Positions 1-42,912 of a stretch of 42,912 nucleotides of DNA are shown piece by piece. Position numbers and translations under genes: made by a program. How positions within the stretch are numbered: position 1 is the stretch's first letter; every line of letters starts with the position of its first letter. The DNA comes from Clostridiaceae bacterium. GTDB taxonomy: Bacteria > Bacillota > Clostridia > DSM-8532. The stretch spans positions 1 to 42,912 of the forward strand of contig JAAYNA010000074.1 in assembly GCA_012521105.1 (NCBI GenBank), in the 5' to 3' direction. The notes below the pieces were generated by a model, which worked only from the letters and a program-made list of their open reading frames with translations, made no database searches and was not told the origin of the DNA.

Positions 1-34
1 ATCCGGTCTTATTAATTATATCGGTAAAATTCAT
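1..34 (-). CDS. Start of an unknown gene, cut by the window edge
   Basis: The TAA stop of the ispH-rpsA fusion (34-36) overlaps an ATG at 32-34 in a TAATG arrangement. From that ATG an open frame runs off the window edge, giving M-N-F-T-D-I-I-N-K-T-G. An AAGGA sits just upstream but is close to the ATG. Eleven codons are too few to name a family. The overlap suggests translational coupling to the fusion gene; the call rests only on that and on the open frame. Confidence 0.45.
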   Translation of the reverse strand, partial: MNFTDIINKTG

Positions 35-2055
35 TATTCCTTGATAATATCTGCTATGGTAGTTTTCATTTCTTCAACGTGAGTGGTAGGAGTGTCATCC
101 TGTTTAGCTTCTGCGGAATCATCACTACTGCGTTCGGGATCTATGGGCTCCACTTCACGAATGCTAAGACTGATTTTCTTTAATTCCGGATTAACTTCCA
201 AAACCTTCATTTTTACAACCTGACCAACCGAAAGAACTTCATCGGGCTTAGCCAAATGCACATTGGAAATCTGTGAAATGTGAACTAACCCTTCGACACC
301 TTCTTCTAATTCAACAAAAGCTCCAAAGGGAACCAAACGTATTATTTTACCTTCCACTACGTCTCCAACTGAATACTTTTGTTCAATATTATACCACGGA
401 TTGTCCTCAGGTTTTTTGTAGCCAAGTGAAACTTTTTGCTTTTCCTTGTCAAACCCTAAAATTTTAACAGTAACTTCCTGACCAACCTTTAATACTTCTG
501 AAGGTTTGTTAATCTTTTTCCATGATAATTCAGAAATATGAACTAAACCGTCGACTGCGCCAAGATCAACAAATGCGCCGAAATTAGTAAGACTTTTTAC
601 TGTACCGGTATATTCCTTTCCTACTTCAACGTTGTTCCAGAATTCTTCAAGTTTTTCTGCTTTCTCTTTTTCTAATACACTTTTACATGATCCGACTACT
701 CTACGTTTATTTTTAGACATTTCAAGAATTTCAAATTTTACTTTTTTGTTCAGGAATTCATTTAAATCTTTAACAAAACGATCCGAAACCTGTGATGCAG
801 GAATAAATACACGGATACCTTTGTAGCTTGCTACCACCCCACCATTTACTACTTCTTTTACAACAGCCTCAAGCGGCTTTTTTTCATTGAAAGCTTCTTC
901 AATTTCTTCCATTCCAAGAATTAAATCCACTCTCTTTTTGGAAAGAGATACATTACCTTCTCCATCATTCACTTTAATGATATATGCGAGAATTTCATCT
1001 CCTTCCTTTAAATCCTTTTCAGGATCGAAATCGGGATCGTCAAGAAATTCTTCCATGGAAATAGTTCCATCTGCCTTATAGCCAAGGTCAACAAAAACTT
1101 CGCTGGTGTTGTATCCAATTATGCGACCCTTTACAACTTCACCGGCTCGTAGGCTGTTTACTTCGGATTCTTCGAATGCCTCTTTAAAAGACATTTCATT
1201 CTCTTGTTTGTTCATGATTTCTTCCATTGTTTCAATAACCTCCTTGATTACCCAGTCGGGCGTGGAAGCCCCTGCAGTAATCCCAATAGTGTTGATATTC
1301 TTTATATCCAATGGGGGTAGCTCCGCCACGGTTTCAATTTTATAAGTCAACGGGCAATTTTCAGAACATATTTCATATAACTTTTGTGTATTAGAGCTGT
1401 TACTGCCGCCAATTACAATCATCATATCAACAGTTCCGGATATTTCACGTGCTTCCCGTTGTCGTTTTTCAGTCGCACTACATATTGTATCAAATTTCAT
1501 TGTAATTGCAAACTTTTTCTTAATAAATTCATAAATCTCGTCATACTTTTCGGGTTTCATCGTAGTTTGGGCAAAAACACAAACACAGTTGGGGAAATCA
1601 GGCAAAGCTTCAACTTCTTCGGTGCTCGAAACAACATAGGCTTTGTTCTCACACCACCCGTTAATTCCTATTACTTCCGGATGATTCTTATCTCCCACAA
1701 TAATAATTGTGCATCTATCGGCATATTTTTGTCTGACCAGGTTATGTATTCTTTTTACATAGGGGCAGGTTGCATCATGTATAACAGCATTCCTGTTTAT
1801 TAATTCCTTATACACATCTTCTCCGATCCCATGCGCTCTTATAACAACATGTTCGCTGCCCTCCAGCTGGCTGGGGCTTTGAATAACCTTTATCCCTTCA
1901 TTTCCTAACCTCTCCAGAACCTGCCTGTTATGAATTATTTCTCCCAAAGTATATGTGTTATCAGGGCTTTCAATTAATGTCCGGAACGCGAGTTTAACCG
2001 CATTATCAACGCCAAAACAAAACCCTGCTGTCTTTGCTAATATAATTTTACCCAT
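34..2055 (-). CDS. ispH: Fused IspH (HMBPP reductase) and ribosomal protein S1-like protein
   Basis: Residues 1-280 are 4-hydroxy-3-methylbut-2-enyl diphosphate reductase, the last step of the MEP isoprenoid pathway. The three [4Fe-4S] cysteines are at 13 (GFCFGV), 97 (HDATCPYV) and 192 (TICSATEKRQ). Substrate-pocket residues are also present: His42, His75, Glu127 in HPEV, and the SNSSNT and STPDW motifs. Residues 303-633 hold four S1 RNA-binding repeats (about 303-375, 393-460, 477-547, 563-633), followed by an acidic tail. The start is ATG with GGAGG nine bases upstream. This IspH-S1 fusion is known in Clostridia, and the reading frame is continuous through the junction around residue 285. 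It lies downstream of plsC and cmk on the same strand, 28 bp after plsC. Whether the S1 half serves the ribosome or another RNA role cannot be told from sequence. Confidence 0.95.
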   Translation of the reverse strand: MGKIILAKTAGFCFGVDNAVKLAFRTLIESPDNTYTLGEIIHNRQVLERLGNEGIKVIQSPSQLEGSEHVVIRAHGIGEDVYKELINRNAVIHDATCPYVKRIHNLVRQKYADRCTIIIVGDKNHPEVIGINGWCENKAYVVSSTEEVEALPDFPNCVCVFAQTTMKPEKYDEIYEFIKKKFAITMKFDTICSATEKRQREAREISGTVDMMIVIGGSNSSNTQKLYEICSENCPLTYKIETVAELPPLDIKNINTIGITAGASTPDWVIKEVIETMEEIMNKQENEMSFKEAFEESEVNSLRAGEVVKGRIIGYNTSEVFVDLGYKADGTISMEEFLDDPDFDPEKDLKEGDEILAYIIKVNDGEGNVSLSKKRVDLILGMEEIEEAFNEKKPLEAVVKEVVNGGVVASYKGIRVFIPASQVSDRFVKDLNEFLNKKVKFEILEMSKNKRRVVGSCKSVLEKEKAEKLEEFWNNVEVGKEYTGTVKSLTNFGAFVDLGAVDGLVHISELSWKKINKPSEVLKVGQEVTVKILGFDKEKQKVSLGYKKPEDNPWYNIEQKYSVGDVVEGKIIRLVPFGAFVELEEGVEGLVHISQISNVHLAKPDEVLSVGQVVKMKVLEVNPELKKISLSIREVEPIDPERSSDDSAEAKQDDTPTTHVEEMKTTIADIIKE

Positions 2056-2083
2056 TTACCGAATCCTCCGAAATTTAATGCCT

Positions 2084-2668
2084 TTATTCCTGCTCGAGAG
2101 AATAAATTTTATCCATTAATTCATCAACCATATCTTGCAAATCAGATTTGGAAGCTTTTTCGCTATTTTCCCATACGAGTTTGTATGGTTTACCATAAAC
2201 TACTCTAATCTTTGAGAATAACCTGTAATTCCCGAATATTCCAACAGGAAGAATGGAGGCTCCTGATTCGAGGGCAAATAACGCTGCACCACTCTTGGGC
2301 CTGACTCTGCCTTTGGCTTTATTGCGCCTGGTTCCTTCGGGAAATATCCCCACTGCCTTACCTTCATTCAATAACTGCAGTGTGGTCTTTGCTGCATTCA
2401 AATCCCCATGACCTCTGTTTACCGGAAAAGCTCCCAGAGCTTTAATGATAACATTTACAAGCGGTATTCTGAACAGTTCCTTTTTGGCCATAAAATATAC
2501 TTTTCTTGGTATACGATGGGCAAATAAAAACATATCCAAAAGGCTAATATGGTTACAGCACACTATTAATGGTCCTTCTTCAGGCACATTTTCAAGACCT
2601 TCATAATTCACCCTGAAAAAAATAGAAAAGAAAATTCTGCATAAATTCGCTACGAACCGATAAAACAT
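2084..2668 (-). CDS. plsC: 1-acyl-sn-glycerol-3-phosphate acyltransferase
   Basis: This enzyme acylates lysophosphatidic acid to phosphatidic acid at the inner face of the membrane, an early step of phospholipid synthesis. The 194-residue protein has the H(X4)D catalytic motif in NHISLLD (about residues 39-45) and the FPEGTR acceptor-binding motif (about 109-114). The N-terminus is hydrophobic and probably sits in or on the membrane. The ATG starts two bases after the cmk stop codon, so the two genes are almost certainly cotranscribed and perhaps translationally coupled. The cmk-plsC-ispH/S1 order is common in Firmicutes. Confidence 0.93.
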   Translation of the reverse strand: MFYRFVANLCRIFFSIFFRVNYEGLENVPEEGPLIVCCNHISLLDMFLFAHRIPRKVYFMAKKELFRIPLVNVIIKALGAFPVNRGHGDLNAAKTTLQLLNEGKAVGIFPEGTRRNKAKGRVRPKSGAALFALESGASILPVGIFGNYRLFSKIRVVYGKPYKLVWENSEKASKSDLQDMVDELMDKIYSLEQE

Positions 2669-2670
2669 AA

Positions 2671-3342
2671 CTAAAGCCTCGACTTAATAATATCTAAAAT
2701 GGTTTTTGCAGACTCTTCAACTGAAAAGCCTGTAGTGTCCAATAAAATTGCGTCATCTGCTTTTTTCAGTGGTGAATGTGTTCTGCTGCTGTCGTTTTTA
2801 TCCCTGTATTCCATTTCCTTTTTCAGCTCTTCAAAAGTCTGTTTCAGCGTACCTTTTTCCTTAAGTTCTTCATATCTTCTTTTTGTTCTGTCTTCTATAG
2901 AAGCAGTAAGAAAAATCTTTACATCTGCATTCGGCAATACATGTGTTCCAATGTCACGGCCATCCATTATTACGCTGCTTTTTTCTGCAATCTCGCGCTG
3001 CAATTCCACCATTTTCTCTCTAACTGCAGAATTAACCGCCACATCAGATGAACCTACGGTTACAGCAGGTGTACGAATATCTTCGGTAACATCAGTTCCG
3101 TCCAGTATAACTTTTTGAATACCATCCTCGTACACAATCTGCAGGTCTATGCCCTTTACCATTTCAGCCAAAGCACTGCTATCTTTTGTATCAATTCCGG
3201 ACCTTATTGCTTTTAATGCCACAGCGCGGTACATAGCCCCTGTATCAAGGTATAGGATGCCTAATTCCTTGGCAATCATTTTTGCCATTGTGCTTTTTCC
3301 AGCTCCTGAGGGACCGTCTATTGCTATCTGTATATTTTTCAC
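2671..3342 (-). CDS. cmk: Cytidylate kinase
   Basis: Cytidylate kinase phosphorylates CMP and dCMP with ATP. The protein begins with the P-loop GPSGAGKST and keeps the LDTGAMYRA and MDGRDIGTHVLP motifs of the Cmk family, with the usual length near 223 residues. I place the start at the GTG at 3342-3340 rather than the upstream ATG at 3357: the codons after that ATG spell the ribosome binding site GGAGG (3351-3355), eight bases before the GTG. The protein would then begin M-K-N-I-Q-I-A-I-D-G, the normal Cmk N-terminus. It heads the cmk-plsC-ispH/S1 cluster. Confidence 0.94.
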   Translation of the reverse strand: MKNIQIAIDGPSGAGKSTMAKMIAKELGILYLDTGAMYRAVALKAIRSGIDTKDSSALAEMVKGIDLQIVYEDGIQKVILDGTDVTEDIRTPAVTVGSSDVAVNSAVREKMVELQREIAEKSSVIMDGRDIGTHVLPNADVKIFLTASIEDRTKRRYEELKEKGTLKQTFEELKKEMEYRDKNDSSRTHSPLKKADDAILLDTTGFSVEESAKTILDIIKSRL

Positions 3343-3379
3343 AAGAAATTCCTCCATAATGCTATTTTATTATTAACGG

Positions 3380-3805
3380 CTAAACCACTCGGTGTCCTAC
3401 ACCAATTGTTATCTCATTCAGATGCAGAAGACCTACGCCAAAGAAAACGCAAACCGCAACATGATCGCGATGCCTGGCAACCCCAATTTTACCACCAATA
3501 TTCAAGCCAATAGCTTTATTGGTAATCTGGTTCAATGCCTCTCTGGTGGCACCGGCAACTGCTCCTTCCTCCGCGTGACTTTCAATAATAACACCTTCCC
3601 GTTTTGCAGAAACCACAGCCCTTTCTATAATTTTTACAATTGAAGTTATAAAATCACCGCCGTAATCAACCGCACAGCATTTTATTCCCTTTTCATTATA
3701 TTGATGTTTCAAATACCTCTCTTCATCCCGGGTATCAGACAAAGCCATAGATATAGCTGCTTTAACTATATTCTTGCTTCCAAACTCATGCTTAAATCCG
3801 TTCAT
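3380..3805 (-). CDS. HutP-family protein lacking the histidine/metal ligands
   Basis: This 141-residue protein matches the HutP fold. HutP in Bacillus is the RNA-binding antiterminator of the histidine utilisation operon. Recognisable blocks are residues 71-95 (GVIIES, then ATREALNQIT) and the C-terminal ITIGVGHRVV. Aligned from memory to B. subtilis HutP, the three Mg-binding histidines (His73, His77, His138) fall at Gly81, Gly85 and Glu131. The protein therefore probably does not sense L-histidine and Mg in the known way. No hut genes lie nearby; it follows a hypothetical membrane-anchored gene and precedes cmk. A GGAGGG ribosome binding site precedes the ATG. The fold is likely, the function unknown. 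Confidence 0.75.
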   Translation of the reverse strand: MNGFKHEFGSKNIVKAAISMALSDTRDEERYLKHQYNEKGIKCCAVDYGGDFITSIVKIIERAVVSAKREGVIIESHAEEGAVAGATREALNQITNKAIGLNIGGKIGVARHRDHVAVCVFFGVGLLHLNEITIGVGHRVV

Positions 3806-3937
3806 TATAACCCTCCACTACAGAACCACAGAGCAAACTATATTTGTACCAACATTTATCATTATATAAAACGAAATCGGGTAATACAAGAATAACCCTG
3901 TTGATTTTTATTATTAAAGCTGCCTGTTCAATAATAA

Positions 3938-4369
3938 TTAATTTTTTATAAACACCTTAGCTATACGGTGTAATCCTTTTTCAAGGGGTATCGATGTTCT
4001 GGAAAATTTGAGTTTAATGTTATCTGATGCAGTTTTTGTTATAAGAGCAGCACCCGGAAGTTCTTCAAGAACCCAAACTTCAAGAACATCGCCATCCATT
4101 AGTTTTATTGTGACAGGAAACTGTTCAACAAGAAGAAATCGTTCTCCATTTTTGAAAAGCATTACTGCATGTGGCTTGTATTGGCCTATAACATCCAAAG
4201 TAATACTGCCACGCTTGATTAAAGACCGAAAAGGCAGTAGGGGTTCACCCTGGTATGGATCTTCAGGAATCTCCACCCCCAATGATGGATAAACTCTAAT
4301 GATTTGTACACCAATAAGTATAATACACATTATGATTGAAACTGCAATTAAGAACCAATTAAACTTCAT
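3938..4369 (-). CDS. Hypothetical protein with one N-terminal membrane anchor
   Basis: I do not recognise a family. The 143 residues start with a hydrophobic helix (about residues 5-25), followed by roughly 115 residues rich in beta-forming stretches. That suggests a small domain anchored on the outer face of the membrane. There is no lipobox or cysteine for anchoring. The ribosome binding site is weak (GAAAG close to the ATG), so the exact start is less certain than for neighbours. It lies between the flavoprotein gene and the HutP-like gene on the same strand, with about 100-130 bp on each side. Confidence 0.65.
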   Translation of the reverse strand: MKFNWFLIAVSIIMCIILIGVQIIRVYPSLGVEIPEDPYQGEPLLPFRSLIKRGSITLDVIGQYKPHAVMLFKNGERFLLVEQFPVTIKLMDGDVLEVWVLEELPGAALITKTASDNIKLKFSRTSIPLEKGLHRIAKVFIKN

Positions 4370-4471
4370 GCTTTCACACAGCTTAAATAATTTTTTAATA
4401 TTCTTTCCAATCTTATTTGTTTTAAACCTTAAGCTTGCGAAAGCATGGTATGCATTTATTGCAAATAAAAA

Positions 4472-5698
4472 CTAAACACTGTTTCCGGCAGTAAATCCGG
4501 TTGAAAATGCAATAGTCAGATTAAACCCACCGGTATAGGCATCAACATCCATTACCTCACCGGCAAAATATAAACCTTTTATTATTCTGGATTCCATAGT
4601 TTTGGGTTCAATTTCTTTAACACAAACTCCTCCGGCTGTTACTATGGCCTCTTCAAAGGAACGGGAACCTGTAATTTCACAGGTCAGATTTTTAAGAAGA
4701 TAAACCAGATTCCGCCTTTCGGTTTTGGTAATCTGATTAACAGGTTTATCGGGAGAAATCCCACTTAATCTTACAATAACCGGAATCATAAGATTTGGCA
4801 GCAACTCATTGAGAGAATTTTTAAACTGTTTTCTGGAGAATTTGTTAAAGTCCCTTTGAATTCTGTTATCAAGTTTTTCTTCCGATAAAGCAGGTTTTAA
4901 ATCAATTGAAAGGAACACATCTTTATAATTGTATTTTAAAATATGACGGCTTGCACTTAAAATTACAGGCCCGGTTACACCAAAATGAGTAAACATCATT
5001 TCACCAAAATCTGTGTATATGGTTTTACCTTTTCTGTCCAGAAGCTTAATTGCGGTATTTCTAAGCGATAAACCCTGCAGTTCTTTAACCCAGTTCTCTT
5101 TTACTAATAATGGAACCAGGGAAGGTTTTAACGGAGTTATTGTATGACCGAGTTTTTGCACCATTCTATGACCGTCACCGGTGGAGCCGGTGCCCGGGTA
5201 CGATATCCCTCCGGTAGCAACTATGACTGCATCAAGCTTTTTTTCTTTCCCGTCCGAAAGTCTAACACCTGTTACATACCCGTCCTTTACAAGTATTTCC
5301 TCAACTTTGTTTTGAAAACAGAAATTAACCTTATGCTGCCTGGTATACTCTACAAGGACATCAACAACATCCTTCGCATTATCGGATTCAGGAAAAACAC
5401 GGTTTCCCCGTTCCACCTTTATGGGAAGACCCATTCTCTCAAAAAACTCCATAACCTTCTTGTTTGAGAAAAGGTTAAATGATGAGTACAGGAACTTACC
5501 ATTCCCAGGTATATTTGAAATAAGGGTGTTAAGATCGCAATCATTGGTAAGATTGCATCTACCCTTTCCGGTTATACGGATTTTTCTGCCCGCCATTTTA
5601 TTCTTCTCAAAAATAAAAACACGGTGCCCCCGTTCTGCTGCTCTGCCTGCGGCAATCAAACCGGCTGCGCCTGCCCCAATCACACCTATATCTTTCAT
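4472..5698 (-). CDS. HI0933/BaiN-type FAD-dependent oxidoreductase
   Basis: A 408-residue flavoprotein of the HI0933 family, often annotated as aminoacetone oxidase family or NAD(P)/FAD-dependent oxidoreductase. The N-terminus has the dinucleotide-binding GAGAAG motif (about residues 8-13) and the family motif GKGRCNLTN (45-53). The C-terminus carries GLYFAGEVMDVDAYTGGFN, which completes the FAD site. The reaction is not established for most members; a bile-acid dehydroxylation enzyme (BaiN) belongs here, but nothing nearby suggests bile acid metabolism. It stands alone between the RpiR regulator and the small membrane protein, all on the minus strand. Confidence 0.88.
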   Translation of the reverse strand: MKDIGVIGAGAAGLIAAGRAAERGHRVFIFEKNKMAGRKIRITGKGRCNLTNDCDLNTLISNIPGNGKFLYSSFNLFSNKKVMEFFERMGLPIKVERGNRVFPESDNAKDVVDVLVEYTRQHKVNFCFQNKVEEILVKDGYVTGVRLSDGKEKKLDAVIVATGGISYPGTGSTGDGHRMVQKLGHTITPLKPSLVPLLVKENWVKELQGLSLRNTAIKLLDRKGKTIYTDFGEMMFTHFGVTGPVILSASRHILKYNYKDVFLSIDLKPALSEEKLDNRIQRDFNKFSRKQFKNSLNELLPNLMIPVIVRLSGISPDKPVNQITKTERRNLVYLLKNLTCEITGSRSFEEAIVTAGGVCVKEIEPKTMESRIIKGLYFAGEVMDVDAYTGGFNLTIAFSTGFTAGNSV

Positions 5699-5768
5699 TA
5701 AAAATCAACACCATCTTTGGTAATTATAAAAAATAAGTTTGCCTCAAAGGAATAAAATTAATTCGTAA

Positions 5769-6629
5769 TTATGAATCACCTTTTTCGTAAACCTGGTATT
5801 CATCCCATATTCTTTCAAGTTTTTCAAAGGTATCCTGTATTTGTTGTTTCCTTTTCAATCCTATAGCCACAATTATCGCATTAATTATACTAAGAGGAGC
5901 AACAAGGGAATCTACAAAAGAGTTCATATCACTTCTGGCAAAAATAGAATAATTAGCGCACTTTGCCAATGGTGAACTTGGGTTATCGGTAATTGCAATG
6001 GCCGTAGCCCCCTGTTTTCTTACAAACTGCATAGCCTTTGTTGTTCTCCTGGAATACCTGGGAAAGCTAATACCAATAACCACGTCACCCTCCTTAGCTT
6101 TTAAAATCTGTTCGAACATTTCACTAACACTGGTAGTATGTACTAATCTGACGTTTTGAAAAATCAGATTAAAATAAAAGCCAAGAAAGCTTGCTAAGGA
6201 TGCGGAACTTCTTACTCCTAAAATATAAATATGTTTGGCATTTAGAATTTCTTCTATGATAGTATTAAAATTCTCTTCATCTATCTCTTCCAGCGTCCTT
6301 TTAATTTTATTCATATCGGCTTGAAGCACGCTTTTTAAAACATTTTCCCTGTCAATTCTGCTGGAAGAAACTTCTAGCCTTTGTACCGATGTAAGTTTGC
6401 TTTTTATAAGTTCCCTTAGTTTCTTCTGGAGTTTTGGGTATCCGTCAAACCCTAGCTCGGCAGGAAAACGTACAACAGTTGATTCACTGACACCAACTTC
6501 TTTGCCTAACTGGGCAGCAGTCATAAATGCAGCTTTATCATAGTGATTAATAATATACGTTGCAATTGCCTTGTGACCCTTACTGAAGGTAGGATATTTT
6601 TCTTTTATTAAATTGATCAAATTATCCAT
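5769..6629 (-). CDS. RpiR/MurR-family transcriptional regulator
   Basis: This 286-residue regulator has the N-terminal RpiR helix-turn-helix domain (about residues 1-77, with the recognition segment LGKEVGVSESTVVRFPAELG) and a C-terminal SIS sugar-phosphate-binding domain (about 120-260, including YILGVRSSASLA and VIGISFPRYSRRT). Family members sense phosphosugars and control sugar or amino-sugar catabolism. No sugar genes are adjacent, so the target is unknown; the HAD phosphatase upstream on the same strand could be a partner. AAGGA precedes the ATG. Confidence 0.9.
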   Translation of the reverse strand: MDNLINLIKEKYPTFSKGHKAIATYIINHYDKAAFMTAAQLGKEVGVSESTVVRFPAELGFDGYPKLQKKLRELIKSKLTSVQRLEVSSSRIDRENVLKSVLQADMNKIKRTLEEIDEENFNTIIEEILNAKHIYILGVRSSASLASFLGFYFNLIFQNVRLVHTTSVSEMFEQILKAKEGDVVIGISFPRYSRRTTKAMQFVRKQGATAIAITDNPSSPLAKCANYSIFARSDMNSFVDSLVAPLSIINAIIVAIGLKRKQQIQDTFEKLERIWDEYQVYEKGDS

Positions 6630-6731
6630 ATTAATACATCCTTAAGTGTTTTAACCATTCAATTTATCATTAAGTCTGTTTATTTTCTGTTTTTTAAAAT
6701 ATATTGCAGATATATATTTAATATATTATGC

Positions 6732-6757
6732 TGCAGGATTAAAATCAAGATCCTGCA
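6732..6757. other. Perfect 8-bp inverted repeat between rpiR and cof genes
   Basis: TGCAGGAT (6732-6739) and ATCCTGCA (6750-6757) form a perfect stem with a ten-base loop, in the 158-bp gap between the Cof-type phosphatase gene and the RpiR regulator gene. No T-run follows on either strand, so it is not a classical terminator. It could be an operator for the regulator or a weak transcription barrier. Confidence 0.4.
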
Positions 6758-6787
6758 AAATCAAAACTAAAAGGATGTTATTATTTT

Positions 6788-7591
6788 TTATTCATAGTTC
6801 AATATAAACTTTTCTATGACATAAGCAACACCATCGTTTTCATTTGACAGCGTTACAAAGTCTGCTGCCTGCTTTATTTCTGAAGGGGCATTCTCCATAG
6901 CAACCCCAAGACCTGCATATTCTATCATGGACAAATCATTAAAACCATCACCGATGGCAATCATCTCATCCCGGTTTATACCATAGAATTCCCCCAGTTT
7001 TTCAAGAGCAATGGCTTTTGAAGCATTTACATCAACAAATTCAAGAAAAAATGGCTGGGATGTATGAAAATTAATAGTAGGATTTACTACATTCTGTAAC
7101 TCTTTCTGAAAGGCATTGATGCGTTCTACTTCATCGTACCACAGAATTTTATTTATTCCCTTAGTTATTAGCCCTTCAATATCTTCGTACAACTTGGGTT
7201 CTGTACCGCTTAACTCGCTGTATTTTGCAGCCCGTTCATCAGCCCGGTTAACAAAAAGCTGGTTATCTGACCAGATAGCAATGGTTGTATTCCGCTCTTT
7301 TCCAAGACTTTCAACCTGTATTGCATCTTCCGGTTTCATTGTGCATGAATATATTACTTTTCTGCTATCGCCGGTAATCACCATAGCACCATTGTATGTT
7401 ATTACCGGAACATCTGCTTCCAATTGCTTGGTAATAAGCTGTACCCCCTGGACAGGCCTTCCGCTGCTGATAGTAAAAATTACTCCTTTTTCGATTGCTT
7501 CGTGTATTTTTTCTTTTGTTTTCGGTGTAATTTCCCTTTTGTTATTTACAAGGGTTCCGTCAACATCAACGGCTAATAATTTGTATTTCAT
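6788..7591 (-). CDS. Cof-type HAD-IIB family phosphatase
   Basis: A 267-residue haloacid dehalogenase-superfamily hydrolase of the Cof/YidA type, which removes phosphate from sugar phosphates or related small molecules in the cytoplasm. Motif I is DVDGTLVNN (residues 9-17) with the catalytic aspartates, motif II is the serine in TISSGRP, and motif IV is GDGFNDLSM near the C-terminus. The substrate cannot be read from sequence. A promoter with TATAAT lies upstream at 7656-7683. It may be cotranscribed with the RpiR-type regulator downstream. Confidence 0.92.
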   Translation of the reverse strand: MKYKLLAVDVDGTLVNNKREITPKTKEKIHEAIEKGVIFTISSGRPVQGVQLITKQLEADVPVITYNGAMVITGDSRKVIYSCTMKPEDAIQVESLGKERNTTIAIWSDNQLFVNRADERAAKYSELSGTEPKLYEDIEGLITKGINKILWYDEVERINAFQKELQNVVNPTINFHTSQPFFLEFVDVNASKAIALEKLGEFYGINRDEMIAIGDGFNDLSMIEYAGLGVAMENAPSEIKQAADFVTLSNENDGVAYVIEKFILNYE

Positions 7592-7655
7592 TTATACCTT
7601 CCTTCCGGTTTGCTATTTTGCATATTTACAAGCCGCTAATAACGGCTCACTTGTA

Positions 7656-7683
7656 ATTATAGCAAAAAACCTTTTATCTTCAA
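7656..7683 (-). promoter_or_regulatory. Probable promoter of the Cof-type phosphatase gene
   Basis: On the minus strand TTGAAG (7683-7678) and TATAAT (7661-7656) are 16 bases apart. The predicted start of transcription, near 7650, leaves a leader of about 60 bases containing a short bulged hairpin (AGCCG/CGGCT) at 7631-7647. Confidence 0.55.
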
Positions 7684-7748
7684 CTTTATTATACTGTAAC
7701 CCTTACCTTAATCTTTTGCACTTTCATCTTTTCAGGTGGATTTCATTA

Positions 7749-7777
7749 TTTACAATACTTAATATTAAAAGTATAAT
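7749..7777 (+). promoter_or_regulatory. Probable promoter of trmB
   Basis: TTTACA (7749-7754) and TATAAT (7772-7777) are separated by exactly 17 bases, a near-consensus vegetative promoter. Together with the opposing promoter at 7656-7683 it accounts for the 305-bp gap 7592-7896; I see nothing else there. Confidence 0.65.
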
Positions 7778-7896
7778 AGACTTTGCTCAAAAGTTTTATG
7801 GATTCATAACGTACCTGTTTGCTGGTAAAAAACTTCTGCTTGTTTTAGCCTTCAGCAAAAAGGTGGATTAATTACATTTAAAGGAGGCCATTAACT

Positions 7897-8544
7897 TTGA
7901 GGCTCAGAAATGTTCCAAAATCTCTGGATTTTGCATATAACCATCCGAATTTTATAGACAGACCTGACAAGTTAATAGGAAAATGGGCGCAGGAATATTT
8001 TCATAATTCGAACCCTATACACTTAGAAATTGGTTCGGGAAAGGGTAACTTCATAATAACTCATGCAAATCAAAATGAAAAAATCAATTATATTGGTATG
8101 GAGAAATATATGCCTGTTCTTGGCAAACTAATAAAGAAATTGCCCGATGAAGGAATACAAAATCTTGCTGTAGTAAACGCTGACGCTGAAAATTTAACGG
8201 AATATTTTGAAGCTGCTGAACTTGATTGTATTTATCTGAATTTCTCCGATCCCTGGCCAAAGAAAAGGCATGCAAAACGCAGATTAACCAATTTAAGATT
8301 TCTTGAATTGTATAAGAAAGTGCTAAAGAAAGACGGATTAATAATACTGAAAACTGACAATAAAGATTTTTTTGATTTCTCCCTTGAACAGTTTGAATTA
8401 GCAAGTTATCTTCTTAAAGATATCACATACGACCTCCACAACAGTCCTTTTGTAGAAGGAAATGTAACAACTGAATATGAGGAGAAATTTATTAGTCTTG
8501 GGTTACCTATATATAGATTAACAGCATATAAAAACAATGATTAA
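7897..8544 (+). CDS. trmB: tRNA (guanine-N7-)-methyltransferase
   Basis: TrmB methylates N7 of G46 in the variable loop of tRNAs using S-adenosylmethionine. The 215-residue protein has the SAM-binding IGSGKG motif (about residues 46-51), the family signature NFSDPWPKKRHAKRRL (about 112-127) and the C-terminal TTEYEEKF followed by LPIYRL. Length and N-terminus match the Firmicute enzyme. It begins with TTG, supported by AAGGAGG at 7881-7887, nine bases upstream. It is monocistronic and followed by the tRNA-Trp gene, which has its own promoter. Confidence 0.95.
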   Translation: MRLRNVPKSLDFAYNHPNFIDRPDKLIGKWAQEYFHNSNPIHLEIGSGKGNFIITHANQNEKINYIGMEKYMPVLGKLIKKLPDEGIQNLAVVNADAENLTEYFEAAELDCIYLNFSDPWPKKRHAKRRLTNLRFLELYKKVLKKDGLIILKTDNKDFFDFSLEQFELASYLLKDITYDLHNSPFVEGNVTTEYEEKFISLGLPIYRLTAYKNND

Positions 8545-8577
8545 GATGCAGATTTATAAAAATCCTTATGTTTCATA

Positions 8578-8607
8578 TTGACATTTCATGTGTCTTTATT
8601 GTATACT
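8578..8607 (+). promoter_or_regulatory. Promoter of the tRNA-Trp gene
   Basis: TTGACA (8578-8583, a perfect -35) and TATACT (8602-8607) are 18 bases apart. Transcription would begin near 8614, about nine bases before the mature tRNA 5' end. Confidence 0.75.
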
Positions 8608-8622
8608 TTAATTCGTCACCAA

Positions 8623-8698
8623 AGGGGAGTAGCTCAGTTGGTAGAGCATCGGTCTCCAAAACCGAGAGCCGCGGGTTCGAGTCCTGTCTCCCCTGCCA
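8623..8698 (+). tRNA. tRNA-Trp (anticodon CCA)
   Basis: A complete 76-base cloverleaf. The acceptor stem is AGGGGAG (8623-8629) with CTCCCCT (8688-8694). The D stem is GCTC/GAGC, the anticodon stem TCGGT/ACCGA with loop CTCCAAA, and the T-arm loop TTCGAGT. The anticodon CCA is at 8656-8658, reading UGG. Discriminator G is at 8695 and the 3' CCA is encoded (8696-8698). The gene is followed at once by a strong terminator. Its 3' end faces a decayed integrase gene, a usual position for an integration site. Confidence 0.97.
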
Positions 8699-8702
8699 GA
8701 TG

Positions 8703-8745
8703 AAAGCCTGTAATCGCAATGGTTACAGGCTTTTGGTTTTTGTTT
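8703..8745 (+). terminator. Rho-independent terminator of the tRNA-Trp gene
   Basis: AAAGCCTGTAA (8703-8713) pairs perfectly with TTACAGGCTTT (8723-8733), giving an 11-bp stem with a nine-base loop. It is followed by a T-rich tract to about 8745. Confidence 0.88.
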
Positions 8746-8832
8746 CAATATGGTATTTATAATACGTCTTGACTACCCTTTGGCTACTATAGCAATGAAA
8801 AGTTATCAAAAGATATGAAAAACTATGAAATT

Positions 8833-8862
8833 AAGGTGGGTTATTATGCCCGCTTTTGTTTT
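8833..8862. terminator. Weak bidirectional hairpin after the integrase relic
   Basis: AAGGTGGG (8833-8840) pairs with CCCGCTTT (8849-8856), allowing G-U pairs, and is followed by a T-rich stretch on the plus strand. On the minus strand it covers the end of the integrase relic and could be its old terminator. Confidence 0.4.
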
Positions 8863-9178
8863 ACCAGTTTATCTTTTTTGTAGCTAAATAGATTATCCAA
8901 TTTCTCTGCTGCTTCTCTATCCGGCCTTCTCAGGAAGTGAGAATATATTGATGTCGTAGTTGTCGGTTTTGTGTGTCCCAGGCGTTTAGCAACTGAGAAA
9001 CTGTCTGAATGTCTGTTCCTACACTGATATGCAAACTGTCGTTTGTGTGTCTTAGACCGTGGAAATTCATTTCAGGAAGTCCATTCCTCTCCCTGAACTT
9101 CCTGAACCATATTGATGGCGTTGATGGGTGAATAGGCTTCCCATTCCATTGCACAAACACACGATCGTTTTCCTTATC
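8844..9178 (-). pseudogene. Decayed tyrosine recombinase (phage/ICE-type integrase), C-terminal part
   Basis: Only the C-terminal catalytic domain of a tyrosine integrase remains, in two frames. The first frame (about 9178-9000) reads VFVQWNGKPIHPSTPS, then FHGLRHT with the catalytic His and Arg, up to GTDIQTVS. After a frameshift near 8990-9005 the second frame continues AKRLGHTKPTTTTSIYSHFL and EAAEKLDNLF to a TAA at 8844-8846. Both the LGH box and the active-site tyrosine (SIYSHF) are in this second frame. Upstream, an in-frame TAA at 9179-9181 ends the homology and no N-terminal arm-binding or core-binding domain is found. The gene is dead. Its orientation, 3' end toward the tRNA-Trp gene, fits an element that once integrated there. 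Confidence 0.85.
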
Positions 9179-9199
9179 TTAACCGATGGTGATTCCAAA

Positions 9200-9310
9200 T
9201 ATGCAACTCGAAATTGGTTAAATAACAACTTCGCAGATATTAACCATGGCAACGCTGCAATAAATGAAATAATAAACGCTCTCGATGAGCGTGTGTATTA
9301 TTACCATTAA
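9200..9310 (+). pseudogene. Possible relic coding segment
   Basis: From about 9200 a plus-strand frame reads like real protein: YATRNWLNNNFADINHG followed by INEIINALDERVYYYH. It stops at 9308-9310 directly before a hairpin. The Asn-rich start faintly resembles N-termini of phage structural proteins, but this is only an impression. Its upstream part would overlap the integrase relic on the other strand, so a junction between two unrelated fragments probably lies near 9180-9200. It could also be chance. Confidence 0.25.
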
Positions 9311-9313
9311 AAG

Positions 9314-9350
9314 ATGAGGGGCTTATCCAGCCCCTTGTATTCTCTTTATC
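9314..9350 (+). terminator. Terminator-like hairpin after the relic segment
   Basis: AGGGGCT (9317-9323) pairs perfectly with AGCCCCT (9329-9335) around a five-base loop, can be lengthened by G-U pairs, and is followed by a T-rich stretch. From here to about 9800 (some 460 bp) I find no gene; the sequence is AT-rich and looks like remnant DNA. Confidence 0.5.
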
Positions 9351-9837
9351 GTATTAGACAACAAAGAATACGCAAAATACATTGCCTTTTATAAAATGGG
9401 TTTATTTTAGTGTAAAGAAACTGTAATCTGATTTCATTGTTATGATGTCATTACTTCATGTTGCTTACCATTTATTTATATAAACTAACCTTATATCTCC
9501 TCTCCTATTATAACCCACCATGGATCACCTGTATATACCTGTCAACCTGCTTAAACATTAATTTTTAATAATTCAAGTGATATTAATGGTGATTTTAAAG
9601 GTGATACCATAAACAAGTAACAGGTAATGATAACATCATGACGTCATTATGAAACCTATCTGTTTCGCCCCAGGATCGATTTTAATTTCAGTTTAATATA
9701 AATCGTTTTTCTTATAAAAACGTCTGGAAATCGAAAACAGAGTACCAAACTTCAAAAACCAGTTCTTTTAAAATATTTATTTCATTTCCTCACATCATTA
9801 TGATATAATTTTTCACAAGAACAAGGAGGCGGTGCAG

Positions 9838-10113
9838 GTGGAAGATAAGGTTTTTGAACTACTGGAAAAGATGTATATTGAATTTTCAGAATTTCGGAAT
9901 GAAACAAATTCAAGGTTTGATAAGGTTGAAGCCCATATCATACGAATCGAAAATGAACACGGTAAAAAGCTCGATGCCCTTTTCGATGGCTATAAACAGC
10001 TTGCGGAAGGACAGGAAGAATTAAAGTCGCAACTGGCAGAATTATCGTCCGAAGTAGAAAAACAGGATATGAAAATTACAGTTCTTAAAGGCAGTAAAAA
10101 GGCAACAAAATAG
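9838..10113 (+). CDS. Small coiled-coil protein of unknown function
   Basis: A 91-residue hydrophilic protein made almost entirely of heptad-like coiled coil (LLEKMYIEFSEF, then EELKSQLAELSSEV). No membrane segment or enzyme motif is seen. Similar small proteins are widespread in Clostridia, with unknown role. I choose the GTG at 9838: AAGGAGG (9823-9829) is eight bases upstream of it, but only two bases from the in-frame GTG at 9832. A TATAAT at 9804-9809 is a likely -10 box. It stands alone at the right border of the decayed integrase region. Confidence 0.75.
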   Translation: MEDKVFELLEKMYIEFSEFRNETNSRFDKVEAHIIRIENEHGKKLDALFDGYKQLAEGQEELKSQLAELSSEVEKQDMKITVLKGSKKATK

Positions 10114-10525
10114 ACGCCAGGCTTCCTCTCCCTTAAAGTATGCAGCCATGATTCAAGCTTGAGGTTCTGGAAGATGGAGGGGAAATCAACATTAATGAAA
10201 TATGTATTCTCTTAACAGGCATTTCATCCTACTTTGTCTCCATATGGTGATAATAATGAGTTTTGCACTTCCGCGCTGTATGATTAAATTCTTAGTTTGC
10301 TGTGAATTTAATGACATTAACTTGTCAGGCACGAAATTGATTATATTAAAAAATAATAATAAAGTCATTTTTTTAGTCTGCGTTAATTTTTCTCCCGTTT
10401 TATTGATAAAGAAAGTTAAAATAAGGATGCAGAAAATAGACAATATTTCTTTTTTCCCGTAATATATTTCGTAGCATGTTATAATAAAGACATGTATATT
10501 GTTTCTTTAAACGGGAGGGGAAACT
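10114..10525. other. 412-bp intergenic region upstream of tldD
   Basis: No convincing gene is present. The right end contains TATAAT (10480-10485), a likely -10 box for tldD, without a good -35 at the normal distance. GGAGGGG (10514-10520) serves tldD. Overlapping open frames on both strands here lack ribosome binding sites and protein-like composition. Confidence 0.5.
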
Positions 10526-11905
10526 GTGTTAGAAGATAGGATTTCAATATTTAAAGCCTCATTTCAGGAACACACAGAGCTAAGAGCACAGGTTAATACC
10601 AGAAGACAGGTTACACTTCTTAATGGAAACCTGGTTAACAACCTGCGTTCCGATGAAAGCGGAGTTTCTGCCAGAGTATATAAAGGCGGTGTATATGGGT
10701 TTGCTTCGGGTGCAGAATACACAGACGAAAGAATAAAGGCTGTACTGGCTGCAGCAGAAGAAAACGCCAAATTTATGGATATGAGGATTAAGAAAAATAA
10801 GCCTCGCCTTCCCCTGGTGGGAACAGGAAAAAAGGAACTTCTGCACGATGTAAAAGATGTTGAACAAAAAGTATACATCAACTATGCAAAAGAACTTGAT
10901 GCCTATATCAGCGAGAGATATCCAAACCTGGCAAGTCGCACTATTGCAGTTCGTGCAGACAGTATGGAAAAACTTCTTGTAGTAAGTGACGGATTTGACT
11001 CGCACTCGCTCATGCCCCGAAGCTTTGTTTACATATTTTTATCGGCCGAGGCCAATGATGGCACCACAGTTGAATTGTTTAAGCCCATAGGAGGTTTTGG
11101 CTATTTTAATGAAATCTTTACTAATCCGGATGCCCTATATGAAGATATAGACAAATTGTATACCAAACTTATGAAGAAGGCAGAAGGTGTGTACTGTGAA
11201 GCCGGTTATAAAGATGTTGTAATGCATCCAAATCTTGCAGGTATTCTTGCCCATGAAGCGGTCGGACATACTGTTGAAGCAGATTTGGTACTGGGTGGTT
11301 CAGTAGCTGCACATAACCTGGGCAAGCAGGTTGCAAGCGAACTGGTAACTATGGTTGATTTTGCCCATACAGCCCTAGGAGAGACTGTGCATCTGCCCGT
11401 TTATGTCGATGACGAAGGAACTCCGGCAGAAGACGCAGTTTTAATAAAGGACGGTATTTTAACCGGATATATGAACAACAGAGAAACCGCCCAGCATTTT
11501 GAAATGAAACCCCAGGGAAACGCACGGGCTTATCTTTTCTCTGATGAACCCTTAATCCGCATGCGGAACACGGCAATTCTTCCAGGCAAGGACAAGCTTG
11601 AAGATATGATTGCATCTATTGAAGACGGATATTATTTAACAGAAACAAATAATGGCCAGGCTGATACAACCGGTGAGTTCATGTTCGGCATATCTATGGG
11701 TTATGAAATAAAGAATGGAAAGCTTGGAAGAGCTATTCGGGATACAACTATTTCGGGTGTTGCCTTTGAAATGTTAAAAACTGTAGATATGCTCTCTGAC
11801 GACATGGTATGGTCATGTTCAGGTATGTGTGGTAAAAAACAACCAATGCCCGTTGGCATGGGTGGACCTGCAGTAAAATGTAAAGTCAACATCGGTGGAA
11901 GGTAA
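10526..11905 (+). CDS. tldD: TldD-type metalloprotease subunit
   Basis: TldD is the catalytic, zinc-binding half of the TldD/TldE protease. In enterobacteria that protease degrades unstructured peptides and matures some modified peptides such as microcin B17. The 459-residue protein has the HExxxH zinc motif HEAVGH at residues 243-248, and the C-terminal CSGMCGKKQPMPVGMGGP that supplies the further cysteine ligand and closes the active site. The start is GTG with GGAGGGG just upstream. The partner gene tldE begins 15 bp after the stop, so the heterodimer is encoded as an operon. No modified-peptide precursor gene was seen nearby. Confidence 0.94.
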   Translation: MLEDRISIFKASFQEHTELRAQVNTRRQVTLLNGNLVNNLRSDESGVSARVYKGGVYGFASGAEYTDERIKAVLAAAEENAKFMDMRIKKNKPRLPLVGTGKKELLHDVKDVEQKVYINYAKELDAYISERYPNLASRTIAVRADSMEKLLVVSDGFDSHSLMPRSFVYIFLSAEANDGTTVELFKPIGGFGYFNEIFTNPDALYEDIDKLYTKLMKKAEGVYCEAGYKDVVMHPNLAGILAHEAVGHTVEADLVLGGSVAAHNLGKQVASELVTMVDFAHTALGETVHLPVYVDDEGTPAEDAVLIKDGILTGYMNNRETAQHFEMKPQGNARAYLFSDEPLIRMRNTAILPGKDKLEDMIASIEDGYYLTETNNGQADTTGEFMFGISMGYEIKNGKLGRAIRDTTISGVAFEMLKTVDMLSDDMVWSCSGMCGKKQPMPVGMGGPAVKCKVNIGGR

Positions 11906-11920
11906 GGAGGTAGAATAATT

Positions 11921-13219
11921 ATGAAGGCAAATAAAGAAATAGCTGCATACACGCTGGATGCCCTGAAAAAAGCTGGTGCAGATCATGCACAGTGCATTGT
12001 ATCCTCCGGTAAAGTGGACGAATTCAATGTTGATGGTGGCGAATTCAGTTTATTAAGAACACTTTTTAACAGTTCCATAACAATGAAGGCTTTGAAGGAT
12101 GGTAAAAAGGGTGTCATTTCAGCAAACAAGCTTGATAAGGAATCAATAGATAATGCAGTGAAACAATGTATTTCTGCTGCTGAATCATCGGTCAGTGATG
12201 AAGCTGAGTCAATTGCCCCTAAAATCAAGAATGACAATTTTGTATCAGGTGCTCTTAGCCCTGATAGAGATAAATTTTTTGACAGGCTTCAGGAGTATGT
12301 GGCTGATGTAAAAAACGATTACCCGAAAATTATACTCGAACAGCTGGTATCCAAATACGTTCACTCCGAAATTATTTTTATGAATACTAACAGGGCTGAA
12401 TTTACCTATACTTACGGGAATTATGACTTAAGCTCGATGTTTTCAGCGCATGAGGGTGAAAAATCGTCTTCATTCAACGGATACTACGCCAAGTTCGATT
12501 CTCTGGACAAAAAACTTATAGACATTGGTATGCAAAGAACCCTGTTTGCTGAAAGTGAACAGCAAATAGACACCAAGCCCTGTGCCGGCAAATTTGTTGG
12601 CAAAGTAATAATTACCCCTGCCTGTCTTGCAGATATTTTATTGATTTCCTTTGGAAATTTTATTTCTGACTCCACAATTATTGACGGAACAAGCCCATGG
12701 AAATCCATGCTTGGAAAACAGGTGGCATCAGATAAGCTTTCTGTTTACACAAAACCATTGGATGAGCAGGTTGTATGCGGGGAAAGATTTACTGGCGAAG
12801 GTTTCATGAGCGAAAATATGGAAATTATTAAAGACGGTGTGTTAAAAAGCTTCATGCTCTCAAACTACGGCTCAAGAAAAACCGGTTTCCCAAGAGCTTT
12901 AAATTCAAGCCGCAATCTATTTGTACAGCCAGGTGATACAAGCCTTAACGATCTTGTTAAAAGTGTTGACCGTGGTATTCTTCTTAACAGGTTCTCCGGA
13001 GGCCATCCAAGCACAAACGGTGATTTTTCCGGAGTTGCAAAGAACAGCTTTTTCATTGAAAACGGCCAAATAACCAACGCATTAAGCGAAACAATGATAA
13101 GCGGAAACCTGGTTGACATGTTTAAAAACATAACAGGCATCTCCTGTGAAACAATTAGTGATGGCGTAACAGTTCTCCCCTATATTCTGGTTGATGGCAT
13201 TACCATTTCAGGCAGGTAA
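11921..13219 (+). CDS. TldE/PmbA-type protease partner subunit
   Basis: A 432-residue member of the TldD/PmbA family without the HExxxH zinc motif, as expected for TldE (PmbA), the non-catalytic partner that helps form the substrate channel. Typical blocks are the C-terminal FSGGHPSTNGDFSGVAKNSF, followed by INGQ-like and ETMISGNL segments. An AAGGAGG ribosome binding site precedes the ATG. It follows tldD in an operon and is followed by a clear terminator at 13271. Confidence 0.92.
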   Translation: MKANKEIAAYTLDALKKAGADHAQCIVSSGKVDEFNVDGGEFSLLRTLFNSSITMKALKDGKKGVISANKLDKESIDNAVKQCISAAESSVSDEAESIAPKIKNDNFVSGALSPDRDKFFDRLQEYVADVKNDYPKIILEQLVSKYVHSEIIFMNTNRAEFTYTYGNYDLSSMFSAHEGEKSSSFNGYYAKFDSLDKKLIDIGMQRTLFAESEQQIDTKPCAGKFVGKVIITPACLADILLISFGNFISDSTIIDGTSPWKSMLGKQVASDKLSVYTKPLDEQVVCGERFTGEGFMSENMEIIKDGVLKSFMLSNYGSRKTGFPRALNSSRNLFVQPGDTSLNDLVKSVDRGILLNRFSGGHPSTNGDFSGVAKNSFFIENGQITNALSETMISGNLVDMFKNITGISCETISDGVTVLPYILVDGITISGR

Positions 13220-13270
13220 TTCTTATAGAAGTGTTAATTTAAAATAATAAAATAAATTATTTTCTGATAA

Positions 13271-13314
13271 AACCCGGGTACAATTTGTCTGCCCGGGTTA
13301 TTTATTTGTGTTTT
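13271..13314 (+). terminator. Rho-independent terminator of the tldD-tldE operon
   Basis: AACCCGGG (13271-13278) pairs with CCCGGGTT (13292-13299), with a 13-base loop, followed by ATTTATTTGTGTTTT. It lies about 50 bp after the tldE stop. Confidence 0.8.
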
Positions 13315-13378
13315 ACAAATATTGTTATTATATTATTCGGAACTAATTCTAATATACACGCGTCAATTAGATGTGACC

Positions 13379-13429
13379 GGGTAACGGGTACCTGTTAACC
13401 ACAACTGGCGGAATTTTAAATCATTCCGC
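13379..13429 (+). promoter_or_regulatory. Palindrome plus hairpin upstream of the lipoprotein gene
   Basis: Two elements lie 30-80 bases before the start codon. A 22-base imperfect palindrome centred on GTAC (13379-13400, two mismatched pairs) looks like an operator. Next comes a perfect 7-bp hairpin, GCGGAAT (13408-13414) with ATTCCGC (13423-13429). No regulator is identifiable. Confidence 0.4.
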
Positions 13430-13460
13430 AATAAATTTCAAATAGAAGGAGATAAATCAC

Positions 13461-14042
13461 ATGAAAAAACTACTTTGTTTAAGCATTACACTGATTTTAG
13501 TATTAAGTTTCGCAGCTTGTGGAACCAAGCCGGCAGATTCAGACCCGACCAATACACCTACCCCCGCTGAAACTGTGGAACCAACCGAAACACCAGATTC
13601 TGACAGAACTTCAGATAATGAATTCTTACTTGACCAAAGTCTTGAAGGTATTCTGGAAAAAATATATGAAACTGCTGACTTAAGTGAAGACTTTAGAGAT
13701 TATATAAAAAATGGGCTTCAGACAACAGAAATTACCGAAGAAAGAAGTGCATATTACCTGGGTAAGGAAGGCATTGAATTTGAGGAAGCACTGGCATCTG
13801 AACCCATTATGATGCCCTCAGCCTATGAATTAACGCTTGTGCGCGTTAAGGAAGGTGCAGATATAGAAAAAATAAAAGAAGAAATCAAGGAAAACGTTGA
13901 TCCACGAAAATGGGTTTGTGTTGGTGTAGATCCTGAAAATGTAATAGTAGACAGCATTGATGACGTAATAGTTATTATTATGAGTGATAATGAATGCAAA
14001 GCCCTTCACGAGGCATTTCTTGCATTGGAAGGACAGAAATAA
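13461..14042 (+). CDS. DUF4358-like lipoprotein
   Basis: A 193-residue lipoprotein. It has a signal peptide (residues 1-19) ending in lipobox FAAC with Cys20, and then a Thr/Pro/Glu-rich linker to about residue 50. The C-terminal domain includes EPIMMPSAYELTLVRVKEG and KWVCVGV, which resembles the clostridial DUF4358 family. The protein would be lipid-anchored on the outer face of the membrane. AGAAGGAGAT precedes the ATG. The MBOAT gene starts two bases after its stop, so it belongs with the acetylation genes that follow. Its exact function is not known; the family name is from memory. Confidence 0.82.
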   Translation: MKKLLCLSITLILVLSFAACGTKPADSDPTNTPTPAETVEPTETPDSDRTSDNEFLLDQSLEGILEKIYETADLSEDFRDYIKNGLQTTEITEERSAYYLGKEGIEFEEALASEPIMMPSAYELTLVRVKEGADIEKIKEEIKENVDPRKWVCVGVDPENVIVDSIDDVIVIIMSDNECKALHEAFLALEGQK

Positions 14043-14044
14043 TC

Positions 14045-15448
14045 ATGGTATTTTCCAGCATAAGCTTTTTATATTACTTCCTTCCGTTGGTTTTGCTTTT
14101 GTATTTTTTAGCGCCCCGAAGAGCGAAAAACCTTGTTTTACTTATTTCAAGCCTGTTTTTCTATTTCTGTGGCGAGCCTGTTTACTTATTTCTTATGATT
14201 GCTGTAACTTTTTCAGGTTATCTCCACGGTTTATGGATAAACAGGGCTAAAGACGGGAGATATGCGAAAGTTTCGCTTATCTCCTCCATTTTTTTTGGTG
14301 TGGCACCTTTGCTGTTTTTTAAATATACAGACTTTGCAATAAAAAATATTAACTTATTTTTTAAATTAAATATACCTGCACTAAAACTTGCTCTTCCAAT
14401 AGGAATAAGTTTCTATACCTTTCAAATTCTCTCCTACACAATTGATGTGTACAGAGGAAATGCCAGGGTACAGAAAAGTTTTATAGATTTTTCAGCCTAT
14501 GTCTCTTTGTTTCCACAGCTAATTGCAGGACCAATTGTCAGATACACCACTGTTGAATCCGAACTTTACATCAGAACCCACTCGTTAAAAGATGTGGCCA
14601 GTGGTATTAACCGTTTTATTATAGGACTTTCTAAAAAGGTTCTAATAGCAAACTCCCTTGGTGAGCTTGGAGATATAATAACAGAACTGAACGAAAAAAC
14701 AGTATTGTTTTTCTGGCTTAAGGCAATTTCTTTTATGATACAGATTTATTACGATTTTTCAGGGTACAGTGATATGGCCATTGGACTTGGACGTATTTTT
14801 GGTTTTCACTTTCCTGAAAATTTTAACTATCCTTTCATTTCAAAGAGTCTTACCGAGTTTTGGAGAAGATGGCATATATCACTGGGTACATGGTTCAGAG
14901 ACTATATCTATATACCTCTTGGAGGAAACCGCAAGGGTATGGCTAAATGGCTTCGGAATATTTTCATTGTTTGGTTCTTAACCGGGTTCTGGCATGGTGC
15001 CGAATGGAATCTTATATTTTGGGGACTTTACTTTGCAGTATTTTTGTGCTTTGAGAAATTGTTTTGGCTTGGTTTACTTGATAAAATCCCGGTATTTTTA
15101 AGGCGTATTTATACACTGTTTTTTACTCTGATAAGTTTTGTTTTGTTTAATGGCGATGGGTTAGGTGAATGCTTCTATAATTTGAAAGGAATGTTCGGTT
15201 TTCTTAATATACCATTTTCAAATTCAGAAATCTATTATTATTTAAAGAGCTATTTTATAACCTTACTTGTAGCTGCTATAGGGGCTACACCTTTACCAAA
15301 AACATTAACAGAACATTTAGGAAATCATAAAAAAACCAAAAGTATATTGAATATTATAGAGCCCGCAGTACAGGTATCACTGCTGCTTCTCGTTACCGCT
15401 TATTTAATAGACGGCTCATTCAATCCATTTTTATATTTCAGGTTTTAA
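14045..15448 (+). CDS. MBOAT-family O-acyltransferase (AlgI/DltB-like)
   Basis: A 467-residue polytopic membrane protein of the membrane-bound O-acyltransferase family, which moves acyl groups (usually acetyl) across the membrane onto polysaccharides or teichoic acids. Family blocks are PQLIAGPIVRY, FGFHFPENFNYPF, SLTEFWRRWHISLGTWFRDY, and LTGFWHGAEWNLIFWG with the catalytic His. I use the ATG at 14045, two bases after the lipoprotein stop. A longer frame from 13994 would overlap that gene and add a non-hydrophobic leader atypical for the family. The DHHW protein downstream is the expected partner that completes transfer outside the cell. The target polymer is not identifiable. Confidence 0.93.
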   Translation: MVFSSISFLYYFLPLVLLLYFLAPRRAKNLVLLISSLFFYFCGEPVYLFLMIAVTFSGYLHGLWINRAKDGRYAKVSLISSIFFGVAPLLFFKYTDFAIKNINLFFKLNIPALKLALPIGISFYTFQILSYTIDVYRGNARVQKSFIDFSAYVSLFPQLIAGPIVRYTTVESELYIRTHSLKDVASGINRFIIGLSKKVLIANSLGELGDIITELNEKTVLFFWLKAISFMIQIYYDFSGYSDMAIGLGRIFGFHFPENFNYPFISKSLTEFWRRWHISLGTWFRDYIYIPLGGNRKGMAKWLRNIFIVWFLTGFWHGAEWNLIFWGLYFAVFLCFEKLFWLGLLDKIPVFLRRIYTLFFTLISFVLFNGDGLGECFYNLKGMFGFLNIPFSNSEIYYYLKSYFITLLVAAIGATPLPKTLTEHLGNHKKTKSILNIIEPAVQVSLLLLVTAYLIDGSFNPFLYFRF

Positions 15449-15509
15449 TGGGTTGAATTTGCCATGTTTGAAACCGGCTTTCTGTATATAAAATGTTTTG
15501 AGGGATGAT

Positions 15510-16610
15510 ATGGGTATGAAAAATATTGTTACAACCTGTTTATTTATTATAATTATTTTTGGCTTCATGATTGGAAATATAATCACACCAGATATTGAAA
15601 TTTCCTTCAGTGAACGCCGTACCTTAACCCAAGCACCCGGGTTTTCAAGAAGGGAACTCATCAGCGGAGATTTTTTCGGTAAATTTGAAAAATATACCCT
15701 TGATCAGTTTGTTTTCCGTGATAAATTCAGAGGCCTTAAAGCCTTTATGGAATTTAAAATATTTAAGCAAAAGGATAATAACGGAATTTATATAGTGAAT
15801 GGAAACATTAACAAATTGGAGTATCCACTAAATGAAAACTCGGTTCTTTATGCCACAAGCAAAATTAATGATATATATAAAAAACATCTGATAAATATAA
15901 ACACAAGCTATGCAATAATACCCGATAAGAACTTTTTCCTGGCATCGGATAATGGATATCTTTCAATTGACTACGATAAACTTGCAGAAATTATCAGTGA
16001 AAGCATAACTGACGGCGTAAAATATATAAATATTTATGATATTCTTTCAGTTGACGATTATTACCGGACCGACATTCACTGGAGCCAGAACAGGCTGATT
16101 AGAGTTGCAGATAAGATACTTACCGGACTGGGAAGCAATAAAAAAGCATCGGACATTAAATATATACAGAAAGAACTGTATCCTTTTTTTGGCTCTTATT
16201 ATGGTCAAGCCGCTGTTAATACAGAACCCGACACTCTTATTTACCTGACAAATGATACCCTGGAAAAAGCCCGGGTTTTTGATCATTACTACAAGGAAAA
16301 TATTAGTATATATGAACCCGAAAGGTTTAATGGAGTAGATCCATACGATGTATTTCTTTCGGGTCAAAAACCTTTAGTTACCATTGAAAACCCGGACAGC
16401 TCAACAAAAAGAGGCCTGCTGCTTTTCAAAGATTCCTTTGGAAACAGTATCGCTCCTTTACTGCTTGCAGGCTATTCAAAAATAACTCTTATAGACCTTC
16501 GCCTTGTGTCAGCCGATGCATTGGATAAGTTTATAAACTTTGCGGAATACCAGGACGCTCTGTTTTTATACTGCACTCAAACACTGAACAACAGTTATAT
16601 GCTTAGATAG
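15510..16610 (+). CDS. DHHW-family (AlgJ/AlgX-like) acetylation protein
   Basis: A 366-residue protein with an N-terminal membrane anchor (about residues 5-22) and an outer SGNH-like domain. The DHHW-type motif reads YYRTDIHWS, with Ile in place of the first His. The nucleophile block is probably FKDSFGNSIAPLL. Such proteins work with MBOAT acyltransferases to place acetyl groups on secreted polymers. I take ATG 15510, five bases after GAGGG; an in-frame TTG at 15498 and an ATG at 15516 are alternatives. The TAG stop (16608-16610) directly abuts the stop codon of the convergent nadE gene. Confidence 0.87.
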   Translation: MGMKNIVTTCLFIIIIFGFMIGNIITPDIEISFSERRTLTQAPGFSRRELISGDFFGKFEKYTLDQFVFRDKFRGLKAFMEFKIFKQKDNNGIYIVNGNINKLEYPLNENSVLYATSKINDIYKKHLININTSYAIIPDKNFFLASDNGYLSIDYDKLAEIISESITDGVKYINIYDILSVDDYYRTDIHWSQNRLIRVADKILTGLGSNKKASDIKYIQKELYPFFGSYYGQAAVNTEPDTLIYLTNDTLEKARVFDHYYKENISIYEPERFNGVDPYDVFLSGQKPLVTIENPDSSTKRGLLLFKDSFGNSIAPLLLAGYSKITLIDLRLVSADALDKFINFAEYQDALFLYCTQTLNNSYMLR

Positions 16611-18551
16611 CTAATCAGGATCAACCTCGGCAAGCCACAAGGCAGCACTTGCATCACTGGGCATTCTCCAGTCTCCTCTAGGTGAAAGGCTTACCGTTCC
16701 AACTTTCGGGCCGTCTGGCAGGCAGGATCTCTTAAACTGCTGGCTGAAAAATCTTCTATAAAAGAATTTAAGCCATTTTCTTATTGTTTTTTCATCGTAT
16801 TGATCTTTAAATGCAGTTTTAGCAAGATACAGGATTTTTTCAGGCTCTGCTCTGTATCGTAACATATAATACAGAAAAAAGTCATGCAATTCATAAGGGC
16901 CAATTATATCTTCTGTTTTTTGTTCAATCTCTCCGTTCTTATCCGGAGGAGTTAACTCAGGAGATATAGGAGTATCAGCAATGCTTTTTAGCACCCTGGC
17001 TGTTTCATCGGTTGCGACATTTTCTGCAAACCATTTTACCAGCCGTTTTACAAGAGTTTTTGGAATACTGCAGTTTACCGAATACATCGACATATGATCT
17101 CCATTATATGTGCTCCATCCCAGTGCCAGTTCTGATAAATCTCCGGTACCTACTACAAGGCCTCCCTCCTTGTTGGCAATATCCATCAGAATCTGTGTGC
17201 GTTCCCTGGCCTGAACATTTTCGTAGGTTATGTCATAAACATCGGGGTTATGCCCGATATCTCTGAAATGCTGCAGGCAGGAAGCCTTTATATCTATTTC
17301 GCGGCAGTCTACATCCATTGATTTCATAAGTTTCAATGCGTTATCATAGGTCCTTACTGTGGTCCCGAACCCCGGCATTGTAATTGCAATTATGTTCTTT
17401 CTTGGCAAGCCCAGCATATCCATTGTTTGGCCGGCAACCAGCAATGCAAGGGTAGAGTCCAGGCCTCCGGATACTCCTAAAACCAGTTTATTAAGCCCAG
17501 TATGTGTTATTCTCCCAGCAAGGCCGGCTGTTTGAATCGAAAATATTTCGCTGCACCGATCATTGCATACTGCACTGTCAGATGGAACAAAGGGGTGCTT
17601 ATCTATTTTTCGTAACAGGCTTTCAAGCTCAAAAGAAACGGGTTCCAGTTTTATTTTACGGCATGTACTCGTTAAATCTGACTGGGCAAAAGAAGTTGAA
17701 TTCACCCTTTCATGATACAACCTTTTAACATCTATATCCTGCATAATCAACTGGGATTCTCTTTTAAAACGCTTATTCCGGGCTATGATGGACCCATACT
17801 CGGCTATAAATGCCTGCCCTCCAAATACAAGGTCGGTTGTTGACTCGCCAACTCCCGACGAAGTGTATACATATGCTGCTATGCACCTGCCAGATTGGCT
17901 TGTTACGAACATTTTGCGATATTCATTTTTCCCTACAATTTCGTTGCTTGCTGAGAGATTACAAAGAATTACCGCACCGTTCTTTGCGTGGATGCTGGAT
18001 GGTGGTACAGGCATCCATAAATCTTCGCATATTTCAACTGCAAAACTTAACTCAGGTGTTAATTCATCCTGAAAAATCAGATCATCCCCGCATGGGATGT
18101 CCTGTCCAAACAGATTAACAAAATCGGTTGTTAAATAACACCCTTCGCGGAACCAACGTTTTTCGTAGAATTCATTATAGTTTGGTATATACCTTTTCGG
18201 AACTATGCCACAAACCTTTCCCTTTTGTATTACTGCAGCGCAGTTATATAACTGCTGATCAATTAAAAGAGGCAGCCCAACTATAAAAACATTTTCCCAT
18301 TTTGACGATTTATCTACTATTTCTTTTAAGGATTCTAAAGACATATCTTTAAGCAATGACTGCTGAAAAAGATCTCCACAGGTGTAACCCGTTATGCAAA
18401 GTTCAGGGAAAACCGTTAAATATACATCCTTATCTGCCGCTTCCTCCATGATTTCAATAATCTTCTGTGTGTTAAACTTACAATCTGCTACTTTCATTTC
18501 GGGCACAGCTGCACCCACGCGAACCAGTCCGTATTTCAACAAATCAATCAC
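16611..18551 (-). CDS. nadE: Glutamine-dependent NAD+ synthetase
   Basis: The last enzyme of NAD synthesis, amidating deamido-NAD with ammonia from glutamine. The N-terminal nitrilase-type glutaminase domain (about residues 1-290) has the catalytic triad Glu50 (FPELCITG), Lys119 (PKRYIPNY) and Cys175 (EICEDLW). The C-terminal synthetase domain has the ATP-pyrophosphatase loop SGGLDS (361-366). At 646 residues it is the usual two-domain length. The listed start is GTG with a weak ribosome binding site. TTG codons at 18542 or 18539, five to eight bases after AGGTGA, would fit better and shorten the protein by three or four residues. A promoter with an operator-like palindrome lies at 18614-18649. 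Confidence 0.94.
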   Translation of the reverse strand: MIDLLKYGLVRVGAAVPEMKVADCKFNTQKIIEIMEEAADKDVYLTVFPELCITGYTCGDLFQQSLLKDMSLESLKEIVDKSSKWENVFIVGLPLLIDQQLYNCAAVIQKGKVCGIVPKRYIPNYNEFYEKRWFREGCYLTTDFVNLFGQDIPCGDDLIFQDELTPELSFAVEICEDLWMPVPPSSIHAKNGAVILCNLSASNEIVGKNEYRKMFVTSQSGRCIAAYVYTSSGVGESTTDLVFGGQAFIAEYGSIIARNKRFKRESQLIMQDIDVKRLYHERVNSTSFAQSDLTSTCRKIKLEPVSFELESLLRKIDKHPFVPSDSAVCNDRCSEIFSIQTAGLAGRITHTGLNKLVLGVSGGLDSTLALLVAGQTMDMLGLPRKNIIAITMPGFGTTVRTYDNALKLMKSMDVDCREIDIKASCLQHFRDIGHNPDVYDITYENVQARERTQILMDIANKEGGLVVGTGDLSELALGWSTYNGDHMSMYSVNCSIPKTLVKRLVKWFAENVATDETARVLKSIADTPISPELTPPDKNGEIEQKTEDIIGPYELHDFFLYYMLRYRAEPEKILYLAKTAFKDQYDEKTIRKWLKFFYRRFFSQQFKRSCLPDGPKVGTVSLSPRGDWRMPSDASAALWLAEVDPD

Positions 18552-18613
18552 CTGTTTTCATTAATTTTTTCACTGCATTAACCATCATAAAGCTTATTTT
18601 GAACTTCAAAATG

Positions 18614-18649
18614 AAGTACTTTAAAGTTCAGTACTTTTAAGATATTATA
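18614..18649 (-). promoter_or_regulatory. nadE promoter with overlapping inverted repeat
   Basis: On the minus strand TATAAT lies at 18649-18644. A weak -35 (TTGAAT, 14 bases away) is the best visible match. Right at the expected transcription start is the perfect repeat AAGTACT (18614-18620) and AGTACTT (18630-18636). A further pair, GAACTT/AAGTTC (18601-18606, 18624-18629), could form an alternative pairing. Confidence 0.4.
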
Positions 18650-18684
18650 CCATATTCTTCTTTATTCAATCTTGAAAATATTAT

Positions 18685-19764
18685 TCACATAAGCCTTTTT
18701 AATATTTCCTCCTGGCATTTTTGCATCTCTTCAAAGTTCATGTTTGGCACATAGTAGCCTTCAAGTTCATCGTGTTTTTCCTTGGCCTGTTTTATTGTTG
18801 CTATAGCCCGGTCCAGGAGCATTTCAAAATTATTCTGATTAAATTCTATTTCTTTGCTGTGTTTCTGTATTATTGACGAATCTAAAAATTTGTTGAAATC
18901 AATTTTCATGGTTGCATTCCTATCAATATGGTGTATTTCGTTTGATGTTGTCATTGATACATTAAGCTCGGGTATTATAAGGTGCTCAAGTTTATGCGGG
19001 TTTAAGGCGCAATAGAAGGACTCGGTGTATAAACCGCGCTCAACAGCAGCACCCCTTACCCTCTCCAGCAGGCGTTCGGTACCGGTGCCTGGCTTTCCTT
19101 CTATAACTATTATTTCTTCGGTTGTAATAAGAGAGGACAAATAATTCACCAAGCCTTCGGGTGTGATTGCAGATGCAAAAAGATGCCTTTGTTTACCTTC
19201 AATCTCCGAAACATCAACCCCTGAAAAAATTGTATCTATTGTTTCGGATATAACAACATTTGCTTTTCCGTGATCCATTGCCAGGTTATAAATTATTTCA
19301 TTGTCCCTGTAAAGGCTGTAACCTGCCTGGATGTATCTGTAAGCTCTTTGGAACAGACTGCTTATTTCCATGTTGGTCTTAAGTATTTGATCTCTGTTTT
19401 TAATTATTCCGTCATCGTTCCAAAACTGGCCCAAGTTTATTATTTCATCTACCGCGCCCGGATTCTTGGGATCTATAACATGTGGAGCAGTTCCATCAAT
19501 TATAGCCATATTTTTCTTTGGAAAAACAACACCATCCAGGCTTGAAGGATCACTTGAACAGTGCATATATTCAATATTGCAGCCTTCACTGCACAAACTT
19601 TCTGCAATATTTCTCATGAAAGTGGACTTACCAACACCTGGCCCGCCTTTTAAAATAAAAATTCTTTCTGCCCTTTCCTGAGGGAGTACATAGTCGTAAT
19701 AACTGAAAAAACCCTTTGATGTGTTTCCGCCTGGAAACATATGCCTGATTTTGTTCTTTGCCAT
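18685..19764 (-). CDS. Tandem P-loop ATPase of the PRK06851 type
   Basis: A 359-residue protein with two related nucleotide-binding halves, resembling the PRK06851 group of uncharacterised ATPases found mostly in Firmicutes. The first half has an intact Walker A, GGPGVGKST (about residues 40-48). The second (about residues 219-227) reads EGKPGTGTE, so the lysine and Ser/Thr of a canonical Walker A are replaced and that site probably does not hydrolyse ATP. There are no membrane segments; it is likely cytoplasmic. GGGGGT precedes the ATG. It lies between nadE, on the same strand downstream, and the divergent glycerol-1-phosphate dehydrogenase gene. No function is known to me. Confidence 0.8.
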   Translation of the reverse strand: MAKNKIRHMFPGGNTSKGFFSYYDYVLPQERAERIFILKGGPGVGKSTFMRNIAESLCSEGCNIEYMHCSSDPSSLDGVVFPKKNMAIIDGTAPHVIDPKNPGAVDEIINLGQFWNDDGIIKNRDQILKTNMEISSLFQRAYRYIQAGYSLYRDNEIIYNLAMDHGKANVVISETIDTIFSGVDVSEIEGKQRHLFASAITPEGLVNYLSSLITTEEIIVIEGKPGTGTERLLERVRGAAVERGLYTESFYCALNPHKLEHLIIPELNVSMTTSNEIHHIDRNATMKIDFNKFLDSSIIQKHSKEIEFNQNNFEMLLDRAIATIKQAKEKHDELEGYYVPNMNFEEMQKCQEEILKRLM

Positions 19765-20012
19765 TAAAATACCCCCGTAATATTCTAATCAGTAATCACA
19801 CTATACTTACCCGTTTTACCGGTATTAAATTGCGGGCTACAACTTGTATTGAATAAGTTTGTAAAGCCGCTTCGTTATTATATGATACATCTAACCGAAT
19901 TATAACGCAGCCAAAGAAGACCCCGAGCAACCTTTAACAAGTGGCTGACCGGGTGTGATGAAATACTTTAATGAAAGCAGTAGTCCCGGAGCGATAAAAA
20001 ATTATGTAAAGC
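19765..20012. other. Intergenic region with a structured GC-richer patch
   Basis: Between the ATPase gene and the dehydrogenase promoter, the segment 19905-19990 is richer in G and C than its surroundings. It can form CAGCCA/TGGCTG (19908-19913 with 19942-19947) and CCGGG/CCCGG (19949-19953 with 19985-19989, containing CTTT/AAAG). It matches no riboswitch I know. A small RNA or relic sequence are possibilities. Confidence 0.3.
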
Positions 20013-20040
20013 TTGTTGAATAAGGTTTCTATGATATAAT
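20013..20040 (+). promoter_or_regulatory. Probable promoter of the glycerol-1-phosphate dehydrogenase gene
   Basis: TTGTTG (20013-20018) and TATAAT (20035-20040) are 16 bases apart. A second TATAAT at 20051-20056 lacks a matching -35. The leader would be about 40 bases. Confidence 0.5.
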
Positions 20041-20086
20041 TAGCATAGTCTATAATATTGCTTGATTGCTCTTAGGAGGTGGCTAC

Positions 20087-21445
20087 ATGAATTATTATTA
20101 TGAAAATGACATGTTTAGACTGGAAGGTGTTTCAAAAGAGCATACCATATCAGATATTGACATATATATCGGTAAAGGTATTTTAAAAAACACCTCGTAC
20201 TATGTTCAAAAAAGAAATCTGGGTAAAAAGTGCCTGATTGTCGCAGATAACAATACTTACCATGCTGCCGGCATGAAACTGTCTGAGATTTTGAACAGGG
20301 GTAATATTGAAACTGATGTTTGCCTGCTCCGGGACAGGGAAAACGAAAGAATTGAAGCTGACGAACTTGCAATCGGCCAGGTAATGATGTCTTTGGAGCC
20401 TGAGCCGGACTTCCTTATTGCATGTGGTTCGGGTGTGATAAACGATATAACCCGTTTTGTTTCATTTATTACCAAAAAACCTTTTGTAAGCATTGGAACA
20501 GCTGCTTCAATGGATGGATACACTTCTGTAACATCGCCGATGATTTTTGACAGAAAAAAAGTTCACAGACATGGCAGTGCTCCTAAAATTCTTGTTCTTG
20601 ATACAGAAGTTTTGAAAAATGCTCCTACAGAACTTACAGTCGCTGGTTTTGGCGATGTGTATGGAAAGTATATTGCGAAAGCAGACTGGCTTTTATCCAA
20701 TATAACAACGGGCGAAGAAGTTGACAAACAGGCTTTAAGCCTTATAACCCAGGCCCTGGCAAAGCTAACCGACAATGTTGAAGAAATACGCAATGCCACC
20801 GATGAAGGGCTTAAAGCAATTATTGAAGGCCTTATTCTTGCCGGAATAACCATTTTCACCACCGGTCAGACCCGTGCGGTGGCTTCTGTGGAACATAATC
20901 AGGGACATATTTGGGAAACAAGGATGCTGGAAGCAGAAAAACCATATGCACTGCATGGCACAGCAGTGGGATGTTCAACAGGCTATTATCTTAGAATGTA
21001 TGAGTACTTTAAAAAGATAGACATTTCCAGCCTGGACAGGGAAAAGGCAAAACATAGGATTTTAAACCGTGAAGCTTTCAGGAAACAGGTTGTAAAATGT
21101 TTTGGTGAAAGTTTCCTTTCAGTTCTTGAAAAATCAAATAAGTGTTTAAATCTTACCGAAGAAGATTTTGAAAATCATTATAATTCCATAGTTAATAACT
21201 GGGATAAAATCATTAAAGTTCTTGATTTTCTTCCAAGCTGGGATGAGTATAAGAACATATACAAAAAATTCGGACAAACCATTCATGCTGAGGAAATAGG
21301 GATACCAACCGATTTATTAACATACACACTTCCCTACTCCACTTTTTACAGGGACAGGTATGATTTTGTGTTTGTAATGAATATCCTTGGTGTTATTGAG
21401 GATATTACCGAAAAAACACTAAAGGATTATCAGAAGGAAAAATAG
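20087..21445 (+). CDS. sn-glycerol-1-phosphate dehydrogenase (AraM/EgsA family)
   Basis: A 452-residue iron-containing-alcohol-dehydrogenase-type enzyme that reduces dihydroxyacetone phosphate to sn-glycerol-1-phosphate with NAD(P)H. Key blocks are the nucleotide-binding LIACGSGVINDITRFVS, SIGTAASMDGYTS, VAGFGDVYGKYIAKADW and the metal-binding VASVEHNQGHIWE followed by LHGTAVGC. The start is the ATG at 20087, seven bases after AGGAGG (20074-20079); an in-frame TTG at 20066 lies upstream of that site and is rejected. It is monocistronic with its own promoter. In archaea this activity builds membrane lipids. In Bacillus the homologue AraM makes glycerol-1-phosphate for heptaprenylglyceryl phosphate. 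Here no partner gene such as pcrB or arabinose genes is in view. Confidence 0.92.
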   Translation: MNYYYENDMFRLEGVSKEHTISDIDIYIGKGILKNTSYYVQKRNLGKKCLIVADNNTYHAAGMKLSEILNRGNIETDVCLLRDRENERIEADELAIGQVMMSLEPEPDFLIACGSGVINDITRFVSFITKKPFVSIGTAASMDGYTSVTSPMIFDRKKVHRHGSAPKILVLDTEVLKNAPTELTVAGFGDVYGKYIAKADWLLSNITTGEEVDKQALSLITQALAKLTDNVEEIRNATDEGLKAIIEGLILAGITIFTTGQTRAVASVEHNQGHIWETRMLEAEKPYALHGTAVGCSTGYYLRMYEYFKKIDISSLDREKAKHRILNREAFRKQVVKCFGESFLSVLEKSNKCLNLTEEDFENHYNSIVNNWDKIIKVLDFLPSWDEYKNIYKKFGQTIHAEEIGIPTDLLTYTLPYSTFYRDRYDFVFVMNILGVIEDITEKTLKDYQKEK

Positions 21446-21447
21446 GC

Positions 21448-24249
21448 TTACTTCCATTTCTTCCTTCTGTTAAGCAGTGCACCAATATGATCCTTTTCTT
21501 CAGGAGCTCGCTTTTCGGGCTCCTTTTCAGTTTGTTCTCTTTTATCGTCTTTTACTGTTATTGAGCCAGGAACATCTTCAGGGCCGGCGGTTTCGTTTTC
21601 CCCTGGCAAATCTGTGTATCTTTTTGCTGTCGGTGTAAATTTAATATTTCTCTCCCATATCAGTTTATTAACCATGCCGTTAATAACCGAAGCCATTCTT
21701 CTATTATAAAACTCTGCAAGCCAATCTATGGAAATTTGAAGTTTTCTGAATGTAATGTCCAGAAGGAGCAATATTAACGATAGTATAATGAAAAGATTTG
21801 ATATATTCCTTATACTTCCGGTATTTTGCACATTGCCACTGAAAACCTGTTCGGGATCTGTTAGAATCCTTCCCCCACCTGCTTTTGCAAGCTTATTAAG
21901 GAAATTGCCTGCATCCCCCAATAGCCTGTACTCACCGGAGTAAGGCATGGCAATACCCGTACTTATGGTATCCAGCGCGGGAGCCTTAAGGTTTATTATA
22001 TATGCTCCCGGATCGTTTTTATCAATCTCGCCCTCATATATACCCGGTTCTTTCACATAAAGCTTTATATCCGATGTAGTGCCGTCAGGGGCTACAACAA
22101 CTCCTTCAATAGTGTCATCCCGTGGAAAATCCTTCTCGAAGGTTAGTGTTATCACACCCCTTCCGTCCCTTAACGCAGTATCAACGGAATAGCCGGTGTT
22201 GATGTTTTTCTGTATAAGCCAGCTGACAAGGTTTCCCCAAAACAGAGGGGCATTCTGCCACATTGACCATTGCGAAGTCCAAACGCCCTGGATATCCGAA
22301 GTCCAGGCAGCTGTTCTTCCCAGCCCGTACTGCCATACTGCCAGAACCGGGTCGTCGGTATCACTTCTGAATATTGTATGGGAGGATGGCTTTATTTTTG
22401 TCGCAACATACCCATCAAGAGGTGGTAATGCTTCAATTCCCTTTAAAAGTCCCATTGATGACACAAGTTCAGGGTAAAAGTGGCGATTTTGAAGATATTT
22501 CTGTCCTGCAAGAAAGGTTTCTTTTGCAAAGATGCTTGGTATATCAGAAAATTCGTCGGTCTGATAGAATCTGCCCATTCCACCATAAGCAAGGGCTTTC
22601 AATAATAGAGTGTCTGCTCCCTGTCCCACGGCAACGGTTGACAGGGTAATACCATCCTCATTTAAACCATGAATAACTCTTTCATAGCCATACTTTTCAG
22701 CCTGTCCATCGGTTAATAAAATAATATGCTTAAGCTTTGTATCTTTTTCTCGAAGATCCTGCCACGCTGCTTCCAGGGGGTGAAGAATCTGGGTTCCTCC
22801 TCCGGGCCTTATCGAGCCAATCATATCAATTGCCTTCTTTTTATCGGTAATAGGCTCAGTTTTTACAACCCATTGTAGTGCATCGTCAAAAGCGATTACG
22901 CCAAGCTGATCGGTATCCTCAAGCACTTCTGCTGCACGTATTGCCGCTTCTTTTGCAAGTTCCAGCTTTGATACCCCGTATTCACCACCCGACATACTTC
23001 CCGATTTATCTATTACAAGTACAAGTCCGAGGTTGGGGTTTTCTTCTTTCTGGCTTATATCCATATTTACCGGTAAAACAGTTTCAAGAGGTGTACCGTT
23101 ATACCATCCAGGAGCGTAGCTGTTTTCACCGCCTGTTACCAGAAGTCCTTTGCCCTGATGTTTAATGGCCTGCTCAAGAAGTGTCACAAAATCCTCGTTA
23201 AGCCACTCATAGGAAATATCAACAAGGATAAAAGCATCATATTTAATTATTTCCCGCATTGAAACAGGCACTTCATCCGGATTTACCCTGATAATCTGTG
23301 CATACTCGTCAATAAAGTTCACCAGGTTTTCACCACTGTTTCCTCTTTCAACAAGCATTATACATGGCTGGTCTAAAACCTGAGCAAAAGCAGACAGCTG
23401 ATTGTTCTGAAGTACAGTATCACGGTCTGCAACAATCTCAGCAGTATATGTAACAATTCCGCTTTCTTCGGAAGTATCTGTGAAAGTAAAAAGATTTTCA
23501 CCCCTGTAAAGTTCAACCTCCTTTTCCTGAGCCAGGGTCCTGTTTTGATAAAGCCTTATTACCGCTTTTGTATCTACATTGCTGTTTACTTTTAATGATA
23601 TATCATACCGTTCCTTTGCATTTACCTGTTTTGGAGCGGCAAATTCCTCAATCTGCACTTCATTTTGGATATTAGTTTCAAAAGGCACTATATCAATTGT
23701 ATATCCAAGCCGATTTAACAGCTTTGCTTTTTCAACAGAATTCCCCGATGTCTCTTTTCCATCGGTTAAAAGCACTAATCTCTTTGCTGTGTTTTTAGGC
23801 ATTATTGAATGGGCCAGTGTTAATGCGTTCTCGATATTAGAACCATCGGTCTTTACCATGGTGTTTAACGGAGAAAATTTATTATTCGGATCGGGCATTT
23901 TAACAACCACTGCATCACGGGCAAAGGATATAATACCGGTAATATCCTTCTTTGTAGCATAATTTAAGGTTTCTTGAATGAAAGATTCCAAATTGCCGCT
24001 GTTTTGGCTTAAGCTGTCGGTTACATCGGCAATGAAAATGGTGCAGGTCCGGTTTAAGGTTGTTTTTATATTAGGGGATGCCAATGCAATGGACAAACAT
24101 AATATAAGCATAATCCGAAGCATTATCGTTATGCGTTTCCTGAACACCGAATTAAAATAAAGGTTTTTGCTAACTATTACTATAAAGGCAATAAACACCG
24201 GAATAAGTGCCAAAGCCCACCAATTGTCAAATGTAATTCCTGTTTGCAT
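21448..24249 (-). CDS. Membrane protein with two von Willebrand A domains
   Basis: A 933-residue protein with two N-terminal membrane helices (about 12-28 and 42-58), a first VWA domain (about 70-190) and a beta-sandwich and glutamine-amidotransferase-like region (about 200-400). A second VWA domain follows (about 408-570) and a C-terminal helix (about 817-835) leads to a charged tail. Metal-site (MIDAS) residues are DVTDS then LTDGKE in the first VWA domain, and DKSGSMS, GGGT and LTDGQ in the second. The domains probably face outside. The start is ATG 24249, inside the preceding gene (23-base overlap); the in-frame TTG at 24279 lacks support. It is the last gene of the eight-gene operon, and its stop lies two bases from the convergent dehydrogenase stop. 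Confidence 0.86.
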   Translation of the reverse strand: MQTGITFDNWWALALIPVFIAFIVIVSKNLYFNSVFRKRITIMLRIMLILCLSIALASPNIKTTLNRTCTIFIADVTDSLSQNSGNLESFIQETLNYATKKDITGIISFARDAVVVKMPDPNNKFSPLNTMVKTDGSNIENALTLAHSIMPKNTAKRLVLLTDGKETSGNSVEKAKLLNRLGYTIDIVPFETNIQNEVQIEEFAAPKQVNAKERYDISLKVNSNVDTKAVIRLYQNRTLAQEKEVELYRGENLFTFTDTSEESGIVTYTAEIVADRDTVLQNNQLSAFAQVLDQPCIMLVERGNSGENLVNFIDEYAQIIRVNPDEVPVSMREIIKYDAFILVDISYEWLNEDFVTLLEQAIKHQGKGLLVTGGENSYAPGWYNGTPLETVLPVNMDISQKEENPNLGLVLVIDKSGSMSGGEYGVSKLELAKEAAIRAAEVLEDTDQLGVIAFDDALQWVVKTEPITDKKKAIDMIGSIRPGGGTQILHPLEAAWQDLREKDTKLKHIILLTDGQAEKYGYERVIHGLNEDGITLSTVAVGQGADTLLLKALAYGGMGRFYQTDEFSDIPSIFAKETFLAGQKYLQNRHFYPELVSSMGLLKGIEALPPLDGYVATKIKPSSHTIFRSDTDDPVLAVWQYGLGRTAAWTSDIQGVWTSQWSMWQNAPLFWGNLVSWLIQKNINTGYSVDTALRDGRGVITLTFEKDFPRDDTIEGVVVAPDGTTSDIKLYVKEPGIYEGEIDKNDPGAYIINLKAPALDTISTGIAMPYSGEYRLLGDAGNFLNKLAKAGGGRILTDPEQVFSGNVQNTGSIRNISNLFIILSLILLLLDITFRKLQISIDWLAEFYNRRMASVINGMVNKLIWERNIKFTPTAKRYTDLPGENETAGPEDVPGSITVKDDKREQTEKEPEKRAPEEKDHIGALLNRRKKWK

Positions 24250-26038
24250 AGTACCACCATTCAAATAAAAGTATTGCAATTACCATAGATAACAGAGGCA
24301 GCGTTAATTTAAAGGATGTTTTTTGCAAGGGTACACTCATTTTATATTCAGTACCTGCGCCCGTACTGCCTGTATATGAATCTTTCTCCATAAGCCATTC
24401 ATCGAGGATGTTTACATCGAAAAATGTATTTACACTGCCTCTGTCTTTAATCTGCTCGAGAATGTAAATTCCAGGTTCACCGGTATCCAAAAAAGGTTCG
24501 GCGGGGATTGGGGGCGCTATTAACAAACGCTTTTGGTCGGGAAGGTGAACATAGGCTTTAAGTGTATCAGGGTTTAAGCGAAACTGTACCGCATCACCTG
24601 TAAACAAGCGCTGTATCACAGTTCCCCTGGAAGGGGCGTATTCATTAACGATATTGGAGATTAAAATTGGAAACTCGGTTCTTAAAGGAAGATCTGTTTC
24701 TAGTAAATCAAACCCGAATATCAGAATTCTTAAATTTCCAACAGTGCCTTCCATTATAATCGGATTTCCATTGTGCTCCATTATTACTTCAGCCCACTCA
24801 GGTTTTTCAATAATACGCGTTCTGCCAATGGAAAAGGTTAATTTGTCCAGATACTTAAATATTTCATGATCGGACAGACCAACTTCAGGCGTATCCATCC
24901 ATTTACCAACAGAAAAAAGATTATTGGGTGGTGGTGCGAAAAGTAAAATATTTCCGTCTTCAGGAAGTCTCGAAGGCACCAGGCCATCAAATACATATAA
25001 GTCGTAACCTTCGTAAATCTCATCCTCAGGTGATGTTCTGATTAGTTCTGCCCCTTCTATCAGAGAAAATACCTTTTCAAGAAATAAATTCCCACCGGAT
25101 ACCAAAAGTACTTTTACAGTTTCTTCTGAAAGTATTACCTCATAAGCATTGTTATCATCGGGTAGTATGTCTTCAGTTTCTATACTTACCCTCATGGTTT
25201 TTACAGTACCCGGTATTCTATCCCACCATACGGTTTTTGTTTCAGAGGCGGGTACTGTAACCCATTGAGAATCAAGAAACTCATTGTCTCCGTATAAACT
25301 GACAATTATTTCAACCTCACTGCTCCCCTGGTTTCGTATAGTAGTAACAGCTGTAATATTTTCACCGGTTTTTGTATGGGTGAAGCCCGTAACAGCAACA
25401 TTGTCGGTCTGTTTTTTATATTCTGAAAACTGTATCTGTTCATTTCCAAACCTTAAAGGTGTATCTGAAAAAAGGACAATTTGTGCATCGGGATCCTCTC
25501 TTTTAAGCGATAGAACCAGCTCTTCTGCTTTAACCATATCTGCATAGCCGGATGACTGCTGTATTGACTCAATACTTTTTTTTATATCCTTCTTTGATGT
25601 TGACGCATAAATCAGCACATCGGCTTCTCTTCCGATGCTTACAACAGTTACCCTGCAGTTATTGGGCAGAACATCTATATATTCTGCCGCATCCTTTTTT
25701 GCAGCACCGAGCCTTGTGGGTTCTATATCGGTGGATGCCATACTTAAGGAATGATCAATCACAATAATCACCGAATTGGCTGCATTCTGCCCATGTAATA
25801 TCGAAAACCCGGTTAATGCAAGAACAATAAGAATAGCAGCCATTATCTGCAGAAAAAGAAGCAAGTTTTTTTGAAGTTTCTGCCATGGGGTCTTTGCCTG
25901 CATGTCGCTTAAAACCCTGCTCCATAAAATAAGGCTGGGAACCGTAACCTTCTCCCTTTTCTGTTTCAGAATATACAGTAATATAATCAGAGGTATTGCC
26001 AAAAGGCCAATAAAACCAAAAGGCGTTTCAAACGACAA
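24227..26038 (-). CDS. BatA-like membrane protein with VWA domain
   Basis: A 603-residue protein with the BatA-type N-terminus: two membrane helices at about 8-24 and 60-80 around a basic loop. A VWA domain follows (about 88-215) with metal-site residues DHSLS (95-99) and LFSDT. The MIDAS threonine is not obvious (GYADM occupies its place), so metal binding may be altered. Then come a beta-rich region and a C-terminal helix at about 580-597. It begins with TTG, with AAGGA about nine bases upstream. It follows the DUF58 gene by 42 bp and overlaps the next VWA gene by 23 bases. Proteins of this type occur with MoxR ATPases, as here. Confidence 0.86.
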   Translation of the reverse strand: MSFETPFGFIGLLAIPLIILLYILKQKREKVTVPSLILWSRVLSDMQAKTPWQKLQKNLLLFLQIMAAILIVLALTGFSILHGQNAANSVIIVIDHSLSMASTDIEPTRLGAAKKDAAEYIDVLPNNCRVTVVSIGREADVLIYASTSKKDIKKSIESIQQSSGYADMVKAEELVLSLKREDPDAQIVLFSDTPLRFGNEQIQFSEYKKQTDNVAVTGFTHTKTGENITAVTTIRNQGSSEVEIIVSLYGDNEFLDSQWVTVPASETKTVWWDRIPGTVKTMRVSIETEDILPDDNNAYEVILSEETVKVLLVSGGNLFLEKVFSLIEGAELIRTSPEDEIYEGYDLYVFDGLVPSRLPEDGNILLFAPPPNNLFSVGKWMDTPEVGLSDHEIFKYLDKLTFSIGRTRIIEKPEWAEVIMEHNGNPIIMEGTVGNLRILIFGFDLLETDLPLRTEFPILISNIVNEYAPSRGTVIQRLFTGDAVQFRLNPDTLKAYVHLPDQKRLLIAPPIPAEPFLDTGEPGIYILEQIKDRGSVNTFFDVNILDEWLMEKDSYTGSTGAGTEYKMSVPLQKTSFKLTLPLLSMVIAILLFEWWYYANRNYI

Positions 26039-26080
26039 AAGCTCACATCCTTTATAAAGGCCCCTAAAGAGGCACTTAAA

Positions 26081-26935
26081 TCAGGTAATAATTGATTTTA
26101 ACATTAAATCCACAGGCATATCCGAAGTCAGCGTTGTAAAGTGAACACCCCATTTTCTGCACTGTTCACCTAAACTCACCAAATGCTGCCTCAATGATTC
26201 CTCATACTTTTTTAATAAAGAAGCCGACACTGTAACTTCAATTGCCTCACCCGTTTCACTGTCTACAAGTTTAAGGGCACCGTTCAAAGCAGGTGACATT
26301 TCTTCAGGTGAAAGTAACAGACACAGAAAAACATCCTGGTTTTTGTATTTTAAATATTTAATACCTTCTTCAAGCCCGTCTTTTAAAAGGCCATCGGTGA
26401 TTACTACGCTAACCCCCCGCCCGGCTTTCCACTCCATATACTTAAGCGCATCTGAAAAGTTACTTGCACCTGAAGCCCTTAAACCGGCAAGTAAAGCATC
26501 AACCTTCGCATAGGCCGACTGGGTACGGAAGGGACCGAAAGTACCCTGTACTTTATCATTCCATGGATTTATATATACGCTGTCGTAAGATAAAAGGCTT
26601 ATATACGAAATTCCAGCAGCCAGTCTGCACGCAGCTGCAAACTTGTTTGGGTTTCCATAATCCATCGACAAACTTATATCAGGAAAAACCTGAACAGGGG
26701 CTTCCCGCTCTTCCATATAGAGCTTTACAAAAAGCCTGTTAAAACGCCCATAGGCATTCCAGTCTATACGCCTGAAATCATCACCGGGTGTGTATTCCCT
26801 GAAATCTGAAAACTCTACAGAGCTGCCTTTACTCTTCGATTTTCTGTTTCCCGTTGCCTGTCCTGAAACGGGAAGTTTTATCTGCATGGAAAGTGAGTGA
26901 ATTTTTTTCAGTTCGACGCTATCAAGAACTTTCAC
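26081..26935 (-). CDS. DUF58 domain protein
   Basis: A 284-residue soluble protein of the DUF58 family, a usual partner of MoxR AAA+ ATPases. The signature is GSSVEFSDFREYTPGDDFRR followed by IDWNAYGRFNRLFVKLYMEE (about residues 37-76), and the C-terminal half has a VWA-like fold (VFPDISLSMDYG). The start is GTG and overlaps the TGA stop of the MoxR gene in a GTGA arrangement, so the two proteins are made by coupled translation. No membrane segment is seen. The molecular role of DUF58 is not established. Confidence 0.92.
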   Translation of the reverse strand: MKVLDSVELKKIHSLSMQIKLPVSGQATGNRKSKSKGSSVEFSDFREYTPGDDFRRIDWNAYGRFNRLFVKLYMEEREAPVQVFPDISLSMDYGNPNKFAAACRLAAGISYISLLSYDSVYINPWNDKVQGTFGPFRTQSAYAKVDALLAGLRASGASNFSDALKYMEWKAGRGVSVVITDGLLKDGLEEGIKYLKYKNQDVFLCLLLSPEEMSPALNGALKLVDSETGEAIEVTVSASLLKKYEESLRQHLVSLGEQCRKWGVHFTTLTSDMPVDLMLKSIIT

Positions 26936-27921
26936 TGATAAGTCTTCACATCCTTTGTTATTCCGTCAATTATCATATCAGATGTAATGTCTTCGGAAAC
27001 TGCATCAAAATTAACAAATATCCTGTGCCTTAGTGAAGGATATACTACCGTTTGAATATCCTCGAAGGAAACATTATACCTTCCGCTTAAAAGAGCTCTT
27101 ATTCGTGCGGTACTGATAACTGCCTGGGCTCCGCGTGGGCTTGAACCATATCTTACGTATTTTTTAACCGGTTCGGGTGATGCTTCATGATCGGGACGTG
27201 TAGCCATAACAAGCCTTATTGCATAATCAAGAACCGGCTCTGCTATTGGAATTTCTTTTGATACTCTTTGTATTTGAAGTATTTCATCGGCATTTGTAAC
27301 CGTTTCAACAGTTTCTTCCCTGTTTGTGGTAGTTAAAAGGATAATTTCCTTCAATTCGTTAAAGTCGGGCGATGGTACATTAAGCTTAAAAAGAAATCTA
27401 TCCATTTGTGCTTCGGGCAAAGGATATGTACCCTCCATTTCAATCGGGTTCTGAGTGGCTAGTACAAAGAATGGTGCCGGCAGTTTGTAAGTAGTATTTG
27501 CCACGGTAACCGTTCGTTCCTGCATTGCCTGCAGCATTGCACTTTGGGTTTTCGGAGTTGCCCGGTTTATTTCGTCGGCCAGTACAATATTGCTGAATAT
27601 AGGTCCGGGCTGGAAACGGAACATCCCCTCTCCGCTTTCTTTCCTGTCCACGATACTTGTACCTGTAACATCCGCAGGCATTAGGTCGGGGGTAAATTGA
27701 ATTCTTGAAAATTCAAGCCCCATAACTTTCCCAAGTATATTGACAAGCCTTGTTTTGCCAAGCCCGGGCATTCCTTCAAGAAGTACATTCCCTCCTGCCA
27801 GAATGCACATAATAACCTGCCTGATAATTTCTCTTTGCCCTATCATATGCCTTGAAACTTCGGTCTCTATTCTGGAGACAGTATCCAATACTTTTTCAAA
27901 ACTTTCTTTACCGTTATGCAC
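26932..27921 (-). CDS. MoxR-family AAA+ ATPase
   Basis: A 329-residue AAA+ ATPase of the MoxR group, thought to act as a chaperone that remodels or matures protein complexes, often with VWA proteins as substrate adaptors. Walker A is GMPGLGKT (50-57), Walker B VLADE (113-117), followed by INRATPKTQSAMLQAMQE. Sensor 1 is FVLATQNPIEMEGTYPLPEA, and the C-terminal helical lid contains YGSSPRGAQA. The start is GTG with GGAGG eight bases upstream. Its four-base overlap with the DUF58 gene indicates coupled expression. A 120-bp gap separates it from the DUF4175-like gene upstream. Confidence 0.95.
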   Translation of the reverse strand: MHNGKESFEKVLDTVSRIETEVSRHMIGQREIIRQVIMCILAGGNVLLEGMPGLGKTRLVNILGKVMGLEFSRIQFTPDLMPADVTGTSIVDRKESGEGMFRFQPGPIFSNIVLADEINRATPKTQSAMLQAMQERTVTVANTTYKLPAPFFVLATQNPIEMEGTYPLPEAQMDRFLFKLNVPSPDFNELKEIILLTTTNREETVETVTNADEILQIQRVSKEIPIAEPVLDYAIRLVMATRPDHEASPEPVKKYVRYGSSPRGAQAVISTARIRALLSGRYNVSFEDIQTVVYPSLRHRIFVNFDAVSEDITSDMIIDGITKDVKTYQ

Positions 27922-28041
27922 CCTTCAATCCTCCCTGATTATTAACTCAATAAGTGCTTGTATAAATTATGAGATAAACGCGAGCAATAAAGCGTTCTTT
28001 ACACATTTTGCAGCAAATGCCCTGCAAGCGTTTTTAACTAT

Positions 28042-29712
28042 TTAATCCAGTGTACTGAAATAAGACTTAACAAGTTCTTTCATACCAATGGGTATATCCT
28101 GCCTTTCCATGGTTTGAACTGCTTCTTCCCGGTATTTACTTAACACTTCCCTGTATGGCACCATTGCTCCTTTTTTTACAGGTGCTCCGTCTGCTTCACT
28201 ATAAGTGCTGCTGCCCGAATCCAGCTTCCGACCTGGCAGATTGGTCTCATCACCCTCGCCTCCTAAACGCTCCGGAACATAAATTTTTTTATATTCTTCC
28301 TCTTTTCTTTCGCCCGGGGCTCTTCCACGGCCTGGCAGGTCGCCTTCATTATATCCCATGTCAATGCTTGTCGTTCCTTCTCCGGCACCAGCACCTGCAC
28401 CGGCACTCTGTTGATTACTTCCACTTTCATTACCGCTTTGGCTTCCACCTTGACTTTCACTTCGGTTTTCGCTGCCTGCCCCTTTTTGGATTTTCCTTCC
28501 ACTTCCTGGCTGTTGTCCACCTTTCCCCTGATTGCTGCCATTGTTACCTTCCGATTGTCCCGTTTTTTTGCCTGCATTATTGGAAGCTATTCTTTGAACA
28601 ACTGCAGTTATTGATCTTCGTGCTTTTTCCAAGGCCTCACTGACATCTGCAAGGGCTTTTTTAAAATCCTGCTGACCCGATGCATTCTCTTCTGTTTGCT
28701 GGACTATTTCCATAAGCCTTTGAGCCAGCTCATTTCGGCTTATACTTTCGGAACCTGCTGTTGATGCAAGGTTTAGAAGTGCGTCGGCAAGCATGGAGTT
28801 ATCACTCATATTCATTGCTGCCTGATTAAGCATTTCGGTAAATTCCTTAGCTTTCTCTTCATTTTCAAGTTCCTCTGCCAATTGCTCGAGGGCTTCCTGT
28901 AAAGCCTCTTCATGATCATTTTTAAGTGCTTCTGCTAAATCCTTTGTGAGTGGCGAGTCGCTTAAAATACTTTCCAGAGTTTTTAAATCATTGAGGGGAT
29001 CCTGCACCTTTAGCTTTTCAATCAGATTTTCCATTTGTGCCAAAGCTTTCAGGGCATCCTCTTCAGATTCGGATTTTTTAAATTCCTCTTTAAGTTTTTC
29101 AAGAGCTTCTTTCAACTGGCTCAATTGCTCATCACTGATATCAGGACTTTTTTGCTTCTGACTATTAATCTCTTCTTCAATCAGCTTTTCATGCTCTTTC
29201 ATTTGCTGTATAAGTGATTCTCTGATTCTGGTTTCATTAAACACCCTGCCGGGGATAAATGTTAATAAAAAGGCGGTTGTTATAAAACAGATTGCGAGTA
29301 TATATAGGCTTTTTTCAATTGACATTTTATAAGCTGCGGTAAGCTTTGTGTTTTCAAGCACCCTCTTCGTATCCTGTCTTTGCAGTGCAGCTATTTCCGA
29401 ATCATCATCAATCAGATACCATGCGGTAATAACTCTTTCTTTTAATCCCAGACTGTCTGCAGTCATAATAAGCTGTTTTCGGGAAGGGATGAAATACAAG
29501 GACACAAAAAGTGCCATAAAAAAGCCTGTCACTGTTATCATAAACATTTTATGCCTGACGAAAGGAATAACAGCAAACCGGGAAACTATCACTAATATCA
29601 GCGATATAAAACCCGAAACAAGCAATGCAGACAGAAGTATCTTTATTGCTTTATGAAGATAAATCTTTATTTTCAGTGGCCTTAAAGCCTTAAGAATATA
29701 TTTTTTATCCAT
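28042..29712 (-). CDS. DUF4175-like coiled-coil membrane protein
   Basis: A 556-residue protein. Three membrane helices are visible (about 25-45, 56-76 and 134-152). They are followed by a long acidic coiled-coil region (about 160-390), then a low-complexity stretch rich in Gly, Ser, Gln and Asn (about 390-460). A conserved-looking C-terminal motif follows (VPYREVLSKYREEAVQTMER, then DIPIGMKELVKSYFSTLD). This plan resembles DUF4175-type proteins found next to MoxR/VWA clusters. The large soluble part could be a scaffold for the VWA proteins. It lies between the ABC permease gene (7-bp gap) and the MoxR gene. The family name is tentative. Confidence 0.8.
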   Translation of the reverse strand: MDKKYILKALRPLKIKIYLHKAIKILLSALLVSGFISLILVIVSRFAVIPFVRHKMFMITVTGFFMALFVSLYFIPSRKQLIMTADSLGLKERVITAWYLIDDDSEIAALQRQDTKRVLENTKLTAAYKMSIEKSLYILAICFITTAFLLTFIPGRVFNETRIRESLIQQMKEHEKLIEEEINSQKQKSPDISDEQLSQLKEALEKLKEEFKKSESEEDALKALAQMENLIEKLKVQDPLNDLKTLESILSDSPLTKDLAEALKNDHEEALQEALEQLAEELENEEKAKEFTEMLNQAAMNMSDNSMLADALLNLASTAGSESISRNELAQRLMEIVQQTEENASGQQDFKKALADVSEALEKARRSITAVVQRIASNNAGKKTGQSEGNNGSNQGKGGQQPGSGRKIQKGAGSENRSESQGGSQSGNESGSNQQSAGAGAGAGEGTTSIDMGYNEGDLPGRGRAPGERKEEEYKKIYVPERLGGEGDETNLPGRKLDSGSSTYSEADGAPVKKGAMVPYREVLSKYREEAVQTMERQDIPIGMKELVKSYFSTLD

Positions 29713-29719
29713 ATATAAT

Positions 29720-30622
29720 TTATCTCTTTCTTTTTATAGGATTAAGGATTGCCGCACTTAATAAAATAAGCAGTATTGAAGCAATTATACTAAAAAGACC
29801 GTTTGCAATCCACGGTTTCAATAGCCTTAATATCCCTGTTTCCTGGGCAATGTAACCATCAATATACATAGCTACACTTCCCCATAAATCATAGCCATAA
29901 CCATAATAATCTGAAGCTGCGCTGAAGTAGAACGAAGTAAAACCGAATACCGGTGAGGGGAACAGTATCCCTAAAATTTCTGCATAACTTAGACTGTATG
30001 CAATAGCTGTGGTTGTTTCTTTTATATACATGTGTATTAGGAACAGTATAAACGGTCCGAAGGTTATAAAGCCCAAAAAAAGGTAAGTCGTAATAATGGC
30101 TGTAATATTTCTTCTGAATAATGTGGAAAAGAATACACCACTGCTTGCAACAAAAAATGCAGTAAAAATATAAAATAACAATAGTTTTGCAATATCTGCA
30201 ACTCCAATACCCCCAAAGAAAAATACCACACCCAGTACAGGCATTGAAGAGATTAAAAGAAGCATTGTATGAGCAATGGATATAACAATTTTACCAATGA
30301 TAATCTTTCTGGGAGGGGTTTTGGTTACAAGCATCAGATCAAGGGTTTGTCTTTCACGCTCGCCGCTTATGGATGTTGCTGTTATTGCAGGTACAGCAAT
30401 AAAAAGTAATGCAAACTGAAATACAGTCAAAATGTTATAGGCATTTACTGCAAGCCGGGGATTAAAGCCGCTCACATTATAAAAACTCAGCATGTCACTG
30501 CCGGCAAAATACAGAATCAATACAATTGCTAAAAGTACTATATAACAACTTATAAGAACAGGTGCTCTCCACCCGCGCAGTTTTGTTTTCAGATCTTTTT
30601 GCAGAACAGGATTAATTCTCAT
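29720..30622 (-). CDS. ABC-2-type transporter permease
   Basis: A 300-residue membrane protein with about six hydrophobic helices and the ABC-2 arrangement: an N-terminal amphipathic segment (NPVLQKDLKTKLRGWRAPVL), a first helix near 22-42, the cytoplasmic block SGERERQTLDLMLVTKTPPR (about residues 88-107), and a final helix at the C-terminus. It would form a homodimer with the ATPase encoded just upstream, whose gene it overlaps by 11 bases. The substrate is unknown. Being inside a MoxR/VWA operon suggests it serves that machine rather than drug export. Confidence 0.9.
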   Translation of the reverse strand: MRINPVLQKDLKTKLRGWRAPVLISCYIVLLAIVLILYFAGSDMLSFYNVSGFNPRLAVNAYNILTVFQFALLFIAVPAITATSISGERERQTLDLMLVTKTPPRKIIIGKIVISIAHTMLLLISSMPVLGVVFFFGGIGVADIAKLLLFYIFTAFFVASSGVFFSTLFRRNITAIITTYLFLGFITFGPFILFLIHMYIKETTTAIAYSLSYAEILGILFPSPVFGFTSFYFSAASDYYGYGYDLWGSVAMYIDGYIAQETGILRLLKPWIANGLFSIIASILLILLSAAILNPIKRKR

Positions 30623-31550
30623 TTTGGTCCCCTCCTTCGGTTAGCTTCATGAAGACAGCTTCGAGAGAGCTTTCTTCAGGATGGAATGAAACAACAGGTA
30701 TTTCATTCCCGACGAGAGTTTTTAGAATTCTGACATAAACATCTTCTCCGCCATTAACTTTGACTTCCAGAACTCCTGCAACCGAGCTTAGCTCTGCTAT
30801 TTCAGGCATTTCCATCAGAATTTTCACAGCTTCCTCCTCTTTTTCCGCTACCTTGATTTTTATCAGTCCCGATTGGGACAGTTTTTCTGTAATATTTGCT
30901 ACAGAACCGCTTGCAACTAAGCGCCCTGCATCTATTATTCCAATCGAAGTACAAAGTTCGGATAACTCGGGAAGGATGTGAGAGCTAATCAATACAGTCT
31001 TTCCCATTGAACGAAGCTCCTTCAGTATTTCCTTCATCTCCACCCTCGCCCTTGGATCAAGACCTGAAGCAGGCTCATCCAGAATAAGAAATTCAGGATC
31101 GTGGATCAGGCTTCTGGCAAGGCATAATCTCTGTTTCATACCTCTGGACAACGTATCCACATAGGCATCCTTCTTATGTGTAAGACGAACCAGTTCTAAA
31201 AGAGAATGGGTTAACTCAATGCATTTTGCACCGTAAATTCCCTGAAGCCCGGCATAAAAAGCCATATACTCCGACACCTTTAAATCATCATATACACCAA
31301 AAAAATCCGGCATATAACCCATTCGTTCCTTAACTTTTAAAGGTTCCTTCGAAACATCAATTCCATCAATTAAAACCCTTCCCGATGTAGGAGCAAGAAG
31401 CCCTGCGATAATTCGCATGGTTGTTGTTTTTCCTGCACCATTGGCTCCTACAAAACCATAAATTTCACCTTCGGGGATCTCCATGTTAAGCCTGTCCACA
31501 GCCAAGGTCCCTTTAAATTTCTTCGTAAGGTTTTCTACTACCACCATCAT
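30612..31550 (-). CDS. ABC transporter ATP-binding protein
   Basis: A 312-residue ABC ATPase. Walker A is GANGAGKTT (35-43), the signature is LSRGMKQR, Walker B is FLILDEPASGLDP, and a switch histidine occurs in SSHILPE. The C-terminal extension (about 225-305) is typical of ATPases that pair with ABC-2 permeases. The ATG overlaps the TGA of the upstream 898-residue protein gene (ATGA), and the permease gene overlaps its own 3' end. Translation of the three is therefore probably coupled. Confidence 0.95.
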   Translation of the reverse strand: MMVVVENLTKKFKGTLAVDRLNMEIPEGEIYGFVGANGAGKTTTMRIIAGLLAPTSGRVLIDGIDVSKEPLKVKERMGYMPDFFGVYDDLKVSEYMAFYAGLQGIYGAKCIELTHSLLELVRLTHKKDAYVDTLSRGMKQRLCLARSLIHDPEFLILDEPASGLDPRARVEMKEILKELRSMGKTVLISSHILPELSELCTSIGIIDAGRLVASGSVANITEKLSQSGLIKIKVAEKEEEAVKILMEMPEIAELSSVAGVLEVKVNGGEDVYVRILKTLVGNEIPVVSFHPEESSLEAVFMKLTEGGDQNEN

Positions 31551-34243
31551 CTGGATACCCCCTTTATATAGATTTCGGGCATTGTGATTACTTCTTCGTA
31601 ATAACTATTATACACTTCCTCTTCAGGACGCCCCAGTTCTACTACGCTTATTTTCATGCGCACTACATTTCCCAAACCAATGTATTGTGATGCATTATCT
31701 CTGATTGTTGTATCAAGAATATAACCTTCATTGGTATCATATTCCAATTCATCCCAGGCTTTTGTTTTCACATTGTACAGGTAGAATTCGTATTTATTTG
31801 ATAAAATATCAATTTGCCCTGGTGAATTCTGATTCATTATGTACTTTGCACTTAGTGGTATATAGCTTTCTACATAAAGACGCATTTCGTTTACAATTAT
31901 ATTATCCGGCAGTAAGAATTCAAATTCCAAATCCCCTGTACTGTGTATCAGTAAGTTGTTATTCTTTTCATACCACGCAATGTCCTTTTCCTGGTACATA
32001 CTGGGGATTACAATTCCTGCCGGTATTTCCACTTCCTGCCCCGATTCAAAGCTAAGGGCAGAATCCATCAGAATAAGATTCTTATTATATTTCTGAGGTT
32101 CCTTTTCATTCACCGTCAAGCCATAGTCAAATTCCTGCTCATTCATGGCAAGCAAAGTAAATGCTGGCCTTCCCCAGTTGGCATTGTAATACCGATTCAG
32201 GTAGTTCTCAAAAAGCCTGCGTTTTTGATTCATTTCCCTGAAATTCTCAGGATATTCTTTGGGAGTGCTGTACCATGTCCTTCCATACATTGCATTAAGA
32301 TACTCCTCGGGCTGTTTATATACATCTTCGCTGTCGAAAGGAATATCCAAAGAAATAGAATCCCATGCAACAATATCACCAATTCGGATAATATTGTTTC
32401 CAATAATAATCACAGTATCAAGCAAATCATAAGGTGTTGAATTCTCAATAACACCCTTAAGGCATCCATCCTTTATTGTGATATTATTAAGAATATCCCC
32501 TTTGATTGGGATAGTTTGCTGAGCATAAAGCACCTTGGGTGTCCATAGTGCTACATCATACTTCTCTAATTTGACCTGATCACTTATTGTATATTTTGCA
32601 ACAACTTTACCTTCGGTTTCTCCACCGTAATATCGATGATAATTATCCTGATCAATGAAAGGCGCCTGAATACTGTTTTCGTCATCATACTCAATTGACA
32701 GGGTGCCTCGGCGGTTGTTAAAAATACCTATAGCCGATGATACATAAGCTTTGTTTGAACCCGGTTTTATTTCAATCAGTGAAGCTGTATTTACTATTGC
32801 AGTGTTATACCTGGTTTTAAACCCGAAAAGATACATACCCGAAAGGAACAAAACAGACAGTGCAGGAATCAGTACCCATGCCAAGTCTCTCCTGTCGGTA
32901 ATTTTAAGAATAATGTATAAAGCCGGCCCTGCCAGTAAAATATAAATGCCTAGAATTATAAACATTAATCTGAAAGGGGGTACCTTATCAAAGGGAACAT
33001 CGGTTGCGAGATATTGGATATCCCAGCTGCTGCTTGAATATTTTCTGTAATAGCCATTGCCATAATCATAGAACCGCTCTTTAATGGCGGTTTTTACATA
33101 CTTAAAAACATTTTCCATAAATGCTGTCTTTGAATACCACGATGCAAACGGCTCTACAGTAGGATCAAAGGTTAGAATAACAATAGCCCCGTCTTCTTCT
33201 TGGTATTTTATTGCTATTGGATTATTATCATCTCCCGCTATAACATAATTATCATAAAGAAGGTATTGATTTTCAGGTCCTGCGTCATTAGGTGTACTGT
33301 CGGTTATGTATTCAAAACCAAGCTCACCTTTTGCCAGTTTTAAGTTTATACCATCGGCCTCTCTGCCTGTAAACTTTTCTAAAGTTTCAGCAGTTTCAAC
33401 ATCCTCGATTCCTGTTATCGAAAATGGTTTAAGGTCTTCCGGCAGTCCATGATATACCTTCTGCCATGAAAGTCCGGTACCGGCAATTAATACTCCGCCC
33501 GATTCAACCCATTCTTCAAGAACAGAAATCTGTGTATTGTTTAATAAAGACGTATCATATTTACTGATAATAAGAAAATCAAAACCATCCATTACTTCGA
33601 TTAATTCAGGAAAAGAATTTCTATTCAGCGGAACAACAACAGCTTCGTATTTCTGGAAATAGTCTTCCTGCACCGGAACGGCTGATGCTGTAGACGGACT
33701 TAACTGGCCGGCCGCTATCATCAGTTTTATTCTTTCGTCCATTTCTTTACCGGTTGCTACCGGAACAGTATTTCCGTTTAGCCAGTTAAAGGCCTCGCTG
33801 TCTTCCGATAAGACACCAATCATCATAACATTTGGCGGAAGAAGCCTTTTAAAACTATAAGTCATCTCAGCCCGCACCTTTTTATTTTCTGTCAGCCGGA
33901 TCTCAATACCTTTTTTAGCAGTGACCACAGGAATTTCAAAATGCACTTCCTGTTCAATACCTGCAATCAGCTCAACAGGCTTTGAAACAACTACTTTCCT
34001 TTCCTGGTCAGTATTTACTTCAATTTCTATTTCACCTGAAATGTTCCTGTTTAACGAACAGATTCTGACCGATACAGGAGACCAAGCACCCAGCTTTGCA
34101 ATACCACCAAAACCTCCTTCAACTTCGATGTTAATATCGGCCTGAACCGGCTGGGCAAATACTTCTGTCTGCTGTGACATTAGTATTGCAGAAATGCTTA
34201 CTAAGAGTATAAGCAGTAAATTGATACTTTTTCTGTAAGGCAA
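31547..34243 (-). CDS. Large secreted/membrane protein heading the MoxR-ABC operon
   Basis: An 898-residue protein I cannot place in a named family. It has a signal peptide (about residues 8-30, cleavage probably after EVFA). A beta-rich outer region follows, with an amidotransferase-like fold near 190-270 (FDFLIISKYDTS, then WVESGGVLIAGTG). Two membrane helices lie near 427-450 and 457-477, and then a second outer beta-rich region runs to the C-terminus. I choose the TTG at 34243, nine bases after AGGAG (34253-34257), over the TTG at 34252, which touches that site. It is the first gene of the operon. The fold plan resembles the outer parts of the two VWA proteins at the operon's end. Confidence 0.8.
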   Translation of the reverse strand: MPYRKSINLLLILLVSISAILMSQQTEVFAQPVQADINIEVEGGFGGIAKLGAWSPVSVRICSLNRNISGEIEIEVNTDQERKVVVSKPVELIAGIEQEVHFEIPVVTAKKGIEIRLTENKKVRAEMTYSFKRLLPPNVMMIGVLSEDSEAFNWLNGNTVPVATGKEMDERIKLMIAAGQLSPSTASAVPVQEDYFQKYEAVVVPLNRNSFPELIEVMDGFDFLIISKYDTSLLNNTQISVLEEWVESGGVLIAGTGLSWQKVYHGLPEDLKPFSITGIEDVETAETLEKFTGREADGINLKLAKGELGFEYITDSTPNDAGPENQYLLYDNYVIAGDDNNPIAIKYQEEDGAIVILTFDPTVEPFASWYSKTAFMENVFKYVKTAIKERFYDYGNGYYRKYSSSSWDIQYLATDVPFDKVPPFRLMFIILGIYILLAGPALYIILKITDRRDLAWVLIPALSVLFLSGMYLFGFKTRYNTAIVNTASLIEIKPGSNKAYVSSAIGIFNNRRGTLSIEYDDENSIQAPFIDQDNYHRYYGGETEGKVVAKYTISDQVKLEKYDVALWTPKVLYAQQTIPIKGDILNNITIKDGCLKGVIENSTPYDLLDTVIIIGNNIIRIGDIVAWDSISLDIPFDSEDVYKQPEEYLNAMYGRTWYSTPKEYPENFREMNQKRRLFENYLNRYYNANWGRPAFTLLAMNEQEFDYGLTVNEKEPQKYNKNLILMDSALSFESGQEVEIPAGIVIPSMYQEKDIAWYEKNNNLLIHSTGDLEFEFLLPDNIIVNEMRLYVESYIPLSAKYIMNQNSPGQIDILSNKYEFYLYNVKTKAWDELEYDTNEGYILDTTIRDNASQYIGLGNVVRMKISVVELGRPEEEVYNSYYEEVITMPEIYIKGVSR

Positions 34244-34307
34244 GATAAACAACTCCTTTAATAAAAAAGCTTATCTTTTGTATTGCTTCTTTATATGCTG
34301 TTTCTTT

Positions 34308-34335
34308 TATATAAGACGAACCATATTATAAAAAG
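34308..34335. promoter_or_regulatory. AT-rich hairpin and possible -10 box before the eight-gene operon
   Basis: In the gap between dprA and the operon, TATAAT occurs on the minus strand (34330-34325) without a good -35. An imperfect AT-rich stem (CTTTTATATAA with TTATAAAAAG) overlaps it. It may be the operon promoter or a weak terminator after dprA; the sequence does not decide. Confidence 0.3.
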
Positions 34336-34373
34336 TTTCATAAATTCAAAATGACTCCTTTTATGTTAATTCA

Positions 34374-35489
34374 TCAAATTTCAATCCGGTACTTTCCACC
34401 CGGCTCACGTTTAATAAGCCCTTTCATTTCAAGGCTTAACAGAATACTATGTAATAAAGGCATTTCTATAGATAGCTTTTTTTGAATTTCATCTATTTGC
34501 AGGGATTCAACCGAAAGCAGCCCAATAACATCCTTTTCTTCAGTACCAAGTTCATCGTTAATTTTCTTGTTACTTCTATAACTGCTTAAGTCTAATACAT
34601 TTTTCGTATCAAAGCATTTATACCAATGAAGTTCTTCAAGTATATCCTGGACAGATGTTACTAGCTTTGCCCCATCCTGTATCAGTTTATTTGTACCTTT
34701 GCTGTTAATGCTTATTACGTTCCCTGGCAGTGCGTAAACATCCCTGCCCTGCTCCAATGCCAGATGTGCTGTTATAAGAGAGCCGCTTTTCTCACCGGCT
34801 TCAACCACCAATACACCAACCGACATTCCACTTACAATTCTGTTCCTTACCGGAAAGTGATGAGGTGAAGGTTCGACACCGGGAGGGTACTCGGAAATTA
34901 CCGCACCGTTTTCTATAATATTTTCCATCAATCTTTTGTTTTCAGGCGGATAAACCACGTCAAGTCCGCATCCTAAAACTGCTATTGTCCGTCCCTTAAC
35001 AGATAATGCCCCCAGGTGGGCAGCTGTATCTATTCCTCTGGCCATACCGCTTACTATGCAAATATTATACTGCGCAAGTTCACTGGAAATCTTTTTAGCA
35101 AGAGAAATCCCATAGCCCGAAGCCCGTCTTGAACCAACAACGCCAATTGCCAGCTCGTCTGCAATTAGTTTCCCTTTTACGTAAAGACATATTGGAGGAT
35201 CGCAGATATTTTTCAATGATTCAGGATAGTTACTGCTGTTCAGAGTAATAACATCTATATGCTTCTTGTGTATTTCCTCGATTGTTCTGTCAACCGATTC
35301 TCTGTATTCTTTTGATAATATGGCAGTAATATTATCACGGCTCAGCACACCGGTCTTTGCCAATTCAACAGCATCAGCTTTGTATATTTCTGCCGGGCTG
35401 TCAAAAATTCTCAGCAGTTCTGCCTTTTTTCTTGTGATAATACCCCTCAGATTTGCAAACCAAATCCACTCTTTCAAGTCCAGGTTCAT
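34374..35489 (-). CDS. dprA: DNA-processing protein DprA (Smf)
   Basis: A 371-residue DprA. It protects incoming single-stranded DNA and loads RecA during natural transformation, and is also common in bacteria not known to be competent. An N-terminal helical domain (about 1-100) precedes the Rossmann-like core (about 105-300) with GVVGSRRASGYG, SGMARGIDTAAH and VVEAGEKSGSLITA. A C-terminal winged-helix domain follows (about 310-371). AGGAGG precedes the ATG. It lies 12 bp after comM on the same transcript. Confidence 0.95.
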   Translation of the reverse strand: MNLDLKEWIWFANLRGIITRKKAELLRIFDSPAEIYKADAVELAKTGVLSRDNITAILSKEYRESVDRTIEEIHKKHIDVITLNSSNYPESLKNICDPPICLYVKGKLIADELAIGVVGSRRASGYGISLAKKISSELAQYNICIVSGMARGIDTAAHLGALSVKGRTIAVLGCGLDVVYPPENKRLMENIIENGAVISEYPPGVEPSPHHFPVRNRIVSGMSVGVLVVEAGEKSGSLITAHLALEQGRDVYALPGNVISINSKGTNKLIQDGAKLVTSVQDILEELHWYKCFDTKNVLDLSSYRSNKKINDELGTEEKDVIGLLSVESLQIDEIQKKLSIEMPLLHSILLSLEMKGLIKREPGGKYRIEI

Positions 35490-35501
35490 GCCATCCTCCT
35501 G

Positions 35502-37031
35502 TTAATACAAATTTCTGTCCAGTATCCTGTATTGTATGGCTTCTGAAATATGTACAGCATTAATGTTCTCTGCTCCGTCCAGATCTGCAATAGTTCTGGC
35601 AACCTTCAGGATCTTGTTATGAGATCGTGCAGTAAGTCCTAATGCAGCAAAAGCTTCCCTTAGTAGTTCAGATTCTTCTTTTCCAAGGCGGCAGTACTTT
35701 CTGACCATTGGTGAAGTCATTTGGGCATTACAATAGATGCCCGCTTGTGAAAAACGCTTTCTTTGAATATTTCTTGCTTTGTTTACTCTTTTACGTATAG
35801 CACTGGAGGGCTCTGAAGCTGTTTCAGAATGCAATTCACTGTATTTCAAGGTAGGTACATCTACCTGAATATCTATTCTATCAATTAATGGCCCCGACAG
35901 TCTTCCCAGGTAAGTTTTCACCTCCTGTTGTGAACAGGTGCATTCTCTTGTGTCATCAAGATAAAATCCGCACCTGCATGGATTTGCTGCAGCAATTAGT
36001 GTTGTATTGCATGGATATGTTATTGATGCGTTGATTCTTGAAATATGAACAAATCCATCTTCAAGGGGCTGTCTGAGGACCTCAAGGGCGTTTTTGCCAA
36101 ACTCGGGCAGTTCGTCAAGAAAAAGCACACCCAAATGCGCCAGGCTGACTTCCCCAGGTTTGGGAATTCTCCCGCCGCCAATCAGTGATATTGCGCTAAC
36201 TGTATGATGAGGAGCACGAAACGGTCTTTTTGTAACAAGGGATGAATCCGGGGGCACAAGGCCTGCAACACTGTATATTTTGGTTATTTCAAGTGCCTCA
36301 TCAAAAGACAAATCGGGCAGTATTGATGGCATTCTTCTGGCAAGCATTGTTTTTCCGGAACCCGGACTTCCTATCATTATCAAATTATGCCCACCTGCGG
36401 CTGCAACTTCCAATGCTCTTTTAACATGTTCCTGTCCCTTTACATCAGCAAAATCGGGTTGGTTTTTACAGTCTTCATCAGAAAGGAAATCCTGCTCCCT
36501 CTCAATACAATGTAAGCTAATTTCGCCATTTAAATGCTTTACCAGTTCGGAAAGGTTTGTAACGGGTATTACTTTTATACCTTTTACTACCGATGCTTCT
36601 TTAGCATTTTCATAAGGTGTAAAGATTATTTCAAAACCCTTTTCCTTTGCAGTTATTGTTTTAGGCAGAACACCATACACAGGGCGAAGTGTTCCGTCCA
36701 AAGAAAGCTCGCCTGTAAGGACACAATTTGAAATTGCACTACATGAAATGACACCGGTTGCAGCAAGAATTCCTGCTGCTATGGGCAAATCATAAGATGT
36801 TCCTTCTTTTTTCAGGTCTGCGGGAGCAAGGTTAATGGTTATTCTGCGCGAAGGAAACTCAAAACCTGAATTTCTGATTGCAGCCCGTACCCGTTCCTTT
36901 GCTTCCTTAACTGCCACATCTCCCAGACCAACTATGTCAAATGCCGGTATGCCCTTACTTATATCGGTTTCCACTGAAACCATATATCCGTCAATACCTA
37001 GTAATCCACATGCATAAACTTTGCTTAACAT
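35502..37031 (-). CDS. comM: ComM/YifB-family Mg-chelatase-like AAA+ ATPase
   Basis: A 509-residue protein with an N-terminal Lon-protease-like domain (about 1-170, starting MLSKVYACGLLGIDG), then an AAA+ Mg-chelatase-type core. Walker A is GSPGSGKT, followed by FRAPHHTVSAISLIGGG, Walker B FLDELPEF and NPCRCGFY. In competent bacteria ComM is a helicase that extends branch migration during recombination of transforming DNA. Pairing with dprA supports a DNA uptake or repair role. Its promoter is at 37174-37202, with a leader of about 135 bases containing an inverted repeat. Confidence 0.94.
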   Translation of the reverse strand: MLSKVYACGLLGIDGYMVSVETDISKGIPAFDIVGLGDVAVKEAKERVRAAIRNSGFEFPSRRITINLAPADLKKEGTSYDLPIAAGILAATGVISCSAISNCVLTGELSLDGTLRPVYGVLPKTITAKEKGFEIIFTPYENAKEASVVKGIKVIPVTNLSELVKHLNGEISLHCIEREQDFLSDEDCKNQPDFADVKGQEHVKRALEVAAAGGHNLIMIGSPGSGKTMLARRMPSILPDLSFDEALEITKIYSVAGLVPPDSSLVTKRPFRAPHHTVSAISLIGGGRIPKPGEVSLAHLGVLFLDELPEFGKNALEVLRQPLEDGFVHISRINASITYPCNTTLIAAANPCRCGFYLDDTRECTCSQQEVKTYLGRLSGPLIDRIDIQVDVPTLKYSELHSETASEPSSAIRKRVNKARNIQRKRFSQAGIYCNAQMTSPMVRKYCRLGKEESELLREAFAALGLTARSHNKILKVARTIADLDGAENINAVHISEAIQYRILDRNLY

Positions 37032-37062
37032 ACTAATAAACCTTTACCTGCTAAAAATTCAT

Positions 37063-37118
37063 TGCAGACAGGATAAAAGAGGCAGCTGCAAAACCATTTT
37101 TTCATAAAATTGTCTGCA
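37063..37118 (-). other. Inverted repeat in the comM leader
   Basis: TGCAGACA (37063-37070) pairs perfectly with TGTCTGCA (37111-37118), and the loop contains the palindrome GCAGCTGC (37082-37089). It would form a stem in the untranslated leader of comM-dprA. There is no T-run, so it is not a terminator. Confidence 0.45.
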
Positions 37119-37173
37119 GATATACATGTAAACCAATATAGATAAAATTTATCAGTTAAACCTTTTATCAACT

Positions 37174-37202
37174 ATTATATTGCTTTTGTTGGTACTAATC
37201 AA
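37174..37202 (-). promoter_or_regulatory. Promoter of comM-dprA
   Basis: On the minus strand TTGATT (37202-37197) and TATAAT (37179-37174) are exactly 17 bases apart. Confidence 0.7.
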
Positions 37203-37636
37203 CAATTTAAGTAAAATAATGTGAATATATGATAGAATTTTATAATTCATGAACATAACATATTAGTTGTTGGAATACATTTTAATATAATAGACGGGAA
37301 AGGAACCTGCTTAATTTCGGTTCCCGAATCAGTTTATACTTTATAATATATATTTTTCCAACTGTCAAAATTTTCGAATTGATTTATTTAAACGGAATAA
37401 TTCAATAATCTAAGAAAAATATTATAAATAAAGACTTACCAGTTGAAATATAACAATTATCAGATAAGTTAATAAACTAAAAAGGCATATACAAGCCGGC
37501 AATAAATCGTTAGTCATATATATTTCCTGTGAAAACATGTTTCTGTTGTAAAAATGAATTTATTGGGATATACTTAAAATAACAGAAATTACCGTGTTTT
37601 AATGGTAAAAAAGACCAATTATCAGAGGTGCATCAG
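37203..37636. other. AT-rich intergenic region between comM and SGNH hydrolase genes
   Basis: No gene is visible in these 434 bp. A 6-bp stem, GGAACC (37302-37307) with GGTTCC (37319-37324), lies within it, and several TATAAT-like strings (for example 37285-37290) occur. None has a convincing -35, so the promoter for the hydrolase gene is not located. Confidence 0.4.
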
Positions 37637-38392
37637 ATGTCAATTATACTTGAGCAGGGTCCGGTTAAGATAGTTGTATCGGGCGATTCCATATCTAGAG
37701 GAGTTGTGTACGATGAAAATAAAAAGAAATATACAATTCTTGAAGAAAACTATGTTGAGCTTCTTCGGGATAAGCTAAATGGCATTGTTCACAATGCTTC
37801 CCGTTTTGGCAGCACACTTATTAAGGGTATCCAAAAACTAAAGAACAACATTTTCAATGATAAACCCGATATAGTACTTATTGAATATGGCGGAAATGAC
37901 TGTGATTTCAACTGGGATGAAATTGCCAAAAATCCTGACGCCATCCATTTACCAAGGACAGATTTTCAAACTTTTGAGAAGGCTCTTTTTGAAACAGTAG
38001 AATTTGTAAGAAAAAATAAAAGCATTCCGGTATTAATGAATCTTCCACCGCTGAACGCTGACAGGTATTTGAACTGGATCAGTAAGAACAATCCTGTTGC
38101 ACAGGAAAATATTCTTAAATGGTTGGGGAGTGTTACCAAAATATACTGGTGGCAGGAGCGTTATAATTCAGTTATACAGAAAATTGCAGAAGAAACTAAA
38201 ACCCTTTGCATAGATATTAGAGGGGCATTTCTTCGTTTTCCTGATTTTACAGAGCTTTTATGCATAGATGGAATTCATCCGAACAAAGAGGGACATATGG
38301 TTATTGCAAATAAAATAATTGATTTTATAAAAGGCGAATATAATTTTCTTTTAAAAAACCATTTTACACCTACAGGGCTATGCACAGACTGA
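37637..38392 (+). CDS. SGNH/GDSL-family hydrolase
   Basis: A 251-residue SGNH hydrolase, probably an esterase or deacetylase. Block I has the nucleophile Ser18 in VSGDSISRG, block III has EYGGNDCDF, and block V has DGIHPNKEGH with the catalytic Asp and His. There is no signal peptide or membrane segment, so it acts in the cytoplasm. I take the ATG at 37637, six bases after GAGGTG; the GTG at 37628 overlaps that site. It stands alone, divergent from comM, and converges on the germination operon with 11 bases between stops. The substrate is unknown. Confidence 0.88.
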   Translation: MSIILEQGPVKIVVSGDSISRGVVYDENKKKYTILEENYVELLRDKLNGIVHNASRFGSTLIKGIQKLKNNIFNDKPDIVLIEYGGNDCDFNWDEIAKNPDAIHLPRTDFQTFEKALFETVEFVRKNKSIPVLMNLPPLNADRYLNWISKNNPVAQENILKWLGSVTKIYWWQERYNSVIQKIAEETKTLCIDIRGAFLRFPDFTELLCIDGIHPNKEGHMVIANKIIDFIKGEYNFLLKNHFTPTGLCTD

Positions 38393-38403
38393 ACCACACC
38401 TGA

Positions 38404-38577
38404 TTATCTGCGTATCCACAAAAGGTACAATGGGAATATAATGCAAATAATGGATAATATAAAAAGTGCAATTCCGCCTTTTTTATTTTCCCTGAAAGTC
38501 CATACTCCATAACTGATGGTATATATTCCGGCCCATAACAGTATTATTAAAATAATTAATACTACTACCGTATTCAC
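38404..38577 (-). CDS. Small two-helix membrane protein coupled to gerC (candidate D subunit)
   Basis: A 57-residue protein. Helix one is near residues 3-22 (VVVLIILIILLWAGIYTI), a short basic loop (FRENKKGG) follows, and helix two is near 35-54 (IALFILSIICIIFPLYLLW) before a WIRR end. The GTG start overlaps the gerC TGA stop by four bases (GTGA), and AAAGGAG lies seven bases before it, inside gerC. This arrangement is strong evidence for a real gene. In Bacillus, small two-helix D subunits are encoded with germinant receptor operons and modulate germination. Size, topology and place agree, but I cannot show sequence homology by eye. Confidence 0.72.
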   Translation of the reverse strand: MNTVVVLIILIILLWAGIYTISYGVWTFRENKKGGIALFILSIICIIFPLYLLWIRR

Positions 38578-39881
38578 CTGATATCTCCTTTCAATTGATT
38601 TGCAGGTACTTGTTTCACCATTATACCCGAGCGTCTTATTTTTACCTCTACATCTACGATAAAATCGGCGTTTTCATACTCCTCTGCCCAATTATAATTA
38701 ATCCAGTCGTCCCAAAGCAAAAAGGTTTTCTTTACAGACTTTCCTATGAAACAGATATCGCTTTTAAATTCGTCCCGGGTTTTTTCAAGAAATGAAATAA
38801 CTCTTTCTTTAACATACCCTGAAGCATAGTTTTCAAGTTTTTTTAGGCCTTCACCCGTCGAGTAATCACTATTACCGGTTATTGACAGTATATCTCCTTC
38901 CAGTGAAACCTGAACATTTACGACAGGCCTATTCTCCTTGATTTTGACATTGATTTCAGGTTTCCTTGCCTGCCCTAACCTTAATGTAATATACTCTCTT
39001 TTTCCTGTAATATTTTTGGCCCCTTCACCAGGATCGGGCAATGTATAATACGCCTGTCCTAATTTGCCGGAAACCATAAGATAATAAAAGGTTTCACGGC
39101 CTGTCAGTTCTCCCACCATTTTATCGGCCTTAAAAACAGCCGTACCCATTTGCCTTACTTTATTTTCGTATACAATCGGCATATCTGTAGCGGTGTAATC
39201 TCCTTCCAAAACTTCACCTTCAGAATTTTTCAGATTATACATGACTTCGGTTAAATCTTTTGAGTCCTCAATCTGCGAAATATCCAATAAAATAGCTACT
39301 GCTTCATTGCATGTACATTCCATTCTGCAATAAAACTCTGCAATGGTACTTCCGTTTGAAAAACCGGTATATTCAAAGGATTCCATGATCAATTCAAAGT
39401 GTTTTGACGGATTGAATTCAAGAACGGGTTTACTTTCTTTCAAGAATTCTTCTGCGCTGCCTCTTGTTATACCTATATGAGTGTCCGGCCTGAATTCCCT
39501 GAACCTGGCAAATGTATTTATAAATCTCTCTACTCCCTGTTCTGCAAGTTCCTTTGATATAACAATAAGCTTTGCATGGGTAAAATTAATACGTTTACTT
39601 ATAAGTGAGTTTACTATATTTATACCTCCGAGTATGGTGGGTGCTGCAACTGTTATTATATTTGTTGCATTTTCAATTTCACCTGGTTCGGGCCCAACCC
39701 CCACCGCAATAGGCACGGCAAGCAACAGCGTTATAATTAAATTACCGTCGGCTCCGTCATCCAATCCCAGGGCAACAACATAAGCCAACTCATCAGGTTC
39801 AAAAGCATCAAAGCAACCACTTAAAAATATCATTGAAATAATTATTAAAAATATCAGAATTGTTTTCATACGTATAATCAT
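38574..39881 (-). CDS. Germinant receptor C subunit, Ger(x)C-family lipoprotein
   Basis: A 435-residue lipoprotein of the GerAC family. It has a signal peptide with lipobox LSGC (Cys23), followed by the family N-terminus DELAYVVALGLD and, further on, RINFTHAKLIVISKELAEQG and FREFRPDTHIGITRGSAEEF. The mature protein sits on the outer face of the spore inner membrane and is needed for the receptor to work. The ATG overlaps the gerB stop (ATGA) with GGAGG ten bases upstream; Met5 is an alternative start. It is the third gene of the operon. Confidence 0.93.
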   Translation of the reverse strand: MIIRMKTILIFLIIISMIFLSGCFDAFEPDELAYVVALGLDDGADGNLIITLLLAVPIAVGVGPEPGEIENATNIITVAAPTILGGINIVNSLISKRINFTHAKLIVISKELAEQGVERFINTFARFREFRPDTHIGITRGSAEEFLKESKPVLEFNPSKHFELIMESFEYTGFSNGSTIAEFYCRMECTCNEAVAILLDISQIEDSKDLTEVMYNLKNSEGEVLEGDYTATDMPIVYENKVRQMGTAVFKADKMVGELTGRETFYYLMVSGKLGQAYYTLPDPGEGAKNITGKREYITLRLGQARKPEINVKIKENRPVVNVQVSLEGDILSITGNSDYSTGEGLKKLENYASGYVKERVISFLEKTRDEFKSDICFIGKSVKKTFLLWDDWINYNWAEEYENADFIVDVEVKIRRSGIMVKQVPANQLKGDIR

Positions 39882-40987
39882 GGCTTAGCTTCCTCCCTGC
39901 GCTTCTTTGATCCAGTCCGGACTGAGGCAATAATAACCAATATTAGCGGAAAAACAAGTGTGAATATCCAGGAAAAAATGCGATATATGTGCATTTCTAC
40001 CCGCAGTGTAGAGTACAGGTTTTCAGGCAGCAGACTTAAAGTAAAAATAAGAATAATAAAAGGAACTATTAATGGCTTACGGTACTTAAGGTTAAAAGTT
40101 CTTTGAAAAATATAGGTAATAAAATACAAACTGGAGCTTAGATACAGGAAAGCACTCGAAGCCCATATTAATATAAATGCCGCCTCTATCCTCGAAAAAA
40201 ACCTGCCTATTTTAATTGTTCTGGCCAATTGATACATTGGCAGGAAAAACTCGGTTGAAGTTGGATATTGATATACCATAAGATAACACAACGAGGACAA
40301 AACAAGAAAAAGTCCTGAAAAAAATATTCCATACCGTCCTATTTCTGCGAAACTATTTTTCTTTTTCAAAAATGGCATTAAAAAAAACAGTGCAATTAAT
40401 TCAGAGAAATATGACAGATTTATTATACCCTTTTGCAGTATTGCTTTAACGCCCAATCCCAACCATGGTGAAAGTCTGCTTATGTCATATCTGGGGATAT
40501 TAAATAAAAGTATTAATGTAAAAGCAGCAGCTAAAAGCGGTATCGCCAAAACATGGAGTCTGCTGATGGCTTCAAGCCCTAAATAGGCCCCCACAATCAT
40601 CCCTATAGAGAACAAAAGGATCACTATACTGACAGGAGTGGATGTAAGACTGATGACTTTTATATCCTCAGCAAATTGCCTGAGTACAACATGAGTTATA
40701 TACATAAACTGGATTAGAAAAATAATACCTGCAATTATCCTGCCAATTTCACCAAGAGCAATCTCGCCTACATCTAAAAGATCATTTCCGGCAAATTTCC
40801 TATATAGTCGGGATATAAGCAAGAACAGTAAATATACAACCACCGAATCCAGCAGAATCATTATCCACGCAGCGCTTCCTGCATCTTCAGAAACAGTCCT
40901 GGGAAAATCAAGTATAATTTTGGATAAAATCAAATTCAGCAACAGGCAGGCTGCTTCGAAATTACCGATTGTGGTCTTCTGATCCAT
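39878..40987 (-). CDS. Germinant receptor B subunit, spore germination permease
   Basis: A 369-residue polytopic protein with about ten membrane helices, of the GerAB/GerB group in the APC transporter superfamily. It is the subunit that binds the germinant in gerA-type receptors. Family features are the N-terminal ILDFPRTVSEDAGSAAWI and the PRYDISRLSPWLGLG segment. GGAG lies nine bases before the ATG. The gene starts 26 bases before the gerA stop and its own stop overlaps gerC, so the operon is tightly coupled. The germinant cannot be predicted. Confidence 0.93.
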   Translation of the reverse strand: MDQKTTIGNFEAACLLLNLILSKIILDFPRTVSEDAGSAAWIMILLDSVVVYLLFLLISRLYRKFAGNDLLDVGEIALGEIGRIIAGIIFLIQFMYITHVVLRQFAEDIKVISLTSTPVSIVILLFSIGMIVGAYLGLEAISRLHVLAIPLLAAAFTLILLFNIPRYDISRLSPWLGLGVKAILQKGIINLSYFSELIALFFLMPFLKKKNSFAEIGRYGIFFSGLFLVLSSLCYLMVYQYPTSTEFFLPMYQLARTIKIGRFFSRIEAAFILIWASSAFLYLSSSLYFITYIFQRTFNLKYRKPLIVPFIILIFTLSLLPENLYSTLRVEMHIYRIFSWIFTLVFPLILVIIASVRTGSKKRREEAKP

Positions 40988-42800
40988 CTGTGTTTACTCC
41001 TTTCTCCGATATTACCCATTCCCGGCTAATAAAAGGCTGCTGCTTAATATCCTTTGGATTCACAAAATCAGGTCTGTCTTCTTCTTTCCAAAGGGGTGCT
41101 CTAAATATGGTATTAGTTCTTTTCCCTGTGGTTTTTGGTGCAAATGGTGCAAAGAAAGGAACACCAAAGGATTTTGCATTTACCAGCAAAAGAAAATGTA
41201 TGAAAACTCCAAGAGTTATTCCCAAAAGACCTGCAAAACCTGCCAGAAGTATATAAACAAAGCGTAATGCACGGAAAGAGTATCCCAGTGAAAAATCGGG
41301 AACTGCAAAAGAACCAATTCCTGTAACAGCCACAATAATTATAAGTATTGGACTTACAAGATTCGCTGAAACAGCAGCCTGGCCCAATATTAAACCACCA
41401 ACAATACTAAGAGTTGGGCCTATCGGACCCGGTATTCTTATTCCTGCCTCACGGATAAGCTCAAAAGCTATCTCCATGATAAGAATGCTTGCAATCGTCG
41501 GGAAGGGAACCTTCTCCCTTGATGATGCAATAGCAAGAAGTAAGTCGGTAGGCAGCATCTCCTGATGGTAGTTGGTTATGGCAAGATAAATTGAAGGAAG
41601 AAAGAGTGTAATCAGGATACCCAGAATTCTTATAAAGCGAAGTAAAGTGGAGTAAGGATACCTCAAATAATAGTCCTCGGGTGAATGGATAAGGTTGAAA
41701 AAAGTTACCGGAACCACTATTACAAACGGGCTCCCATGAACTATTATTGCAACACGGCCTTCTCCCAAATATGCTGCCACACGATCGGGACGCTCGGTTA
41801 ATAATAATTGTGGCGCGGGAAGAAAAGTGTCGTCCTCCAAAAACTGTTCAAGCTCGGCCGAGTCACGTAAGTAAGCGATTTTTACACTTTTAAGCCTCTT
41901 GCGTACTTCGTCTACCAGTCTGGTATTTGCTATGTTTTTTATATAAACGATACTGCAGGGAGTCTTGCTTCTTTCACCAACCAGTACATCTTCCACAATC
42001 AGGTTCTCATCTTTAAGTATTTTTCTAAGAAGGGCAGAGTTAGCTCTGTTCGTTTCAATAAAAGACTCTCTGGGACCGCGTATATTCAGTTCAGATGTTG
42101 GTTTTTCAACACTTCTGTGCTCCCAGCCCTTCACATCTGCAGCAAAAGCCACATCCAAACTGTCAATAAAAATTCCAATGCCTCCGAAATTAACTTCGTC
42201 AACAACTTCCTGATATGTTTTGCACATTTTAATCTGGTTTTGCGGAATTAAATGGCTGTATATAATATCTCTTACCGATTGTTCTTCCGTGTCCATCGGC
42301 ATAACCGACAAAGTCATTAACGGAACAAGAATATTGTTGTTAATAATAGAACTGTTTACCAGGCCATCGAAAAAACAAACGAAAGCAGGATAAACCTTAT
42401 CTTTCACACGTACTTTAAACTCACGTATTTTAAAGTCTCCATTTATATCTGCGCTATATCTTTTTTTTATCACTTCAAGACATGTCCTGAAAGAACTGCT
42501 GATTTTCCCATCTTCGGCATGTTCTTTCTCTTCTTCATTATTCTTGCCTTCATTATTATCTATTGGAATTGGTTTTGTTATCTTTTTTTTTCTTTCAGTT
42601 TTTCTATTGCAATCATTATTTTTATCGTTATCGGCCTTTTCTTTCTCCTCATCTCCATCAGGGACATCTGCATTTTCATCTTCTGTTCTGTTTGATGCAT
42701 TCTCATCGTGCCGGTGTTCAAAATCATCAAGAACAAAAGGTTTCTTGGGTTCTTCGGGTTTAAACAGAATTATGGATTTAAGATAAGAAGCTATTTTCAA
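40962..42800 (-). CDS. Germinant receptor A subunit, GerA family
   Basis: A 612-residue GerA-family protein that forms the main oligomeric subunit of the receptor, acting as the ion channel in B. subtilis GerA. After a basic N-terminus, residues about 28-100 form a highly charged, low-complexity linker. The soluble domain follows (about 105-380) with GPRESFIETNRANSALLR. Then come about five helices (from about 390) with PFPTIASILIMEIAFELIRE and GPIGPTLSIVGGLILGQAAV. It starts with TTG, seven bases after GGAGG. It is the first gene of the gerA-gerB-gerC operon; no clear sporulation-type promoter is visible upstream. Confidence 0.94.
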   Translation of the reverse strand: MKIASYLKSIILFKPEEPKKPFVLDDFEHRHDENASNRTEDENADVPDGDEEKEKADNDKNNDCNRKTERKKKITKPIPIDNNEGKNNEEEKEHAEDGKISSSFRTCLEVIKKRYSADINGDFKIREFKVRVKDKVYPAFVCFFDGLVNSSIINNNILVPLMTLSVMPMDTEEQSVRDIIYSHLIPQNQIKMCKTYQEVVDEVNFGGIGIFIDSLDVAFAADVKGWEHRSVEKPTSELNIRGPRESFIETNRANSALLRKILKDENLIVEDVLVGERSKTPCSIVYIKNIANTRLVDEVRKRLKSVKIAYLRDSAELEQFLEDDTFLPAPQLLLTERPDRVAAYLGEGRVAIIVHGSPFVIVVPVTFFNLIHSPEDYYLRYPYSTLLRFIRILGILITLFLPSIYLAITNYHQEMLPTDLLLAIASSREKVPFPTIASILIMEIAFELIREAGIRIPGPIGPTLSIVGGLILGQAAVSANLVSPILIIIVAVTGIGSFAVPDFSLGYSFRALRFVYILLAGFAGLLGITLGVFIHFLLLVNAKSFGVPFFAPFAPKTTGKRTNTIFRAPLWKEEDRPDFVNPKDIKQQPFISREWVISEKGVNTDGSEDHNR

Positions 42801-42838
42801 AAAACACCCTCCCCGAAAAGTACAGTTTTACGATAGTT

Positions 42839-42851
42839 TTCTCAATGAGAA
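42839..42851. promoter_or_regulatory. Small palindrome upstream of the ger operon
   Basis: TTCTCA and TGAGAA form a perfect inverted repeat around one base, about 40 bases before the gerA start. It may be an operator; I find no convincing sigma-G-type -35/-10 pair in 42801-42912. Confidence 0.25.
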
Positions 42852-42912
42852 CCGATGTTATACCCTTTTTGCTTATTAATCAGGTTCGGAGCCGGTGTAA
42901 AAATAGTTTACC

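Follow-up and report, generated by a model that had tools for sequence, protein, structure and literature searches.

Germinant receptors determine the timing of spore awakening. Small accessory D subunits of these receptors are already known, and in Bacillus they are two-helix proteins encoded within or beside the receptor operon (PMC4661057). GerKD, B. megaterium GerUD and B. cereus GerID resemble the product of the gene described here: all are small two-helix membrane proteins whose genes belong to, or adjoin, a GerA-type operon and in many cases come immediately behind gerC. Without GerUD, the apparent Km for glucose is 7.5 mM instead of 1.7 mM; either of its helices alone, or its entire sequence reversed, still works, and a chaperone role was proposed by the authors (PMC4661057). 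In B. cereus, GerID was placed in a model of the GerI receptor at high confidence (PMC13170314). Extra gerXB genes have been given as the explanation for the tetra- and pentacistronic operons found in C. sporogenes and C. botulinum, and in the open-access literature we found no paper describing a D gene in clostridia.

Here, we analyzed a 42,912-nucleotide contig of a Clostridiaceae bacterium (JAAYNA010000074.1, hereafter the window), in which a short frame behind gerC had been predicted from the sequence to be an overlooked gene for a fourth receptor subunit. According to the ORF list, the minus strand of the window encodes gerA, gerB, gerC and D in this order, with every gene overlapping the next. 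The gerA gene (40962-42800; PF03323, 3e-172), which apparently starts with TTG, is followed by gerB for the permease-like subunit (39878-40987; PF03845, 2e-43; TIGR00912) and by gerC for the lipoprotein subunit (38574-39881; PF25198, 2e-32; PF05504, 7e-39; TIGR02887), which has the lipobox LSGC. D occupies 38404-38577 on the same strand and consists of 57 codons plus TAA, with a GTG start at 38577-38575; its product is a two-helix membrane protein of 57 aa (MNTVVVLIILIILLWAGIYTISYGVWTFRENKKGGIALFILSIICIIFPLYLLWIRR). Both sequence signals named in the original prediction were borne out. Specifically, the GTG of D and the TGA of gerC (38576-38574) share a four-base GTGA (38574-38577), an arrangement pointing to translational coupling, and a Shine-Dalgarno sequence, AAAGGAG, lies within gerC (38591-38585) 7 nt ahead of the GTG. 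The operon promoter is incompletely visible because the contig stops ~110 nt upstream of gerA (42800-42912), and no convincing sigma-G-like site was seen by eye in that stretch. Near D, sigma-70-like sites showed no excess over shuffles, an RNA fold check revealed nothing unusual, and no intrinsic terminator was found between D and the convergent gene.

The length of the D frame is not significant by itself, since ORFs of ≥40 aa are common here (46 of them overlap the window's last 10 kb). It is the conservation of the frame that sets it apart from chance. The frame was free of stops in all close relatives compared (5-6), with dN/dS of 0.08-0.18 in pairs with unsaturated dS and 0.06-0.08 where dS was very large. 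Compared with its nearest congener, the window differed mostly at the third codon position (13, 2 and 26 at positions 1, 2 and 3), and a second comparison gave 11, 5 and 24. In the same pairs, involving the two nearest relatives, the pN of D (0.12) was equal to that of gerC (0.11-0.15). Purifying selection acts on D about as strongly as on a core receptor subunit, which marks it as a gene. The suspicion of a gene behind gerC was thus correct: conserved small frames with a synonymous bias do follow gerC in close relatives, where the frame is not broken and purifying selection is not absent.

AlphaFold2, given an alignment of only four sequences, predicted helices at residues 3-30 and 32-55 (mean pLDDT 90.5), with Asn31 between them in the turn and R29, K32 and K33 nearby; this agrees with the two membrane helices and basic loop that had been read from the sequence. 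Among the most conserved residues of the window's family are Y19, T20, S22, Y23 and G24 at the end of helix 1, together with N31 in the turn, and their conservation suggests a specific helix-packing face. We refer to this family as type II and to the Bacillus-like family as type I; the hallmark of type II is the motif YT-x-S-[YF]-[GA] with an Asn at the turn. Type II proteins carried a mean of 2.5 Lys and Arg residues at the turn, 0.03 at the N terminus and 0.69 at the C terminus, a pattern present in 89% of rows. Since positive charge is concentrated at the turn, the positive-inside rule predicts that the turn faces the core, whereas the loop of GerUD was mapped to the outside. The membrane orientation of type II, as predicted from charge alone, is therefore probably opposite to that of GerUD.

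An initial search within the family recovered a conserved open D frame in 14 other genomes (E < 1e-5), and in all 14 gerC adjoined it on the same strand. A profile built from 18 members of the window's D family (A1) had matches in 97 of the 391 genomes sampled from the class, spread over 52 of 222 genera, and nearly all of these loci were inspected for gerA, gerB and gerC with profiles built here. Among the 118 distinct proteins with an assignable start, 115 were encoded 3' of a same-strand gerC at a distance of no more than 400 nt and 114 were preceded by a Shine-Dalgarno-like motif; the overlap with gerC was the identical 4 nt in 42 and 1 nt in 10. This pairing is independent evidence, because the A1 profile contains no gerC information. 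Of 388 genomes from the phylum, 64 carried the D family according to a broader profile (A3). At loci outside the class, D came right after gerC in 25 of 29 cases, was on the opposite strand in 2 and had no gerC in the retrieved stretch in the other 2. In Bacillota, D belongs as the fourth gene to a widespread clade of receptors of the GerA type.

To examine the pairing from the other side, we collected the gerC homologues of the same sample at E ≤ 1e-40 (n = 94). A neighbouring D was present for 90, of which 79 were recovered by A1 and 11 diverged ones by a wider profile. These counts show that the pairing of D with its gerC clade is near-obligatory. The four gerC loci at which D was not detectable (L190, L193, L195 and L196) are apparent losses, and reading three of them by eye disclosed no such small membrane frame directly after gerC; they should be useful as natural controls. 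A few homologues stray in the other direction, being separate from gerC or on the strand opposite to it (L235, L247, L238 and L251). Given these strays and the 4 of 94 gerC loci without D, D is not an absolute requirement everywhere. For L238 (1500-1650) and L251 (1500-1647), the type II D frame sits in a retrieved stretch without gerC, and its neighbour in L238 resembles a carbon-starvation (CstA-type) permease.

The order of genes varies among these operons. In those with the order A-C-D-B (L011, L013-L016 and L034), D still stands behind C. The A-C-D-B operons of one genus (g7) resemble the B. megaterium arrangement, in which gerUD lies between gerUC and gerVB (PMC4661057). At four loci (L074, L076, L079 and L082), a second gerB is located directly 3' of D, giving the order B-C-D-B.

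The genome of the window has two further receptor operons with gerC (contigs C96 and C81), each with a type I D gene on the minus strand after gerC. These genes encode two-helix proteins of 69 aa (L044:2191-2400, C96) and 81 aa (L043:2822-3067, C81), so that all three gerC-bearing receptor operons of the genome carry a D gene. An HMM built solely from clostridial type I sequences matched two further D frames, one in an operon on a Paenibacillus plasmid (1.3e-9) and one in an operon of Priestia (8e-4). As P-[TN]-P follows helix 2 in both of these frames too, we identify type I as the Bacillales D family. When rebuilt without L069 and L043, the HMM scored these two at 8e-4 and 2e-5; tblastn of type I proteins found no others in plasmids. 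The type II HMM yielded nothing at E < 1 in the Bacillales loci. Type II proteins are shorter (50-60 aa) than the type I relatives found here (69-81 aa) and GerUD (76 aa), and unlike Bacillus-type D they have a tight turn with the conserved Asn and YT-x-S-[YF]-[GA]. On a GerC tree (fasttree, 142 rows, long branches flagged), the type of D switches once between I and II; as the loci were picked largely via their D genes, the tree shows a clean separation rather than the frequency of missing D.

The D protein of the window had no significant match in Pfam, NCBIfam, PHROGs or the sequences of the PDB. Its score against PF13129 (DUF3953), a model of 41 positions without an assigned function, was 14.6 bits, below the gathering cut-off of 22 bits. 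A subgroup of type II does exceed this cut-off (L100-like, 8e-15). At 0.01, PF13129 matched 4 of 38 family representatives, and a search of 341 genomes from the class at E 0.01 gave matches in 18. We dropped DUF3953 as the family of D, as it covers a subset only and the control genomes of B. subtilis and an archaeon match as well. The D frames of L100, L103, L105 and L122 belong to the matching subgroup, and a part of DUF3953 is thus receptor-associated. We found no description in the open literature of a second, non-matching D family with its own receptor clade, and Pfam and NCBIfam leave this family unnamed.

We next considered what this gene could be other than the fourth component of a receptor. 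A chance open frame, conceivable given how frequent frames of this length are in the window, has a negligible probability, as D is under purifying selection and has homologues throughout the phylum. A peptide with no role in germination, such as a small holin- or toxin-like membrane protein, could have entered the operon by chance, as the few homologues apart from gerC (L238 and L251) might hint; the overwhelming pairing with gerC makes this very improbable, as does the result that the window protein matched no PHROG and had no significant hit in Pfam. The original prediction equated the gene with the D subunits of Bacillus. It was right in that a small two-helix, D-like gene stands beside gerC, and its position after gerC, its size, the two helices with a basic connector and the kind of operon are all alike in the two groups (PMC4661057). 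A diverged homologue of the GerKD/GerUD type, still acting as a D subunit, may have drifted beyond recognition, and profile similarity is easily lost in very short membrane proteins. However, hhalign of type I against type II scored 13.4 (Prob 1.8%, P 0.027), which is inside the range of column-shuffled alignments (95th percentile 12.4, maximum 14.4), whereas two distant halves of type II, our positive control, were aligned with Prob 99.1% (E 1e-18). The two HMMs gave no cross matches, P-[ST/N]-P follows helix 2 in almost every one of the 33 type I rows (L069 included) and is lacking in the window protein and type II, and the GerC tree has its single change of D type. We consider drift from a common D ancestor doubtful. 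With no similarity to type I above shuffles, no P-[ST/N]-P and a charge-predicted orientation opposite to that of GerUD, the identification of the window's D as the Bacillus D subunit was not supported.

A closer competitor is a helper specific to GerC, such as a membrane chaperone or a partner in lipoprotein assembly, that would not persist as a stable subunit once the receptor is complete. D lies behind gerC, and not gerB, in nearly all operon orders, and GerUD, for which a chaperone role was suggested, functions as single helices or in reverse (PMC4661057). Gene order alone is no proof of contact, and the window's family, in contrast to the tolerant GerUD, is so strongly conserved at the residue level that a specific interface is suggested. 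As type II is conserved at the residue level across the phylum while GerUD tolerates changes of sequence, D is more likely a stoichiometric structural subunit than a generic membrane helper, and we regard the helper role as improbable. A real two-helix gene that is operon-final, overlaps gerC and has been kept across many Bacillota is best interpreted as encoding a fourth component of the receptor.

We therefore favor, with a probability of roughly three in four, the explanation that D belongs to an A-B-C-D receptor of the GerA type, as a hairpin that is made by re-initiation and packs as the fourth subunit. GerA, GerB and GerC share its operon and presumably its complex; D is not homologous to them and would be an added component. 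Ribosomes would re-initiate at the GTGA on the gerC message, so that D would be made in step with GerC, and the hairpin would sit in the spore inner membrane. There, the face around Tyr19, Thr20, Ser22, Tyr23 and Gly24 may pack on the membrane helices of GerA and GerB, or under a GerC ring, and D as the fourth subunit may stabilize the receptor or tune its sensitivity. What we infer for D is its translation by re-initiation, its place in the complex, the face through which it makes contact and its effect on germination; the effect of GerUD on affinity (PMC4661057) and the place of GerID in the GerI model (PMC13170314) would support them by analogy. The predicted fourth subunit of a clostridial receptor thus stands as to gene, position and conserved pairing with gerC, and its physical place in the receptor is likely. 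The receptor probably has a fourth subunit that is different in kind from the Bacillus one.

We tentatively propose, with confidence somewhat short of even, the broader view that a second, independent D family serves as the near-obligatory, sequence-specific fourth subunit of a clade of A-B-C-D receptors, in an orientation opposite to that of Bacillus D. If true, the GerA-type receptor family would have recruited two-helix accessory subunits twice. Models or reconstitutions of clostridial receptors that include only A, B and C may miss a component that is almost always co-encoded with this receptor type and whose small gene has escaped family models. The conservation of residues in type II, set against a GerUD that can be reversed, may also offer a cleaner handle on the function of D proteins.

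Finally, the gene convergent on D in the window encodes a GDSL-family hydrolase (37628-38392, plus strand), with 11 nt between the two stops. This neighbour was kept, at 70-82% identity, in several relatives (L003, L005-L009 and L032).
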